Shown here piece after piece: positions 1 through 64,000 of a DNA stretch of 64,000 nucleotides (positions are counted from its first letter, which is position 1; each line of letters opens with the position of its first letter). The stretch comes from Bremerella volcania (GTDB lineage: Bacteria; Planctomycetota; Planctomycetia; Pirellulales; Pirellulaceae): the NCBI RefSeq assembly GCF_007748115.1, contig NZ_CP036289.1, forward strand, positions 5,766,001-5,830,000, read 5' to 3'. The notes under the pieces are model-generated. The model was not told the DNA's origin. It saw only the letters and a program-made list of their open reading frames with translations, and ran no database searches. A program made the position numbers and the translations under genes.

Positions 1-122
1 GATACGAGCAGTTGGCCAGGCAGCAGCCGGGGCCGGTTTCGTCGTTCAACGGAGCCAATCGGATCTTGCGGCAATTCGTGGAACTGTCCCGCTTTCATCC
101 TGTCCGCCTGGAAGATGCATGA
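1..122 (+). CDS. 3' end of an upstream gene (partial), product unknown
   Basis: Frame 3 is open from the window edge to a TGA at 120-122 and encodes about 39 C-terminal residues ending in FHPVRLEDA. Its stop overlaps the ATG of the next gene as ATGA (119-122), the usual sign of translational coupling inside an operon. The fragment is too short to assign to a family. Given the compatible-solute genes that follow, a sugar- or glycerate-related enzyme would be reasonable, but that is a guess. Confidence 0.6.
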   Translation, partial: YEQLARQQPGPVSSFNGANRILRQFVELSRFHPVRLEDA

Positions 123-1000
123 ACTCTTTTTCGGAAATCCTAAGAAGCAACAGTCAGCCACTCCAGCCGATTCCCACCGATCAGCCAGCGGAGCTAAGAC
201 AGCTGCCGGGGATCCGCGCGGTGCTGTTCGATATCTACGGAACGTTGCTGGTCAGCGGCAGCGGCGACGTGGGTACCGCCATGGAAATGACCAAGGGAGA
301 TGCCCTGGAAGCGGCCTGGGAGGCCAGTGGCGTGCAATGCAGCGTGCCGGCCGACGAGATGATTGCCCAGCTTTACAACGTGATTCAGGATGATCACAAA
401 ATTGCCACTAAAAGAGGCACTTCTTATCCAGAGGTGGTGATCGAAGAAATTTGGGAAAAAGTTTTTGATGGCCCGATGCGTCGTGGGCAGGTCGAATTGC
501 CGTGCGATTTCGATATGAAACTGTTCGCGCTGGAGTTTGAAACGCGGGTCAATCCGGTGTGGCCGATGCCCGACTTACGCGAGGTTCTCACCACGCTGCA
601 CCAGCGCGATTACACGCTGGGAATCATCAGTAATGCCCAGTACTTCACGCCAAAAATCGTGGAAACTTTCCTCGAATCGACGCTTGAGGAAAATGGCTTC
701 CGCCCGGAGAACTGTTTTTTCTCGTACGAGCATCGCGTTGCCAAGCCTGGGACCGAGCTTTATGAGGCCGCTGCGAAAAGTTTAGCCGACCAGGGAATCG
801 ACGCGTGTCATATTTTGTATGTTGGCAACGACATGCTGAACGATATCCAGCCGGCATCGCAAATTGGCATGAAAACTGCTCTGTTTGCCGGAGACCGTCG
901 TAGTCTACGACTACGGAAGGACGATGCTCGAATGTTGCCAATGCACCCTGACGTGACGCTCACTAGACTTTCCGACATTTTGGCTTGCCTTCCGAGATAA
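119..1000 (+). CDS. HAD-superfamily hydrolase, candidate phosphatase of the glucosylglycerate cluster
   Basis: This is a 293-residue HAD hydrolase, probably cytosolic. Visible motifs are the nucleophile motif DIYGT (Asp38), a motif II serine in GIISNAQY, the lysine of KPGTELYEAA and the acidic motif YVGNDMLND. Motif I has Tyr where most HAD phosphatases have a second Asp (DxDGT), an arrangement better known from haloacid dehalogenases. It lies first in a same-strand run with a GT4 transferase (6 nt gap), a GH13_18 phosphorylase and GpgS. Rhodopirellula baltica is known to use a specific mannosylglucosyl-3-phosphoglycerate phosphatase (MggB), and this gene is the obvious candidate by position. 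That role is inference; the missing second Asp argues for caution. Confidence 0.75.
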   Translation: MNSFSEILRSNSQPLQPIPTDQPAELRQLPGIRAVLFDIYGTLLVSGSGDVGTAMEMTKGDALEAAWEASGVQCSVPADEMIAQLYNVIQDDHKIATKRGTSYPEVVIEEIWEKVFDGPMRRGQVELPCDFDMKLFALEFETRVNPVWPMPDLREVLTTLHQRDYTLGIISNAQYFTPKIVETFLESTLEENGFRPENCFFSYEHRVAKPGTELYEAAAKSLADQGIDACHILYVGNDMLNDIQPASQIGMKTALFAGDRRSLRLRKDDARMLPMHPDVTLTRLSDILACLPR

Positions 1001-1006
1001 TCCAGC

Positions 1007-2287
1007 ATGAACGTAACTGATACCGCAGGGCATAACATTGGTTTCGTAGGAACACGTTTTGCCGGGACCGATGGCGTTTCGTTAGAAGCGGCCAAATGGG
1101 CCAAAGTCCTTTGGGACTACAAGCATGTCAGCTACTGGTACGGCGGGAAGATGGACACCGATCCCGACATCACCAGCCTGGTCCCCCATGCCTATTTTGG
1201 TCATCCCGACATACAATGGATTAATCGGCGTATCTTCGGCACGACCACTCGTGATCCGGAAGTTACGCGGCGGATATTCGCACTGGCCGAATATCTCAAA
1301 CATACGCTGTACGAATTCACGCGTCGCTTCAACATCGAGGTGATGATCGTGCAAAATGCGCTTTGCATTCCGATGAATGTTCCTCTGGGCGTGGCGATCA
1401 CCATGTTCATTGCCGAGACGGGCTTCCCCACCATCGCGCACCACCACGACTTTTACTGGGAACGCGATCGGTTCTCGGTCAACGGGATCAACGACATCCT
1501 CAGCATGGCGTTCCCGCCTACGTTACCCTCGATTCAACACGTCACGATCAACTTGCCAGGCCAGGCCGATCTCTCGCACCGCAAGGGGCAATCGTCGATC
1601 CTGGTTCCCAACGTTCTCGATTTCGAGGACCCACCGGTCAACGACGACTACCCGCACAGCTTCAAGCAGGATATCGGTCTGACGCCGGATGATATCGTCA
1701 TCCTTCAGCCCACCCGCGTGGTGCCGCGCAAGGGGATCGAGCATGCGATCTCGCTGGTCAATTCGCTGAACAACCCTAAGTACAAGCTGGTGGTGACCCA
1801 CGAGTCTGGCGACGAAGGGGACGAGTATATGCATGCCCTGCAAGAGATGGCCGAACGACAAAACGTCGACCTGCGCTTCGTGGCCGACCGCGTGGGGGAA
1901 GAGCGTCGCATCGATCGCGAAGGTCGCAAGATTTACACGCTCGGCGATTGCTACGCAGCCGCCGACTTCATCAGTTACCCAAGCCTGTATGAAGGGTTTG
2001 GCAATGCATTGATCGAAGCGTTTTACTTCAAGAAGCCAGTCCTGGTGAATCGTTACTCGATCTTCGTCACCGATATCGAGCCCAAGGGCTTCAAGGTCGT
2101 GACGATGGATGGGTATCTGACCAAGGACGTCGTCACCCAGGTTCGTAACCTGATGGAAGACGAAGCTTACCGCCAGGAAGTAGTCGAACACAACTTCGAA
2201 CTGGGCAAACGCTTCTTTAGCTACTCCGTACTCAAACGAAAACTGCGAGCCCTGGTGACCAATTTCACGGGTATGGATGATTTGTAA
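1007..2287 (+). CDS. GT4-family glycosyltransferase, candidate mannosylglucosyl-3-phosphoglycerate synthase
   Basis: This 426-residue GT-B fold retaining glycosyltransferase has the C-terminal EX7E signature EGFGNALIE (Glu329 and Glu337) and the basic loop [10 protein letters not shown] that usually contacts the nucleotide-sugar phosphate. The N-terminal half carries a His-rich segment ([13 protein letters not shown]). The ATG lies 6 nt after the HAD stop; no strong Shine-Dalgarno is visible, which fits coupling. In R. baltica the GT named MggA adds mannose to glucosyl-3-phosphoglycerate, and the company of a GpgS-like enzyme, a HAD protein and a GH13_18 enzyme makes that the best guess. The GT4 assignment is firm, the donor and acceptor are inferred. 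Confidence 0.8.
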
Positions 2288-2337
2288 GACGTACCGCGCT
2301 CGTAGCTCAAGGCGCGGACGTCGGATAAGGAGGTTCC

Positions 2338-4068
2338 ATGATCGGCACGTCAGAACAACACGATACGCTCAAGCAGCACCTCACCCGCATGTATGGCGAG
2401 CCTGTTGCCACCGATGTTCTGCCGCGTCTGGTTGACTTGCTCGAGTCGTACACGACCAAGATCCCTGAGCCCAAGCGAACCGGTTGGGACGAGACCGACA
2501 TCGTCTTGATCACTTACGCCGACCAGGTTTACGGCCCCGAAAAAACCCCGCTGGCCATCTTAAAGGACTTCCTGGTCCATCACGGCTATCAAAAGCTGCT
2601 CAATACGGTTCACCTGCTGCCCTTCTTTCCGTATACGTCGGACGATGGCTTCTCGGTGGTCGACTACTACCAGGTTGATCCCCACTCCGGAACGTGGGAC
2701 GACCTGCACTCGCTGGCCGAAGAGTTCAACCTGGCCTTCGACATGGTCGCCAATCACTGTTCGCAAAAGAGCGAGTGGTTCCAGAAATACCTGCAAGGCG
2801 AGAAGCCGTACGACGAGTTCTTTATCGACGTCGATCCAAATACCGACCTCAGCCAGGTCGTACGGCCGCGAGCGTTGCCGCTGCTTTCCCCTTACCCGTC
2901 CTCGACCGGGGAGAAGCACGTCTGGACGACGTTCAGCGCCGACCAGGTCGACCTGAACTACGGCAGCCCGGAAGTCCTTCTGGCGATGACCGACGTGCTG
3001 CTGTTTTACGTGCAGAATGGGGCCCGCGTGATTCGCCTGGATGCGATCGCGTTTCTATGGAAGACCATCGGCACGAGCTGTTTGCACCTGGACGAAACCC
3101 ACGAGGCGGTCAAGCTGTGGCGCACCGTCACCGAGATCGTCGCCCCACACGTGCTGCTGTTGACCGAAACCAACGTACCGCACGCCGAGAACATCAGTTA
3201 CTTCGGTTTGGCGGACGAAGCGCACATGGTCTATCAGTTCAGCTTGCCGCCGCTGCTGTTCGATGCGTATCTGAATGAAGACGCCACCACGCTGAATAAG
3301 TGGATGGAGACGCTGTACGATATCCCCGCCGGCACCACCTACTTCAACTTCACCGCCTCGCACGATGGCATTGGCGTGCGTCCGCTGGAAGGGCTTGTTT
3401 CGCAAGAACGTCTCGACAAACTAGTGCAGGCCACTCGCGATCGAGGAGGCCTCGTCGGCATGCGGACGATGCCTGACGGATCGCAAAAACCGTACGAATT
3501 GAATATCACTTACGTCGACGCGCTAGGTGAACCGGAGGGCTTTGGTCCCGAACATCACGCCGTGCGTTTCCTCGCATCGCAGGCGATCATGCTGGCCATG
3601 AAGGGAATTCCCGGTATCTATTTCCACAGCCTGGTCGGCACCCAGAATCACTTTGGCGGCGTCGAAGAGAGTGGCATCCCACGGCGGATCAATCGTCGCA
3701 AGTACGAGCGACTCGAACTCGAGAACCAGATTAGTTCGCACGAGACGCTGCAGAACCGGATCTTCCATGGCTATCAAAACCTGATCGCCAAGCGGATCGA
3801 ACAGTCGGCGTTTCATCCCGACGGACCAAGCGAAGTCTTCCCGACCGGCCATCCGGCGATCCTCGGATTCAAGCGAACTTCGCCCAATCGCGATCAAACC
3901 ATTCTCGTTCTGGCGAACCTTTCCGACAAGCTGCAAGGGCTTCCCCTGAGCGACCCCAAGTTACGGCCGCTGACCTACGACTTGATCAGCGATCAATACG
4001 TCGTAGAGTCGCACGGCATCACGCTTGATCCGTATCAGATCGTTTGGCTTTCCGAGCCTGACGACTAG
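2338..4068 (+). CDS. GH13_18 sucrose-phosphorylase-family enzyme, probable glucosylglycerate phosphorylase
   Basis: A 576-residue (beta/alpha)8 enzyme of the sucrose phosphorylase group. The catalytic nucleophile is Asp235 in VIRLDAIAFLWK, the acid/base is Glu277 in LLLTETNVPH, and the conserved late motif FTASHDGIGVRP is present. Classical sucrose phosphorylases are about 490-505 residues; the longer form is typical of glucosylglycerate phosphorylase and YcjM-like members. A strong AAGGAGG (2327-2333) precedes the ATG by 4 nt. The next gene is GpgS-like, so reversible phosphorolysis of glucosylglycerate fits the context better than sucrose degradation. Family assignment is secure; the exact acceptor is inferred. 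Confidence 0.85.
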   Translation: MIGTSEQHDTLKQHLTRMYGEPVATDVLPRLVDLLESYTTKIPEPKRTGWDETDIVLITYADQVYGPEKTPLAILKDFLVHHGYQKLLNTVHLLPFFPYTSDDGFSVVDYYQVDPHSGTWDDLHSLAEEFNLAFDMVANHCSQKSEWFQKYLQGEKPYDEFFIDVDPNTDLSQVVRPRALPLLSPYPSSTGEKHVWTTFSADQVDLNYGSPEVLLAMTDVLLFYVQNGARVIRLDAIAFLWKTIGTSCLHLDETHEAVKLWRTVTEIVAPHVLLLTETNVPHAENISYFGLADEAHMVYQFSLPPLLFDAYLNEDATTLNKWMETLYDIPAGTTYFNFTASHDGIGVRPLEGLVSQERLDKLVQATRDRGGLVGMRTMPDGSQKPYELNITYVDALGEPEGFGPEHHAVRFLASQAIMLAMKGIPGIYFHSLVGTQNHFGGVEESGIPRRINRRKYERLELENQISSHETLQNRIFHGYQNLIAKRIEQSAFHPDGPSEVFPTGHPAILGFKRTSPNRDQTILVLANLSDKLQGLPLSDPKLRPLTYDLISDQYVVESHGITLDPYQIVWLSEPDD

Positions 4069-4134
4069 CGATCTTGCTTCCCGTTCCCAGCGATCCCTCT
4101 CCCTAGCAATCGCCCCCGGCAAGGAGACACAGAT

Positions 4135-5355
4135 TTGTCCGACTTTATCCAGCAAGGCCCTATCTCGACACTGCACGACTTCGGCACGCTCGGAGCCGAA
4201 CAGTTGGAACGTACGCTCGAAGACGCCACCAGCGAATACCCGATGGGGCTCATCCTGCCGGTTACCGCCAGCGACATGCGTGCCCCTGCGTTCTCGGCCA
4301 TCATGGATGAACTCGAAGGAACGAAGTTCCTCAAGACGGTCGTCGTGGTGCTGAACCGGGCCCCTGACGTCGAAGATTACCGCGAGTGCCGCCGGCTCAC
4401 GTCCAAGCTGGGAAACGTGTGCCGCGTGCTTTGGAACGACGGCCCGCGCGGACAGGCGGCATTTCAACAGCTAACCGACGCGGGCTTCAACGTCTCGGTT
4501 CCCGGCAAGGGACGGGCGGTCTGGACGGCGTTCGGCTACCTGCTGGCCGACCCCGACATCAAAGCGATGGCTCTGCATGACTGCGACATCGTGAACTATC
4601 ACCGCGACATGCTCATGCGGCTCTGCTTGCCGATGGCCCACCCCGGCTTCGACTTCGACTTCTGCAAGGCCTACTATGCCCGCGTCACCGACCGCATGCA
4701 TGGCCGCGTGGTTCGCTTGTTGGTGACGCCGCTTCTGCGATCACTGATTCGCGTGCTGGGCAACGACGACTTCCTGGTCTTCTTGAACAGCTTCCGTTAC
4801 CCGCTCTCAGGCGAGTTCGCCGTGACCTCCACGCTCGTCCGCGCCAATCGTATTCCCAGCGACTGGGGCCTGGAAGTAGGCACCCTGGCGGAAGTCTTTC
4901 GCAACACGGCCCCCAAACGAATCTGCCAGATCGACCTGGGACATCCGTACGAACACAAGCACCAGCCGATCTCGCTGGAAGATGCCAATCGCGGCCTGAT
5001 GAAGATGACCGCGGACATCTTGCACAGCATTTACCGTACGCTGTCGAGCCGTGGCATCGTCTTCAGCATGGGGATGTTCAACACGCTGGAATCTGCTTAC
5101 CTGCGTGATGCCCAGGACGCAATTCGTCAGTACCATGCCGATGCCGTGATCAACGGTCTGAACTTCGATCGCCACACCGAAGAGCACTCCGTTGAAGGCT
5201 TTGCCCGCATGATCACCCAGTGCGGACAAGAATTCTTCGAGAACCCAATCATGGCCCATGAGATGCCTACCTGGACCCGCGTGCGAAGCGCGATCCCCGA
5301 CTTCCCGCATACGCTGCGGCGTTCGGTGGAAGCGGATTCGGCGGAATATGCTTAG
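4135..5355 (+). CDS. gpgS: Glucosyl-3-phosphoglycerate synthase-like glycosyltransferase (GT81)
   Basis: A 406-residue GT-A transferase. It has a divalent-metal motif DCD (149-151, in LHDCDIVNYH) in the place of the DAD of mycobacterial GpgS, followed by the family segment PLSGEFAVTSTLV and WGLEVGTLAEVF and a conserved His in GHPYEHKHQP. GpgS joins glucose from an NDP-glucose to 3-phosphoglycerate, the first step of glucosylglycerate and mannosylglucosylglycerate synthesis. Start is TTG at 4135, chosen because AAGGAG (4121-4126) lies 8 nt upstream. It is the last gene of the operon; a hairpin at 5382-5415 follows. Confidence 0.8.
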   Translation: MSDFIQQGPISTLHDFGTLGAEQLERTLEDATSEYPMGLILPVTASDMRAPAFSAIMDELEGTKFLKTVVVVLNRAPDVEDYRECRRLTSKLGNVCRVLWNDGPRGQAAFQQLTDAGFNVSVPGKGRAVWTAFGYLLADPDIKAMALHDCDIVNYHRDMLMRLCLPMAHPGFDFDFCKAYYARVTDRMHGRVVRLLVTPLLRSLIRVLGNDDFLVFLNSFRYPLSGEFAVTSTLVRANRIPSDWGLEVGTLAEVFRNTAPKRICQIDLGHPYEHKHQPISLEDANRGLMKMTADILHSIYRTLSSRGIVFSMGMFNTLESAYLRDAQDAIRQYHADAVINGLNFDRHTEEHSVEGFARMITQCGQEFFENPIMAHEMPTWTRVRSAIPDFPHTLRRSVEADSAEYA

Positions 5356-5381
5356 TCTCCCGTTCGTCAGTTTCAAGAAAA

Positions 5382-5415
5382 GAAAACGGCCGCGATGATC
5401 GTCGCGGCCGTTCTC
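5382..5415. terminator. Hairpin terminator between convergent genes
   Basis: Two 14-nt arms (5382-5395 and 5402-5415) pair with a single mismatch around a 6-nt loop, with the core AACGGCCGCGA. On the minus strand the hairpin is followed by a T-rich run, so it best serves the DUF1080 gene at 5438-6067; it may also stop the gpgS operon from the other side. Confidence 0.7.
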
Positions 5416-5437
5416 GCAGTGTCTTCATTATTGAAAA

Positions 5438-6067
5438 CTAGTCGTCCAGACGACGAACCTGGATATCCTTGAACCAGACGGTGCTGCCTGGGTCGTGGGC
5501 TTGCAGGGCGAAGGTCCCCTTGTCCAAAACGCGGGTGAAGTCCTTGCCTGGCTGGGCGTCTTCTGGCTCGGTGTAGTCGGCGGCGACTTGACCGTTGATC
5601 TTGGTGACGATGTGCTTGCCGTCGACCTTGATGTAGTAGTCGAACCACTCACCGTCTTTGGCTGGCGAGTTGTTCATGACGTCCTTGACCGAGTAAATTC
5701 CACCGGTCTTCTTGGGGTCGCGGTGGGTGTTGTTAACCTGAGCTTCGAAGCCGTACTTCGGCCAGCCGGTGTCTTGGAACTTGGTGTGGAAGTAGATCCC
5801 GCCGTTGCTGTTCTTGTCGGTCTTAACCTTGGCCTTGAATTCAAAGTTCTTGAACGGCTTGTCTTCGCCGACATAGAACAGGTGGCTGCGATCGCCCTTG
5901 GCGACGAACGCGCCGTCTTCGATCTTCCACGAATCAGGGTTTTCGCTGATTTTCCAACCGTCGAACGACTTGCCGTCCATCAGCGACTTCCACTCGCCTT
6001 CGGCGGCGGTAGCAATAGCGGACAACATCAAACAAACCAGGGCACCTGCGGCCAAACGCTTCAACAT
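5438..6067 (-). CDS. Secreted DUF1080 (3-keto-disaccharide hydrolase-like) protein
   Basis: A 209-residue secreted protein with a typical Sec signal peptide (LKRLAAGALVCLMLSAIATA) followed by one DUF1080 domain of concanavalin-like lectin/glucanase fold. Family hallmarks are MDGKSFDGWK, NGGIYFHTKF, GFEAQVNNTH and the C-terminal FKDIQVRRL. DUF1080 proteins are abundant in planctomycetes and are linked to sugar hydrolysis or binding, including 3-keto-glycoside hydrolysis. The start at 6067 was chosen over a longer reading because it begins the signal peptide and AAAGGA lies just upstream. It stands alone, divergent from the CorA-like gene. Confidence 0.85.
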   Translation of the reverse strand: MLKRLAAGALVCLMLSAIATAAEGEWKSLMDGKSFDGWKISENPDSWKIEDGAFVAKGDRSHLFYVGEDKPFKNFEFKAKVKTDKNSNGGIYFHTKFQDTGWPKYGFEAQVNNTHRDPKKTGGIYSVKDVMNNSPAKDGEWFDYYIKVDGKHIVTKINGQVAADYTEPEDAQPGKDFTRVLDKGTFALQAHDPGSTVWFKDIQVRRLDD

Positions 6068-6354
6068 GAGTTTTCCTTTACGAAGTACGAACGTCTTCTT
6101 GCTTTGGGGATGGAACCGTGTCAGTGGGGGGACCGACGAATCATAGAGAATTGCGCAACGCCGGCGGACACGAAAAATACGCAATTGATTTTGGTTGAAA
6201 CGATCGAGCGTGGCAAGATTCCGTACGTTTCAGGCGAAGTTTTTGTGGATTCGCGGCGAATTTTCGCTATTTTTTGAGATCTATAGCGAAGCGCCATTTG
6301 CATAAAGCCCCATGCGTTTTTGCATTTCGATCCACCTAAGAGGTTAGCCATCCG

Positions 6355-7143
6355 ATGAGCACCGCATCACCACTGCCTATGAACTGGGAAGTGCCGCAGA
6401 TCTTTCACGAGCGACTCGGCGATGGTCCAGGTCGCCAACGTGTCATGCAAGCGGATGGACACATTCTGATTGTGACCCATCGACCGCCGCGCCATGGCGA
6501 GCGCGTCCGCGGTGGCCGCTACTTCTGGCGTAACCCGGCCGGCGTACTACAAAGCAGTGACCTTGGCCAGGGACCGTCGTCGATGATTAAGCACTTGGAA
6601 GAGTACAACGGGGCGATTGCCAGGCTTGAAAAAGCGGAGAACGACTCCCAGTCGAGCGAAGAGTACTTTCGCGTGATCAGCGAACTCGGTCCGCTGCTAC
6701 GAGCGACGCGAAATCTGCACAGCACGCTACAGTCGGCCCGCGAGGCTTCTGGCAACGATCGGACGATGATCAATTTTCGCGACCGCAGCTACGACTTGGA
6801 ACGCTCGGCCGAACTGCTTTACAACGAAGCGAAGAACGAACTCGATTTCCTGATCGCCCAGCGCACCGAACAACAAGCGGCCAGCAGCCACCGCATGGCG
6901 GTCTCGGCCCATCGGTTGAACATCCTGGCGGCGCTCTTCTTCCCAATGGTCACGCTGGCCACGATCTTCGGTTCGTCCCTCCAGCATGGCTGGGAGACGG
7001 CGAGCGCCCCGATACCATTTTTCACGATGCTGATCGTGGGCTTCGTGCTGGGACTGCTGCTCAACTGGTTCATCAACGTCCCGATCGAACCCAAGCCGAG
7101 AAAACGCCACGGCGCCGATGCCCGGATTCCCCGCTCGCCGTAA
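6355..7143 (+). CDS. CorA-like membrane protein lacking the GMN motif
   Basis: This 262-residue protein has a soluble N-terminal part (about 1-180) rich in charged helices and two C-terminal transmembrane helices (about 184-206 and 222-244) ending in a basic tail. The layout, and the segment FFPMVTLATIFGSS, resemble the end of CorA Mg2+ channels (FIPLTFIAGIYGMN). The filter motif GMN, essential in CorA, reads GSS here. It is therefore probably a CorA-superfamily relative with another or lost substrate. Upstream AAGAGG gives a plausible ribosome site. It converges on the zinc transporter gene with a 3-nt gap. Confidence 0.6.
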   Translation: MSTASPLPMNWEVPQIFHERLGDGPGRQRVMQADGHILIVTHRPPRHGERVRGGRYFWRNPAGVLQSSDLGQGPSSMIKHLEEYNGAIARLEKAENDSQSSEEYFRVISELGPLLRATRNLHSTLQSAREASGNDRTMINFRDRSYDLERSAELLYNEAKNELDFLIAQRTEQQAASSHRMAVSAHRLNILAALFFPMVTLATIFGSSLQHGWETASAPIPFFTMLIVGFVLGLLLNWFINVPIEPKPRKRHGADARIPRSP

Positions 7144-7146
7144 GAG

Positions 7147-8079
7147 TTACGGCTGGGACACTTCCGCTGATTGATCCTGCGGCGGTTTGTTGTGGTCGTG
7201 CAGGCCGCCTGGTTCGGCGAAACCAATCAGGTAAGCGAAACCGATCCCCAGCAGCATGACCAGCGAAAGCTTGACCTTGTCGTGCGAGTGGAACTGCACT
7301 TCCGGCAGAATGTCGGCCAGCGAGATGCACAGAAAGACCCCGGCCGAAAAACAGAGGGCCATGCCGACCACAAACTGCTTGGAGGCATCGAACCCGTTGT
7401 AACCAGCGAAGAACAGCACAACCCCCAAAGGGCACATAATCGCGTAACCGAGATTCACCACATTGATGGTGCTCACAGGCCACTTGCTTTGCCGCATGAT
7501 GAACGTGATCGACAACGCATCGAGCGGCTTGTGCAGGAAGATCCCCAGAAAGACCCCTAATCCCAACAGTCCCATGAAACCCGAATTGTCGTGATGTGCT
7601 GCAGCCGAAACGCCAGCGGCCAAGGCAATGCCATCCAACAGCGTATGCAGCGACAACCCCATGAAGACCCCTAGCCAGCGCATCCGCGAGTCCGCGGCGT
7701 CCTGCGAGTGATTGTGCGTGTGGCCTGAGTGATCATGGTCGTGATCGCAGTGAAGGTGTCCACCGTGCTTGTGATCGCCGGCCGCGGTGCCTGGGTATTC
7801 ATTTTCGATCGGGGCATGTTCATGGAAATGAAACAGCCGCATCAGGAAGAAAGTCGTGATCAGGCCCACCAGCAGGCTGCCCATCGCCCAATCCATCGAG
7901 TTGCATTCGGCAATCCCATGCGGGAGCATATGCAAAATCCCGACCCCCAACATCAGACCACCCACGGCGCTCATCATCATCTGCATGCGGGTGTGCGTCA
8001 GACGAATGACCACTGGCAGCCAACCTCCCAGCAGGGAAGCAGCGATGATCAGGAGGCAATAGATTGCCAGCAGCAGCAT
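7147..8079 (-). CDS. ZIP-family divalent metal (zinc) transporter
   Basis: A roughly 310-residue polytopic inner-membrane protein. The central loop is very His/Asp-rich (HKHGGHLHCDHDHDHSGHTH), the usual metal-binding loop between TM3 and TM4 of ZIP proteins. Metal-site helices are recognisable as MGLSLHTLLDGIALAAG and GIFLHKPLDALSITFI, the TM4 and TM5 HxxxD/E signatures. ZIP proteins move Zn2+ or Fe2+ into the cytoplasm. The ATG at 8079 starts directly at the first helix; a GTG at 8094 is an alternative. It is divergent from a Zn/Cd-exporting ATPase, so import and export are encoded back to back. Confidence 0.85.
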   Translation of the reverse strand: MLLLAIYCLLIIAASLLGGWLPVVIRLTHTRMQMMMSAVGGLMLGVGILHMLPHGIAECNSMDWAMGSLLVGLITTFFLMRLFHFHEHAPIENEYPGTAAGDHKHGGHLHCDHDHDHSGHTHNHSQDAADSRMRWLGVFMGLSLHTLLDGIALAAGVSAAAHHDNSGFMGLLGLGVFLGIFLHKPLDALSITFIMRQSKWPVSTINVVNLGYAIMCPLGVVLFFAGYNGFDASKQFVVGMALCFSAGVFLCISLADILPEVQFHSHDKVKLSLVMLLGIGFAYLIGFAEPGGLHDHNKPPQDQSAEVSQP

Positions 8080-8266
8080 GGATTTCAGTTCCACAACACA
8101 AAAGGGTTATCCCCGGTGTGCATTCACACGTTCGGGGGAAACGATTCAGCTTAGACGCCAACTGCTTAGATGCCAAGTGGTTACAAGGGCTTTGACTGCA
8201 GGCTTTTCAACGCTACCATTCGGATACATCCGTTTTCCTAAAGCCCTGTCCCCCATGTAGATCCGG

Positions 8267-10467
8267 ATGACGCACCAACCCCAGGACGACGCAATCAGCC
8301 GGTCCCTTTCGGTCAGCCTTCAGGTGGCAGAACTCGATTGCGCGGAAGAAGTTCGGATTCTTAAGGATGGCCTGGCGGAGAAACCGGGGATCGAAAAGCT
8401 CGACTTCGACGTCATGCGCGGGCGAATGGATATCCATTACGACGCCCAGCACTGGAACGTCAAACGCCTCCTGGAAGCGGTCAGTTCGCTTGGTATGACG
8501 GCTCAGGAAGTGGTCGAGACGCCTAGTAACGCTACTGCCCAAGAGCCGGTCCGGCACGATTACAACCGCGAACGAGCCCTGGTCCGCAGCGGTGCGTTCC
8601 TGCTGGTGGCGGTCGTCATTCAGGCCTGGGAGTCAGGCGGCATCGCGGCACTGTTCGGGCACGGCGAGGGCGCCCATACCATTTCGGTGCTGGCGATCCT
8701 GCTCTACCTCATTTCGATTAGCCTGGGTATCCGCTGGATCTTTCCCAAAGCGGTCAAAGCGGTCCGGCGTTTTTCAGCCGACATGAACCTATTGATGACG
8801 GTGGCCGTCATCGGAGCGATCATCCTGGGGGAATTTTTTGAAGCGGCGATGGTCACGTTCCTGTTCACGCTGTCGGAAGTTCTCGAACAGCGTAGCGTGA
8901 CCCGGGCTCGTCGTTCAATCCAATCGCTCATGTCGCTGGCTCCCGACGTCGCACGCGTGAAGACCGATGACGGCATCGAAGAAGTCGCGACCGACGAAAT
9001 CAACAACGGCCAGATCTGTCTCGTCCGGGCCGGCGAACGCATACCACTCGATGGAACGATCGTGCAGGGCGTTTCCGCGATCGACCAGGCACCAATCACC
9101 GGCGAGTCGGTCCCGGTCGAGAAAGAACCGGGCGATCCCGTTTACACAGGAACGATCAACGGCAGCGGAAGCATCGAGTTCCGCGTGGCAGGCACTTCAG
9201 GGTCGACGCTGTTGAACCGGATCGTGCGGCTCATCGATCAGGCCTATCAGCGCCGGGCCCCCAGCGAACAGTGGGTCGATCAGTTTGCCCGGTATTACAC
9301 CCCCACGATGATGCTTCTGGCCGTTGCCGTGATGGTCATTCCTCCGACCGTGCTCGGATGGTCCGTCGATTCCGCGACCACCTGGTTCTACAACGGCCTG
9401 GTACTCCTGGTGATCGCTTGCCCCTGTGCCCTGGTGATCTCGACGCCGGTCAGCATTGTGTCCGCGCTGACGGCGGCCGCGCGCAACGGGGTGCTGGTCA
9501 AAGGAGGTCTTTCGCTCGAAACGTTAGCCAACGTCAAAGCAGTGGTTCTCGATAAGACCGGCACGCTGACTACCGGGATGCCGTCCGTCACCACGGTTCA
9601 GTGCTTGGGGGCATCAACGAAGAAGTCGCATTGGCTGTGGCGGCCGGTTTGCAGAATCACAGCACGCATCCCATTGCGAAAGCGATTCTGAACTATGCCA
9701 AACAGCAGCAAGTCGATCCGGCAGAAGTCGCCCACGTCGAAGAAATCCCGGGGCGAGGCATCTCCGGGCAGGTCGACGGGCTGAAGGTCTGGCTGGGAAG
9801 TACGCGTCTGGCGGCCGAGCAAGGGATCGACGTCACCCACCTGGAAGACGGTGCGGCAAAGTCAGGAACCAACGTCGTCGTCCTGGGGCAAGGCAATCAG
9901 CTTCTGGCAACTTTCCAGTTGCAGGACGAGCTTCGAGACACGGCCACCCATGCGGTCGAGTCGCTGCATCGTCTGGGGGTCGCCCAGGTCGAACTCATTT
10001 CCGGCGATCGAACCAATGTCGTGAAGGACGTGGCCGAGCAAGTCGGGGTCGATGCCTGGAAAGCGGAGCAGCTACCGGAAGACAAGATCGGAGCGGTCTT
10101 GCGTCTGCGTCACGATTACAAACTAGTAGCCATGGTCGGCGACGGCATCAACGATGGTCCCGCCCTGGCGGCGGCGGATGTGGGGATCGCCATGGGAGCG
10201 ATGGGAAGTGATACAGCAATCGAAACGGCCGACGTCGCGCTGATGTCGGACGAGATCGAAAAGCTGCCCTGGTTGATCGCGCATGGCCGAAGAACGCTGA
10301 GCCTGATCCGGCAAAATATATTCGCTGCCCTGGCGATCAAGGTGATCTTCATCGCTTTGACGATCATCGGTTATTCCAATTTGTGGCTCGCCATTCTGGC
10401 CGACACGGGCGTTTCGCTGGCGGTGATTGCCAATAGCCTGCGATTACTGCGGACGAAAACGTCGTAA
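8267..10467 (+). pseudogene. Zn/Cd/Pb-type P1B ATPase with a one-base frameshift
   Basis: Together two reading frames encode a full heavy-metal ATPase of about 733 residues. Frame one (8267-9691) holds an N-terminal HMA-like domain with only one Cys (LDCAEE rather than CxxC), transmembrane helices, the TGES actuator loop, the membrane CPC motif (385-387) and the phosphorylated Asp429 in DKTGT. Frame two (from about 9601 to 10467) continues with the HP motif (HSTHPIAKAI), GDGINDGPAL and the last two helices. The switch falls on a GGGGG run at 9607-9611: one extra G, or a -1 ribosomal slip, restores CLGGINEE. CPC plus the C-terminal LADTGVSLAV fit the ZntA/CadA group. Sequencing error, true mutation and programmed frameshift cannot be separated from sequence alone. 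Confidence 0.8.
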
Positions 10468-10571
10468 ACGCGTGTCTGATCGGCGGTACCTTTTGCGACG
10501 CCCTTCCACGCGTTACATTGGCGGTTTCAACGCATAAACCTAGAGATCCTTACTCGGAGCTTGAATCCCCC

Positions 10572-11756
10572 ATGGCAAAGCTATCGATCGCCGACGTAGA
10601 CGTTAGTGGCAAGAAAGTCTTGATGCGGGTCGACTTTAACGTCCCGCTCGACGGTGGCAAGATCACGGACGATCGTCGCATCGAAATGGCCCTCCCTTCG
10701 ATCAAATCGGTCGTCGATCGCGGCGGCCAGCTGATCCTAATGAGCCACTTGGGCCGTCCTGAACCAGGCGCCGACAACTCGGCCTACAGCCTGAAGCCGG
10801 CTGCCGTTCGTCTGGGCGAACTGCTGGGCAAGGACGTTGCTTTCGCTTCCGATACAGTGGGAGACGATGCGGCCTCCAAGGTGGCCGCGCTGACCGACGG
10901 CGGCGTCGTGGTACTGGAAAATCTTCGATTCGAAAAGGGGGAAAAGAAGGGTGATGCCGAGTTCGCCGCCAAGCTGGCCGCATTCGCCGACATCTACTGC
11001 AACGACGCGTTTGGCACCTGTCACCGCACCGATGCTTCGATGGTCGCCGTTCCCGAAGCGATGGGTAGCAAGCCAAAGGTTGTCGGTTTTCTGGTTGAAA
11101 AGGAAATCACCTATCTTTCCGATGCCATCGGCAACCCCAAGCGTCCTTTCGTGGCGATCCTGGGTGGTGCCAAGGTTTCCGACAAGATCATGGTCATCAA
11201 GAACCTGCTGGGCATCTGCGACAAGGTGCTGATCGGCGGGGCTATGGCCTACACGTTCTCGCTCGCGGAAGGTGGCAAGGTTGGCAAGAGCCTGGTCGAA
11301 AAGGACAAGGTCGAATTGGCCAAGGAACTGATCGCAGCTGGCGGCGACAAGCTGGTCTTGCCGGTGGATACGCACTGCGGCGACGACTTCAGTGGCGACT
11401 GCAACAAGATGGTCGTGAAGGCTGGCGAGATTCCAGACGATTACGAAGGTCTTGACGTCGGACCGGAAACGGCCAAGCTGTACTCGGAATTGGTAAAAGA
11501 CGCCCAAACGGTTGTCTGGAACGGCCCGATGGGTGTATTCGAGATGCCCCCATTCGACGCCGGTACCAAGGCCGTCGCCGAAGCGATCGCCGAGTCGGAT
11601 GCCATCAGCATCATCGGTGGTGGTGACAGTGCCGCCGCGATCGGTCAGTTCGGCCTGGACGACAAAGTGACCCACGTTTCGACCGGCGGTGGTGCCAGTT
11701 TGTCGATGCTGGAAGGTCAGGCCTTCAAGGCCGTCGATATCCTCGACGACAAATAA
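10572..11756 (+). CDS. pgk: Phosphoglycerate kinase
   Basis: A 394-residue glycolytic enzyme converting 1,3-bisphosphoglycerate and ADP to 3-phosphoglycerate and ATP. The PGK signature [12 protein letters not shown] is near the N-terminus; substrate residues appear in LMSHLGRP and [12 protein letters not shown], the nucleotide site in GGAKVSDKI, and the C-terminal GGGDSAAAI and STGGGASL loops are intact. Start at 10572 matches the universal PGK N-terminus and family length; the open frame extends upstream to 10518 but that part looks non-coding. A strong hairpin terminator follows at 11788-11819, so it is probably monocistronic. Its product class, 3-phosphoglycerate, is also the acceptor of GpgS. 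Confidence 0.97.
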
Positions 11757-11787
11757 CGTCGAACAAATCGCATCGATCGAATATCTT

Positions 11788-11819
11788 AAAGCGGTCCTGG
11801 CATCCAGGGCCGCTTTTTT
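11788..11819 (+). terminator. Rho-independent terminator of pgk
   Basis: A 13-bp stem (AAAGCGGTCCTGG / CCAGGGCCGCTTT, one G-U pair) with a 4-6 nt loop runs straight into a T6 tract. It lies about 30 nt after the pgk stop. Confidence 0.9.
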
Positions 11820-11837
11820 CATCGACAGGAGTTCTAT

Positions 11838-12389
11838 ATGAATGCCGTTACCCCTATCCTGCGCCTGCACGAACATCGCATTTGGGCAACCCATCACTTG
11901 TTGGAAGCATGCCGTCCACTGAGCGACGAACAACTACATCAGCCCCACGAGATCGGCCAAGGCACTCTCTGGCGGACCCTTTGTCACCTGTATGCCGCCG
12001 AATATGTCTGGCTGGCGGCACTGCAAGGGACCGACGATGCCGTTGCCCCAGGCGATGTTGCCGGAAAGCTGCCAGGCAACCAGGAAGGGGAGGGGGCCGC
12101 GACATCCCTCACAACATTGATTGAACGTTGGCAGCAGCTCGATCAGCGCTGGAGCGATTACCTCGACGCGCTGACGCCTGAGGACCTCGAGAAAACGATC
12201 TACCGCATAAGTTCCAGCAGCTACCAGGGGCAGAGGATTGGTTCGCAAGCGATGGACGTTCTGTTGCACGTCGCCACGCACGCCCATTACACGACCGCCC
12301 AGGCCATCAATATGTTGCGACATTGCGGCCTGTCAGACTTGCCCCCCTCGATGTTGATTACCCTGGCCCGCAGCCAGGCTGTCGCCTAA
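11838..12389 (+). CDS. DinB/YfiT-like four-helix metalloenzyme fold protein
   Basis: A 183-residue cytosolic protein of the DinB-like superfamily. Its three-histidine metal site appears as the His in LCHLYAAEYVW and the HxxxH in HVATHAHYTTAQ near the C-terminal helix. Members include thiol-dependent transferases and uncharacterised stress proteins; the substrate cannot be told from sequence. A GACAGGAG site precedes the ATG. It lies downstream of the pgk terminator and 39 nt before crcB, so the two may share a transcript. Confidence 0.75.
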   Translation: MNAVTPILRLHEHRIWATHHLLEACRPLSDEQLHQPHEIGQGTLWRTLCHLYAAEYVWLAALQGTDDAVAPGDVAGKLPGNQEGEGAATSLTTLIERWQQLDQRWSDYLDALTPEDLEKTIYRISSSSYQGQRIGSQAMDVLLHVATHAHYTTAQAINMLRHCGLSDLPPSMLITLARSQAVA

Positions 12390-12428
12390 GCTGAAGTCCA
12401 ATCATAGAAAGCATTTCGGACAAGCCTC

Positions 12429-12842
12429 ATGACAAAAGTCATCCTCATACTGACCATCGCACTCTTTGGCGCACTGGGGGCCCTAGGTCGCGTTTATGTG
12501 GGAACGTTCGTCCAAGGCTACGTCCCCGAACTGGACGCCGTGAAATTCCCGCTGGGCACGTTAACAGTGAATGTGCTGGGATGCCTGGTGTTTGGCTTTC
12601 TGGGGTATCTGGGAAACCACCACGAAGTGCTTCCGGCATTTTGGCGAACCGTGCTGCTTTCCGGCTTTCTCGGATCTTTTACGACCTTCTCGACGTTTGG
12701 TTTCGAAACGGTGCTGCTCTACCAAGACGCACCATACGGGAAGGTTTATCTGGCGGCGGCAAATGTCCTTTTGAACGTCACCTTGGGGATTAGTGCCATC
12801 CTGCTGGGACTACAACTGGGACGATTCTGGACGGGGAATTGA
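12429..12842 (+). CDS. crcB: CrcB/Fluc fluoride channel
   Basis: A 137-residue four-helix membrane protein matching the fluoride exporter family. Features are the N-terminal GALGALGRVY, the break-helix segment GTLTVNVLGC and the signature GFLGSFTTFSTFGFE. Fluc channels work as antiparallel dimers to expel F-. I looked for a crcB-type fluoride riboswitch in the 39-nt gap upstream and saw none. Confidence 0.95.
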   Translation: MTKVILILTIALFGALGALGRVYVGTFVQGYVPELDAVKFPLGTLTVNVLGCLVFGFLGYLGNHHEVLPAFWRTVLLSGFLGSFTTFSTFGFETVLLYQDAPYGKVYLAAANVLLNVTLGISAILLGLQLGRFWTGN

Positions 12843-13043
12843 TGGTCGACCTGGCTATATGCGATGGATTTGTTGTGGGCAGATGAAGAATGCGCTAATT
12901 GCATTTGCGCCACAATTGGTAGCCGAGGAAGTCGTCTACAATGCACGCTCGATGCATTGTCCCATTCGCCTGCAAGGTCCGGATGGTTCTAGAAACCCGT
13001 TGATCGTCTTGCGGACCGATCAACCTGACTCCCACGGTTAGCG

Positions 13044-15161
13044 ATGACTTTTGGCTCTATGATTTGGGCAAATTCGAGACGTTTGGCCTCGTTCATTTTT
13101 GTGGCGATCCTATGCTTTGGCGTGACCGGCTGCGGCGGTTGCGGAGGGGATTCCCCAGCGAGCAAGCTGGCGCGATTCGACCTCAACCGGGGTGGCGGCG
13201 GAGACGAGGAAGAGAAGAAGCCTGCTCCGGCCAAGAAGCCAGCGCAACAAGAGAAGAAGCCTGCCGCAAAAACACCTGCGGCCGAGAAGCCAGCGGAAGA
13301 GAAACCCGCCAAGAAAGCGACGACTGAGAGCAAACCAGCGGAGAAGACCGCAGCAGCTCCCGAGTCGAAGCCAACATCGCAACCAGCCGAACCGATGACG
13401 CCAGCAGCCACTCCGGCAGTCGGCACGGTTGCTCCTACGGAAACTTCAACATCGCAGATTCCTGGTGCCCGAGATCGTTTCGCGATCCTGGAAGGCTTCA
13501 AGCTACAGCCGGTTCATGGCGACCGCGTGCAAACGAAAGCCCGGTCGCGAGCCGTACTGCATATTCTCGGTCAAGCATTGGCCCAGCAGATTGCCGATAA
13601 TCAAACAATCCCGGCCGCTTCTCCGGCCAACAAGCAAGGGCGGCAACTGCTGAGTTGGCGGGTGCACTTGCTTCCGTACCTCGGCTACGACGATCTGTAC
13701 AGCAAGTTCAACCTCAACGAGCCATGGGACAGCCCGCACAACATTAAACTCGCAGCGGAAAAGCCGTACGCATACATGACGCCTGACACGCCGGACGACC
13801 GCACGAATTTCGTGTTTGTGACCGGTCCGACATGCGCGGTGAACGAGCGTCGTGCCAACCCGATCAGTTCGCTCAGTCCGCGCGGTCTTCACAACGCCGT
13901 CATTGCCGTAGAAGTCGCCGATCCAGCCAATCGCGTCGTTTGGACCAAACCAGAAGATTTGAAGTTCGATCCCTCGGCGCCGGCCAATGCAATCACAGGC
14001 TGGCCGGACAGTCGGTTCTTCGCCCTCACAGGCGATGGTGTCGTGCATGAATTTCCCGTCATCAGCAACGACCACCTCAATCGCTTGTTCGTGGTCAGTA
14101 ACCCAATCAACTTGGGTGAAGTTGCTTCGAGCGTTCCTCAACGCGAAAGCAGCCCGGCAAGCGGTACCCCATCATCCACTTCGATGACCTCCACCGAGCC
14201 GCTTGCTGCTCCTATATCGCGAAACGACCTGGACCCGTCGAAGCTTCCTCTACCATCGCGTCTTGCCATTGACAGCGCGACGGTCGAACTGAGACGCCTG
14301 TTCCAGAACGAAGCCCGCAATGCCGACCAGGACAAGAAGAAGGAAGAAATCGCCGAGAAGCTGCTTCAGCATGCGGAATACCTCAAGGACGATCCCGCGA
14401 AACAATTCGCGGCACTCCAGATTGCTTATCGCTTTGCCATTCTCGCCAAGAGCCCCGTTCTGCTCAAAGATTCGTTCGACAAACTGCAAGAAAAATTCCA
14501 AGTCGACAGCTTCAGTTCGGACTTGTACACCGTACGTTTCGGTGCTGAAAACCTGCAGAAGATTCCTGCTCACGAGTTGCCTCAGTTCCGCGCCCTTGCC
14601 AAGTCGATCTTGGAGCGTGCCGAGCAAGAGAACAACTTCGAAGCGATGGACCAACTGATTCAGATTGGTTCCCGTTACGCCGCAAGCCAGAACGACAAAA
14701 AGACCATCTCCGAACTAGACACCCTGAAGGCCAGACTCCAAGCGTCACGCAAGGATTACGACGCCATCCAGGCTCGCTTCCTGTCGCTTGAAGTACCTTC
14801 GCTAGACGAAGAAGGAAACTTGATGGTCGGCAAGTATTGGTGCGTGCATCGTAATAACTGGGAAAAGGGTTTCGAGTTTCTGCTCCACAGCAACGACGAT
14901 CGTTTCGAGTATCTCGCGGAGACCGAGCGTACGTCGCCCATCGACCCTCGAATTCAATTCCGGATTGCCGAAGGCTGGTGGGACATCGGCATCTCCAGCC
15001 CTCCTGGTGCCGAACGCAACAAGTTCCTGGGTCGCGCCGCCCAGTGGTACCAGAAGGCCGACGACAACATGAAAGACTCGATCGAAAAGGTCACCGCCCA
15101 GCAGCGACTGCAAGAGTTCACGCGGCTGACCGGCGTCAAAGACATCCCTGCTTTGCACTAG
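13044..15161 (+). CDS. DUF1559-containing lipoprotein with an Ala/Lys/Pro-rich linker
   Basis: A 705-residue exported protein. Residues 1-32 form a signal peptide with a lipobox-like end (FGVTGCGG), suggesting a lipoprotein. A low-complexity region rich in Ala, Lys, Pro and Glu (about 50-130) resembles an envelope-spanning linker. Then comes a DUF1559-like domain (LSWRVHLLPYLGYDDLYSKF, then EPWDSPHN), and from about residue 410 an alpha-helical C-terminal half that may form TPR-like repeats. DUF1559 is a planctomycete hallmark usually found in pilin-like proteins; here it lacks the pilin N-terminus. Function unknown. The 200 bp upstream hold no convincing gene. Confidence 0.75.
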   Translation: MTFGSMIWANSRRLASFIFVAILCFGVTGCGGCGGDSPASKLARFDLNRGGGGDEEEKKPAPAKKPAQQEKKPAAKTPAAEKPAEEKPAKKATTESKPAEKTAAAPESKPTSQPAEPMTPAATPAVGTVAPTETSTSQIPGARDRFAILEGFKLQPVHGDRVQTKARSRAVLHILGQALAQQIADNQTIPAASPANKQGRQLLSWRVHLLPYLGYDDLYSKFNLNEPWDSPHNIKLAAEKPYAYMTPDTPDDRTNFVFVTGPTCAVNERRANPISSLSPRGLHNAVIAVEVADPANRVVWTKPEDLKFDPSAPANAITGWPDSRFFALTGDGVVHEFPVISNDHLNRLFVVSNPINLGEVASSVPQRESSPASGTPSSTSMTSTEPLAAPISRNDLDPSKLPLPSRLAIDSATVELRRLFQNEARNADQDKKKEEIAEKLLQHAEYLKDDPAKQFAALQIAYRFAILAKSPVLLKDSFDKLQEKFQVDSFSSDLYTVRFGAENLQKIPAHELPQFRALAKSILERAEQENNFEAMDQLIQIGSRYAASQNDKKTISELDTLKARLQASRKDYDAIQARFLSLEVPSLDEEGNLMVGKYWCVHRNNWEKGFEFLLHSNDDRFEYLAETERTSPIDPRIQFRIAEGWWDIGISSPPGAERNKFLGRAAQWYQKADDNMKDSIEKVTAQQRLQEFTRLTGVKDIPALH

Positions 15162-15304
15162 GATTGAGACAACCCTCTCATTTATCGCGGTTATAGCGAT
15201 CGATTCGATTGCCGCAGCCAAGGTAAACTTTTCCGCTTGTTTGTGGCGAAGTCTAGATTGATATCGCTCAATCGCAGATTTCCCTCAGCAAGGATTGGTT
15301 TCGT

Positions 15305-16930
15305 ATGGCATCCGGTGGCGGGCACTATGATTGCGTCGTAATCGGCGCTGGACACAATGGTTTAATAACCGCCGCGTATCTGGCCAAATCAGGCAAGAAA
15401 GTCGCCGTGCTCGAACGGCGGCACGTACTAGGGGGCTGTTCGACCAGCGAAGAACTATGGCCCGGCTTCAAGGTCTCAACCGCCTCTTATGTGGTTAGTT
15501 TGCTTCTGCCAGAGATCATTCGCGACCTAAAGCTGAAGCAAAACGGCCTGAAGATCCTGCCCCGCGATCCGGCCTCGTTCACCCCTACCGACGACGGTCG
15601 CTACTTGCTGCTGGGGCATGACGTCAATTCCAATACGAAGGAAATCGCGAAGTTCAGCCAGCAGGACGCCCAGCAGTATCCGAAGTACAACGAACTTCTG
15701 GAACGCATCGCCGCGGTCGTCGAACCGATTCTGATGAAGACGGCACCTGATCCGCTGCCGATGCCCAAGGACTGGCGTAGCGTCTCGCTAACCAAAAAGA
15801 TTCGCGATACATCACGCCTGTGGAGCTTCTACCAGACGTTTGGCAAACTCGGAGGCGAGATCCCCGAAGCGATTGAGCTTCTCTCAGGCGCTGCTCGGCC
15901 GATCCTCGAACGATGGTTCGAAAGCGAGCCGCTGCGGGCAACGCTCGCCACCGACGCGATCATTGGCGCGTTCGCATCGATCTCTGCACCAGGCACCGCC
16001 TATGTGCTGCTGCACCACGTGATGGGGGAAGCTGGCGGCAAGCGAGGCGTGTGGGGTTTCGTCGAAGGGGGCATGGGCGGCATCGCCACGGCATTGGCCA
16101 AAACATGCGAAGAATTGGGCGTGACGATCGTCCGCGAAGCCCCCGTCGCCAAGATCCACACCAGCGAGCGGAGTATCCAAGGAGTCGAACTGGAAGATGG
16201 CACCACCTACGAGGCCAAGGTCGTGGCTTCCAGCGTCGACGCCAACCTAACGTTCCGCAAGTTCCTTTCGCCCGATCAACTGCCGGCCGACTTCCTGCGG
16301 GCTGTTTCGAACATCGACTACGCTTCCGCTTCGGCGAAGATCAACCTGGCCCTGGCCGAGCCGCCGCAGTTTACCGCTTATCCCGAAACGGGTCTCAGTC
16401 CGATTCATCGCGGCACGATGCATATCTCTCCGACGATGGACTACATCGAACGCGCTTACGACGACGCCAAGTATGGCCGGGCGAGTGAAGAGCCGATTCT
16501 CGAAATGACCATGCCCACGTCGGTCGACAAAACGATTGCGCCGGAAGGAAAGCATATCCTGTCGATCTTCGTTCAATACGCTCCTTATAAACTGCGGGAC
16601 GCCAACTGGGACGACGTCAAAGAATCGTTTGCCGATCGCTGCATTGCCAAGATCGGACAGTACGCACCAAACGTGCCTGGGGCGGTCATGCATCGCCAGG
16701 TGCTCTCGCCGCTGGACCTTGAACGCGTCTACGGGCTGACGGGGGGGAACATCATGCAAGGAGCGATGAACTTCAACCAGTTGTTCGCCATGCGTCCGAT
16801 CCCAGGCTGGGCCGATCATCGCACGCCGGTGAAAGGTTTGTACCTCTGCGGAGCAGCCAGCCACCCAGGCGGTGGCGTGATGGGAGCCTGCGGCAAGAAC
16901 GCCGCTGTCGAGATCCTACGCGACTACTAA
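15305..16930 (+). CDS. FAD-dependent oxidoreductase, phytoene-desaturase / PYROXD2-like
   Basis: A 541-residue flavoprotein. The N-terminal dinucleotide-binding fold is VVIGAGHNGLITAAYLA with the following acidic residue in AVLERR. The second flavin motif near the C-terminus is GLYLCGAASHPGGGVMGACG, typical of carotenoid desaturase relatives and PYROXD2. No carotenoid genes are nearby, so the substrate is unknown. AAGGA upstream supports the ATG at 15305. Its stop overlaps the stop of the convergent CBM9-like gene by three bases (16928-16930 against 16927-16929). Confidence 0.85.
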   Translation: MASGGGHYDCVVIGAGHNGLITAAYLAKSGKKVAVLERRHVLGGCSTSEELWPGFKVSTASYVVSLLLPEIIRDLKLKQNGLKILPRDPASFTPTDDGRYLLLGHDVNSNTKEIAKFSQQDAQQYPKYNELLERIAAVVEPILMKTAPDPLPMPKDWRSVSLTKKIRDTSRLWSFYQTFGKLGGEIPEAIELLSGAARPILERWFESEPLRATLATDAIIGAFASISAPGTAYVLLHHVMGEAGGKRGVWGFVEGGMGGIATALAKTCEELGVTIVREAPVAKIHTSERSIQGVELEDGTTYEAKVVASSVDANLTFRKFLSPDQLPADFLRAVSNIDYASASAKINLALAEPPQFTAYPETGLSPIHRGTMHISPTMDYIERAYDDAKYGRASEEPILEMTMPTSVDKTIAPEGKHILSIFVQYAPYKLRDANWDDVKESFADRCIAKIGQYAPNVPGAVMHRQVLSPLDLERVYGLTGGNIMQGAMNFNQLFAMRPIPGWADHRTPVKGLYLCGAASHPGGGVMGACGKNAAVEILRDY

Positions 16931-17580
16931 CGGACCAACTCCAACGTCGTCCAGATGCTGGGATCTTCGTCGATTGGGAACTGCGTGTTAACGCTTTGCG
17001 TTTGCCATCCCAGTTCGCGATCCATCACGGCGTAAAAGAAGCCGAGTTTGTCGTACTCGCTCGGGTCGTACCCGGTCAGGCTGGTCGCCGGTACGCAGCA
17101 CTCCAAAAGGTAGCCATCCTTGGTCAGCGTTCCCCGCACCCGCAAATCGCCGGGGCGGACCGGGTTGGCGTTCTCTCGCGCGCGATTGATCAACAGCTGA
17201 TCCCCAACCGGGTCGCGATAGCTGGGGCCGGCACCGATGGGCAGGAAAGCAAAGCGATGACAGAACCGCGTCGCGCGGTGCACGTTGTGCGTGGCCCTGG
17301 TATCGATCCAAAGCTGAAAGCCGTCACTCTCGTCGACGCGACTCTCGCGGCACCACACCGGCTGCCGCTTTCCGGAGACAAGCACCGAGAAAGAAACGCC
17401 ACGCTCGTTCCACCCACCCCGGACGTCGGCAAACTGCTTTCGGCTGTCGAGTTCTCCGAATCCGCGCAGCTTGTACTGCTCGGAGTAATCCAGTGGCTTT
17501 TGCTGCCAGATCTTCTCGCGATAGTTCAGCGGGACCGAATACTGAAACAGGAAGGATGGTGAGAGAACCGATTTCGCCAT
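16927..17580 (-). CDS. CBM9/DOMON-like carbohydrate-binding domain protein
   Basis: A 217-residue protein without an evident signal peptide. It reads as a single beta-sandwich like family 9 carbohydrate-binding modules: DGFQLWIDTRATHN, DGYLLECCVPATSL and LGFFYAVMDREL match the pattern seen at the end of the 1024-residue protein at 24651-27725. It follows btaB on the same strand with a 57-nt gap, but no functional link to betaine lipids is evident. Binding partner unknown. Confidence 0.6.
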   Translation of the reverse strand: MAKSVLSPSFLFQYSVPLNYREKIWQQKPLDYSEQYKLRGFGELDSRKQFADVRGGWNERGVSFSVLVSGKRQPVWCRESRVDESDGFQLWIDTRATHNVHRATRFCHRFAFLPIGAGPSYRDPVGDQLLINRARENANPVRPGDLRVRGTLTKDGYLLECCVPATSLTGYDPSEYDKLGFFYAVMDRELGWQTQSVNTQFPIDEDPSIWTTLELVR

Positions 17581-17637
17581 GGGCTTGACTATTTCGCTAG
17601 TGGAAGTTCCATTTGGCTATCGTCGCCGGGCTCGGAG

Positions 17638-18372
17638 CTACGCTTCGCGCTTCGTGCCGGTGAAGATGTAGTACGGCGTCTTGAACCATAACAAGTAAGG
17701 AACCTTGGCGCGATTCTCTTCCAGTTTGGTGGTTTCAAAGTGACGCTGCAAATAGGGAACGTGATCGCGTGACGGAAAGACATTGTCCGACGCGAACCAT
17801 ACCGGCCAAAAGCTTCGCGTGAACCAAGGATGACGCTTGAGCGACTCGTCGGGGAACTTTCGTGAAACGTAGAAATCAACCACGCCGATCGTTCCGCCTG
17901 GCTTCAAGATTCGCAGCGCGTTGTCAATTGCCGCGAACCAATCAGGGATCATCGTCAGCGAGTAAGAGAACGTCACGACGTCGGCGTAACCTTCGTCAGG
18001 CGTCCAGGTCGTGGCGTCCGCTTCCACCGTTTTCACGTTGTTCCAACCGCGCTGCTGGATGCGGTCGTCACACACCTTCAACAGCGACGAAGCCAGATCG
18101 ACCACGTATGCCTGTTTCAACTGGCCGACGCGATCGGAAATGAATTCCAGATTCGAGCCTGTACCGCCCCCCATATCGACCCACACGGCATCTTGCGGGG
18201 GTTCGATCGAGCGGTACATCTCTTCTCGCCCTTTGAGCAGGCGTTTGCGAAAATCGTCGTACGCGCCCGCCTGACCGCTGTAGAAACTATCAAGGCGCTC
18301 TGCGTGGTTGTCCCCTTTCACCGGCTTTACGGCCAGGTGATACAGGACTTTCAGGTCCGAAGCCAGACTCAT
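17638..18372 (-). CDS. btaB: Betaine-lipid N-methyltransferase BtaB
   Basis: A 244-residue class I SAM methyltransferase. SAM motif I is [14 protein letters not shown], the acidic residue following in AYVVDLASS, with [15 protein letters not shown] as motif III. The N-terminal [20 protein letters not shown] is characteristic of BtaB, which trimethylates diacylglyceryl-homoserine to the betaine lipid DGTS. It lies 27 nt after btaA, giving the usual btaA-btaB operon order. Confidence 0.88.
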
Positions 18373-18399
18373 CCGATGCTCCTCAAAGATTGGCGTGAC

Positions 18400-19611
18400 T
18401 TAGGCAGCGATGTCCGCGATTCGGAACGCCCCGTAGGTGTGCACGCGATCCTTGACGTGAAGCTCGTCGGCCAGCTCCTGGTGATAGGTCAATAGTTCGC
18501 CGACCTGCTTTTTCTGACCCTTATGCGTGATCTCGACTTCGTCGATGAAGTCGGTGTTCAGGCCGCCTGTTCGCCAGATGATGCGGGCATCTTCTTCCCC
18601 TGCCAGTCGATTGGTAATTGCCTGCCATTCGTTTTCCAGGGCGAAGTAAAGCTTGTCGGTCAGCCAGTCTTGATGATCTAGAAGCACCAGGCGGTGAATC
18701 GGGTGACCGTTGTGCTTTTCGAGGAAGTGCTGCACCGAGTCGGTATGGGTACTGACCTTGTGGACCAGGCCATCCTTAAGCTTCTGGAAGTTCTCAGGCT
18801 TGAGGTATTCCGGACAACACTGTTCGGTGTATTGGCCGGTCACGTAGACGCGCCAGAAGTAGTTGTCTTGGATAGGCAGTTCGGCGAAGACGGCTCGCAT
18901 GTTGTCTTGCACGAAGTCGACGATGCCGTTGGAGTACTGCTTCTCCAGATGCTCGCGCTGGGCTCTTGGCACGCCGACCAGGCTCCACGTGGTATCTCGG
19001 CTCATCGCGAACTTGAGAGGTCCGGTCCACAGCTTGCGGTCGATGACCTCGAAGATTTCTTTCTGCTCGTCCAGCGACTTGGCATCCAACAGTTCGAGAA
19101 CCAGCGGTCGCATCCGCAGGACGTTCTCGACGTACATGTTCACCACCTTGGCGAACGCACCGGAAGTACCGCGGAAGTAGAAGCTGCGTTTCTTACGAGG
19201 GCGGAAGTACTTGATCTTCCGATCCCAGTAGCTGCGAGACCATTCTGGTAACGAACCACGCAGCTTCGATTTGTAGGCCTCTTTGAAGTCGAGCAACTGC
19301 CCTTTGCCAAACATGGAGAAGAAGTCTTCATACTCCAGGTTCTGGATGGCTGCTTTCTTGAGATCCAGCAGGGCGTTCTGCCGTGGATTCATGTCGACCG
19401 CATAAACATGGTTGGCACCGGCCAGAACGTAGTCGAGCGCGTTGCAACCAGCCGACGTAATGACCATCACATTGTGATGCGGTTGAATCTCCAGGGCGAC
19501 CCGATCCAAGCGGGGATCTTCCCAGCAGGTGTTGTACACTAAGTTGTTACGGTGAACGAAGTTAAAAACACGACCTCGAACCCAGCTAACCAATGCCATT
19601 GCGGCCCTCAA
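18400..19611 (-). CDS. btaA: SAM:diacylglycerol 3-amino-3-carboxypropyltransferase BtaA
   Basis: A 403-residue DUF3419 protein. The family block [16 protein letters not shown] is near the N-terminus, followed by the SAM-binding [15 protein letters not shown] and [33 protein letters not shown] and VLLDHQDWL lie toward the C-terminus. BtaA moves the aminocarboxypropyl group of SAM to diacylglycerol. With btaB next to it, the organism should make DGTS, a phosphorus-free lipid used under phosphate limitation. A start four codons later (MALVSW) is equally possible. Promoter and any Pho box would lie in 19612-19853; none was clear. Confidence 0.9.
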
Positions 19612-19853
19612 AGAACTAGATCAGGCAAGGATGGGGGAAACCGGATAGGTAACCCTGCCAATTTGTAGAGCCCTGGAATCAGAACCCCAAAGTAACTCAT
19701 TGATTGTAGGGGCTCTGGGGCCGATCACAAGCCACACTGCCCCCCATTCCCCCTCCATTTCCTCGCTTCTTACATAAGATTTACCCATTCTCGGGATCCG
19801 GCAGGCCAACTTGATGCGATGGTGAAGATCCCGGGTAAAGGATGATATTTTGC

Positions 19854-20756
19854 CTATCCTGATCTTCGCTCCGCTGGGCCATCCATTGCCAGAAAGAACT
19901 GCTCAGTGGTGAATTTTCGGAAAGCGGCCGCTAGCAGCTCCGAAATGTCTTCCGAAGGGGCGACCTCGATGACCGCTCCTTCGATCGACTGGGAAACGCT
20001 TAGTCCCTCGGTTAGCCGCACCAGCAGATGGTATTCCCAGCGAGAAAGAGGGACGCGACGGACGATATAGTCCCTCCGCGTTAAGGCCAGCCAGCTGGGT
20101 GTGGCTTCGGGAATGGCGGCCTGGGTATCTTGCTTGATCGCCGTGATGAAGTTGCTGATCGGGAACGGAAAGGAGTGCAGCCGTAGACAGGGCACCATCT
20201 GGAATTTAGCTTCGGCGAAAGACTCCGGCGAGATGCCTTCCAGCTGCGATGGCGAGAACACCTCTGCCTGCTCGATGCCGCGGCCGTCGAAGATGGCGTC
20301 GATACTGCGTTCGGCAACGGCAAGCCCCACCAGGAAGTCCTCGAACCCTAGCTGGTCCGTTCCTCGGGTTGGACTCGTCTCTTCCAGAAAATCGGGAAAC
20401 CGATCTCCCAGGCGGTTCAGCGTGTACGATCGAGACGGGTACTGCTGCAGATAGGTGATCGCAAACTGATCGAATAATTCGTCACCGACCGTCTTGGCAA
20501 ACAGGGGATAGATCGACTTCAAACACTCGACCAGCCGGGCATAGTAGGCGTGAGCGTACACTTCCAACCGCTGGGCGCTGGTTCGCCGCTGGCTGCGAGT
20601 AACGATCGACTCGATCTGCGACGCATCGACCGCGATGTGCTCTTGAGCTTCCGGCGAATGGACTCCTTCCGCCACGCCATTCACGTGGGTAATCACCGAC
20701 TGCATCCACTTTTGAAGCACCGGCAAGCTATGCAAACTCGGTTGGCCGTCGGTCAT
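19854..20756 (-). CDS. DUF2063 (BufC/HvfC-like) partner of the MNIO enzyme
   Basis: A 300-residue protein with the N-terminal DUF2063 region (YAHAYYARLVECLKSIYPLF and FAITYLQQYPSRSYTLNRLG) and a C-terminal part likely to be winged-helix-like. Proteins of this family sit next to DUF692 multinuclear iron oxidases and help recognise or deliver the precursor peptide (BufC/HvfC type). It begins 4 nt after the DUF692 stop, so the pair is tightly coupled. Third gene of a three-gene cassette with the Cys-rich peptide at 21706-22158. Confidence 0.85.
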   Translation of the reverse strand: MTDGQPSLHSLPVLQKWMQSVITHVNGVAEGVHSPEAQEHIAVDASQIESIVTRSQRRTSAQRLEVYAHAYYARLVECLKSIYPLFAKTVGDELFDQFAITYLQQYPSRSYTLNRLGDRFPDFLEETSPTRGTDQLGFEDFLVGLAVAERSIDAIFDGRGIEQAEVFSPSQLEGISPESFAEAKFQMVPCLRLHSFPFPISNFITAIKQDTQAAIPEATPSWLALTRRDYIVRRVPLSRWEYHLLVRLTEGLSVSQSIEGAVIEVAPSEDISELLAAAFRKFTTEQFFLAMDGPAERRSG

Positions 20757-20760
20757 CGCA

Positions 20761-21672
20761 TTAGCTCACTTCATGCTCGATACGATGTGCAGGATGCGGC
20801 ACGGGCGTGTGCCCCTGGTCCGCAGGTTCATCGGCCACAATCGTTTCCCCCTCGATAAAACGCTTCGCCTTGAGCACCTCGGCATGCAGCGTGGGGAAGT
20901 CGGGGATGTTGGCGTCCCATTCTAGCAGCGTCGAAACACCCCCAGTTCGTTCGTGAGCCAACCGATACAGCTTCCAAACCGGGTCGATCACGTGTCCGTC
21001 GTGCGTGTCGATGCAGTAGTCTCCCATGTTGGTGTGCCCTGCCAGGTGAAACTGAACAATGCTTTCCCACGGAAGATTCTCAATGTACTCGACTGGGTCA
21101 AAGTCATGATTCACGGCAGACACGTAAACGTTGTTCACATCCAGCAGTAGCCCGCATCCGGTCTCCTCGGTCAAAGCGGTCAGAAATTCCCATTCACTCA
21201 TCGTCGACGACGCGAAGGTGACGTAGCTGCTGGGATCTTCCAGAATCAGCGGACGCTCCAGATAGTCTTGCACCTGGCGAACCCGCCCAGCAACATGCTG
21301 AAGCGTTTCGTCGTTGTAAGGAATCGGCAGCAGGTCGTGCGTGTTCTGACCGGAAACGCCGGTCCAGCAGACATGATCGGAGATCCAACGGGCACCAATC
21401 GCCTGAGCAAGAGACTTCAGCTTGGCGAGGTACTCGAAGTCGAGCGGATCGGTGCTGCCAATCGAAAGCGAAACACCGTGCATAACGACCGGGTAACGCT
21501 CGGCGACCTGGTCGAGGACATACCGCGGACGTCCTTGCGAGTCGATGTAGTTCTCGGAGATGATCTCGAACCAGTCGACCCTGGGCCAGTGCTCGAGGAT
21601 ATAAGAGAAGTGGGGGGCGCGAAGTCCGACCCCCAGTCCCAGGTTTTCGTGGCCAAGCCGTGGCTGTGGCAT
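20761..21672 (-). CDS. DUF692 multinuclear non-heme iron oxidase (MNIO), BufB-like
   Basis: A 303-residue TIM-barrel enzyme. Conserved metal and structural blocks are all visible: [66 protein letters not shown] and [15 protein letters not shown] enzymes use two or three iron ions to oxidise cysteines of ribosomal peptides, for example to oxazolone/thioamide (MbnB) or thiooxazole (BufB). The gene begins 33 nt after a nine-cysteine exported peptide and is followed at 4 nt by its DUF2063 partner. The substrate is inferred to be that peptide. Confidence 0.92.
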
Positions 21673-21705
21673 CTTCGCTTCTCTGAGTGTTAGGCGTTCG
21701 TGATT

Positions 21706-22158
21706 CTAAGCGGCCGGTTCTGGAGCAGGATTCAACTCGACACCCTTTTCTTTCATCCGCTCTTCGAACAACTCACGGGCCTTCTTCCACATGCCGCCAC
21801 TCATGGGAACGTGACAGCCACCTTTGCCGGCACACTCGTTTGCCCCTGGCGTTTTACCGCAGCCCCCTTGTCCTTTGCAGTCATTGTGGCCACCGCAGAT
21901 GTGATGCTCGACCGTAGCACACGTACCGGCTCCGGCACATTCATTGGTCCCCTTGGCACCCTGGCCTTTGCATTCGTTCAATCCGCGACAAGCATGCTTG
22001 GCAACGGTGGATGTCCCATCGCCTTCGGCAGGGGCATCGCCGGTCGTCTTGGGAGCAGGCTGCGAACCGCAACCGATCGTCCCGGCCGCCATCATCCCGC
22101 TGAGGGCTGCCGCGGAAAGCTTATGGAAGTCGCGTCGGGTGTAATCTTTCTGAGACAT
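21706..22158 (-). CDS. Tat-exported nine-cysteine peptide, candidate MNIO-modified RiPP precursor
   Basis: A 150-residue protein. It starts with a twin-arginine signal (YTRRDFHKLS, then a hydrophobic stretch) ending near Cys30, possibly a lipoprotein site (TIGC). Residues 55-118 are a Gly/Cys-rich core with nine cysteines at 57, 63, 74, 80, 88, 94, 100, 109 and 115; five neighbouring pairs are exactly CX5C, embedded in repeats such as NECKGQG, NECAGAG and NECAGKG. A charged helix follows (WKKARELFEERMKEKG). The gene heads a cassette with DUF692 and DUF2063, the arrangement of bufferin-type copper-binding RiPPs. It does not look like the DUF2282 bufferins I know, so it may be a distinct precursor family. 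Copper or metal role is inferred. Confidence 0.8.
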   Translation of the reverse strand: MSQKDYTRRDFHKLSAAALSGMMAAGTIGCGSQPAPKTTGDAPAEGDGTSTVAKHACRGLNECKGQGAKGTNECAGAGTCATVEHHICGGHNDCKGQGGCGKTPGANECAGKGGCHVPMSGGMWKKARELFEERMKEKGVELNPAPEPAA

Positions 22159-22262
22159 TTGCCTGATTTCCTGTTCGAACTGGAAGCGGGGGGTGATGAT
22201 CTCGTGTCTAACAAACAGTCTAGCCGATTCAGATAACCGCGTCTGGTGACCTGGAATACGGT

Positions 22263-23510
22263 TTAGCCGAAAAATTCGACTGTCGTCCGCACGGCATCGG
22301 CCAGCTTTTCGACCTCTTCGCGCGTGTTGTACAGATAGAAACTGGCTCGCACGCTTGCACTGATTCCTAGCTTCTTATGCAGCGGCAAGGTGCAGTGATG
22401 CCCCTCGCGAACGGCAATCCCGCGCCCATCGAGAAAGGTCGCGACGTCACTGGCGGCCAGGCCATCGATCACAAAGCTCACGATGCCTGCCTTCTTGCTC
22501 ACGTCCGGCCCCAAGATCTTCAGGCCTGGCACATCGGCCAATAGTTCGTGAGCGTACGCGGCCAACGATTGCTCGTGTTGCAGGATTCGAGCCAGGCCGA
22601 CTTGCTCCAGGTACTCAATCGCCGGCTTCATGGCAATCGCATCGGCGATCGGCGGCGTGCCGGCTTCAAACTTTGCCGGAAGCATCGCAGGCGTGAAGCG
22701 ATCGATCTCGACCACGTCGATCATGCTCCCCCCGCCCAAAAATGGCGGCATCTCTTCCAGCAACGCGTGTTTGCCGTACAAAACCCCCACGCCTGATGGC
22801 CCCAACATTTTATGGCCGCTGAATGCCACGAAATCGGCATCCCAACCACCCACATCGATCGCTTCATGCGGCACGGCCTGGGCGGCGTCGACCATCACCT
22901 TGGCTCCCACGGCATGGGCTTCCTTGGCAATTTCAGCGACGGGGTTGATGGTCCCTAAAACGTTTGAAACGGCTGCCAGTGCCACGATTTTGGTCCGCTC
23001 GGTCAGCAGTACGGAAAGGGAATCGAGATCGAGTTGGCCATCTGCGGTGACCGGAATCGCCCGAATCTTCGCCCCGGTTCGTTGAGCCAATTGCTGCCAC
23101 GGAACGAGGTTCGAGTGATGCTCCATCTCGGTCAGCAGAATTTCGTCCCCTGCCGTGACGTTGGCATCCCCCCAGCTACGCGCCACCAGGTTGATGCCCA
23201 TGGTGGTTCCGCTGGTGAAGATCACTTCGTTCTCGAACGCCGCACCGATGAACTGCTGCACGGCTCGCCGAGCTTCTTCAAACAAATCAGTCGATTCGCC
23301 ACTGAGCCGATGCGCGCCACGGTGCACATTCGCGTAATGCTTTTCATAGACATTACTTAGGCACTGGATCACCGAGTTGGGACGCTGGCTGCTGGCCCCG
23401 TTGTCGAGATAGACGAGGGGATGCTGTTCTTCGTCAACCTGGTGCAGAATTGGGAAATCGGCCCGGATGCGCTGGACATCCAATTGCGATTCCACGTCAA
23501 AAGTGGCCAT
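22263..23510 (-). CDS. sufS: Group II cysteine desulfurase SufS
   Basis: A 415-residue PLP enzyme of the SufS/CsdA type that takes sulfur from cysteine as persulfide. Visible are VYLDNGASSQRPNSVI, TSGTTMGINLVA, MEHHSNLVPW, VDAAQAVPHEAI, the PLP lysine in AFSGHKMLGPSGVGVLYG and the catalytic cysteine region VREGHHCTLPLHKKLG. Ends in a standard position with no other suf gene in the window. The Cys-rich peptide gene follows 104 nt downstream on the same strand; whether they are co-transcribed is unclear. Confidence 0.93.
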   Translation of the reverse strand: MATFDVESQLDVQRIRADFPILHQVDEEQHPLVYLDNGASSQRPNSVIQCLSNVYEKHYANVHRGAHRLSGESTDLFEEARRAVQQFIGAAFENEVIFTSGTTMGINLVARSWGDANVTAGDEILLTEMEHHSNLVPWQQLAQRTGAKIRAIPVTADGQLDLDSLSVLLTERTKIVALAAVSNVLGTINPVAEIAKEAHAVGAKVMVDAAQAVPHEAIDVGGWDADFVAFSGHKMLGPSGVGVLYGKHALLEEMPPFLGGGSMIDVVEIDRFTPAMLPAKFEAGTPPIADAIAMKPAIEYLEQVGLARILQHEQSLAAYAHELLADVPGLKILGPDVSKKAGIVSFVIDGLAASDVATFLDGRGIAVREGHHCTLPLHKKLGISASVRASFYLYNTREEVEKLADAVRTTVEFFG

Positions 23511-23623
23511 GAACTCGTAATTCTGTTGGGGGGAAACGCCGGCTTAGGTCGCCGTCTATTTTTCGCATACTTTAGTTATTTTATTCCCCTGGACCCCAAT
23601 CGACAACGAGCGGTTCGCTTCCA

Positions 23624-24592
23624 TTACTTAAGTCGCCAGAATGTATCCCATGGAATCTTCAGCTCTTTGCGAGATGCCTCGGTCTCTTGGGCAAAGCGAG
23701 CCGCATCAAGGGGATACCCGGCCGTTTCGGCAATCCCTGGCACGTGCCTGGCCCAATAGGCGTTGATGGCCCGCATCGCCACCTCGCGGTGAAACTTGGC
23801 GTAGATCGATGCCAACGCGGTGGGGAGGAAGCCTTCCCCCTTCGAGCGGAACTCGATCGATACCTCCAAAGAGCCAACCTCGCCAACATAACGGCTGACG
23901 CCGCGCGACTCCTCTTGGATCTGCCACCATGTGTCAGGAAAGAAGTGCTGTAACAGACCGGCGTAGTAATCTCGCCCGCCGTGCTTGTCACACACGATGC
24001 GAACGGCCTGGGGGGATGTGGCGTCGAGTTCTTCGAGCAATCGCCGCACCAGCCCAAGCGATGCGTGCGAAAGGACAGTGCTTTTGTTGCCGATTCTGGC
24101 GAGTCGCTCGTTGTAAGCTTTCTCGGTAAGAAAGAGACTTCTTACCTGGGCCAGCGAAACGCCCGACGACTGGCAAGCACCATCAAACTGAGTCTTTCGC
24201 TCGGACACCGTTTCCCCAGCAGCGTGCAGCGGGCACGAGTGCTCCCAGCCTGTGTACCATGGGGCGAGATCTTGTGGCAATTCATCCCCCAGGTCTGGCT
24301 CGCAGCAGCCTTGCCAGATGGGATGAACGTGAGATAAATGATCACCGGTTGCCAGCACCGCTTCTTCCAGCAGCGAAAGATCGTCTCGCTTGCCGTACAC
24401 TACTTTGGAATCAGCGATCGCCAGGTGTTTGCGCGATGGCTTGCGTGCGATGGCGTCCTTCAGCAGGTCGTACAACTCGACGCCATCCAGGTCTTCGTGG
24501 CGATCGTCGAGTTGCCACACGGTTCCACCGATGACCAGTGGTCCTAGGTTCGGGCCGTATCCGGCTTCATCGATTCCAATCAGATATGCCAC
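23624..24592 (-). CDS. Divergent RNase HII-like protein
   Basis: A 322-residue protein that begins with a recognisable RNase HII motif, GIDEAGYGPNLGPLVIGG (Asp8, Glu9), followed by ADSKVVYGK (like DSKKL), an acidic ICDKHGGRDYY and a C-terminal ASIYAKFHREVAM, close to ASIxAKVxRD of RNase HII. Between them lies an insertion (about 75-150) with several Cys and Trp not found in canonical enzymes of about 200-220 residues. It may cleave RNA in RNA-DNA hybrids, or be a planctomycete paralogue with another substrate. No paralogue is in view. It is divergently spaced from nothing: both neighbours are on the same strand, with gaps of 113 and 58 nt. Confidence 0.7.
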   Translation of the reverse strand: MAYLIGIDEAGYGPNLGPLVIGGTVWQLDDRHEDLDGVELYDLLKDAIARKPSRKHLAIADSKVVYGKRDDLSLLEEAVLATGDHLSHVHPIWQGCCEPDLGDELPQDLAPWYTGWEHSCPLHAAGETVSERKTQFDGACQSSGVSLAQVRSLFLTEKAYNERLARIGNKSTVLSHASLGLVRRLLEELDATSPQAVRIVCDKHGGRDYYAGLLQHFFPDTWWQIQEESRGVSRYVGEVGSLEVSIEFRSKGEGFLPTALASIYAKFHREVAMRAINAYWARHVPGIAETAGYPLDAARFAQETEASRKELKIPWDTFWRLK

Positions 24593-24650
24593 GCTGATGC
24601 TGCCTGCGAGAGAACGTCACTGGTTTCAACTCGCACCGTTCTAAGCGGAT

Positions 24651-27600
24651 TTATTGAAATTGCAAGAGACCGAACTCGCTCGGCCCCATTTCATACAGGG
24701 CACTTGAAGGCCATGCCTCAGTTCCTTCGCTGACCAGCACCCGCTGGACGGCCATCCCCCAGGTATCGCCAGGCGCGAGCCCTTGGCCCGACAACTCTTT
24801 AAATGGAATGGCCGCTTCAATGGTCCAAGTCGCAGAATCCTGATCGGCGGCAACGTACCAGTTGGGGTTCCACGCTAGGTTGCCCGAGAGGGAATCAGCG
24901 GTTCGTCCGCGATAGTCGACCGACAAGCAGTACGAGGTAGCGTAGTCGCGGTCGAGATCGAGGTAGATGCGAACTCGATCACTTGTCTGAAGATCGGCGT
25001 CGCGCTCGCGTGGGCGCTGCCCTGGGGCTTCGTAACGGAAGTTCTTCGACTTCATGCACCGAATCGCCAAGTAAAGATAATCGTCGTCAAAGCCCACGAT
25101 CATCGCGGCCGGCGGTGCCCCCGATTCGGGCGAAAGGGTACCGGCCTGAAAGTCAACCGGCTTGCCGGTTTGCCAGACCCGATCATTCAACCGGCCATCA
25201 AGCACAGGCTTCGACTCGTCGTAGTTGGCCGCCACCACCGGGGCATCGACGCGGCTGTTACCACGCCCGAGAACCAGTTCCCACTGGGCACGTCGACACC
25301 ATGGATTCTCCTGCCCTAGGTTCAACAGCCGTCGAATGTACGACTCGCCCTGGCGCGAGTGCCCCTGCTCGGCATGAAGACGTTCCAGCAGAAACGCCAA
25401 GGAAGGATCGGCCAAAACTTGTGGCATATTTTGGCTCAGTTCCGCGATCAACTTCGCGGCCCGCTCAGGCGACTTGGTCGGACGCTTATAATTCGTGGGA
25501 TCATCGAAAGAAACCGTCGCAACTTCGCTGGCATCGGACGGTTCCTCGTCCCCTGTACCTTCTTTGGGTGCCGTTGGCGTGGCAAACTCTGCCGAACTAC
25601 GATTTTGAAACTGGATTTCGATGCTTGCGTAGTACGCCAGAAGCCACGCGGCGGAACGCTCGGCCAGGACATGTGAGGGATAGGTGCTGACAATCTGGTG
25701 ATGCATGTCAGCCGCTAACGAAAGATTACCACTCTCGTTAGCCTTTTCCGCCAGGTGCGAAAGGACTTCGACGCTACGCGCTGGCGGCAAGTCTTCCGAC
25801 AGCTTGAGCATTTGGCCCAATAGTAACGCGCCACGCTGTTCGTCTTTCATGGCATGATTGATCATCTCGAACATGTTCCGCCGCTTCTGAGCAGTTCGCT
25901 GAAGCTGCGCCAGATCAACGAGCGACATTTGCTGAGGCGGTCGTCGTGCGCCTTTGCCCGCCGGGACGGAGAGGCCGGTGAAGATATCGCTCAAGCGACC
26001 TTCGATCAGTCCGGACGAGCGCAAGACTTTCAACTCCAGCGTGGAGGGTGCATCAATCAGTTGGCCTGTGGCGATCCCCCGTGACACGCCCGCGTGCTCG
26101 GACAACGACATGGCAAGTTGCGGAGAGATCTGAGTCGCATTCAGCGTGATCGAACCGTTCTGACCTTCCGGTACCACGCTGCAAACCCGGGCTACGGTCC
26201 ACGGGTCTAATCCCAGTTCGGACTGTTGTTCGGGAAAACTGTCTGCTTCGCTGGCCTTCTCCACCGCACGAAGCACCAGTTGATTGACCATGTAGGCCAG
26301 GGGATCTTTGCCGGTTGGATCGGCGTAGTCGGTCAGGACCACGGTTGGTTTCCATTGCCGAATGCGCTGGACCAGGTAGCTTTCCGCGGCAGCGAGCCCC
26401 TGACCGTCGTTGGCGGCATCCCAGGTCTTGGCCATTTGATCGCCGGTCAGCTTAAGCTTGGCATTGTAGGCCGGGAACTGCCAGGCCGTGTGACCGACGT
26501 TCGCGCCACTATGCAGCAGGGCATCGGCAAGCGGCGGGCGAGGCGTGCCCGTTTGCGGCATCGGACGATTGATCACTTCCATACCGGTCAGGTATCCCTG
26601 CGAGCCGGCGTGATGACTTACCAGTTCATATGGGATGATCGATGCATCGTGGAAGATGCCCAGCAAGGCGAGACGCTGGCCTCCTTGCCGCTGTACCGTC
26701 CAAGTTTGACCACCATCATTGGTATGCAGGATGGTTCCCAGCGAGCCGACGGCCCAGCCGGTCGTTTCATTGCGAAAGAAGATCGCTCGAATCGTCGTCG
26801 TGGTGGGAAGCTTTTGCGTGGTGAACGATTGTCCGCCGTCGCTGGAATGCAGCACGAAACTGCCTGGGTCGCCGGCAATCCAGACATGCTTGCCCAGACG
26901 CTCGACCGCGTAAAAGTCAACTTGGCGGTCGGTCTGCTGAAGCGGTCCCGGCGCGACGACTTCCCATGATGTGCCTGCGTTGTTGGAATTGAGGATCAGC
27001 CCTCCTTCCCCCACGGCGGTCGCATCTTTGGCTCCGGCAACCACGATGTCCTGCATGTCCCGGAGCGGATCGACCAGGATCGTTGGCTTGCGAATGCCGC
27101 CGCGATCGGCCAGCGAGAGATTTCCACTTACGCCAGCCAACAAGAGTTCGCCCCCAGGCAAGACAGCGAACTTTTGAAAGCGTGTGTTCTGGGTGCCTGG
27201 CAAGCTTCTCCAGCTGCGTCCCCCGTCGCTGGTTTCAAACAGCCCGGTCGGGAACAGGTGCGAACCATGACCAACGGCCCAGCCATGCCGGGTATCTTCA
27301 AATCGCATGCCGGTCAGCTTCGGCAGTGACTGCTCTGGCATCAACTTCCACGACATCCCTCCATCGCCGGTCGTTAGGACGACTCCGCGAGTCTGGGTGC
27401 TGTAAGGTTGTTGATGACCGCCAACCGCCCAGCCGTGCCGTGGGTCGGTGAAATAAACGCTTGTCAGGTGGGCGTCGGTACCGGAAGGAACCTGTCGCCA
27501 CTCGAGTCCGCCATCGTCGGTTTGCCAGATGGCTCCATGATCGCCGACGGCAATCCCATGGCGATCATCCACAAAAGACACGTCGTTCAACTGGGCATCG

Positions 27601-27725
27601 AGGTACCAGGTCCCTGGCACTTCGGCCGCCACCGGCGACGCTAGCATCGCCAGGCAGATCCACAGAAGAGTGCAAGTTAGAAATCGACCGACGTTTGGAA
27701 TGAGTCCGTTCATTCGCGAAACCAC
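24651..27725 (-). CDS. Secreted multidomain protein: YCF48-type propeller, LmbE-like domain, CBM9-like domain
   Basis: A 1024-residue exported protein. A signal peptide (about 10-35) precedes roughly six BNR/YCF48-like repeats such as TDDGGLEWRQV, HGWAVG and TNDGGQTWTV (about 40-345). The next part (about 350-560) resembles a degenerate PIG-L/LmbE deacetylase: HDASIIPYELVSHHAG, LLHSGANVGHTAWQFP and WKPTVVLTDYADPTGKDPLA; the canonical AHPDDE is absent. A helical middle with TPR-like features follows, and the last 180 residues are CBM9-like (PVLDGRLNDRVWQ, DDDYLYLAIRC, VRIYLDLDRDYAT, IPFKEL). It probably acts in the periplasm or outside the cell; the function is unknown. Monocistronic by spacing. 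Confidence 0.65.
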   Translation of the reverse strand: MVSRMNGLIPNVGRFLTCTLLWICLAMLASPVAAEVPGTWYLDAQLNDVSFVDDRHGIAVGDHGAIWQTDDGGLEWRQVPSGTDAHLTSVYFTDPRHGWAVGGHQQPYSTQTRGVVLTTGDGGMSWKLMPEQSLPKLTGMRFEDTRHGWAVGHGSHLFPTGLFETSDGGRSWRSLPGTQNTRFQKFAVLPGGELLLAGVSGNLSLADRGGIRKPTILVDPLRDMQDIVVAGAKDATAVGEGGLILNSNNAGTSWEVVAPGPLQQTDRQVDFYAVERLGKHVWIAGDPGSFVLHSSDGGQSFTTQKLPTTTTIRAIFFRNETTGWAVGSLGTILHTNDGGQTWTVQRQGGQRLALLGIFHDASIIPYELVSHHAGSQGYLTGMEVINRPMPQTGTPRPPLADALLHSGANVGHTAWQFPAYNAKLKLTGDQMAKTWDAANDGQGLAAAESYLVQRIRQWKPTVVLTDYADPTGKDPLAYMVNQLVLRAVEKASEADSFPEQQSELGLDPWTVARVCSVVPEGQNGSITLNATQISPQLAMSLSEHAGVSRGIATGQLIDAPSTLELKVLRSSGLIEGRLSDIFTGLSVPAGKGARRPPQQMSLVDLAQLQRTAQKRRNMFEMINHAMKDEQRGALLLGQMLKLSEDLPPARSVEVLSHLAEKANESGNLSLAADMHHQIVSTYPSHVLAERSAAWLLAYYASIEIQFQNRSSAEFATPTAPKEGTGDEEPSDASEVATVSFDDPTNYKRPTKSPERAAKLIAELSQNMPQVLADPSLAFLLERLHAEQGHSRQGESYIRRLLNLGQENPWCRRAQWELVLGRGNSRVDAPVVAANYDESKPVLDGRLNDRVWQTGKPVDFQAGTLSPESGAPPAAMIVGFDDDYLYLAIRCMKSKNFRYEAPGQRPRERDADLQTSDRVRIYLDLDRDYATSYCLSVDYRGRTADSLSGNLAWNPNWYVAADQDSATWTIEAAIPFKELSGQGLAPGDTWGMAVQRVLVSEGTEAWPSSALYEMGPSEFGLLQFQ

Positions 27726-27888
27726 GATGGCACTAGAGGGGAGTCTTACGAGAATCGGGACGGAATCTTAGAAGAATTCGCACAATCGTGCCAATCCGGT
27801 TCGTCCGACTTTAGAGAAATCGTGCGAACCAAATCGAGAAAATTGCGATAAACAGTCATAGTGTCCACACCTTCTTGGGGAGAGGCTC

Positions 27889-28665
27889 ATGCCGCCGCGA
27901 AAATGGAGAACGTTGCCTCTGCTGGTCACAGGCATTGGTTTGCTCGTTCCGTCGCTGCTAGCAGCCGCCCCCCAGGCAGACTTCGAGAAGATTCTCTCCC
28001 CCATTCTGGAAGATGCCGTTCGCCGTTCGCTTCCTACGTCATTCAAAGACGAATCCGATTGGGGCCGAACGCACGAGTTCACCAAGCGGCTCAAGGTCCG
28101 CGGCAAGTGGAACAGCCTGAAGCTCGAGCGTGTTCGCGAAGCGCAGAATCATGGGGACTGGGTGCGCTACCTCGGTCATATTGAAGATCCCAATCAGCAT
28201 GTCCGGATTTGGATCGAGGACCTTCACGTCGGGCCAATGCGCTCGACTTGCCAGATTCATGCACGGGTCGAGTTTCAAGGCGAGGCCGAGTTCCAACAAT
28301 GGGTACGCGACGTGCGACTGCTTGGTTTGAGCGTGGTGGCCGAAGCGACGGTCAAGATTCGTCTGGATGTGCAGCTTGAGAGCAAATGGGACATGTCGAA
28401 ATTGGTTTCGTCGGCCGAACTGACTCCCAAAGTGACCGGCGGTCAGATCCAGCTTGAGCGGTTCTATGTCCACCGCATCGGCAAGGCTCACGGCGAAGTG
28501 GCCGAGCAAATTGGCGAGCAGTTGGAAGGGACGCTGGCCAAGAAACTTTCCAGCAAAGAGGAAAAGCTTGTTCGCGAAGCGAATAAAGCGATTGCCAAAG
28601 AGTTGGAAAACGGCACGGTCAAGCTCGACCTGGTCGACTATCTCAAAGGGCGGCTGTTGAAGTAG
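27889..28665 (+). CDS. Secreted protein of unknown function
   Basis: A 258-residue protein with a signal peptide (residues 1-28, LLVTGIGLLVPSLLAAAP) and a predicted beta-rich middle followed by a long charged C-terminal helix (about 205-250). I do not recognise a family. GAGAGG five bases before the ATG makes the start convincing. It lies between the YCF48 gene (divergent) and bioF (same strand, 71-nt gap). Confidence 0.65.
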   Translation: MPPRKWRTLPLLVTGIGLLVPSLLAAAPQADFEKILSPILEDAVRRSLPTSFKDESDWGRTHEFTKRLKVRGKWNSLKLERVREAQNHGDWVRYLGHIEDPNQHVRIWIEDLHVGPMRSTCQIHARVEFQGEAEFQQWVRDVRLLGLSVVAEATVKIRLDVQLESKWDMSKLVSSAELTPKVTGGQIQLERFYVHRIGKAHGEVAEQIGEQLEGTLAKKLSSKEEKLVREANKAIAKELENGTVKLDLVDYLKGRLLK

Positions 28666-28736
28666 GGTCAAGCCCGTTTGAGCGGTAGGCTCGCTTGCGA
28701 AATAATATCAGTAGACCCTTATTTCGCGAGAACCTC

Positions 28737-29900
28737 ATGTTTGATCCCCTGGCTTGGATACCCGAACAACTTGATCTGCTCCACGCGATGGAGCGCCGCC
28801 GGGCTATCCACGTCCGTTCCACCCAACAGGGAGCGACCGTCTCGTGGAGAGAGAACCACCTTATTAACTTCGGCAGCAATGACTATCTCGACCTTGCCGC
28901 CGATCCTCGCCTGCGGGACGCCGCCCAGGCAGCCATCGCCAGGGAAGGGTGGGGAAGTGGCGCCAGTCCGCTGATCACCGGCCGCGGAAGCGAACAGGCC
29001 CAGCTCGAAGCCGAACTAGCCCGATTCGAGGGAACCGAGGCCGGACTCACGTTTTCGAGCGGCTTTGCAGCCAACGCCGGTACGATCGACGCGCTGACCG
29101 ATCGGGGCGACGTCATCCTCAGCGACGAAAAGAACCACGCCAGCATTATCGACGGCACGCGGCTTTCCAAAGCGACCGTTCGCGTCTATCCCCATCGCGA
29201 TGTCGACTACCTGGAAAACCTGCTAAAGCAGTGCGGCACGTTTCGCCGTCGATTGATCGTGACCGATACGCTCTTCAGCATGGACGGCACGATTGCCCCG
29301 CTGGATGAACTGGTCGACCTGGCCGACAAGTATGAAGCGATGCTGATGGTCGACGAAGCGCACGCGACTGGCGTCTTCGGCGAACACGGGCACGGGCTGT
29401 GCGAGCATTTCGGTGTCGAAGATCGCGTGCCGGTGCGCGTCGGGACGTTCAGCAAGGCGTTTGGTGGACACGGCGGTTTTGTCGTGGGCAGCCAGGCGCT
29501 GATCGATTACCTGGTGAATCGCTCGCGGCCCTATGTGTTTTCGACGGCGGCTCCGGCGGCCAATGCAGCGGCCATGCTGGCTGCGCTGCAGATCGTGCAG
29601 CACGAGCCGGAGCGTCGTCAGAAGTTGATGGCCAGCGCCGAGTTTCTGCGAGATGCACTACGCCAGCAAGGGTGGAGTCTGGGCGATAGTCACAGCCAGA
29701 TCATTCCGGTAATCGTCGAGACGGAAGCCTTGGCGATGGAGCTTTCCACCAAGCTATTCGAGCGGGGTATGTTGGTACCTGGGATTCGCCCCCCTTCGGT
29801 GCCTGACGGAGAGTGTCTCCTGCGAATCAGTCTTTCTTCCGGGCACACGCGGCAGCACCTGGACACGTTAGTGGAAGCGCTAAAGCAACTTCGTTTCTAA
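28737..29900 (+). CDS. bioF: 8-amino-7-oxononanoate synthase
   Basis: A 387-residue alpha-oxoamine synthase, PLP-dependent, making the biotin precursor 8-amino-7-oxononanoate from pimeloyl thioester and alanine. Blocks seen: NFGSNDYLDLA, GSGASPLITGRGSEQ, SSGFAANAGTID, DEKNHASIIDG, TDTLFSMDGTIAPL, MVDEAHATGVFG and the PLP lysine in TFSKAFGGHGGF. The ATG at 28737 was preferred to a TTG at 28695 because the family begins here. The related glycine C-acetyltransferase (Kbl) is the alternative, less likely from the glycine-loop sequence. No other bio genes are in the window. Confidence 0.88.
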   Translation: MFDPLAWIPEQLDLLHAMERRRAIHVRSTQQGATVSWRENHLINFGSNDYLDLAADPRLRDAAQAAIAREGWGSGASPLITGRGSEQAQLEAELARFEGTEAGLTFSSGFAANAGTIDALTDRGDVILSDEKNHASIIDGTRLSKATVRVYPHRDVDYLENLLKQCGTFRRRLIVTDTLFSMDGTIAPLDELVDLADKYEAMLMVDEAHATGVFGEHGHGLCEHFGVEDRVPVRVGTFSKAFGGHGGFVVGSQALIDYLVNRSRPYVFSTAAPAANAAAMLAALQIVQHEPERRQKLMASAEFLRDALRQQGWSLGDSHSQIIPVIVETEALAMELSTKLFERGMLVPGIRPPSVPDGECLLRISLSSGHTRQHLDTLVEALKQLRF

Positions 29901-29908
29901 GCTTCCAA

Positions 29909-30469
29909 GATTGGCGACGAATAATAGCGTGTTATCATTTCCGTAGGCGTATTCCCCTTTCAACACGGATTAGAACCATTCAAGTTTTTGCCTTACTGCT
30001 CGCTCTATTCGTCACCGTTCCGCTGGTGGAGCTGACCCTGCTCTTGTGGCTGGCCCAATATGAAGGTTGGTTGGTCACGCTGGGGATCGTGATCTTTACC
30101 GGTATCCTCGGAACGCTTCTGGCACGCAGCCAAGGGTTTTCGACCTGGCAGAAGATTCAATCGCAGCTAGCGACGGGACAGATGCCCGGCAGCGCGATGG
30201 CGGATGCGGCGATGATTTTCGCCGCTGGGGCCTTGTTGATGACCCCAGGCCTGCTGACCGACGCGTTGGGCTTCGCCTTTTTGATTCCACCCTGTCGCGA
30301 GTGGATGAAGAAACGCTTCCTCAGATGGGCCAAGTCGAAGTTCCACATCCATGCCACGACCACGGTGGACGGCGAAACGCATACGTACACCAGTTCGCCT
30401 GGCAGTTCGGAAATCGTCAATTCCTACGTCGTTCCCGACCAGAAGGAACAAAAGGCACTGGAAGATTAA
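29909..30469 (+). CDS. fxsA: FxsA-family inner-membrane protein
   Basis: A membrane protein of about 160-185 residues with an N-terminal helix (ALLLALFVTVPLVELTLLLW) and further helices around GWLVTLGIVIFTGILGTLLA and ALLMTPGLLTDALGFAFLIP, the FxsA hallmark, then a basic cytoplasmic tail. In E. coli FxsA affects F-plasmid exclusion of phage T7. Start is uncertain: no ATG, GTG or TTG occurs in frame between the bioF stop and the first helix, so the true start is either an ATT near 29976-29985 or a GTG inside bioF (29813). The 5' coordinate here is only the first codon after bioF. Confidence 0.75.
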   Translation, partial: DWRRIIACYHFRRRIPLSTRIRTIQVFALLLALFVTVPLVELTLLLWLAQYEGWLVTLGIVIFTGILGTLLARSQGFSTWQKIQSQLATGQMPGSAMADAAMIFAAGALLMTPGLLTDALGFAFLIPPCREWMKKRFLRWAKSKFHIHATTTVDGETHTYTSSPGSSEIVNSYVVPDQKEQKALED

Positions 30470-30487
30470 CGCAGCGACAAGAAACGA

Positions 30488-30523
30488 AACATGGCTACCG
30501 GCGAAGTCGTCGGTAGCCATGTT
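30488..30523. terminator. Perfect 13-bp hairpin between convergent genes
   Basis: Arms 30488-30500 and 30511-30523 (AACATGGCTACCG and its exact complement) enclose a 10-nt loop in the 74-nt gap between fxsA and the FlhA-like gene. No T-run follows on the plus strand; the minus-strand side is moderately T-rich. Probably a shared bidirectional terminator. Confidence 0.65.
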
Positions 30524-30543
30524 ACGGAGCATCTTTCGTGACG

Positions 30544-32058
30544 CTAACGTGGCCGACGTGGGGGCAATTCTTCCGCGATGTGATCGGAAATCTTGCTCTT
30601 GGCCGGACGATACGTGGTGTCTTTCGCGATCGCTGGGTGCGGACTGCGCTTCATTGGAGTTTCCAATGCACCGACTTCTTCCGGCGAGACGATCATCTGC
30701 CAGTAGATTTCCGTTCCCCGCGGAACCTCAGCCAGGCTAAGGACTGCGATCTGCGGGAAATGAGGCGATAGGATTTGCCACAAGCGATTTCGCAGATCGG
30801 ACGAAACGATGACTGCCACAGGTCGCTGCTGTTCGTCGAGTCGCTGAAAGGCTTCTCGCAGGACATCGACCAGACGTTCCATCCAGCCGCGCACATTCCG
30901 TCCGGCATCTTCGTCACTCATTTGCAGCAGAGGGGCTTCCAAGTCGCGATCGAGACCGATCGCATGGACTTTCCCGTCGGAATCGATGTAACGCTGGACC
31001 AACTGTCGGCCCAGGCGGACGCGAACCATGGCGACCAGCGTTTCGATGTCTTGGTTGCGGTGGCCGTGCAGAGCGAGAATCTCGACGATGCGGGAGAAGT
31101 TCTTGATGGACTCTCCTTCTTCCAATAATCGCCGCAAAACGGCATGCAACATGGACACTGTCATCGGACTCGAGCGAATTTCGTCGAATTCGCCTGGCGA
31201 ACGTTCCCGCAGCCGTTCGAGCATTTCACGCACGTCACCGAGCGTCAAAATCTCGTGGGCGTGTCGCCGCAGCGTCTCCTGCAGATGCGTGATCACCAGC
31301 ATCGAGGGATCGATAACCAGGTAACCTAGCTGTTCGGCTTCCTGCTGCTGATCGGAGGTAATCCAAATGCCAGGGCCGCCGAAGGTTGGATCGATCCCGC
31401 GTACGCCTTGGAGCGTTCCGCTGGAGGTACCCATGTCGAGGGCCAGGTACTGCCCAGGCCCCAACCGACCACGAGCGACCTCGCACTGATCGATGAGGAT
31501 CCGATATTCCTGATCGCTCAAATCGAGCGAATCCCGCAAACGCAACCGAGGTATGACGATCCCCAACGAATCGGCCAGATGACAGCGAATCGCTGAGGTC
31601 CGCTGCATGATATCGGTCGACTCGGGATGCACGAGTTTGACTAGTTTCTGCCCTAATTCCAGGGTCAAACGGTCAACTTCGAGAAACGCTTCCCAAGGTT
31701 CCTGAGTGGACTCTGGGGGCGAGGCGACTTCATTATCGACGACCGGTACTGGCGGCTCCGCATGAAACTCCGGCAGCACCGGAACGTCTAACAGTTCGTC
31801 ATCCGCGCAGCGTATCGCGACAATGTGATGAAAATGGACCAAGGCCTCCGAGCCATCCGCATGGGGTCCATCGTCACCGAAATCCGTCACCGAATTAGAC
31901 CAAGGGGCATCCTCGGACTCTTGCGAAGTCGAGGCATTAATTAGACGGACGCAGTCTTCGTAAACTGCGGCCAATTCTCCACGTAAGCGAACGTGGCCAA
32001 ATGTCGATACATAAACTTCCCTGCCGATGTAACGAGCCAGAATCGACGCATAATCCAT
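30544..32058 (-). CDS. Soluble FlhA-C-like (FHIPEP) protein with an N-terminal Sm-like domain
   Basis: A 504-residue protein with no transmembrane helix. Residues 125-465 match the cytoplasmic domain of the flagellar/type III export gate FlhA: LELGQKLVKLV, SLGIVIPRLRLRDSL, EVARGRLGPGQYLALD, DPTFGGPGIWI, EQLGYLVIDPSMLVITHL and RRHAHEILTLGDVREMLE. The whole N-terminal membrane half of FlhA (about 330 residues) is missing. Instead residues 1-87 look like an Sm/SH3-type barrel (IGREVYVSTFGHVRLRGELA, then VHFHHIVAIR), joined by a Pro-rich linker. No other export or flagellar genes are in the window. Role unknown; a repurposed binding platform is the simplest reading. Confidence 0.75.
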   Translation of the reverse strand: MDYASILARYIGREVYVSTFGHVRLRGELAAVYEDCVRLINASTSQESEDAPWSNSVTDFGDDGPHADGSEALVHFHHIVAIRCADDELLDVPVLPEFHAEPPVPVVDNEVASPPESTQEPWEAFLEVDRLTLELGQKLVKLVHPESTDIMQRTSAIRCHLADSLGIVIPRLRLRDSLDLSDQEYRILIDQCEVARGRLGPGQYLALDMGTSSGTLQGVRGIDPTFGGPGIWITSDQQQEAEQLGYLVIDPSMLVITHLQETLRRHAHEILTLGDVREMLERLRERSPGEFDEIRSSPMTVSMLHAVLRRLLEEGESIKNFSRIVEILALHGHRNQDIETLVAMVRVRLGRQLVQRYIDSDGKVHAIGLDRDLEAPLLQMSDEDAGRNVRGWMERLVDVLREAFQRLDEQQRPVAVIVSSDLRNRLWQILSPHFPQIAVLSLAEVPRGTEIYWQMIVSPEEVGALETPMKRSPHPAIAKDTTYRPAKSKISDHIAEELPPRRPR

Positions 32059-32564
32059 TGAGAACCTTTCGTCTCAAAAGGTGCACGACTTGGATCTCGC
32101 AACCATCCGCGAAACCGCTTCCATGTATTGCTCGATTGTAGGCACTGCCCCCAATTGGCGGCAACTCAAAGACCGGAGTTTTTCGATCTTTGTTCTGTCC
32201 ACTTGGGCAGACTTTCCCGAGAGGCAAAATTCTGGCGAAGGTTCCGCAAAGTTTCTCCTAAGTACACGTTACGTCACTGGCGCAATAGTTCTAAGTGCTA
32301 AAACAGTTCGAACCTGAGAAACAGGGATATGTCCAGTGAGGTATAATCGAATAAAGCACGGAAATACTCAGAGGCGGCCATTTCCTGCAGTTCTCCTATT
32401 TTCCTGAAAATGCTACCGCAAGGAAAAAGCGGGCTTTTCCCAGGATGGCGCCTCGGTCACAATCCAGCTAAGCAATGGATTGTGACCACAAGGGACGCAC
32501 AGTTGCCCTTCGACTTGGCATTTCACTTCTCGCGTGCCCATGGTCCCGTGCAAACGGAGAACGC
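32059..32564. other. 506-bp intergenic region between divergent genes
   Basis: No supported gene. It must hold the promoters of the FlhA-like gene (leftward) and the PhoH gene (rightward). A TATAAT lies at 32342-32347 without a good -35, and a perfect inverted repeat is at 32455-32487. A 78-codon open frame inside it (32081-32317) has no ribosome site or recognisable content. Confidence 0.6.
32455..32487. promoter_or_regulatory. Perfect 12-bp inverted repeat upstream of phoH-like gene
   Basis: GGTCACAATCCA (32455-32466) is exactly mirrored by TGGATTGTGACC (32476-32487) around a 9-nt loop, 78 nt before the PhoH start. It is not followed by a T-run, so an operator or 5'-UTR stem-loop is more likely than a terminator. 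Confidence 0.5.
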
Positions 32565-33908
32565 ATGATCAGTCAGTCGGTGCAGACGCAGTTGAAGCTT
32601 TTCGTTCTCGACACCAACGTTATCTTGCATGATGCAAGATCGTTCCAAAACTTTGAGGAGCACGATGTGGCCTTGCCCATCACCGTCCTCGAAGAACTGG
32701 ACCGGTTTAAAAAAGGTAACGAGGACATCAATTTCCAGGCCCGCGAGTTTCTTCGCCAGATCGACCAAATGACCGGTGATCTTCTTTCGGAAGAAGGGGC
32801 AACTCTCGGCGAAGAACAAGGCCGGCTCAGGGTCATCATCACCAACGAATTGGACGCCCGGCTTCATCAAGTTTTTCTGCACGACTCGCCTGACAACCGT
32901 ATCCTGAACACAGCCCTTCACCTGCAGCGTTACGTCCACGATCGTCGCGTGATCCTGATCACCAAGGACGTAAACCTGCGGATGAAAGCCAAGAGCCTCG
33001 GCCTGCAAGCCCAGGACTACATCAACGATAAAGTCGAGAGTTTCGACAGCCTGTACTCGGGACGCCGAATTCTCGAGAACATCACGACCGAACAGATCGA
33101 TCGTTTCTACCAGGACTCTGGCCACGTTCACCTGGAAGACTTCCCCGAAGTATGCGACCCGATCGCGAACGAAAACTTCGTCCTGCGAAACGGATCGAAG
33201 TCGGTCCTGGCAACCTTCAACCGCGAAGATCAAATTTTGCGGCGAATTGAAAAGTACAGCCCCTACGGCATCAAGCCCCGCAATGCCGAACAGGTCTTTG
33301 CCATCAAGGCCCTGATGGACGACAACATCAAGCTGGTCACCCTGGCTGGTAAAGCGGGTACCGGTAAAACGCTGCTCGCTCTTTCGTCGGCATTGGCCTG
33401 CTCGTCAGCGTATCGCCAGATTTTGCTGGCCCGACCGGTGGTTCCCCTTTCCAACCGAGACCTCGGCTACTTGCCGGGCGATATCTCGGCGAAGATGGAT
33501 CCGTACATGCAGCCGCTGTTCGATAACCTCTCGGTGATTCGGCATCAGTTCAACGACACCGACAAAGAGGCCCAGCGCATCACCCGCATGCTGGAACAGG
33601 AAAAGCTGGTCATCACGCCGCTGGCCTACATCCGCGGACGCAGCTTACAGCGGATGTACATGATCGTCGACGAGGCTCAAAACCTGACCCCGCACGAGGT
33701 GAAAACGATCATCACCCGGGCGGGCGAAGGAACGAAAATCGTCTTCACCGGCGACATCAACCAGATCGACCACCCGTACCTGGATAGTCTTTCCAACGGT
33801 TTGTCGTACATGATCAACCGCATGAAAGGGCAGGACTTATACGCTCACATCTCGCTCGAGAAGGGCGAACGCTCCGAACTGGCGGACATTGCCAGCGAAT
33901 TGCTGTAG
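32565..33908 (+). CDS. PIN-PhoH family ATPase (YlaK-type)
   Basis: A 447-residue cytosolic protein. The N-terminal PIN ribonuclease domain (about 5-150) starts with [17 protein letters not shown] and includes [11 protein letters not shown] and [11 protein letters not shown] with its acidic residues. The C-terminal PhoH domain has Walker [15 protein letters not shown], Walker [14 protein letters not shown] and the sensor-like [14 protein letters not shown]. PhoH2-type proteins couple an RNA helicase-like ATPase with a PIN nuclease. ATG 32565 follows CGGAGA at 5 nt; the frame is open further up but lacks support. A terminator follows. Confidence 0.9.
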
Positions 33909-33939
33909 TGCAACTCGACGAATTACGAAGTTCACTTGA

Positions 33940-33969
33940 ATGCCCACGCCCGTGCGTGGGCATTTTTTG
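33940..33969 (+). terminator. Rho-independent terminator after the PhoH-type gene
   Basis: An 11-bp perfect stem (AATGCCCACGC / GCGTGGGCATT) with loop CCGT runs into TTTT, 31 nt after the stop. Confidence 0.92.
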
Positions 33970-34061
33970 TTGGGGCACAAAATAATACTTCCCCTCGCCC
34001 CTAAAGTCTGGCAAGTTAGTGTCAGACATGCCCTGCCCTTAGCCCGCCAGAGATCCCACCG

Positions 34062-35162
34062 ATGACCGCGTTTCGCATCCCCCTCGCTCTATGCGCCGTG
34101 GCGTTTTTTTTCTCAGTCACCACCGCACAGGAAACTCCAGCCGAGAACAACGTCACCCACAGCTTTGAGCTTCTCGGCCAGCAAGTCGTCCCGGCCCAGA
34201 TGTACCGCGCGATGACACCGCATCAGCACGAAGCGTGGCGGAAGAAGATGCACGCTACGGTCGTCGACTTATTGGGCGAAATGCCCGAGGCCGTTCCGCT
34301 GGAAGTGAAGTGGGCCGAAGAGGAGAAGTTCGAGAAGTTCACTCGGCATAAGATCTACGTTCGCACCGAGCGGAACTACTGGGCTCCCGTCTATTACTTC
34401 GTGCCGCACGAACTTCAAGGGAAGACGCCGGCAATGGTCTGCCTGCACGGGCACAGCGGCATCGATCCGTACATCCGCCTGAACGAAACCCCGGCTCAAA
34501 AAAAGAAGACCGACGAGAGTGCCCTCGATTATGCGGTCTACATGGCCGAGCACGGTTACATCACGGCGGCGATCGTCGTACGAGGTTGGAATGAAACGGT
34601 CGGTCGACAAGACTACGGCATCGAATCGCCACCGCGAAGCTGCCACGAGACGACGATGAATGCCTTCTTGATGGGGATGACGCCGCAAGGAATTCGCTGC
34701 TGGGATGCCATGCGAGTGATTGACTTCCTACAAACCCAGGACGAAGTCGATGCCAAGCGGATCGGCGCATGTGGCTTATCCGGCGGTGGTACGCTGACCA
34801 TGTATCTGCCAATTCTGGACGAGCGTGTGAAACTGGCCATGATCGCCGGTGCGTTCTCAGAGTACCGCACGTCGATCTACGCCATGCATCACTGCATCTG
34901 CAACACGCTCCCAGGCATCATGCGTGAAGGGGAAATGGCCGACGTGGTTGGCTTGCACGCCCCGCGACCGGTCCTGCTGATCAATGGCATCGACGACCCG
35001 ATCTTCCCGATCGATGGTGCCCGAAAGGAATACGCACGCCTGAAGAAGGTCTACGAAGTGCTCGGGCAAGACGAGAACCTTGACGCTGACTTCTTTGCAG
35101 GGGGGCACGCCTGGTCGAACAACAAAACGCTTGCGTTTCTCGAGCAGCACTTCGGCCGGTAG
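34062..35162 (+). CDS. Secreted alpha/beta hydrolase, acetylxylan-esterase/dienelactone-hydrolase-like
   Basis: A 366-residue exported hydrolase. A signal peptide (about 1-23, LALCAVAFFFSVTTAQ) is followed by an alpha/beta-hydrolase fold: oxyanion segment MVCLHGHSGID, nucleophile Ser in GACGLSGGGTLTMY, acidic residue in NGIDDPIFPIDG and the catalytic His in FAGGHAWSN. Planctomycetes carry many such esterases for polysaccharide degradation. The substrate is unknown and no carbohydrate-active neighbours support a precise call. Confidence 0.8.
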   Translation: MTAFRIPLALCAVAFFFSVTTAQETPAENNVTHSFELLGQQVVPAQMYRAMTPHQHEAWRKKMHATVVDLLGEMPEAVPLEVKWAEEEKFEKFTRHKIYVRTERNYWAPVYYFVPHELQGKTPAMVCLHGHSGIDPYIRLNETPAQKKKTDESALDYAVYMAEHGYITAAIVVRGWNETVGRQDYGIESPPRSCHETTMNAFLMGMTPQGIRCWDAMRVIDFLQTQDEVDAKRIGACGLSGGGTLTMYLPILDERVKLAMIAGAFSEYRTSIYAMHHCICNTLPGIMREGEMADVVGLHAPRPVLLINGIDDPIFPIDGARKEYARLKKVYEVLGQDENLDADFFAGGHAWSNNKTLAFLEQHFGR

Positions 35163-35472
35163 ACTAGCTCCCATCTAGCAGCCGAGACAATTTACTTGCC
35201 CGGATACTCCATTCGCTTCGCGAATGCTTCCAGGAAGTGTCGCAAAGCAAGTATAATCAATCCGATTTCGTTGGCATTTCCAGGCATAACTGGAGTCACT
35301 GGGCGAGTTGCCGAGACGAACTCGCGATGAATTTCATCAATTCTCGCTGATTCCTAGCAACCAAGTTCCGCTTCGACCGTTAATCATTCCGTGCACCTGA
35401 TCTGATGGCTTGATAAAGAAGACCAAGCTCGATCCTTTTCCCACAATCTAACTATCCTGAGGAAGGCTAGCG
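35163..35472. other. 310-bp intergenic region
   Basis: No gene seen. A TATAAT at 35252-35257 with a weak TTCCAG 18 nt upstream may be a promoter of the following hydrolase, which would leave a leader of about 210 nt. No repeat or known RNA motif recognised. Confidence 0.4.
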
Positions 35473-36336
35473 ATGGCTCCTACGATTCCGACGGTCCCCA
35501 GCAAAGACGGTGAAGTTAACAAGTACAACTTGTTGAGCATTCCCGTGAATACGCCTCGCTTGTACTACGTCAACGGCATTCGTAACAGTGCCAAAGACCA
35601 TGCCCTGACGGCATCGCTGCTTTCGATCGTATGTGAGCATCCGGTCTATGGTGTTTACAACTTGTCGAACGGGGCAATTTTGGACCTGGGTCAGTGCTTG
35701 TTGGATTACACCCAAAATGCCAGTGCCCGGGTATTTGGAAACCGGAAGCTCGTCCCTGGCAAGATGCTGCGAGACGATGAAGTCAAGAAAATCGTCGATG
35801 AGACGGTCAAAGGCGCGTTCGTCTGGAACCAGGCAACGGTTACGCTGTTTCGAGAAGTCGCGAACAACTATGGTCGCAACACGCTGATTGTCGCCCACAG
35901 CCAAGGGAACCTGATCACCTCGAACGCATTGTTCATTATCGAGCGCGTCTTCGGTTCGGCAGCGCTGAAGTACGTTCGTGTCTACTCCCTGGCCTCCCCA
36001 TCGCCGGCCTGGCCGTTGGGACTTCGCTATACCAACGGTGGCGGCGGCCGACAGGAGAACGCTTTCATGAACGACCTGGTCGCCCTACTTCGCCCCCACA
36101 ATCTGGCCGCCAAAGTAGGTGTATCCCGCTTTCAGAATGCCGGTGATTTCCGCACCCATGCCGGGTCCGGCGTCGTCGGCATTACCCCGCACGGCGTGAA
36201 TGAAAACATTGCCCTCAACTTCCTGAAGTCGATCCGGACCGACTTGGGCAAATCGAAGGAATTCCCGCCAGACTTCCTCGAAAAGTCGAGCCAGAAGGCC
36301 GAAGACGCGATTAAGATGATTGGGGTGAATAAGTAG
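35473..36336 (+). CDS. Cytosolic alpha/beta-hydrolase-like protein
   Basis: A 287-residue protein without a signal peptide. The lipase-like nucleophile elbow is IVAHSQGNLIT (Ser143), preceded by the oxyanion strand RLYYVNGIRNSAKD, and a late His in TPHGVNENIAL could complete the triad. AGGAAGG 7 nt before the ATG is a strong ribosome site. It resembles bacterial lipase-class proteins of unknown substrate. The following gene is convergent with 30 nt between stops. Confidence 0.65.
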   Translation: MAPTIPTVPSKDGEVNKYNLLSIPVNTPRLYYVNGIRNSAKDHALTASLLSIVCEHPVYGVYNLSNGAILDLGQCLLDYTQNASARVFGNRKLVPGKMLRDDEVKKIVDETVKGAFVWNQATVTLFREVANNYGRNTLIVAHSQGNLITSNALFIIERVFGSAALKYVRVYSLASPSPAWPLGLRYTNGGGGRQENAFMNDLVALLRPHNLAAKVGVSRFQNAGDFRTHAGSGVVGITPHGVNENIALNFLKSIRTDLGKSKEFPPDFLEKSSQKAEDAIKMIGVNK

Positions 36337-36366
36337 CTCTGGCACGAGGCGCTAAGCTACGATCTT

Positions 36367-37806
36367 TCATTTCGAGTCAGATTGAATATCACAGTTGGGC
36401 AGTGCCTTCTTCAGTTGGGCAATACTATCTTTCGTGATCACCGATCCGGAAAGATATAGCAGACGCAACTCTTTGAGCTTCGCAAGCTCCTTAATGCTGT
36501 CGTCCGATACTGGGGTGTCGCTCAGATCGAGGACCCGTAACTTCGACATCTGACTTACGGACTTCAATCCTTCTTCACCAATGTTGGAGTGCCCGAGACT
36601 CAACAGAGTCAGGTTGTCCAGGCTCGCCAGTTGCTTCGCACCCTCGTCCGACAAAGGAACGTGATCGAGGGTTAACTCTTTCAGCGTCTTGATCTGGGCA
36701 ATTGCTTTCATTCCGCTGTCGGAGATGGGCGCGTGACTGAGATTCAACGTTTGCAATGGCACATCGGAAAATGCATCGAAACCAGTACCTGTTACCTGAG
36801 TACGAATAAGTTTCAAATTGTTGAGATTTTTCAGGTCGGACAGTTTCGCCAGTCCTGCATCTTGGACCTTGGTTTCACTGAGTGCGAGTTCCTCGAGTTG
36901 ATCAAGACCGCCCAGGTGTGACATCCCCTCGTCAGTCACGCGGGTTCCACTGAGATAAAGCCTTTGAAGCCGCTTCTGTTTGCCGACGTCTTCTAATCCC
37001 TGGTCGGCAATCTTTGTCGCGCTGAGGCTTAAATTTCGCAGGTTCGGAAAGTTCTCCAGCGTTTTCGTACCGTTGTCGGTTACCTGGGTGTAATCGAGGT
37101 CCAGGCCTTCAAGTGCCTCACGTTTTCCCAACTCCTGAAGTCTTTCGTCGGTCACCGGACAGCCCGAAAAGAGCAATTGTTGAAGCTTCTCACATGGCTT
37201 CAACTCGTTTAGCTTCTTCCCTTGAACCTGAGTGAACCTCAAATCCAGGGCTTCGAGATCTTTCAGTCTAGAGACATAGACAAAACAATCGTCCGTCACC
37301 TCGGTGTTCCCCAGACGGAGCGCCCTAAGCTGGGGAAAGTTACTCAGGGCTTCGAGCCCCTTATCTTGGATCGACGAGTTCGACAAGTTGAGGACTTCCA
37401 GATCCTTCACGTGCGTCAGTTCCGCCAACCCCTGACCGCTGATCTGGGCATCGACCAGATTGAGTGCCCGCATGTTCTTCTGTTTCGCTAGTTCGGCAAC
37501 GCCCAGGTCGGTGATTGAGTTGCTGATCGACGTGAATGCGAAGGGGAAAGGAACAACCGGCATCTTCTTGATATCAGCGTCGGTCGAATCCAATTTGAGC
37601 CCAAAGAAATGAAACTTAAGCGACGGAAACCCATAGCACTCACGATACTCATGCATGCCGCCAATCGCCTCGAATGCCTTGATAGTGGCCTCCAGTTGCG
37701 GAGGCATCGGCTCAGGAGACTGCGCGTTGTCGTCCCCCCATGCGCTCTTACCCACCACCAAACTTATCGCCAGCAAGAGACTCGCAGAGAAAAGATGCTT
37801 GCTCAT
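36367..37806 (-). CDS. Secreted leucine-rich-repeat protein
   Basis: A 479-residue protein with a signal peptide (about 1-24, FSASLLLAISLVVGKSAWG) and, from about residue 95 on, 15 tandem repeats of about 24 residues of the type LxxLxLSxTxVTDxGLxxL, forming a right-handed LRR solenoid of the cysteine-free bacterial kind common in planctomycetes. It should sit in the periplasm or outside the cell as a protein-binding scaffold. Partner unknown. No downstream gene shares its strand closely. Confidence 0.88.
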   Translation of the reverse strand: MSKHLFSASLLLAISLVVGKSAWGDDNAQSPEPMPPQLEATIKAFEAIGGMHEYRECYGFPSLKFHFFGLKLDSTDADIKKMPVVPFPFAFTSISNSITDLGVAELAKQKNMRALNLVDAQISGQGLAELTHVKDLEVLNLSNSSIQDKGLEALSNFPQLRALRLGNTEVTDDCFVYVSRLKDLEALDLRFTQVQGKKLNELKPCEKLQQLLFSGCPVTDERLQELGKREALEGLDLDYTQVTDNGTKTLENFPNLRNLSLSATKIADQGLEDVGKQKRLQRLYLSGTRVTDEGMSHLGGLDQLEELALSETKVQDAGLAKLSDLKNLNNLKLIRTQVTGTGFDAFSDVPLQTLNLSHAPISDSGMKAIAQIKTLKELTLDHVPLSDEGAKQLASLDNLTLLSLGHSNIGEEGLKSVSQMSKLRVLDLSDTPVSDDSIKELAKLKELRLLYLSGSVITKDSIAQLKKALPNCDIQSDSK

Positions 37807-38046
37807 ACGTCACCACTGCGTTGCGCCGCCGGGAAAAAATGAAGCATCCAACCTGACGACTGAAAAAAGAAGAGTGAGACGCCAGTATGAGACCACGCCG
37901 ATGGGGGTTCAACGATTTCGCCGGATGAGCGCAAATTAATCAGAGAATTAACACGCAGGGAAACTGCTCCGCATTACCAGCCATCCAAGATGATGTACTC
38001 GAAGTCGTCGAGTGGGCGAGACATCACTCAATGCCAAACTATTTGT

Positions 38047-38511
38047 TTATTGCTCAATTTCAGTCGAGTGTTCTGGCAAATCAAAGATGCTTTGCTCGTG
38101 CTCGACAACCCTTGCTACGCCGCTACCTCCCATCACTAGCAGCCCAAGCAGCCACAGATAATACCCGAGATATCTCTCCGTTACGCCTGGATGATCTTCG
38201 ATTAGCAGGACGAAAAGGCCAAGCAACAACACGAAAAACATCCCCACAGTTAAGCACTGAAACGCTTTCTGTTTCGGAACAGAGATCAGCATCACGGTAG
38301 GGGCTAACAGATTCGCCAACCAGGCAATTCGGCAGTAGATAATATCGGTGGGATCTGGGTCGTAATCGGCTATCGGCGACAAACCCACCACGGCAGCCAG
38401 GCCTGCACATTGGAATCCCAACATAGGGCTGCCATGTTCTACACTTGGCAACGCCAGGCTGATCATCACAAGCACAGACCCCACTAATCCAATTCGTATC
38501 GGTATGCTCAC
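38047..38511 (-). CDS. Small four-helix membrane protein of unknown function
   Basis: About 154 residues with four hydrophobic segments (IGLVGSVLVMISLALP, AGLAAVVGLSPIA, LTVGMFFVLLLGLFVLLI and YLWLLGLLVMGGSG) and an acidic C-terminus. The GTG at 38511 was chosen: GAGG lies upstream and the first helix begins directly; the frame continues to 38574 without a better start. No family recognised. Confidence 0.55.
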   Translation of the reverse strand: MSIPIRIGLVGSVLVMISLALPSVEHGSPMLGFQCAGLAAVVGLSPIADYDPDPTDIIYCRIAWLANLLAPTVMLISVPKQKAFQCLTVGMFFVLLLGLFVLLIEDHPGVTERYLGYYLWLLGLLVMGGSGVARVVEHEQSIFDLPEHSTEIEQ

Positions 38512-38713
38512 TATGGCTGCCTCAGGGAATAACTCATTGCCGCTTAGCAAACCGCCGCCTGGCCTTGGTAGCAACGCACCTCACACTTTTGGAGATATCT
38601 CGATCTCACATTTCCCCCGTTTGCCAATTCCGCTGAGGCCATGAAAGCACTACAATCGACGACTTGTCTCAGAAAATACCCCACGACTTGATTGATTTCG
38701 CAAGGACGTCGCC

Positions 38714-39349
38714 ATGCACAAGTATGTGTTCATGGGCGTACAGGGTTCCGGCAAAGGAACTCAGGCCAAATTATTAGAACAGCACCTCGACCTAGCCCAC
38801 ATCGGCGTCGGGGACATCCTGCGATGGAACATCAAGAACCACACCAAGTTAGCGGCGAAGATCAAGCGTATTCTTAACGCCGGGAAGCTGGTCGATGACG
38901 AAATCGTCGAAGAAATCGTCCAGCGCCGCCTGCAAGAGCACGATTGGAACTTCGGCTTTATCCTGGACGGCTTCCCCCGCAACGCCAACCAGGCCGCCTT
39001 TTTCCTAGAAAGTTACGATATCGACGCGGTCGTCCATATCGTGGTTCCGGACGAGGTGATCAAGAAGCGGGTCCTCGCTCGCCGATTGTGCGAAGATTGC
39101 GGGGTCGACTTTAACGTGATCGATCACCGCCCGAAAATCGAAGGGCGCTGCGATATTTGCGGCGGGAAACTGATTCGCCGGGCGGACGATACGGAAGAAG
39201 TCCTGGCCAATCGTCTGGCTGAATACCACGAGAAGACCAAGCCGGTGCTAGAGATCTTCCGCCGCAAGGAGTTGGTCGTCGAGGTCGACGGAACCCAGGC
39301 TGTCGACGTCGTTCAGGCCGAGATCCGAAAATCGATCAACATCATTTAG
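38714..39349 (+). CDS. adk: Adenylate kinase (zinc-lid type)
   Basis: A 211-residue nucleoside monophosphate kinase. The P-loop is GVQGSGKGTQAK, the AMP site GDILRW and ILDGFPRNANQA, the lid start VLARRLCEDCG. The lid carries two CxxC pairs (CEDC and CDIC), typical of zinc-binding adenylate kinases. It converts ATP and AMP to two ADP. Since phosphate-transfer specificity in this family can shift, another NMP as acceptor is possible. AAGGA 8 nt upstream supports the start. Confidence 0.88.
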   Translation: MHKYVFMGVQGSGKGTQAKLLEQHLDLAHIGVGDILRWNIKNHTKLAAKIKRILNAGKLVDDEIVEEIVQRRLQEHDWNFGFILDGFPRNANQAAFFLESYDIDAVVHIVVPDEVIKKRVLARRLCEDCGVDFNVIDHRPKIEGRCDICGGKLIRRADDTEEVLANRLAEYHEKTKPVLEIFRRKELVVEVDGTQAVDVVQAEIRKSINII

Positions 39350-39506
39350 ATTGCCCCCCTCTTGGGCCTCGGCAGGTCTTTCTGTCAAAACCTCTGGCGG
39401 GCCATGAACCTCGCCCCAATTCGACTGTCTGGCTGGAAGTATGAAGTTTAAAACTCCCGACCGGGAGACCTTTAGAGGGCTCTAGGGCAAGTTCACAAGA
39501 TTAGGG

Positions 39507-39512
39507 TATAAT
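39507..39512 (+). promoter_or_regulatory. Candidate -10 box of the transaminase gene
   Basis: A consensus TATAAT lies 44 nt before the chosen ATG at 39556. An in-frame ATG at 39511 overlaps this box and would lie upstream of any transcript it starts, which supports 39556 as the translation start. No convincing -35 box was found. Confidence 0.45.
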
Positions 39513-39555
39513 GCGAGTTTCCACCCCACACTCCGAATCTCCCAGTAAGATACCC

Positions 39556-40413
39556 ATGTCCGCGAAAGTCTATATCAACGGGAAGTTTTTCGCCCCTAAC
39601 GAAGCTATGGTCAGTGTTTTCGATCATGGCCTGCTTTATGGGGACGGGGTATTCGAAGGTCTCCGCATTTACAACGGCAAGATCTTCCGCCTAGAGCAGC
39701 ACATCCGCCGTCTTTATGACTCGGCGAAGGCCATTTGCTTGAAAATCCCGATGACGCCAGCGGAAATGATCGATGCTTGCCTGGAAACGGTCAAGCAAAG
39801 CGAATTCACCGACGGGTACATTCGATTGGTCATCACGCGTGGTGCCGGGACTTTGGGCCTCGGCCCGGAACGGACCGAGAACCCCCAAGTGATCATCATC
39901 GTCGACAAGATCAAGCTCTACCCGCAAGAGTTCTACGACAATGGATTGGCCATCATCACGGCCGCCACGATCCGCAACCATCCGGCGGCCCTCTCGCCAC
40001 GGATCAAGTCGCTGAACTACTTGAATAACATCATGGCCAAAATCGAAGCCAGCAACGCCGGTTGCCTGGAAGCCTTGATGCTCAATCACAAGGGGGAGGT
40101 TTCCGAGTGCACGGCGGATAACATCTTCATCGTCCGCGATGGCAATCTGCTGACCCCGCCGACCGACGCCGGCATTCTGGAAGGCGTGACCCGCGACGTC
40201 GTTCTGGAACTGGCAAAAAAGGCTGGTATTCCGACCTTCGAGAAAACCCTCACGCGTCACGATATCTACGTTGCCGACGAGTGCTTCATGACCGGTACGG
40301 CCGCCGAGGTGATCGGCGTGGTGAAGGTCGACGACCGTGAAATCGGTGACGGCAAGCCTGGTCCGATCACACGAAAGTTGAAAGCGCTTTTCGTGGAACA
40401 TACCATGAGCTAA
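39556..40413 (+). CDS. ilvE: Branched-chain amino acid aminotransferase (class IV)
   Basis: A 285-residue fold-type IV PLP transaminase, catalysing the last step of Val, Leu and Ile synthesis and the first of their breakdown. Seen: SVFDHGLLYGDGVFEGLR, the PLP-lysine region RIKSLNYLNNIMAKIEA, GEVSECTADNIFIV and a C-terminal FMTGTAAEVIGV. D-amino acid transaminase and aminodeoxychorismate lyase share the fold, but length and loops fit IlvE. Stands alone. Confidence 0.9.
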   Translation: MSAKVYINGKFFAPNEAMVSVFDHGLLYGDGVFEGLRIYNGKIFRLEQHIRRLYDSAKAICLKIPMTPAEMIDACLETVKQSEFTDGYIRLVITRGAGTLGLGPERTENPQVIIIVDKIKLYPQEFYDNGLAIITAATIRNHPAALSPRIKSLNYLNNIMAKIEASNAGCLEALMLNHKGEVSECTADNIFIVRDGNLLTPPTDAGILEGVTRDVVLELAKKAGIPTFEKTLTRHDIYVADECFMTGTAAEVIGVVKVDDREIGDGKPGPITRKLKALFVEHTMS

Positions 40414-40493
40414 TGCATTTGGGATCTTCCTGAGCTTGCGCGGGACGTCCCAAGTGATGCCCACTCTCAACTCACTCCTGGAAGGTCCCACCC

Positions 40494-41189
40494 ATGCATC
40501 GACTTAGCTTGTGTCTTGCCCTGCTCCTTTCCTTCGCGTCCACGTCCGCGCTGCGCGCCGATGAAGCCAACCAACTGACCGCTGAGGAGAAAGCAAAAGG
40601 CTTCGAACTTCTCTTCAATGGCCAAGACCTGGAAGGCTGGAAACAAAGTGGCAACTGGAAAGTCACCGATGGCGTCATCGAGCGAACGGGTCGCGGCGGC
40701 GATATCGTCTACGACGTGAAGCCCATCCCCGACGACTTCGAGCTTCGCTTCCAATGGAAAGTCGCCCCTGGCAGCAATAGCGGCGTTTACTATCGGCCTG
40801 GCCAATACGAGTACCAAATTCTCGATAACCAAAAGCATCGCGACGGCAAGACCCCTGACACTTCCGCCGCGTCTCTCTACTACTGCATCGCCCCTTCGCA
40901 TGATGCGACGAAAGAGCCAGGCCAATGGAACACCGGGCGAATCGTCTGCCAAGGAACCGTCATTCAGCATTGGCTCAACGGCGAGAAAGTGGTCGACATC
41001 GACTACACCAATCCGGAGCTTGCCCCACAAATTGAGAAGCTGAAAAAACGAGGAGCCGATGTCGCTGCTCGCGGAGCGAAGCTGAAACTTCAAGACCACG
41101 GCGACCCCGTCTGGTACCGCAGCATCAAGCTGCGCGAACTGGACGGCAAGGAAGAACTCGACAAGTCGCCTCTCAAAGAAAAGAAGTAG
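40494..41189 (+). CDS. Secreted DUF1080 protein
   Basis: A 231-residue protein with a signal peptide (LCLALLLSFASTSALRA) and one DUF1080 domain: FELLFNGQDLEGWK, PGSNSGVYYRPGQYEYQILD, NTGRIVCQGTVIQHWLNG and the end motif DPVWYRSIKLREL. It is the second DUF1080 protein of the window and more like the family core than the one at 5438-6067. Likely acts on keto-sugars or glycosides in the periplasm; no transporter or oxidoreductase is adjacent. Confidence 0.88.
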   Translation: MHRLSLCLALLLSFASTSALRADEANQLTAEEKAKGFELLFNGQDLEGWKQSGNWKVTDGVIERTGRGGDIVYDVKPIPDDFELRFQWKVAPGSNSGVYYRPGQYEYQILDNQKHRDGKTPDTSAASLYYCIAPSHDATKEPGQWNTGRIVCQGTVIQHWLNGEKVVDIDYTNPELAPQIEKLKKRGADVAARGAKLKLQDHGDPVWYRSIKLRELDGKEELDKSPLKEKK

Positions 41190-41239
41190 GAAGGTCGACC
41201 GCCGATGCACGCGGTCTATCTTTCAATGATCGCAACCGA

Positions 41240-42247
41240 CTAGGCCGCTTCCCCTTCGCGGATTTCCTTCGCGGCCTCGTCGGCGGTGGCTGGCTTGATT
41301 TGCGTCTCGAGTTCGGCGATCTCCCCTTCGAGGTTTTCGATCTCGCGCTGTTTTTCCTGGATCAGTTTCCTCAGCGTTTCAATCTTCGCCTCCGGCGTCA
41401 TGCGGGCCAGGCGACTGATCACGTCCATCGCCAAGAGACCTCGCCAGACTCGCAGGGCCAAGCCACGCATGCGGTACACACGCGTCGCCCTGGTTACCTG
41501 TTGCAGACGCACGAGTTGCGTCACGCGGAATGCCCTGAGAAAGGCGACCAGCGGCAGACAAATAATGAGCAAGTCGACCCAGTGCGTCTTCAAGTAAAGC
41601 ATCTTCTTGTCGACGATCGAGAACATCACGATGAATTCCATCGTGAATGCCAGCCAAGTAATGCTGTAGCCTGTCTCGACCACTATCTGCAGTGGCCGTG
41701 AGCCTTCCAGTTGCGCGGCCCAGACGAAATCAATCGCCAGCAACGGCAGGATCATCACCGCCACGATGATCATCGGCACGCTCAGATCACGCTCGACCTC
41801 CTCGTGCAGGTCTTCATCGATATGTCGCCACCCCAAGATCGGCAGCCACATTCGCGAGCCATCTTCCATATCTCGTCGGGCCAGACGCAGCGGCGGCAGG
41901 ACGCACGCGTAAAGCGTTTTCCACTTGCGAGGGCTATCGATGGAAAAATGCCAGAGCGATTCGGCCCAGAAAATGGGATACATGGCCAGCGTCAGCCAGA
42001 AAAAGGCCATCAGCCGCGGAACATAAAAGTGTTCTTCCCGCGTCATGAACTCTTGGACCGTGAGCGCAAAGAACGTAAGCATCGCCACGGTCGCCACGAA
42101 CATGGGAATGGCTAAGATTTCGTCGCTTTTTTGCGTCCTGCTTTTCAATTCCGACTGCTCTGATTGGGTCCGCGATAAGAGAAGGTGTGACGTTTTCCCG
42201 CATTGCAGGCAACAAGTCAACCTCGGCTTGCGCCCCATGACAAACAA
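41240..42247 (-). CDS. Voltage-sensor-domain membrane protein with C-terminal coiled coil
   Basis: A 335-residue membrane protein. The N-terminus has a small Cys cluster (LTCCLQCGK) and two helices (about 45-65 and 77-100). Residues 157-262 read as a voltage-sensor domain: S1 (VPMIIVAVMILPLLAIDF), S2 with acidic residues (WLAFTMEFIVMFSIVD), S3 (WVDLLIICLPLVAFL) and an S4-like stretch with Arg at 238, 241, 247, 253, 256, 259 and 261. There is no pore helix pair after S4; a heptad-rich coiled coil (about 286-318, RKLIQEKQREIENLEGEIAE) follows at once. That order recalls Hv1 proton channels, but function is inferred from layout only. It could also be a regulatory fragment of an ion-transport family. 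Confidence 0.65.
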   Translation of the reverse strand: MFVMGRKPRLTCCLQCGKTSHLLLSRTQSEQSELKSRTQKSDEILAIPMFVATVAMLTFFALTVQEFMTREEHFYVPRLMAFFWLTLAMYPIFWAESLWHFSIDSPRKWKTLYACVLPPLRLARRDMEDGSRMWLPILGWRHIDEDLHEEVERDLSVPMIIVAVMILPLLAIDFVWAAQLEGSRPLQIVVETGYSITWLAFTMEFIVMFSIVDKKMLYLKTHWVDLLIICLPLVAFLRAFRVTQLVRLQQVTRATRVYRMRGLALRVWRGLLAMDVISRLARMTPEAKIETLRKLIQEKQREIENLEGEIAELETQIKPATADEAAKEIREGEAA

Positions 42248-42335
42248 GGCTTGCGTCGTTTATTCTAGCGGTTCATCGTGAAACATGAAAATCGCCGACG
42301 CTGGCGGCCCAATCCCCAAGTGATAGCACGAAAAG

Positions 42336-42806
42336 ATGAATTACTGGTTAATGAAAACAGAGCCAGAATCGTACTCGATCGATGACCTGGCTAAGGAAAA
42401 GAAGAAGACCACCTTCTGGTCTGGCGTACGTAATTACCAGGCTCGGAACTTCATGCGGGACGACATGAAGAAAGGGGACCTAGTCCTCTTTTATCACTCC
42501 AATGCTAATCCGCCGTCGATTGTCGGCGTGGCGGAAGTCGTGAAGGAAAGCTATCCCGACTTCACCTCGTGGGACGAAAACGACCATCATTTCGACCCCA
42601 AAAGCACACCGGAAAACCCACGCTGGTTCATGGTCGATATCAAGCTGAAAAAGAAGTTCCCCGAACCGCTGGGCCGCGATCAGCTTACTGGCGTGAAGGC
42701 GCTGGCCGACATGGAACTGATGCGCAAAGGCTCGCGTCTTTCCGTTCAGCCGGTGAAGAAGAAAGAGTTCGAGGCGATTTTGAAGCTGGCGAGCGTGACA
42801 CTCTGA
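42336..42806 (+). CDS. EVE domain protein
   Basis: A 156-residue single-domain protein of the PUA-like EVE family (thymocyte nuclear protein 1 type). Hallmarks: YWLMKTEPESYSIDDL, WSGVRNYQARNFMRDDMKKGD, LVLFYHSN and IVGVAEVVKE. EVE domains bind modified bases such as 5-methyl- or hydroxymethylcytosine in DNA or modified RNA. No restriction system is next to it. Downstream gene is convergent, 11 nt away. Confidence 0.92.
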   Translation: MNYWLMKTEPESYSIDDLAKEKKKTTFWSGVRNYQARNFMRDDMKKGDLVLFYHSNANPPSIVGVAEVVKESYPDFTSWDENDHHFDPKSTPENPRWFMVDIKLKKKFPEPLGRDQLTGVKALADMELMRKGSRLSVQPVKKKEFEAILKLASVTL

Positions 42807-42817
42807 GTGCCGCGACA

Positions 42818-43813
42818 CTAGGTCACTTTGACTTCGTTCGACAGCTCTTCTCCAGCAGCGAACTCATTCAGATTTTGCACCGTCACCTTGGCGATTGCCG
42901 CCAAGGCGTTTTGCGTGAAGAAGCCCTGGTGCCCCGTTACCAATACATTGGGAAAGGTCACCAGGCGGGCAAAGACGTCGTCTTGTATGACCGACTCCGA
43001 CTTGTCCTCGAAGAATAGCTCGGCTTCTTCCTCGTAAACGTCGATCCCAAGCGAGCCGATCTGTCCTGTCTTCAGACCGCCGATCGCGGCCTTGGTATCG
43101 ATCAAACCGCCGCGACTGGTGTTGATGATCATAACTCCTGGTTTCAGCTTGGCGATCGCCTCGTCGTTGATCAGATGCTTGGTCGCCGGAAGCAGCGGAC
43201 AGTGGAGCGAAATGATGTCGCTTTGAGCGAGCACCGCTTCCAGCGCCGCGTACTTCACGCCTATTTTCTGGCAGTCCTCGGCCTGGTGCACGTCGTAGGC
43301 GAGCAGTTGGCACCCAAACCCATGCATGATTCTGGCGAAAATCTGGCCGATCTTTCCGGTGCCGATGACGCCGACCGTTTTGTCATGCAGATCGAATCCC
43401 AAGAGACCACCGAGCGAGAAATCCCCTTCGCGCACCCGGTTGTAGGCCTTGTGATATTTGCGGTTGAGCGTCAGGATTAAGCCGACAGCATGCTCGGCGA
43501 CCGCATAGGGACTATAGGCCGGCACCCGGGCAACTTGGATACCTAGCTCTTGGGCGATGGGAAGATCGATGTTGTTGTACCCCGCACACCGCATGGCGAT
43601 CAGTTTCGTTTTTCCCTCGGCCAGCTTTTGCAGCACGCCGGAAGAGATCTCGTCGTTGACGAAGCAGCAGATCGCCTCAAAGGGAGAGGCCAGCGGAGCC
43701 GTGGTTTCCGTCAGGCGGGGCTCAATGAAGCTCCACTGAATATCAGTCCCATCGGCCGCAGACAGGAGAAAATGGCGGTCGTAAGATTTCGTACCAAAGA
43801 CAGCAACTTCCAC
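42818..43813 (-). CDS. ldhA: D-lactate dehydrogenase (LdhA type)
   Basis: A 331-residue NAD-dependent 2-hydroxyacid dehydrogenase very like E. coli LdhA along its length: EVAVFGTKSYDRHFL at the start, AMRCAGYNNIDL, RVPAYSPYAVAEHAVGL, the Rossmann motif VGVIGTGKIGQIF, the catalytic Arg region INTSRGGLIDTKA, Glu in GIDVYEEEAELFF and His in VTGHQGFFT. It reduces pyruvate to D-lactate. GTG at 43813 is preceded by AAAGGAAAG and gives family length; a longer frame reaches 43885 but crosses a repeat. Confidence 0.92.
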   Translation of the reverse strand: MEVAVFGTKSYDRHFLLSAADGTDIQWSFIEPRLTETTAPLASPFEAICCFVNDEISSGVLQKLAEGKTKLIAMRCAGYNNIDLPIAQELGIQVARVPAYSPYAVAEHAVGLILTLNRKYHKAYNRVREGDFSLGGLLGFDLHDKTVGVIGTGKIGQIFARIMHGFGCQLLAYDVHQAEDCQKIGVKYAALEAVLAQSDIISLHCPLLPATKHLINDEAIAKLKPGVMIINTSRGGLIDTKAAIGGLKTGQIGSLGIDVYEEEAELFFEDKSESVIQDDVFARLVTFPNVLVTGHQGFFTQNALAAIAKVTVQNLNEFAAGEELSNEVKVT

Positions 43814-43838
43814 AGACTTTCCTTTCAAGTCTTGTCCC

Positions 43839-43922
43839 CCCGGGGTGAGAGGGTTAGGAGACAAACCAAGTACCCGCTTCACCAACCCTCACCCTAGCCC
43901 TCTCCTTTGGGAAGGGAGTGGG
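43839..43922. repeat. REP-like imperfect inverted repeat
   Basis: The gap between ldhA and the next gene holds GGGTGAGAGGGTTAGG (43843-43858) and, 24 nt on, its near complement CCAACCCTCACCC (43882-43894), followed by a second G/C-rich hairpin element to about 43922. This CCCTCACCCTA-type sequence is the kind of short palindromic repeat scattered through some genomes; only one copy is in the window. Confidence 0.45.
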
Positions 43923-43966
43923 GTCAGGATTATACTTCGCACTACTTCCCAACACAGTGATTCACC

Positions 43967-44584
43967 ATGACCGCACTATCCCATCTCAAAGGCATCATCT
44001 TCGACATGGACGGGACCCTGGTCGACTCGGGTCTCGACTTTGCCGCGATGCGGGTCGAGATGGGGCTGCGGCCAGGCATCCCCATCTTAGAGCAGTTGGG
44101 CGAACTCTCCCAAGCCGACCGCACGGCGAAAGAAGAGATTCTTCATCGCCACGAATTCGAGGGTGCCAAGCGGGCTTCGATGATCGACGGAGCCGATCGA
44201 CTGCTGCAAGCGTTGGCCAAGGAAGGGCGCCCCATGGCGATCGTCACGCGCAACAGCACCGTGACGACCCGGCATACGTTAAGTTTCCTGAACATTGGAC
44301 ACTACTTCGACATCGTCATCTGTCGCGAAGATGGTCCCCATAAACCAGATCCGTGGGCGATTCTCGAAATTTGTCGACGCTGGAAGTTCACCGTCGACGA
44401 GGTCGTGATGGTGGGAGATTACGAACTCGACATTCAATCGGCCCAAAACGCAGGCTGCCCGAGTGTCCTATTTACCGAAGGGAAGGCCCCGTCCAGCGTC
44501 GAAGGAAACGAGCTTGCCACGCATGTTGCAACCCATTTCGACGAGCTTTATTACCTGCTAGCTCCGCGCGAAGATTCGATCTAG
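43967..44584 (+). CDS. HAD phosphatase, phosphoglycolate-phosphatase-like
   Basis: A 205-residue HAD hydrolase with complete motifs: IIFDMDGTLVDSG with the two catalytic Asp, IVTRNSTVTT as motif II, the Lys of HKPDPWAILE and VMVGDYELDIQSA as motif IV. The small alpha-helical cap fits class C1. In contrast to the HAD protein at 119-1000 it keeps DxD. Substrate unknown; a small phosphate monoester such as phosphoglycolate or a sugar phosphate is likely. Confidence 0.85.
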   Translation: MTALSHLKGIIFDMDGTLVDSGLDFAAMRVEMGLRPGIPILEQLGELSQADRTAKEEILHRHEFEGAKRASMIDGADRLLQALAKEGRPMAIVTRNSTVTTRHTLSFLNIGHYFDIVICREDGPHKPDPWAILEICRRWKFTVDEVVMVGDYELDIQSAQNAGCPSVLFTEGKAPSSVEGNELATHVATHFDELYYLLAPREDSI

Positions 44585-44680
44585 GTCGCATGCAGGCAAT
44601 GTGATACGATCCAAGCTCGTTTCCCCATCGGCTGGGGCATCCCAGCCGTGTTTGGTCCCCCTCACAAGCGGAAATCCTCG

Positions 44681-45727
44681 ATGAAGAATGGAATCTTCCT
44701 CGCGGCGTGCATGGCCATGGTTGGCCTCGTCAGCAGCAACAGCTTCGCCCAGGTCCAACCTGGCAACGGTCAACCACTGGGTCTGGCCCAGAATGGGCAA
44801 CAGGCCAATCCGCAACAGAATCTACAGCCAGGCATGGTTGCCGGCCAGGCCCAAGCAGGCCAAGGTCAGATGCCTGTTCCGTTCCAAGTGACTCCACAGG
44901 AACAGAAATACATCGACGACATCCTGCAGTTCTGGGAATTCCGCAGCAAGAAGGTCAATCATTACGAAGCCAACTTCGAACGCTGGGAATACGATTCGGT
45001 CTTCGGCCCGGCCGACGCGCATAAGACCTACAGCAAAGGCGTCATCAAGTACGAACAGCCAGACAAGGGCTTGTTCAAAGTCGAATCGATCCAGCACTAC
45101 ACGCCACCCAAGGAAGCCGGCAAGCCTGCGACCTACGAATTCCGCCCGGCCGAAGTCCTCGAGCATTGGGTTTGCGACGGTGCTTCGATCTTCGAGTTCG
45201 ACGTCGCCGCCAAGCAGTTGAAGGTTTGGCCTCTGCCGCCAGAGCAACAAGGGCAAGCGATCACCAATGGCCCGCTGCCGTTTCTGTTCGGAGCGAAGAA
45301 GGAAGAGATCAAGGACCGCTTCTATCTCCGCGTCTCCCCCTACCAAGGCAACAATCCCAACGAATATTGGCTGGAAGCCTGGCCGAAGCGTCCTGAGGAT
45401 GCGGCCGAGTACCGCTACATCGATATCCTGATCGATCGGGAAGAGTTCCTACCGTTTGCCATCTCGGTGTTCGATCGGAACTACAATCCCAATGCCACGC
45501 CGCCGAACATGCCCAACTTCTCGCGGACGGTCTATCAGTTCTCCGACCGTAAGACGTATGAAGCAGGAGGTCTGACGGCCGGCCTACAAGCAATGTTCAA
45601 GCGATCGTTCTTCCAGCCGCAACTGCCCAGCGGTTGGCAGCGAGTCGTCCAGCAGACGCCGGGTGCCCAGCAACCAGGGCAGGGGCCGGCCAACGCCGTT
45701 CGCCCCAATCAAGCGATACCTCGGTAG
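44681..45727 (+). CDS. Secreted TIGR03009-type planctomycete protein
   Basis: A 348-residue protein with a signal peptide (FLAACMAMVGLVSSNSFA), a Gln/Gly/Pro-rich stretch (about 25-75) and a beta-rich domain of LolA/LolB-like character: FRSKKVNHYEANFERWEYD, KGVIKYEQPDKGLFKVES, WVCDGASIFEFDVAAKQL and FYLRVSPYQGNNPNEYWLEA. I take it to be the planctomycete family TIGR03009, whose function is unknown; lipid or lipoprotein handling is a guess from the fold pattern. The Gln-rich tail is low complexity. Start 44681 begins the signal peptide. Confidence 0.7.
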   Translation: MKNGIFLAACMAMVGLVSSNSFAQVQPGNGQPLGLAQNGQQANPQQNLQPGMVAGQAQAGQGQMPVPFQVTPQEQKYIDDILQFWEFRSKKVNHYEANFERWEYDSVFGPADAHKTYSKGVIKYEQPDKGLFKVESIQHYTPPKEAGKPATYEFRPAEVLEHWVCDGASIFEFDVAAKQLKVWPLPPEQQGQAITNGPLPFLFGAKKEEIKDRFYLRVSPYQGNNPNEYWLEAWPKRPEDAAEYRYIDILIDREEFLPFAISVFDRNYNPNATPPNMPNFSRTVYQFSDRKTYEAGGLTAGLQAMFKRSFFQPQLPSGWQRVVQQTPGAQQPGQGPANAVRPNQAIPR

Positions 45728-45763
45728 CAGCTAGTTCGCCCAAATCGCCTTAATTCGCACAAT

Positions 45764-45808
45764 ATCCACCTTCTCGATTCCTTCATGAATTGGAAAGGTG
45801 GATTTTCT
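45764..45808 (+). terminator. Probable terminator after the TIGR03009 gene
   Basis: TCCACCTT (45765-45772) pairs with AAGGTGGA (45795-45802), with partial pairing continuing inward, and a T-rich tract follows. It separates this gene from the NfeD operon. Confidence 0.65.
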
Positions 45809-45830
45809 TTTGCCCCGTTTCGTCTCGCGC

Positions 45831-45836
45831 TATAAT
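45831..45836 (+). promoter_or_regulatory. Candidate -10 box for the nfeD-floA operon
   Basis: TATAAT lies 64 nt before the first NfeD start and just after the preceding terminator. The -35 region is weak (TTGCCC 15 nt upstream). Confidence 0.35.
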
Positions 45837-45899
45837 TCAGTTACTGAAGAATAGGAACGCTAATTCTAGCGCCCACTTCCTGCATAAATAGGTCCCCGG

Positions 45900-48098
45900 A
45901 TGTCGAAAGCTCGCGGTACCTGGATCTGGTGGGCAGAAGCTTTTCTGCTCCTGGCTCTGGTCATGATCTCTCCCTCGGCAGTGCTGTCTCAACAAGACGA
46001 ACTGGCCGCCAAGGGAGAGGACCAAGCACAACAAGGGGCGGCCCCCAAGCTCGCTGGCGTCCGCTTAAGGGTTCCGTTGCCGATTACGGGCACGGTGGAT
46101 ACCGACGTCAAGAAAAGCCTCCAGAAGCTCCTCTCACGGCTCACCGACAAGGATGAACGTCCGGTCGTCATTCTCGAACTGGAAGCCAATGCCGATGGCC
46201 AGTCGCGGGGCAGCGAATTTGAACGCAGCCTGGCGATTGCTCGCTTCCTGACTTCCAGAGAGGCGACTCGGCTCAAAACAGTCGCTTACCTGAAAGGCCC
46301 GATCGAAGGTCACGCGGTTCTTATTCCGCTGGCATGCGAACAGATAGTAATGCATCCCGATGCCCAGCTTGGCAACGCGGGAATCGATGAAGGCTCGATC
46401 TCCAATACGATGCGACATGCCTACGAAGAGATCGCCGGTTTTCGCAATGTCCTGCCACCTCAGCTGGCGCTGGGCATGCTCGACCCTGGGCTGGAAATCT
46501 ACCGTGTGAATGATCGTCGATTTGTCAACGGCGACGAGTACGCCCAGCTCAAGGCCGACGGCCAGGTCGCGACTTCCGAGAAACTGGTACCACGCGGGCA
46601 GATGGCACTCTTCACCGCCAACAAGCTGCGACAAGATCTGCAGCTGATAAGCCATGTGAGCGAGAATTACCGCCAACTGGCGGCGCTGCTGGAAATACCT
46701 GAGAACCAAATCACTCAAGATCTGGGGCTCAACCGTGACTGGAAAGCGGCTCGCTTTGTTATGGACGGCGAGATCTCCAATCGCATGGTTCAGCGAACTT
46801 CTCTTTCCATGCAAGATGCCGTAACGCGTGGCGTGAATTTCGCATTGATTGAGATCAAGTCACGCGGGGGTGACCCAGTCGCTTGCGAGAACATGGTCAA
46901 CTTCCTTCTCGGTTTGCCTGACACCGTCCACACGGTGGCCTTGGTCACCGAAGAGGCCTTGTCCAATGCTTCGCTGATTGCGATGGCCTGCGATGAAATC
47001 GCCGTTGCCCCGAATGCCAAACTGGGAGGCGAGGGGAGTTACCGCTACACCGAGCAAGGCCGAGCCGACCTCGAGAATTACCTCGCCAAGATTTCGGTCG
47101 AAGCGAACCGATCATGGTCTGTCTGGGGCGCCATGAACGACCCTGAATTGAAGGTCTTTCGATACCAGCGCGCTGGAACCACCCTCACGAAGTACCTTAG
47201 CGAGCGCGAAGCGACCGAACTTCCCGACCCCAACCAGTGGAAGCAAGGTCCGGAAATCACGCAGGCCGGCATGCCGCTGCAATTGACCGGCACCCAGGCA
47301 CTCGACTGGGGCGTGGCCGACGCGAACGCAACCAGCGTGTCGGATGTGACCCGGCGGTATGGACTGCCGGACGAGTTGGAAATCCCCAAACAGAACTGGG
47401 CGCATCAGTTCATCGAGATCTTGGCGAAACCTGGCCTCGCCATGTTCTGTTTGTTTATCGGCGTGATCGCTTTGATTAGCGAGTTCAAAGCGCCTGGCGT
47501 GGGCATTCCGGGCTTCGTGGCCGTGATGTGCTTTGGACTCTTCTTCTGGAGCCGCTTCCTCAACGGTACCGCCGGCTGGTTGGAAGCGATGCTGATAGTC
47601 GGAGGCCTCTTCTTCATCCTGCTGGAACTTCTCGTGCTGCCAGGCTTCGGCATCTTTGGCTTGGGTGGTGGTGCGATGTTCATCGCCGGGATCGTTCTGG
47701 CCATGCAGACTTTTATCTGGCCGACAACCGATTACGAACTCGACCAGGTCCCTTACTCGTTGGGTACGATTCTGGTCTTATTTTCGGGGATGATCGCCGC
47801 GGCCTTCTTTGCGAAGCATGTGCTGCCGAGGACGCCGTTCTTGAATCAAACGATGCTCGACGCCCCGGATGACGAAACGATGGAAGAAATCCGCCGCCGG
47901 GAAACGATCGTTGATCTGACCCATCTGGTCGGCAACACGGGCGTGGCCCTCACGCCACTTCGCCCCAGCGGCAAAGCGAAAATCGGACATGAAATCGTGA
48001 GCGTCACATCCGACGGTGATATGATTGAACAAGGGGATAAAATTGTCGTCGTTCAAGTACGCGGCAACTATGCCATTGTTCGCTCGGAATCGCAATGA
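45900..48098 (+). CDS. NfeD1b-type membrane protein with two ClpP/crotonase-like domains
   Basis: A 732-residue protein with a signal peptide or anchor (about 10-30). Two ClpP/enoyl-hydratase-like repeats follow: the first (about 60-270) has GHAVLIPLACEQIVMHPDAQLG, the second (about 290-480) SNASLIAMACDEIAVAPNAKLG; only the second keeps a Ser where NfeD-type serine proteases have the nucleophile. About 510-650 hold the transmembrane segments (LAMFCLFIGVIALISEF and others), and the C-terminal 80 residues form the NfeD OB-fold (GNTGVALTPLRPSGKAKI). Such proteins pair with flotillins or stomatins. First gene of a four-gene operon. Confidence 0.85.
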   Translation: MSKARGTWIWWAEAFLLLALVMISPSAVLSQQDELAAKGEDQAQQGAAPKLAGVRLRVPLPITGTVDTDVKKSLQKLLSRLTDKDERPVVILELEANADGQSRGSEFERSLAIARFLTSREATRLKTVAYLKGPIEGHAVLIPLACEQIVMHPDAQLGNAGIDEGSISNTMRHAYEEIAGFRNVLPPQLALGMLDPGLEIYRVNDRRFVNGDEYAQLKADGQVATSEKLVPRGQMALFTANKLRQDLQLISHVSENYRQLAALLEIPENQITQDLGLNRDWKAARFVMDGEISNRMVQRTSLSMQDAVTRGVNFALIEIKSRGGDPVACENMVNFLLGLPDTVHTVALVTEEALSNASLIAMACDEIAVAPNAKLGGEGSYRYTEQGRADLENYLAKISVEANRSWSVWGAMNDPELKVFRYQRAGTTLTKYLSEREATELPDPNQWKQGPEITQAGMPLQLTGTQALDWGVADANATSVSDVTRRYGLPDELEIPKQNWAHQFIEILAKPGLAMFCLFIGVIALISEFKAPGVGIPGFVAVMCFGLFFWSRFLNGTAGWLEAMLIVGGLFFILLELLVLPGFGIFGLGGGAMFIAGIVLAMQTFIWPTTDYELDQVPYSLGTILVLFSGMIAAAFFAKHVLPRTPFLNQTMLDAPDDETMEEIRRRETIVDLTHLVGNTGVALTPLRPSGKAKIGHEIVSVTSDGDMIEQGDKIVVVQVRGNYAIVRSESQ

Positions 48099-48138
48099 TT
48101 TGTTCGCCTGACATCCGAGCTCCTGCGAGGGATTGTTT

Positions 48139-48720
48139 ATGTCACCGATAACCATCGCCCTGATTCTGCTCCTCTCGGGATTGGCGTTTATCGTCCTCGA
48201 GATGTTCATTCCCTCGGGGGGCGTCCTGGGATTTATCGCCGCCGTGCTGTTAGTGGCGGCGGTCGTTTATGCCTACCTGAAGTGTGACATCGCAGTCGGC
48301 ACCGCATTCCTCGCGGCCGCGGTAATAACCGTTCCAATAATGATTGGGATCGCGATACGTGTTTGGCCCCATACCCCGTTGGGGCGTATGATCTTGCTCG
48401 ATTCGGCCACGGAAGAATACGTCGACTCCCACGCAAGTTCCGGCCATACCGAACTGGTCGGCCGCCGAGGAATCGCTCGCAGCAATCTGCTTCCCAGTGG
48501 GGTCGCCGAGATCGACGGCAATCGCTGGGACGTGATTATCGTGGGACCAGCAGCGGATCGCGGGGATTTGATTGAAGTTGTGGAAGTCGAAGGGAATCGA
48601 GTTCTCGTCGCTCGCGTCGACGAATCCGAGGAGGCTCCCTCCCCGGCCACTGAGGATGCAGCAGCGGAATCGCTGACCAGCCGTAACGACGAAATCTTTG
48701 AAGATGACCCCTTTGCTTGA
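48139..48720 (+). CDS. Short NfeD-family membrane protein
   Basis: About 193 residues: two or three helices (ALILLLSGLAFIVLEMFIPS, GFIAAVLLVAAVVYAYL, FLAAAVITVPIMIGIAIRV) followed by an OB-fold NfeD domain (GRRGIARSNLLPSGVAEIDG, then VVEVEGNRVLVARV) and an acidic tail. ATG at 48139 has GAGGG at 7-8 nt and is better than the TTG two codons up. It sits between the long NfeD and the flotillin, 40 nt after the former. Confidence 0.85.
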   Translation: MSPITIALILLLSGLAFIVLEMFIPSGGVLGFIAAVLLVAAVVYAYLKCDIAVGTAFLAAAVITVPIMIGIAIRVWPHTPLGRMILLDSATEEYVDSHASSGHTELVGRRGIARSNLLPSGVAEIDGNRWDVIIVGPAADRGDLIEVVEVEGNRVLVARVDESEEAPSPATEDAAAESLTSRNDEIFEDDPFA

Positions 48721-48790
48721 CTTTCGCGGTCAGAATGGCATAACTGGTGGCTGAATCAATACCCATGCCGTCGCGGTAAAAGAACACCCC

Positions 48791-49852
48791 ATGCAAAACA
48801 TTGTTGAAATTTCTCTGCTTGCCGACTGGTGGACGAACCTGGTGATCATCGGCATGCTGGCCGCCGCGCTGGTCATGTTGATCATTATTGGGATCTTCGC
48901 GTTTTACTTCCGCCTCTGGATTCAATCGATCTGGACCGGGGCCGGAATCACGATCTTCGACTTGCTTGGCATGTCGTTTCGAAACGTGAACGCCAAGATG
49001 ATCGTCCGCGGGAAGATCATGGCCGTTCAGGCCGGGCTCGGTGATTCGTCTGGGATCACCACCAAAGCACTCGAAGCGCACTACTTGGCCGGCGGCAATG
49101 TGCCTCAGGTCATCAAAGCGATGATCGCGGCCAACAAAGCGAAGACCATTCAATTGACGTTCCGCGAAGCCACCGCCATCGACCTGGCCGGCCGCGATGT
49201 GCTGGAAGCCGTTCAAACGAGCGTCTATCCCAAGGTGATCGACTGCCCCCCACGCAATGCCAAACGAACCTCGCTCGACGCAATGGCCAAGAATGGCATC
49301 CAGCTGAAAGTGAAAGCGCGCGTCACGGTGCGAGCCAACCTGCAGCGGCTGATTGGTGGTGCCACCGAAGAAACGATCATCGGGCGTGTCGGGGAAGGTA
49401 TCGTTAGCGCGATCGGCTCGGCCGAATTCCACTCGGACGTGCTCGAAAACCCCGACCTGATTTCCAAGGCGGTGCTGTCACGCCGCTTGGATGCCAACAC
49501 CGCATTCGAGATTGTTTCGATCGATATCGCCGACATCGATGTGGGAGAAAACATTGGCGCTCGGCTGCAAGCCGATCAAGCAGAAGCAGACACGCAAGTT
49601 GCTCGGGCACGTGCTGAAGGTCGCCGTGCGATGGCCGTGGCCGAAGAACGGGAAAACCTGGCCGAAATCGAGAATGCTCGTTCGGCTGTCGTCGATGCCG
49701 AATCGGAAGTTCCCAAGGCTATTTCCGAAGCCTTTCGCAACGGTCGTTTGAGCATCATGGACTACTACTCGCTACGAAACGTGCAGGCCGATACCGACAT
49801 GCGGAAGTCGATCGCTCTTTCCAGCAGTACTGGCACCACATCGAATAAGTAA
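48791..49852 (+). CDS. floA: Flotillin-like protein FloA
   Basis: A 353-residue SPFH-type protein matching FloA/YqfA: a hairpin membrane anchor (about 17-45, [20 protein letters not shown]), an SPFH domain ([57 protein letters not shown]) and a Glu/Ala-rich coiled coil ([19 protein letters not shown]). Flotillins organise membrane microdomains and act with NfeD proteins. Gap to nfeD is 70 nt. Confidence 0.95.
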
Positions 49853-49876
49853 GCCCCATCAACTGGGACATCATTT

Positions 49877-50446
49877 GTGGGAATTTGGAACCTACTAGCC
49901 GACGTCGATGCCGTTGAACTGCTGATCCGTATCGGCGTCGTGGTAATCTTTATGGTCGGTCCCTATTTGCTTCAATTGTTAGGAGGGAAAGCCGTGCAAG
50001 ACGATCGCGGACAACGTCGCAGGCGAGAACCTCAATCCGACCTGGAACGAGAGATCCAAGATTTTCTCGAACAAAGCCGAGGAGGTGGAAACGCCTCCTC
50101 ATCGCGGGTACCGGCTCAGTCGGTTGAGGACCATCATGACGAAGAGTTTGTCGAAGCGGAGCCAGCTCATGAGACGCTTCGAGATCATCATCTCGAATCG
50201 CAGATTGATGTCGCTCACCCGGAAGCCAATAAGCCCGTAGAACGCCAGCCTTACGCCATCGAGGCGATGGTCCACCAGGAACATCAGTACGAAGAATCCG
50301 AGTCCTATAACTACGACTCGGACTCTTCCCAATCATCGCCAAACGCTGGGGCCGCAATCGCTGCCATGTTCCGCGATCCCACTCAGGTACGCAACGCGTT
50401 CATCCTAGGCGAAATCATGTCCCGCCCACAGATCCCTCGCCGGTAA
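49877..50446 (+). CDS. Small membrane-anchored acidic protein at the end of the flotillin operon
   Basis: A 189-residue protein: one N-terminal helix (VELLIRIGVVVIFMVGPYLLQLL), then a hydrophilic, probably disordered tail rich in Glu, Gln, Ser and His, ending in a short hydrophobic stretch (NAGAAIAAMFRDPTQVRNAFILG). No family recognised. GTG start, 24 nt after floA. Position suggests a partner of FloA/NfeD. Confidence 0.6.
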   Translation: MGIWNLLADVDAVELLIRIGVVVIFMVGPYLLQLLGGKAVQDDRGQRRRREPQSDLEREIQDFLEQSRGGGNASSSRVPAQSVEDHHDEEFVEAEPAHETLRDHHLESQIDVAHPEANKPVERQPYAIEAMVHQEHQYEESESYNYDSDSSQSSPNAGAAIAAMFRDPTQVRNAFILGEIMSRPQIPRR

Positions 50447-50460
50447 TGCCATTCGAATTC

Positions 50461-50487
50461 AACCGATCTTCTGCGATCGGCTTTTCT
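50461..50487 (+). terminator. Terminator of the nfeD-floA operon
   Basis: CCGATC (50463-50468) and GATCGG (50475-50480) form a short stem with a 6-nt loop followed by CTTTTCT, 15 nt after the last stop. Confidence 0.6.
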
Positions 50488-50667
50488 AGTTGTATTGATT
50501 ATGCGGCCTGCTTTTGATTTCTGATCCGCAGCCAGGGGAGTCAGAAATTTTGTCGCTTGAGACTGCCCAAGTGCGAATTAATCTGGATCGAGTAGGTATC
50601 ATCGGCCTTCGCTGTCGGCGCTGCTACGAATGGCCATCGCAAATCACATCATCGAACCGGCAGTTCC

Positions 50668-51402
50668 ATGGTTTCCAGTCCTATTTCCTTCCATACCGTC
50701 GACGCCTTTCCTGCCTGGAAACGTGCGGAGACTCGGCTTCGTGAACTGATCGAGACCTATCAGCCTCAATCGATTCTGGAAATCGGTTCGGGCGCCAACC
50801 CGACGTTGCCGGTTGAGTTCGTGCGTTCGGCCTCGTTCACCTACACGACCAACGACATCAGTGCCGAGGAACTCTCGAAAGCCGACGAGGCGTACGAGAC
50901 GCTGCAGCTTGACGCCTGCCGAGAAGAAATCCCGCTTAGCGTCCATGGTGCTTTCGACCTTATCTACAGCCGGATGGTGAACGAACACGTTCAGAATGGA
51001 AAGCAGTACTACGAGAACATCTACTCGATGCTCAAGCCAGGCGGAGTGACCGCCCACTGTTTCTCGACCCTGTACGCCTTGCCATTTCTGGTGAACTGGC
51101 TGATGCCGGAATTCGTCAGCGAACGCATCCTGGCGATCATGGAACCTCGTGATAAACACCAACACGACAAGTTCCGCGCCTATTACAGTTGGAGTCGCGG
51201 TCCTTCGATGAGCATGGTTCGGCGTTTCGAATCACTGGGTTACCGCGTTCTCCGGTACGATGGCTTCTTCGGTCACAGCTACTACCGAAAGCGACTTCCT
51301 TGGATCGATTCGCTTGAAAAGACCAAGGCCCGGCTTCTCAGCAAGTATCCCATTTCGGCACTCACCAGCTACGCGTTTCTTGTACTGCAGAAACCCGAGT
51401 AG
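50668..51402 (+). CDS. Class I SAM-dependent methyltransferase
   Basis: A 244-residue methyltransferase-fold protein. SAM motif I reads ILEIGSGANPTLP, the post-I region TTNDISAEEL, and FDLIYSRMVNEHV plus MLKPGGVTAHCFS are typical of the methyltransferase_11 type. The C-terminal half (about 160-240) is rich in aromatic and basic residues. Substrate unknown; it stands alone between the flotillin operon and the reductase gene. Confidence 0.75.
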   Translation: MVSSPISFHTVDAFPAWKRAETRLRELIETYQPQSILEIGSGANPTLPVEFVRSASFTYTTNDISAEELSKADEAYETLQLDACREEIPLSVHGAFDLIYSRMVNEHVQNGKQYYENIYSMLKPGGVTAHCFSTLYALPFLVNWLMPEFVSERILAIMEPRDKHQHDKFRAYYSWSRGPSMSMVRRFESLGYRVLRYDGFFGHSYYRKRLPWIDSLEKTKARLLSKYPISALTSYAFLVLQKPE

Positions 51403-51534
51403 CGACCTCGAATTGTGCCGTACCGCTCCGATGCGTGCGGTTGCCGCCTCTGGGGCTAAAGGGACTCGGCATGCTGTGTTACAATTCTCGTTGCACTGCA
51501 TTGCTTCATCCCTCCAGCAGGTAAGGCCTCTACC

Positions 51535-52452
51535 ATGCCAAGCATTGAGATTGTTCCGGGAAAAACCAAGATCGGCTGGATCGGCACCGGCGTCATGGGT
51601 GCCAGCATGTGCGGTCATCTGATCGACAAAGGCTTCTCGTCAACCGTCTACAATCGCACTAAGGAGAAAGCCGCCGGGCTGCTCGCCAAAGGTGCGCAGT
51701 GGGCCGATATACCTAAGCAAGTAGCGGAAGCGAGTGACGTGGTATTCACGATCGTTGGTTTTCCGGCGGATGTGCGTGACGTCATTCTCGGAGACGATGG
51801 CGTCCTGGCTGGCAGCAAGCCTGGTAATATCATCGTCGACATGACGACCAGTGAGCCGACCCTGGCCATTGAGATTGCCGAAACGGCCAAAGCGAAGGGC
51901 GTTTACAGTGTCGACGCGCCCGTCTCCGGTGGTGACATCGGTGCGAAGGAGGCTCGACTTTCGATCATGATCGGAGGAGAAGAGGAAGTCGTTACCGCGC
52001 TAGAGCCCTGCTGGGAAGCAATGGGCAAGACGATCGTTCGCCAAGGCGGGCCTGGGGCAGGGCAGCATACCAAGATGGTAAACCAAACGCTGATCGCCAC
52101 CGGCATGATTGGCGTCTGCGAAGCGCTACTGTACGGCTATAAGGCGGGCCTCGATTTAGAAACGGTTCTGCAAAGCGTCGGCTCCGGTGCGGCCGGCAGT
52201 TGGTCACTGACCAATCTCGGTCCGCGTATCATCGATAACAACTTCGATCCAGGCTTCTTCGTCGAACACTTCATCAAAGACATGGGGATCGCTCTTTCCG
52301 AAGCCCGCAAGATGGGAATCGCACTACCAGGCTTGGCTCTCGCCGAGCAGCTTTACCAGGCCGTGAAAGCCCAGGGGCATGGTCGACTCGGTACGCATGC
52401 GTTGGAGTTGGCACTATGCCAACTGAACGACATCGATTGGAAAAACCGCTGA
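51535..52452 (+). CDS. 3-hydroxyisobutyrate dehydrogenase / tartronate semialdehyde reductase family
   Basis: A 305-residue NAD(P)-dependent beta-hydroxyacid dehydrogenase. The Rossmann motif is [17 protein letters not shown], the substrate loop [15 protein letters not shown], the catalytic Lys in [11 protein letters not shown] and the C-terminal [14 protein letters not shown]. The family includes 3-hydroxyisobutyrate, 6-phosphogluconate-like and tartronate-semialdehyde enzymes; which substrate it uses is not decidable here. Confidence 0.9.
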
Positions 52453-52601
52453 CCCTGCGACTTTAACGGTTATAAGGCCAGCCCCGGCCAAAAACGTTGT
52501 CTTTTCGCAACCGTTGCGTTTTGACAACGCTCGTCTGGAGGGAATGCTTGAGTACACGATGGACTGTACGCACCGGCGAAACGCAAACAGGGGGCAGGAT
52601 A

Positions 52602-53030
52602 ATGATTGCGGATGCCATTCCTCAAATGGAAGAACTCACCGACTTTCAGCTGCGCGGTGAGGTTCTCATTTGCGATGATGAGCCAGATATATGTGAGGCT
52701 TTAGCTCACTTCGTCAAGAAGCGAGGCTTCGAGCCAATCGTTACCCATCAGGGAAGCGAATGCGTCCGACTCGCTTTCCAAGAGCGGCCAATGGCCATTC
52801 TTCTGGATGTGAATCTTCCCGATTCCAATGGGCTGGATGTTTGCTCGCAATTGACCGATGCGGAGCAGACAAGCGAGATTCCGATCATCATCCTTAGCGC
52901 CAACGGCTGCGAAGATACGGTCCGTCAGATTCGCCGTAGCGGAGCACGGTTCTACGTGCGCAAACCGTACGATCCCAACACGGTCGTCGCGATCCTGGAA
53001 AAGGCCGTCAACGACGCACAGGCCTGGTAG
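52602..53030 (+). CDS. Stand-alone response regulator receiver protein
   Basis: A 142-residue CheY-like domain: acidic pocket in LICDDEPDI, phosphoacceptor Asp in AILLDVNLPDSNG, conserved Ser in IIILSANG and Lys in FYVRKPYDP. It has no output domain. AGGAT before ATG 52602 supports this start over the longer frame from 52497. No histidine kinase is adjacent, so it is an orphan that probably works by protein-protein contact. Confidence 0.88.
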   Translation: MIADAIPQMEELTDFQLRGEVLICDDEPDICEALAHFVKKRGFEPIVTHQGSECVRLAFQERPMAILLDVNLPDSNGLDVCSQLTDAEQTSEIPIIILSANGCEDTVRQIRRSGARFYVRKPYDPNTVVAILEKAVNDAQAW

Positions 53031-53035
53031 CCTGA

Positions 53036-54322
53036 TCAGTCCTCGAGGCTGATGCACACCAACTCATTATCGCTGCGAGCAATCACGCACTGCTCGGCGA
53101 ATGCTGGGTGGGACCAGCACACACCGTCGCGGCGCGAGAGCTGGTCACGTGTCGGATCAAGGATCTTCGTCCGGTCGATTTCGTCAAAACCCTCAGGCGA
53201 CAGCCGGGCAATGATCAGTTCCCCCCGCTCGTTGAACATGAAGTATCGATCCCCATGTTTTACAAAGTGGATCGTGCTCCAGCGTGCCTTAGGCACGGCC
53301 GTTTGATCCTCCCAGACGCGGTCGCCGTTTGACGCATCGAGACAACGAAACTGACCGTAGCTATCCACGCCGTAAATGTAGTCTCCCTCGAAGACCGGCG
53401 TGCTGATGATGGAATGGAGTCCGTCGGTATCGTTTTCCGAGCGCCCCACGCGATGCCAGAGAACCTCGTATCCCAACTCGTCTGGTTTGATTCTGAGCAT
53501 CAGCGCCCCATCGTAGAAAGAAGTGAGAAACACGCGATCGCCGTGAATAACTGGTGTCGCGACACCGATCGGCATATTGCGAGGCGCCCAAGGATATCGC
53601 CAACGAACGTCACCATCTTTAGGATCGAGTGCGGCAACACTGTCGCCGGTCCAGACCAGCACGGTGGGACGCCCCGCTTGCTCGATCATGATGGGGGAAG
53701 AGTAACATGCGCGATCGTTCAACGCCCGCCACTCTTCTTCACCACTCTCTTTATCCAGTGCAATCACGCAGGCACCATCGGCCCCACCTATCTGCAAAAT
53801 CAACAGGTCACGCCATACCAGGGGAGCTGCCGCGATTCCCCAATTGGGCATCCGAATCTTGTAGTCTTTTTGAAGATCTCGCGACCAGATTTTGTCCCCG
53901 GTGATCGCATCCAAACAGTGCAGATGCCCCATCGCTCCTAAGGTGTAGACATTCGAATCATCGACCAACGGACAGGCCCGAGGGCCGGCCGTATAGCCGA
54001 TGTTGGAATAGGGACACGCATATTCAAAGCTCCACAACTTCCTCCCGTTGGCCAAGTCGACGCAGTGGACGCGTTCCTTCTGCTCAGGCTCGACGATGCG
54101 ATCGGTCACATAGACATAACCATCGGCAACCACAGGCCCGCTATAGCCAGCGCCGATGGGAACGGTCCACTCGCGGCGGAGACCCTCCTCCGGGAATTCA
54201 CGCAAGATGCCTCGTTCTCGCCAAACGCCATCGCGATTCGGTCCCCGCCACTGCGGCCAGTCATCGGCCAGGGTGGTCGTGCAGATCGAGAGAAGGATCC
54301 CAACGCAGGCAAGTCGTCGCAT
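53036..54322 (-). CDS. Secreted PQQ-like beta-propeller protein
   Basis: A 428-residue protein with a signal peptide (RLACVGILLSICTTTLA) followed by DDWPQWRGPNRDGVW, the classic opening of planctomycete PQQ-binding-like propellers. About seven blades are visible with motifs such as VHCVDLANGRKLWSFEY, LDAITGDKIWSRDL, VVALDPKDGDVRWRY-like and LDASNGDRVWED. It has no enzymatic domain. Periplasmic; function unknown, possibly assembly or binding. Start 54322 chosen at the signal peptide. Confidence 0.85.
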   Translation of the reverse strand: MRRLACVGILLSICTTTLADDWPQWRGPNRDGVWRERGILREFPEEGLRREWTVPIGAGYSGPVVADGYVYVTDRIVEPEQKERVHCVDLANGRKLWSFEYACPYSNIGYTAGPRACPLVDDSNVYTLGAMGHLHCLDAITGDKIWSRDLQKDYKIRMPNWGIAAAPLVWRDLLILQIGGADGACVIALDKESGEEEWRALNDRACYSSPIMIEQAGRPTVLVWTGDSVAALDPKDGDVRWRYPWAPRNMPIGVATPVIHGDRVFLTSFYDGALMLRIKPDELGYEVLWHRVGRSENDTDGLHSIISTPVFEGDYIYGVDSYGQFRCLDASNGDRVWEDQTAVPKARWSTIHFVKHGDRYFMFNERGELIIARLSPEGFDEIDRTKILDPTRDQLSRRDGVCWSHPAFAEQCVIARSDNELVCISLED

Positions 54323-54388
54323 GCTTTCACTCCCAGGCAAACATGAGATAGGCAACTGCCAGCAGCCTGAAGCATCGCCAGGATAAAA

Positions 54389-55042
54389 TCAAGCGGAATC
54401 TGCTTGTTTTCTTTGGAGAATCGCTGCGGTCACGATCTGATAAATGTGTTCGGCCACACGATCGGCGGTTAGGGCCTGCAGTTCATCCTGTGAGATGAGC
54501 ATATTGATGATTGGTCCCGCCATTTTGTAATGCATACACTGCCCTACAACGCTAAACGCGAACATGTGCCGATCCCCCTCCGGCGTTCCCTCGGGTAAAA
54601 GCTCCTTCAAGATGTCGTTTAATCGCTCGAAGTGAGGACGAATGAATTCATGAACGATGTCCTGGGTTGCCTCCGAAGGATCAGCCATTTCGCGAAAGAT
54701 CAGCAAGTGCTTGTGATCGATTCGATCCTGGGCCGACATAGCCATGGTCACCATCTGGCGAATGAAGCCCTGCAAACGAACCTCTGGGGCGATCTCGGGA
54801 CTATCTCCTGGCGGAATGAAGCCGCTGGGGGCCATTGACCGGTGCCGAGCCCGGTGGGCTTCTTTGACCGCCTCGATATAAAGGCCCTTTTTATCCTCGA
54901 AGTAGTATTTCACCGCGTTCACGTTCACGTCTGCCTTACCGCAGATACGGCGAACCGTACCATGATCGTAGCCATGCAGGGCAAACTCCTGAATGGCTGC
55001 TTCTAGCAGGCGCTGTTTGGCGTCAGGCGGTGATGAACTCAT
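54389..55042 (-). CDS. TetR-family transcriptional regulator with CerR-like C-terminus
   Basis: A 217-residue regulator. The N-terminal helix-turn-helix is AIQEFALHGYDHGTVRRICG followed by VNAVKYYFEDKKGLY; the C-terminal part (about 90-200) resembles the DUF1956/CerR ligand-binding domain (LIFREMADPSEATQDIV). It is divergent from the RND efflux pair, 125 nt away, and a palindrome (55095-55110) lies in the shared promoter region, so it very likely represses the pump and itself. Confidence 0.9.
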   Translation of the reverse strand: MSSSPPDAKQRLLEAAIQEFALHGYDHGTVRRICGKADVNVNAVKYYFEDKKGLYIEAVKEAHRARHRSMAPSGFIPPGDSPEIAPEVRLQGFIRQMVTMAMSAQDRIDHKHLLIFREMADPSEATQDIVHEFIRPHFERLNDILKELLPEGTPEGDRHMFAFSVVGQCMHYKMAGPIINMLISQDELQALTADRVAEHIYQIVTAAILQRKQADSA

Positions 55043-55094
55043 GAATTTTCAGATCTTGCGATTGTTTTTTTAGGATTACGGAGATACCATCGAG

Positions 55095-55110
55095 TTAAAC
55101 GCGTGTTTAA
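55095..55110. promoter_or_regulatory. Candidate TetR operator palindrome
   Basis: TTAAACGCGTGTTTAA is a 16-bp palindrome with only the centre imperfect, midway between the divergent regulator and efflux genes. Size and AT-flanked half-sites fit a TetR dimer. Confidence 0.6.
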
Positions 55111-55167
55111 TACTAACGTAGCTAATCAAATTGGCAAATTGTCCGTCCTCTCATCTGAGAACGCTCC

Positions 55168-56520
55168 ATGTCGAAGTTTTCCGGCATTTTAAAGCTAGTC
55201 CTGAAATCTCTCATCTCCCTCTGCTTGGTGGGAGGTGGTGTCGCTGCCATTATCCTCTTGGGGAAAGCGAAGACCGAGTCGGACCAGCCACCGCCGGAGG
55301 ACATCCGGCTTGTCGAAATCCAAACGGTTCAGCCGCATGATTCCGGGATTACGTTTGAGGTCGGCGGGGTCGTCGTCCCCTATCGCGAAATCAACCTGGC
55401 CGCCGAAGTCGCTGGCAGGGTCATCGAAAAATCCGACAAGCTCCGCATCGGACGAACGGTTTCCGCCAAAGAGCCGATCGTTTTGATCGACCGTCGCGAC
55501 TATGACTTGGAATTGGAACGCCTGCAAGAGGAGCTGGAACAGGCCGAAGACAACATCGCCGAAATGGACGTTCAGATCGCCGCCGCCGAAGGTCAGATCG
55601 AGTTGGCTTCTGAGAATCTCGTCATTCAGACGCGATCAACCGACCGCATTCGCAGTCTCGTCACCCGTAATGCCACGACGGAGTCGAGCCTGGATGACGC
55701 CCTACGAGCGGAACTCAGCGCCAAGACCACTCTGCAAACGCAGCGCGATCAACTAGCTCTGCTGAAAGCGACCAAGACGCGGCTGGAAAACGTGCGTGAT
55801 CGCACGAAATCGGAAATCTCTGCCGCCCAGTTACAACTCAGTCGCACGACGATCACCTCGCCGATCGATGGAATGGTTGTTGAGGACAACGTCGAGCAAG
55901 ACAGTTATCTGCAAAAAGGGACGGCCATCTGCACGATCCGTGACACCTCAAAGCTGGAAATAAAATGCAGCCTGCAAGCTCACCAAATGAAGTGGCTCTG
56001 GGAGTCGTCAACCGGTTCGACCGAGACTAAGAAACGTGGCGCCTACGAGTTGCCAGAAACACCGGTCACCGTCAGCTACCGCATTGGCAACGAGGTTTAC
56101 GTCTGGGACGGAAAACTTACGCGCTACGATGGTGGCCAGATCGACCAACAAACGCGAATGATTCCGTGCCGCGTCCAGGTCGAAGAGCCTCTTCAGGTCA
56201 AACGCATCACCGACAATGGAGAAGTCGACACCTTGGTCGAGGTTCCGACGCTCATGGTGGGCATGTACGTTCAGGTCGACGTCCACGTCAACCCCAGAAG
56301 TCCGCTAGTCGCCGTCCCGATTCCGGCTGTTTATCCAGGCAATCGACTATGGGTTGTCAAAGACGGAAAGTTACAACGCCGAGAAGTTGCCGTTGCGGTC
56401 AGTAGTGGAGACGAAGCCTTGGTGTATGCCGGAGAAGGGAAGATTCAACCTGGCGAACAGGTCGTTGTCTCCCCCTTGTCGGCTCCCTTCGACGGCGCGA
56501 AAGTCGAGGTAATTCAGTAG
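55168..56520 (+). CDS. RND efflux periplasmic adaptor (membrane fusion protein)
   Basis: A 450-residue HlyD/AcrA-family adaptor with an N-terminal anchor (SLISLCLVGGGVAAIILLG), a lipoyl-like half (VAGRVIEKSDKL), a long helical hairpin coiled coil (about 110-215) and the second lipoyl half (RTTITSPIDGMVVEDNVEQ), then a beta-barrel with basic C-terminal domain. It links the inner-membrane pump to an outer channel. Its stop is 2 nt before the pump ATG, so translation is probably coupled. No outer-membrane channel gene is here. Confidence 0.9.
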   Translation: MSKFSGILKLVLKSLISLCLVGGGVAAIILLGKAKTESDQPPPEDIRLVEIQTVQPHDSGITFEVGGVVVPYREINLAAEVAGRVIEKSDKLRIGRTVSAKEPIVLIDRRDYDLELERLQEELEQAEDNIAEMDVQIAAAEGQIELASENLVIQTRSTDRIRSLVTRNATTESSLDDALRAELSAKTTLQTQRDQLALLKATKTRLENVRDRTKSEISAAQLQLSRTTITSPIDGMVVEDNVEQDSYLQKGTAICTIRDTSKLEIKCSLQAHQMKWLWESSTGSTETKKRGAYELPETPVTVSYRIGNEVYVWDGKLTRYDGGQIDQQTRMIPCRVQVEEPLQVKRITDNGEVDTLVEVPTLMVGMYVQVDVHVNPRSPLVAVPIPAVYPGNRLWVVKDGKLQRREVAVAVSSGDEALVYAGEGKIQPGEQVVVSPLSAPFDGAKVEVIQ

Positions 56521-56522
56521 CC

Positions 56523-59500
56523 ATGAAGTCCATTGTTCGCTGGGCGATTTCCAACACGCCCGCCATGAATATCTTGATGGTTGCCGCGATCTTGGTCGGC
56601 TTTGTCTCGCTTTCGCAGATGCAACGCGAGACGTTCCCCGATTTCGATCTCGATATGATCCTCGTCCAGGTTCCCTATCCTGGAGCCGCCCCCCAAGAGG
56701 TTGAAGAGGGGATCTGCCAGAAGATCGAAGAAGCAGTGCGTTCGCTTGATGGCATCAAGAAGGTCACTTCCGTCGCCGCCGAAGGCGCCGGGAGTGTTGT
56801 TATCGAGTTGCACTCTTCTGTCCTGAATCCCGACCGGGTGCTGGACGAAGTCCGCTCAGAAATCGATCGCATCCCAAGCTTTCCGGCAGAAGCTGAAGAC
56901 GCGGAAGTACGCCGCGTTACCACAAGACGCCCGGCCATTCGCGTGGGAGTGATTGGCCCCGAGTTTGACTCAGAGGAAGCTCAGCTCCAATTGCGAGCCG
57001 TCGCGGAAAAGGTCCGCGATGAACTGCTTCAGCTCGACGGCGTTTCTCAGGTAGACTTCATCAATAACCGCGACTATCAGATTGACGTCGAGATCGACGA
57101 ATCGATTTTACGATCGCATGGCCTAACTCTGAACAACGTGGCCGAGATCATCCGGCGGGAAAACCGCGAACTGCCAGCGGGTACCATTCGTGGCGAGTCT
57201 CAGGAAGTCTTGCTACGGGGTAACAATCGCCGCACCACCGGGGACGACATCGCGGAGCTGCCCTTGATTACCCAACTGGATGGCGCCGTGCTGACCATTT
57301 CCGACCTTGGGACAGTACGTGACGAACTGGCCGACACCACATCTCGGGCCTACATCCAAGGGAAACCAGCGATGGCCTTGACCATCTCGCGCAGCTCGGA
57401 TGAAGACCTGCTGAAGATGGTGGATGCGGTCAAGAGGTACGTCGCTGAAAAAGAGCTGCCTAGCGGCTATGAAATACTGACCTGGAGCGATCAGTCGGTC
57501 GAAGTCCGCGGGCGTTTGAACTTGCTGATAGAAAACGCGATTTACGGCTTGATCATCGTCTTCGTGCTTTTGATCTTGTTCCTCGATCTCGAGCTGGCGA
57601 TCTGGGTTTCGCTGGGGATCCCGTTCTCTTTGTTTGCCGCTGGCATCTACCTGTTTGCCGCCGGGGAAACGATGAACATGATTTCCATGTTCGGATTCCT
57701 GATGGCCTTGGGCATCGTGGTGGACGATGCAATCGTCGTGGGAGAAAACATCTACTCCCACCGGCTTATGGGCAAGTCCCTGATGGACTCAGCCGTCGAT
57801 GGCACGTCGGAGGTGATGAGTTCTGTCTCTTCATCGACAGCGACCACCGTCATGGCATTCATGCCGCTGCTGTTTGTCAGTGGCGTGATGGGCAAATTCA
57901 TGGCAGTGATGCCGATGGCGATCATTGCCATCCTGATTGCCTCACTGTTTGAATGCCTGACGATCTTGCCGTGCCACCTGGCCCACAAGAACGATGGCTT
58001 CATGAGGTTCCTGGGCTGGGCACTGTTCATCTTTGCCTGGATGTTGCCCATCGTTCATTGGGCCAGCGATACGACCACGAAGATTCTGAATTGGTTCATC
58101 GAAAACGTCTACCAACCCTCCCTGCACTGGGCCCTGCACAACCGCATCATCGTCTGTGGGGGTGGTTTGGCGTCGATTCTGGTTACCTTTGCGATCGTGC
58201 GTTCTGGCATTACTCCGATCGAGTTCTTTCCCAAGCTCGATGGCAACACGGTACAAGCGCAGGTTACCTTCCCAGATGGAACACCTGAACGCGTCACGCA
58301 GCAGTGGACCAAACGCATCGAGGAAGCCTTCTGGGCCGTCAACGATCGACTTTCCCCGGAAGGTGAGAGCTTGGGACAAGTATCGTTTCGCACGGTCGGC
58401 TCGCAGGTTTCCAATGGTGGGCCTCCTGGGGCAAATGCCAATGAGGCCAGCGGTAGCCACGTCGGAAGCGTCGAGATCGAACTGCAAGATACCGAGCAGC
58501 GCGAAATCAGCAGCATGGAAATCGTCACCGCCTGGCGAGAGGAACTTGGCCCGATCCCTGGCGCCGAGTCGCTAACGATCGCCTCGCAGGCGATGGGCCC
58601 CGGCGCGACGCCGATTGAGTTTCGCCTATTGGCCGACAGCGATCACATGGATCAGTTGGAGGAAGCGATCGAGAAAACCAAGGCTCATATGGAAACATAC
58701 TCGGGCCTGATCGATATCTCGGATGACTCGATCCCAGGCAAGTGGGAATATCGCTTCCGAATCAAGCCGGACGCCCAGGCATTAGGGGTACGTACGGCCG
58801 ACCTGGCCGAAACTGTTCGGGCCGCTTTCTACGGCCAGGAAGTGATGCGCGTGCAGCGTGGACGCCACGAAGTGAAAATCATGGTGCGATACCCGCAAGA
58901 GGATCGTCATCGTCTGGCATCGTTCAATGATATCCGCATTCGCCTGAACGACGGCATCGAGCGTCCGATCACGGAACTCGCGGAAGTGGATATCGTTCGC
59001 GGCTATTCCGAGATCAACCGCGTCAAGCAAAAGCGTTCGATCAAGATCACCGCGGATGTCGATTCTGAACGTGGCAATGAAGTCGAAATCGTTGCAGGTA
59101 TCAAAGCAGACTTCATTCCGAAGCTCCTAAAAGAATACCCTGGCATCAGCGTCTCCTGGGAAGGGCAGAACGAACAACGCAGCGAATCGATGGGCAGCCT
59201 GTTCAATGGCTTCATTGTCGCGTTGGTCGCCATGTTCATGCTGCTTGCTTTCGAATTCAAATCGTACTTCCAGCCGATCTTGATCTTGGCCATCATTCCT
59301 TTCGGAGCGATCGGAGCGGTAGCAGGACACGCGATCATGGGCATTCCCCTCACGTTCTTCAGCATGTTCGGCCTGGTCGCTCTGACCGGGATCGTCGTGA
59401 ATGACTCCATCGTATTGGTGGACTTCATCAATCAGCGCGTGCACGCCGGCATGCCGCTCAAAGAGGCTCTGCTTGAAGCTGGAACGCGGCGTTTTCGCCC

Positions 59501-59804
59501 AGTGTTGCTGACCACCATTACGACAGTGGGCGGTCTATCGCCACTTCTGACGGAGACCTCCCTCCAGGCCCAGCTTCTCATCCCGATGGCAACGAGCATC
59601 GCGTTTGGCGAAATTTTCGCCACGGTCTTAGTGCTGTTTCTAGTTCCCGTCGGCTACTCCATCAAGGTAAGCTTCATCGAGTTCTTCGCCCCTGGGGCCA
59701 TCCTCAGCGAAGAAAGCCACCACAACGAGGCCGGACTTGAACCAGTTCATGCATTGACTTCCTCTGGCAAGCTTGAAGAGCCTTCGATAGGAACTTCACA
59801 TTAA
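56523..59804 (+). CDS. RND multidrug-type efflux permease
   Basis: A 1093-residue inner-membrane pump, usual RND length 1020-1100. TM1 (about 12-30) is followed by the large periplasmic loop with DFDLDMILVQVPYPGAAPQEVE; the TM4 proton relay region shows LMALGIVVDDAIVVGENI, and the second half repeats it in GIVVNDSIVLVDFINQR. The helix-coding FMALMPL-like segments are present twice, consistent with the internal duplication. It is closer to AcrB/MdtBC-type drug exporters than to heavy-metal CusA, since no CusA methionine cluster is evident; substrate unknown. Confidence 0.93.
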   Translation: MKSIVRWAISNTPAMNILMVAAILVGFVSLSQMQRETFPDFDLDMILVQVPYPGAAPQEVEEGICQKIEEAVRSLDGIKKVTSVAAEGAGSVVIELHSSVLNPDRVLDEVRSEIDRIPSFPAEAEDAEVRRVTTRRPAIRVGVIGPEFDSEEAQLQLRAVAEKVRDELLQLDGVSQVDFINNRDYQIDVEIDESILRSHGLTLNNVAEIIRRENRELPAGTIRGESQEVLLRGNNRRTTGDDIAELPLITQLDGAVLTISDLGTVRDELADTTSRAYIQGKPAMALTISRSSDEDLLKMVDAVKRYVAEKELPSGYEILTWSDQSVEVRGRLNLLIENAIYGLIIVFVLLILFLDLELAIWVSLGIPFSLFAAGIYLFAAGETMNMISMFGFLMALGIVVDDAIVVGENIYSHRLMGKSLMDSAVDGTSEVMSSVSSSTATTVMAFMPLLFVSGVMGKFMAVMPMAIIAILIASLFECLTILPCHLAHKNDGFMRFLGWALFIFAWMLPIVHWASDTTTKILNWFIENVYQPSLHWALHNRIIVCGGGLASILVTFAIVRSGITPIEFFPKLDGNTVQAQVTFPDGTPERVTQQWTKRIEEAFWAVNDRLSPEGESLGQVSFRTVGSQVSNGGPPGANANEASGSHVGSVEIELQDTEQREISSMEIVTAWREELGPIPGAESLTIASQAMGPGATPIEFRLLADSDHMDQLEEAIEKTKAHMETYSGLIDISDDSIPGKWEYRFRIKPDAQALGVRTADLAETVRAAFYGQEVMRVQRGRHEVKIMVRYPQEDRHRLASFNDIRIRLNDGIERPITELAEVDIVRGYSEINRVKQKRSIKITADVDSERGNEVEIVAGIKADFIPKLLKEYPGISVSWEGQNEQRSESMGSLFNGFIVALVAMFMLLAFEFKSYFQPILILAIIPFGAIGAVAGHAIMGIPLTFFSMFGLVALTGIVVNDSIVLVDFINQRVHAGMPLKEALLEAGTRRFRPVLLTTITTVGGLSPLLTETSLQAQLLIPMATSIAFGEIFATVLVLFLVPVGYSIKVSFIEFFAPGAILSEESHHNEAGLEPVHALTSSGKLEEPSIGTSH

Positions 59805-60196
59805 CGGATAACCCCGATGAATTCGGCTATCTGGACGACCAATGCAAGTGGCGGAAAATCGTCGTGTTAGGGAACCGTGGTCAAGGCAAGCTGTTTGAGA
59901 AGCTTCAATTGCTGCGAATGTGACCTGTAATTCGGTTGCGCGCCCCTGCATCCAAGTTGGTAAAGTGTCAATCTCGCGTGAGAAATCGGTAGATGCGGAT
60001 TCAACACGCACTATCGCGTTTTACTCGATTGTGTCATCTACTTAGCTTGTTCGGTCGAGCGCAAGTTTGGCTTGCCATGGTAGATTCGCTGTAGGATATG
60101 GGCAGGCTCTGAATGAATTTACGCAACTCGATCGACGGGCAAACGCTCTGACTTTGCCTGCGTTTCCCGAATACTACTTGATAGAAAGATGGTCTC
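59805..60196. other. 392-bp intergenic region
   Basis: No gene, repeat or RNA motif seen. Presumably carries the promoter of the following SDR gene. Confidence 0.4.
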
Positions 60197-60973
60197 ATGG
60201 ATCTTCAACTGAAGAACAAGAATGCCCTGGTTACCGGTTCGACCAAAGGAATCGGCTACGCGATCGCCCAGGTTCTGGCCCAGGAAGAAGCGAACGTCAT
60301 CGTGAATGGCCGTAGCGAGAAATCGACCCAGGCAGCGGCTCAATCGATCGGGCACGGCGCACGTGGCATCGCCGCCGATGTATCGACAGCGCAGGGATGT
60401 CGCGAACTGCTCGATAAGGCGGGGCAAATCGACATTCTGGTCAACAATGCCGGGATCTTTGAACCGAAAGAGTTTACGGAGATCCCCGACGAGGACTGGG
60501 AGCGTTTCTACCAGGTAAACGTAATGTCCGGCGTGCGACTAACGCGTGCTGTGCTGCCTGGGATGCTCCAGCGCAACTGGGGGCGCATCTTGTTCATCTC
60601 CAGTGAAAGCGGCGTTCAGATTCCGTCCGAGATGATCCACTACGGTATGACCAAAGCGGCGAACATCTCACTGGTAAACGGTATTGCCCGTCTAACCAAA
60701 GGGACGCACGTTACCGTGAACGCAATTCTGCCTGGACCGACCGCCTCGGAAGGGGTGTCTCAGTTTGTCGGAGAATTGGCCGCAGAAGCCAACCAGTCGA
60801 AAGAAGAATTCGAGGAAGATTTCTTCAACCATGCTCGGCCAACTTCCCTGATTCAGCGATTTGCCGAGGTCGAAGAAGTTGCCAATACAACGGCTTATTA
60901 CTGCTCGCCACTGTCCAGTGCTACCAACGGAGCCGCCATCCGAGTCGACGGTGGTGTCATTCTCGGAACCTAA
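60197..60973 (+). CDS. Short-chain dehydrogenase/reductase
   Basis: A 258-residue classical SDR. The cofactor motif is ALVTGSTKGIGYAIAQ, the NNAG block DILVNNAGIF, the catalytic Ser in LFISSESGVQIP and the YxxxK in HYGMTKAAN. It keeps the family's C-terminal SATNGAAIRVDGGVILG. The cofactor pocket has NGRSEK after strand 2, suggesting NADP. Substrate unknown, monocistronic by spacing. Confidence 0.92.
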   Translation: MDLQLKNKNALVTGSTKGIGYAIAQVLAQEEANVIVNGRSEKSTQAAAQSIGHGARGIAADVSTAQGCRELLDKAGQIDILVNNAGIFEPKEFTEIPDEDWERFYQVNVMSGVRLTRAVLPGMLQRNWGRILFISSESGVQIPSEMIHYGMTKAANISLVNGIARLTKGTHVTVNAILPGPTASEGVSQFVGELAAEANQSKEEFEEDFFNHARPTSLIQRFAEVEEVANTTAYYCSPLSSATNGAAIRVDGGVILGT

Positions 60974-61047
60974 ATCTATCGAAACCGTCGGGCAATCTCG
61001 CAGGTAATACCTGGTAACTAATCACCCGTTCACTCTGCGAGGTTGCC

Positions 61048-62022
61048 ATGTTCCGTCATCGCCGCTGGGTCGTATTGCTTCTCTTAACAGGAGTCGTCGG
61101 CTGGCTACTTTGGGGTGGCAAAACCTTTCAAGCAGCCGAAATCCCGTCGCCGCCGACGGCCGGTCAGTTTGAAATCTCGACCGAGTCTGAGGGGTACACA
61201 CGGACTGCACTGGTACATATTCCTAAAAACTACAACGCTCAGATGCCTCCACCTTTGGTGATCGCCATGCATGGGGCAGGGGGTGGGGCCGAGTCGATCC
61301 TAGACCACGACAACTGGGCCAAGCTGGCCGACGAAAAAGGGTTTATCGTCGTCGCTCCGAACGGACTACCGGCCAGGCCGCGACTCCCAAGCAACTTCCT
61401 GGCCAATCCGCAACTGTGGAACTCCGGACAACTGCGCGAAGGCTCGCCCCGATCGAAGATCGACGACGTTGCCTACATTGGCCTATTGCTGGACGATCTT
61501 GCGAAGAAGGTTCCCTACGACAAGGCCCGCGTCTTCGCCATCGGGCATAGTAACGGGGGTGGAATGACTTTTCGCCTGGGTGCCGAGATGGCCGATCGCC
61601 TCGCTGCTATCGGCACCGTCGCGGGCATGGTCGCGGTGGAAGACCCCAAGCCCACCAAGCCACTGCCGACACTGTTCATCTTCGGAACGGAAGATCCTGT
61701 GCTACCAATCGACGGAGGCGAGTCTTCACTTCCCTGGGGCACGAGAACAACGCCGCCGGTTACCGACCTGATGGAGAAGTGGGCTAAAGCGATCGGCTGC
61801 GAAACGGAACCGACAACCACGGCAGACGACGATGCGATTAAGAAAGTTCGCTATCGGTCGCGAAAGAATGGTCCCGAACTGACCATTCTTTACCTCAAAG
61901 GGCACGGTCATCAATGGCGAGGTGCCAGCCGAAACCTGCCACCTCGCTTGATTGGCCCAATTACCAGTAAGCTCGACGCGACCGCCGAGCTTTGGAAGTT
62001 TTTCGAGAACAGCACGAAGTAA
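61048..62022 (+). CDS. Secreted PHB-depolymerase/feruloyl-esterase-like hydrolase (LpqC type)
   Basis: A 324-residue exported alpha/beta hydrolase with a signal anchor (VVLLLLTGVVGWLLWGG). Motifs: oxyanion MHGAGGGAESI, nucleophile Ser in AIGHSNGGGMTFRLG, Asp in FGTEDPVLPIDG and His in LKGHGHQWRG. This matches the LpqC/poly(3-hydroxybutyrate) depolymerase and feruloyl esterase family; the substrate may be an ester of plant or algal polymers. GAGG upstream of the ATG. Its stop abuts the stop of the convergent cytochrome gene. Confidence 0.85.
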   Translation: MFRHRRWVVLLLLTGVVGWLLWGGKTFQAAEIPSPPTAGQFEISTESEGYTRTALVHIPKNYNAQMPPPLVIAMHGAGGGAESILDHDNWAKLADEKGFIVVAPNGLPARPRLPSNFLANPQLWNSGQLREGSPRSKIDDVAYIGLLLDDLAKKVPYDKARVFAIGHSNGGGMTFRLGAEMADRLAAIGTVAGMVAVEDPKPTKPLPTLFIFGTEDPVLPIDGGESSLPWGTRTTPPVTDLMEKWAKAIGCETEPTTTADDDAIKKVRYRSRKNGPELTILYLKGHGHQWRGASRNLPPRLIGPITSKLDATAELWKFFENSTK

Positions 62023-64000
62023 TTACTCGTGGCCAGCTGCGGAGCCATCCTTTTTCAAACTAGCCAGGAACTGGACCAGGTCACGCAGTTCCGACTTCGA
62101 TAGATGCTTGTAGACATCCTCAGGCATCGGGCTCTTCGCACTCTTACGTCCCTCAATGTCACCCTGCGGAATCGTAATCAGTTTGCCATCGGCATCGACC
62201 AAATTGACGGCCTCGTCGGTCTCTTCCTTGAGAACACCGGAATAGGTTTGGCCATCGACGGTCAGCACCAGGATCGATTCAAACCCTTCGGCAATCTTGG
62301 CATTTGGCTGAACGACGGCCTCGAGCAGATACTCACGCGACTTCGTCTGCCCCAGGGCATCCAGTTCCGGTCCAACCCGGCCCCCGGTCCCCATGGCGCG
62401 GTGACAGCGAACACACGAAGTTTCTGTCTTCTCGAAGAAGATCCTCCGGCCTCGCTCGAAGTCTCCACCTGCCAATGCCACTCGGTATTCGGCCAGCGGA
62501 TCGGCCGGATCAAGCGACAAACGGTACTTCTCCAGGAGAGAGGAAACTTCAGGCGAGTCCTTGAATGCCGTAGCCGCTTCAATCGCATCGAGACGCGTGT
62601 CCTCAGGCATCTGACCGGAGAGAAGTTTTTCCATTGCCGAAGCCACGATTTCCCCGGAACCGGCCGGCTTCAAACTGGCCAGCGTTGCCAAAGCTTGTTG
62701 ACGTTCAATGGTCGAATCGGCAGCAATTCCTTCGGCAAGTAGCTTGGCCGCGGCAACGGGCATCAGTTTAGCCAGTTGATCTCGCGCGACGGCTCGAACC
62801 AAGGGTTGATCCGATTTCAATGCTTCCTGTGCGATCGGCTTTGCTTTGTCCGGATCAACGTTAACCAAAGCGGCAATCGCATCAGCTCTCGTTTCGTCAG
62901 ATTGCTTGGCGTCGGTTGCGAGCCCGATCAGCACGGGCGCGACCTCTTTGATCCCGAACGAGGCGGCCAGCTTGGCGGCCTTGTTCCGAACGGCTTCATC
63001 CGTCGTCAGCAGTTTTGGAAGAGCCGTCGCCAAAGCCTCCTTGGCGGACTCGCGATCACGTTCTTCCAGCGGGCGATAGAAGTTAATAACGCGATCCAAC
63101 TGCCCTGGCTTATCCCAAGTTTCCAGCATGGCTAACGCTTCCAATCGCATCGCCTCTGGCATGTCGCTTCTCGCAGCGAAACGAGCAATCGCTTCGGCGT
63201 TCTCCGGATCGCCCAGGCGGAAGTTCGCATTGAGCACTCGACGGAGCAAAGCGTCGTTCTTCCAGCCAGCATCGATTAACCGGGCTGCCTGGGGCAACGC
63301 ACTTTCCATCGGCAAATCGTGAATGGCACGAACGGCTTCCAGGACCACCAATTCGTTGCCGTCCGACAAGTAGCGAACAACCGTTGGGCTCTCGAGCCGC
63401 CGCAGTGCGACTACGGCTGCAATACGCACGCTGGCTGAGGGGTGATTCGCCAGGTCAGCCAACGACTGAAGACTTCGCATACCAGCCATCGCCATGACGC
63501 CGCCGTGACGCAAGACTGGATCTTGATCGGCATTCTTAGCCAGAATCGCAGCGACACGATCGATGACCTGGTTCGGATCTCCATGCGGTCCGGCGTTGCC
63601 CAGCCCGATCATGGCAAAGTATTGAACGCGTGGGTTCTCATCTTCCAGTAATTCCGGAAGCCCATAGATCACGCGAAGCTCTCCCAGCACGCGGCCCACT
63701 TGAGCCCGGACTTCTGGGTCTTCATCTTTCACTAATTGCGTAGAAAGCAATTCGACGGTCTTCACGCGGTCGGCGATCTTGGCTTCCCCTTCCGCGATCT
63801 GCCCAATGCCCCAGATGGCATGCAGCCGGGCCAATTGGGGTTGGCTGCTGTCGGCAGCCACCGACTTAAGCACGTCGAGTTTGTCGCCAGCGGCCAGTGC
63901 GAATTGTGCTTTCATCCGAACTCGGCGATCGGCGTGTCCCAGCAGGCGCTGTAGTTCCTCGTCCGGCTTCGTCGTGAAATCGCTGGGGAGAAGCTCTTTC
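62023..64000 (-). CDS. HEAT-repeat / c-type cytochrome protein (3' portion, runs off the window)
   Basis: The frame is open to the window end, so the 5' part is missing; at least 659 residues are visible. Upstream of an internal Met the frame reads GHADRRVRMKAQFAL, a HEAT repeat, so translation does not start there. HEAT-like repeats of about 35-40 residues fill the first two thirds. Near the C-terminus the heme site SCVRCHRAMGTGGRVGPEL (CxxCH) precedes a domain of the PVC-type cytochrome family (YLLEAVVQPNAKI and MPEDVYKHLSKSELRDLVQF, the latter with the axial Met region). Full proteins of this type often carry an N-terminal beta-propeller dehydrogenase. Periplasmic, electron-transfer role likely. 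Confidence 0.88.
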   Translation of the reverse strand, partial: KELLPSDFTTKPDEELQRLLGHADRRVRMKAQFALAAGDKLDVLKSVAADSSQPQLARLHAIWGIGQIAEGEAKIADRVKTVELLSTQLVKDEDPEVRAQVGRVLGELRVIYGLPELLEDENPRVQYFAMIGLGNAGPHGDPNQVIDRVAAILAKNADQDPVLRHGGVMAMAGMRSLQSLADLANHPSASVRIAAVVALRRLESPTVVRYLSDGNELVVLEAVRAIHDLPMESALPQAARLIDAGWKNDALLRRVLNANFRLGDPENAEAIARFAARSDMPEAMRLEALAMLETWDKPGQLDRVINFYRPLEERDRESAKEALATALPKLLTTDEAVRNKAAKLAASFGIKEVAPVLIGLATDAKQSDETRADAIAALVNVDPDKAKPIAQEALKSDQPLVRAVARDQLAKLMPVAAAKLLAEGIAADSTIERQQALATLASLKPAGSGEIVASAMEKLLSGQMPEDTRLDAIEAATAFKDSPEVSSLLEKYRLSLDPADPLAEYRVALAGGDFERGRRIFFEKTETSCVRCHRAMGTGGRVGPELDALGQTKSREYLLEAVVQPNAKIAEGFESILVLTVDGQTYSGVLKEETDEAVNLVDADGKLITIPQGDIEGRKSAKSPMPEDVYKHLSKSELRDLVQFLASLKKDGSAAGHE

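Follow-up and report, generated by a model that had tools for sequence, protein, structure and literature searches.

The window analysed here is a 64,000-nucleotide stretch of the Bremerella volcania genome. On its minus strand, three open reading frames encode in turn a 150-residue cysteine-rich peptide, a DUF692 (MNIO) enzyme and a DUF2063 protein (Table 1). A first-pass annotation had described this cassette, without its strand, as having gaps of 33 nt (peptide to MNIO) and 4 nt (MNIO to DUF2063), and a peptide with a Tat signal, nine core cysteines and five CX5C pairs. All of this holds, as do the identities given to the two larger proteins (PF05114, E 1e-110; PF09836, 70.6 bits, above the cut-off of 27.2). 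The peptide has ten cysteines in total, the additional one being Cys30, in the lipobox-like TIGC that closes the Tat signal. All three genes are under purifying selection, with dN/dS values against three congeners of 0.044–0.084 for the peptide, 0.042–0.061 for the MNIO and 0.124–0.166 for the DUF2063 gene. A Class V aminotransferase gene (22263–23510, minus strand; PF00266, 487 bits), a SufS-like cysteine desulfurase by resemblance, lies on that strand too, ending 104 nt before the peptide gene starts, and is not among the genes that recur in two or more genera. On the other side of the cassette are a DUF3419 protein (18400–19611, minus; PF11899, 384 bits) and then a methyltransferase (17638–18372, minus), which we take to resemble the BtaA-BtaB betaine-lipid pair.

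Table 1. Features of the cassette, in positions of the window.
Feature	Position	Strand	Basis
Precursor, 150 aa: Tat signal, lipobox-like Cys and reduced 9-Cys core, best read as BufA2-type bufferin/captophorin	21706..22158	-	TIGR01409 over cut-off; NF050166 24.8 bits, under 60; 9/12 Cys columns
Tat signal, residues 1-30, TRRDFHK motif, ending at lipobox-like T-I-G-C30	22069..22158	-	R8, R9 and F11 in 31/31 tail-type homologues; lipobox-like Cys in 25/31
Nine-Cys core with five CX5C pairs, residues 57-115	21814..21990	-	Cys spacing, joint alignment
C-terminal tail, residues 118-150 (P118, W124, A127, R128, F131, E132, P146), predicted helix 121-137	21709..21807	-	Conservation; model
MNIO (DUF692, PF05114), BufB-type maturase, 303 aa	20761..21672	-	PF05114, MNIO_BufB; sole PF05114 match in genome
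DUF2063 (PF09836) partner, PME-type 1 (BufC-like), 300 aa	19854..20756	-	PF09836 over cut-off; NF050145 HvfC 42.5 bits, under 142

The core cysteines of the peptide are residues 57, 63, 74, 80, 88, 94, 100, 109 and 115, and only 18 of 20,000 shuffles of the core reach five CX5C pairs (shuffle mean 1.13). No Pfam family matches the peptide up to E 10, so that DUF2282 (PF10048) is absent. The BufA2 model (NCBIfam NF050166) matches it with an E-value of 1.8e-5, at a score short of the cut-off. Homologues were taken from contigs of named genomes (14 loci) and from 392 Planctomycetota genomes, giving 71 distinct proteins. From these, 31 with the C-terminal tail (tail-type; picked for the tail and not for the signal) and 27 without it were aligned, the other 13 being near-duplicates (L067, L071), cut-off sequences (L027, L037) and distant or overlong frames (L009, twice, L010 to L015, and L038). 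At E<=0.01 the BufA2 model matches 28 of the 31 tail-type members and all 27 of the others.

The joint core alignment has twelve cysteine columns, each occupied in 23–27 of the 27 tail-less members. Nine of these are kept in 28–31 of the 31 tail-type members; the third, fourth and tenth are occupied in 3, 3 and 0. The window peptide retains the nine and has lost columns 3, 4 and 10, so its core count is neither the 6 nor the 12 conserved cysteines expected of Buf2/BufA2. Its CX5C pairs have the CxGxNxC / CxGxGGC spacing of that type, while Cys-Lys occurs at only two of its nine core cysteines. Counted from the first core cysteine on, tail-type members have nine cysteines in 26 cases, eight in two (L068, L069), eleven in two (L016, L065) and thirteen in L073, where two fall outside the alignment columns. 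The intermediates L016, L065 and L073 combine the tail with cysteines 3 and 4; their BufA2 scores are 62.8, 51.3 and 39.8 bits respectively. The bridging homologue L016, over the BufA2 cut-off, has 11 core cysteines, the tail and the RRxF motif. On the strength of the cysteine columns and these intermediates, a 12-Cys Buf2 peptide in reduced form is the best reading of the window peptide, and the direction of change appears to be cysteine loss rather than gain.

The first-pass annotation had compared the peptide with DUF2282 bufferins (Buf1) and methanobactin precursors. The difference from the former stands, there being no DUF2282 match, but Buf2/BufA2 (the Cys-Lys captophorins) was missing from the comparison. 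Its suggestion of a possible new precursor class is not supported: the match in cysteine columns, the tail-bearing intermediates and the BufA2 matches led to its rejection as the main reading. The low BufA2 score, together with an MNIO that does not have the Asp reported for Cys-Lys enzymes, makes the peptide a divergent branch of Buf2/BufA2. Pfam matches among the 31 tail-type members are weak and scattered (PF24646, DUF7640, in five; PF10399, a Tat-signal model, in three; best E about 2e-4), and neither family matches the window peptide. A structure model built with 12 sequences gives no confident core fold (mean pLDDT 41.3, pTM 0.27). No plasmid or phage relatives of the peptide were found at E<=1e-4.

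The Tat pathway normally carries already-folded proteins, and its signals have a motif close to S/T-R-R-x-F-L-K before a hydrophobic stretch. The window peptide has such a motif and scores 20 bits with TIGR01409 (cut-off 16.7), where a Sec-type signal would be expected of Buf2; this assignment is made from the sequence motif. RRxF is present in all 31 tail-type members, with R8, R9 and F11 invariant, and in 12 of the 27 tail-less members. As a rough background, 95 other N-termini of signal- or TM-like character were taken from the window and L105–L124, and 7 of them have RRx[FLMIV]. TIGR01409 matches just 6 of the 31 at E<=0.01, so the family-wide assignment to Tat rests mainly on the invariant RRxF. 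The genome itself encodes TatC (PF00902, E 2e-57). The six tail-type members that do not have the lipobox-like cysteine have AxA-like ends as judged by eye, and L004 has tandem precursors, one with this cysteine and one without. Outside the Planctomycetota, the bufferin-like precursors of two Vicinamibacteria MAGs (L006, L007) start with KRRDF Tat-like signals; Tat-type motifs therefore extend beyond the phylum.

Within the tail, W..AR..FE...P is conserved among the tail-type members, with R128, E132 and P146 invariant and W124, A127 and F131 at 90% or more. The tail is absent from the 27 other aligned homologues. A helix is predicted for it, in a model of poor quality elsewhere (pLDDT 66, 72 and 61 across residues 121–150, and below 50 for residues 1–119). 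What is new here is the variant, defined by RRxF in 31 of 31, the lipobox-like cysteine in 25 of 31, the conserved, predicted W..AR..FE helix and a single MNIO clade of moderate support. Among the matches listed in searches of open-access papers that linked Tat export to bufferins, RiPPs or MNIOs, no Tat-routed bufferin was found; one matching paper cites Tat in its reference list only, and "tat" is not mentioned in the searched text of PMC12452194, PMC13097082 or PMC12636315. Hundreds more putative precursors are reportedly given in Table S2 of PMC12452194, which may include Tat-type peptides of this sort.

The MNIO, the only PF05114 protein of the genome, scores 366 bits with MNIO_BufB (NCBIfam; cut-off 310). 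As expected of a Buf2 locus, a bufferin-type MNIO and then a DUF2063/PME-type 1 protein follow the precursor. All of the 60 MNIOs compared share H65, H100, E145, N180, H209, D222, H224, E251 and D253 (window numbering), residues that form the metal site in MNIO structures and include the catalytic Asp. The residue following the catalytic Asp (equivalent to BufB2-Asp251) is Ala in the window enzyme (EWDANIP), not Asp. In the text of PMC13097082 the residue adjacent to the catalytic Asp is given as Asp in Cys-Lys enzymes and Phe in Lys-Cys enzymes. Other homologues have Asp, Glu, Gln or Ser here. Tracking of Cys-Lys content by this residue was considered and gave no clean match across the homologues: Ala adjoins both Cys-Lys-poor and Cys-Lys-rich precursors (the latter at L018 and L104), so the Asp/Phe rule fails to sort the Planctomycetota MNIOs.

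In a tree of 54 MNIOs (the 60 less five with no precursor just upstream and one duplicate), those beside tail-type precursors form one side of a single, moderately supported branch (82/71; 82% of bootstrap trees). Each of the 29 MNIOs on the tail side pairs with an RR-bearing precursor, and the tree requires four or more changes of Tat state, two ambiguous rows being left uncounted. The DUF2063 protein has no meaningful match among PDB sequences (best E 0.41).

Among the 392 phylum genomes the peptide is found in 60 and an MNIO match in 110. MNIO is present in 58 of the 60 peptide-bearing genomes, against 110 of 392 overall (Fisher 8e-36, uncorrected for kinship); the two without it, G221 and G252, are 72% and 68% complete. 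For the 40 genomes of the same class or nearer, a strong MNIO (E <= 8.7e-105) accompanies the peptide in 25 of 25, while of the 15 without the peptide 12 have no MNIO and three have a divergent one. There are 74 peptide places, at 58 of which the MNIO follows the peptide in the same orientation, no more than 2.5 kb away. It is within 2.5 kb in another arrangement at four and far away at one, and at the remaining 11 there is no strong MNIO on the contig, some of these places being at contig ends. The BufA2 model matches in 38 of the 392 genomes, over its cut-off in 11. It matched in none of 14 control genomes, including that of Caulobacter vibrioides, a species with reported Buf2, and these BufA2 counts may therefore be low.

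As a check, the first-pass annotation had proposed a search for Cys-repeat homologues always beside DUF692/DUF2063, and had named homologues lacking DUF692 as evidence against a substrate role. An MNIO accompanies the peptide in 58 of 60 genomes and follows it closely at 58 of 74 places, and the trio recurs in 12 of 12 genera. Homologues with no strong DUF692 match on the contig do exist at the 11 places, for example an intact orphan peptide on contig C27 of G216 (L115), but in just the two incomplete genomes is the enzyme missing altogether. On contig C9 of G216 (L117, 4971–8053) is an MNIO with the same EWDA motif, with a VWA-domain protein upstream and no such precursor.

The comparison of neighbourhoods covered 12 genera with 20 stretches, the window being one of them (L117, having no peptide, was left out). 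Peptide, MNIO and DUF2063 recur in all 12 genera. Besides these and shadow frames of the cassette, only scattered frames recur, each in two or three of the 12 genera and none in more than three. No recurrent copper-linked neighbour of the cassette was found in the 12 genera; the recurring frames were judged by eye, a minority of them also against Pfam. In G321 (L122, 7935–11924) the order is peptide, MNIO, DoxX (PF07681, 73.3 bits), second peptide and DUF2063. Both precursors there bear RR, the first with eight cysteines and no lipobox-like cysteine and the second with it. Relatives of this DoxX flank five other loci (L008, L027, L041, L094 and L104); a blastp search with it found none in the window. 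DoxX is described as a core bufferin gene in PMC12452194. The synteny, with the trio in every genus and MNIO in 58 of 60 genomes, lends good support to the earlier proposal that the peptide is an MNIO substrate, and it is probably a metal-chelating RiPP.

The three genes very probably make a small, cysteine-rich, chemically modified protein, predicted to be a metal-binding lipoprotein, from a known family of copper-buffering peptides. We read them with reasonable confidence as a Buf2-line bufferin (captophorin) operon in its minimal form, bufA-bufB-bufC, working by modification, export and copper binding. This is based on the co-occurrence with MNIO, the gene order, the BufA2 matches, the cysteine columns, L016 and the MNIO_BufB score, as well as the DoxX inside the G321 cluster and the chemistry of Buf1 and Buf2 in PMC12452194, where Buf1 bears Cu-binding thiooxazoles and Caulobacter Buf2 shows the same mass loss per cysteine and a 305 nm band. 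The precursor would be made in the cytosol and held there by the DUF2063 partner while the MNIO oxidises core cysteines, with 5-thiooxazoles as the most likely product (a change of about -4 Da per cysteine). The modified precursor would then leave through the Tat pathway, Cys30 would be lipidated and the signal cut off, leaving the peptide anchored on the outside of a membrane, where it may bind copper (Cu(I)/Cu(II)) and buffer copper stress. Points against this are the BufA2 score of 24.8 against 60 bits, the Ala at the MNIO site, the two Cys-Lys in nine, the lack of a recurring copper-linked gene, the 6 of 31 reached by TIGR01409, the 16 of 74 places with no MNIO just downstream and the poor core model.

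The same cassette and chemistry might instead serve against a metal or stress other than copper, such as gold, mercury, zinc, iron or oxidants. The neighbourhoods, with their lack of a recurring copper-linked gene, and the gold-induced bufferin operons and MerC fusions discussed in PMC12452194 are consistent with this, but the members that have been studied (Buf1, Caulobacter Buf2, oxazolin and captophorins) are tied to copper in PMC12452194 and PMC13097082, and this alternative is considered unlikely. A truly new class of MNIO precursor with different chemistry, for example partial cysteine modification or another product, is less likely again: the sub-threshold BufA2 score, the Ala at the specificity site and the tail missing from 27 other homologues would fit it, whereas the nine shared columns, the tail-bearing intermediates (one over the BufA2 cut-off), the MNIO_BufB score and the presence of the same Ala beside the Cys-Lys-rich precursors of L018 and L104 do not. 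That the peptide is an unmodified lipoprotein, metallothionein-like or disulfide-bonded, with the MNIO as a mere neighbour, is highly improbable given the conserved gene order and the strong MNIO in 25 of 25 peptide-bearing relatives against any, divergent, in 3 of 15 peptide-free ones, even with some homologues, such as that of the intact locus G216:C27, that have no MNIO on their contig.

Within the bufferin operon reading, the signal bears on a problem raised by the survey authors. Bufferins in print are Sec-exported, and some mechanism must hold back export of the precursor until it has been modified; their speculation is that the signal may stay hidden by the partner protein until the precursor is fully modified (PMC12452194). 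Tat export is proposed here as an alternative or an added safeguard. Tentatively, the Planctomycetia and their relatives might use Tat because the cargo is finished and compact, with MNIO-DUF2063 modification gating export, the tail helix docking with or proof-reading for the maturase, and loss of cysteines 3, 4 and 10 giving a smaller, lipid-anchored copper site. If such gating is real, the premature-export problem of Sec-routed bufferins would be solved. Tat routing thus offers a testable answer to how bufferins avoid premature export, and the Tat-type motif in every aligned tail-type member, with the repeated changes of Tat state on the MNIO tree, provides a natural experiment on it. As RiPPs, bufferins/captophorins are very widespread. 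The subfamily described here is a distinct one in the Planctomycetota, a phylum to which the main texts of PMC12452194 and PMC13097082 make no reference by name.

Among known systems, the DAG-RiPPs (DybA, NedA) have an MNIO-modified precursor with a lipoprotein signal; the account of them in PMC12636315 is based on lipoprotein signals for signal peptidase II, with no mention of Tat. Six-cysteine precursors before DUF692 and DUF2063 are reported from gammaproteobacterial clusters (PMC8692599). Buf1 (DUF2282) shares an MNIO, a DUF2063 partner and an exported cysteine peptide, but has four conserved cysteines (PMC12452194) to the nine of the window peptide. Buf_EGKCG / oxazolin / fontiphorin, the Lys-Cys captophorins, are alike in MNIO and PME1, cysteine repeats and a copper role; their EGKCG repeats are absent from the window peptide. 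The closest system is Buf2/BufA2, the 12-Cys type named Buf_6/12Cys in PMC12452194 and Cys-Lys captophorins in PMC13097082. The window peptide differs from it in three lost cysteines, few Cys-Lys, a Tat-type rather than a Sec signal and the C-terminal W..AR..FE helix, predicted from the model, and the locus in the Ala at the MNIO site and in having no DoxX relative by blastp. Lipoprotein signals are reported in about 16% of Buf2 (PMC12452194). The order precursor-MNIO-DUF2063, the CxGxNxC and CxGxGGC repeats and nine of the twelve cysteine columns are common to both.
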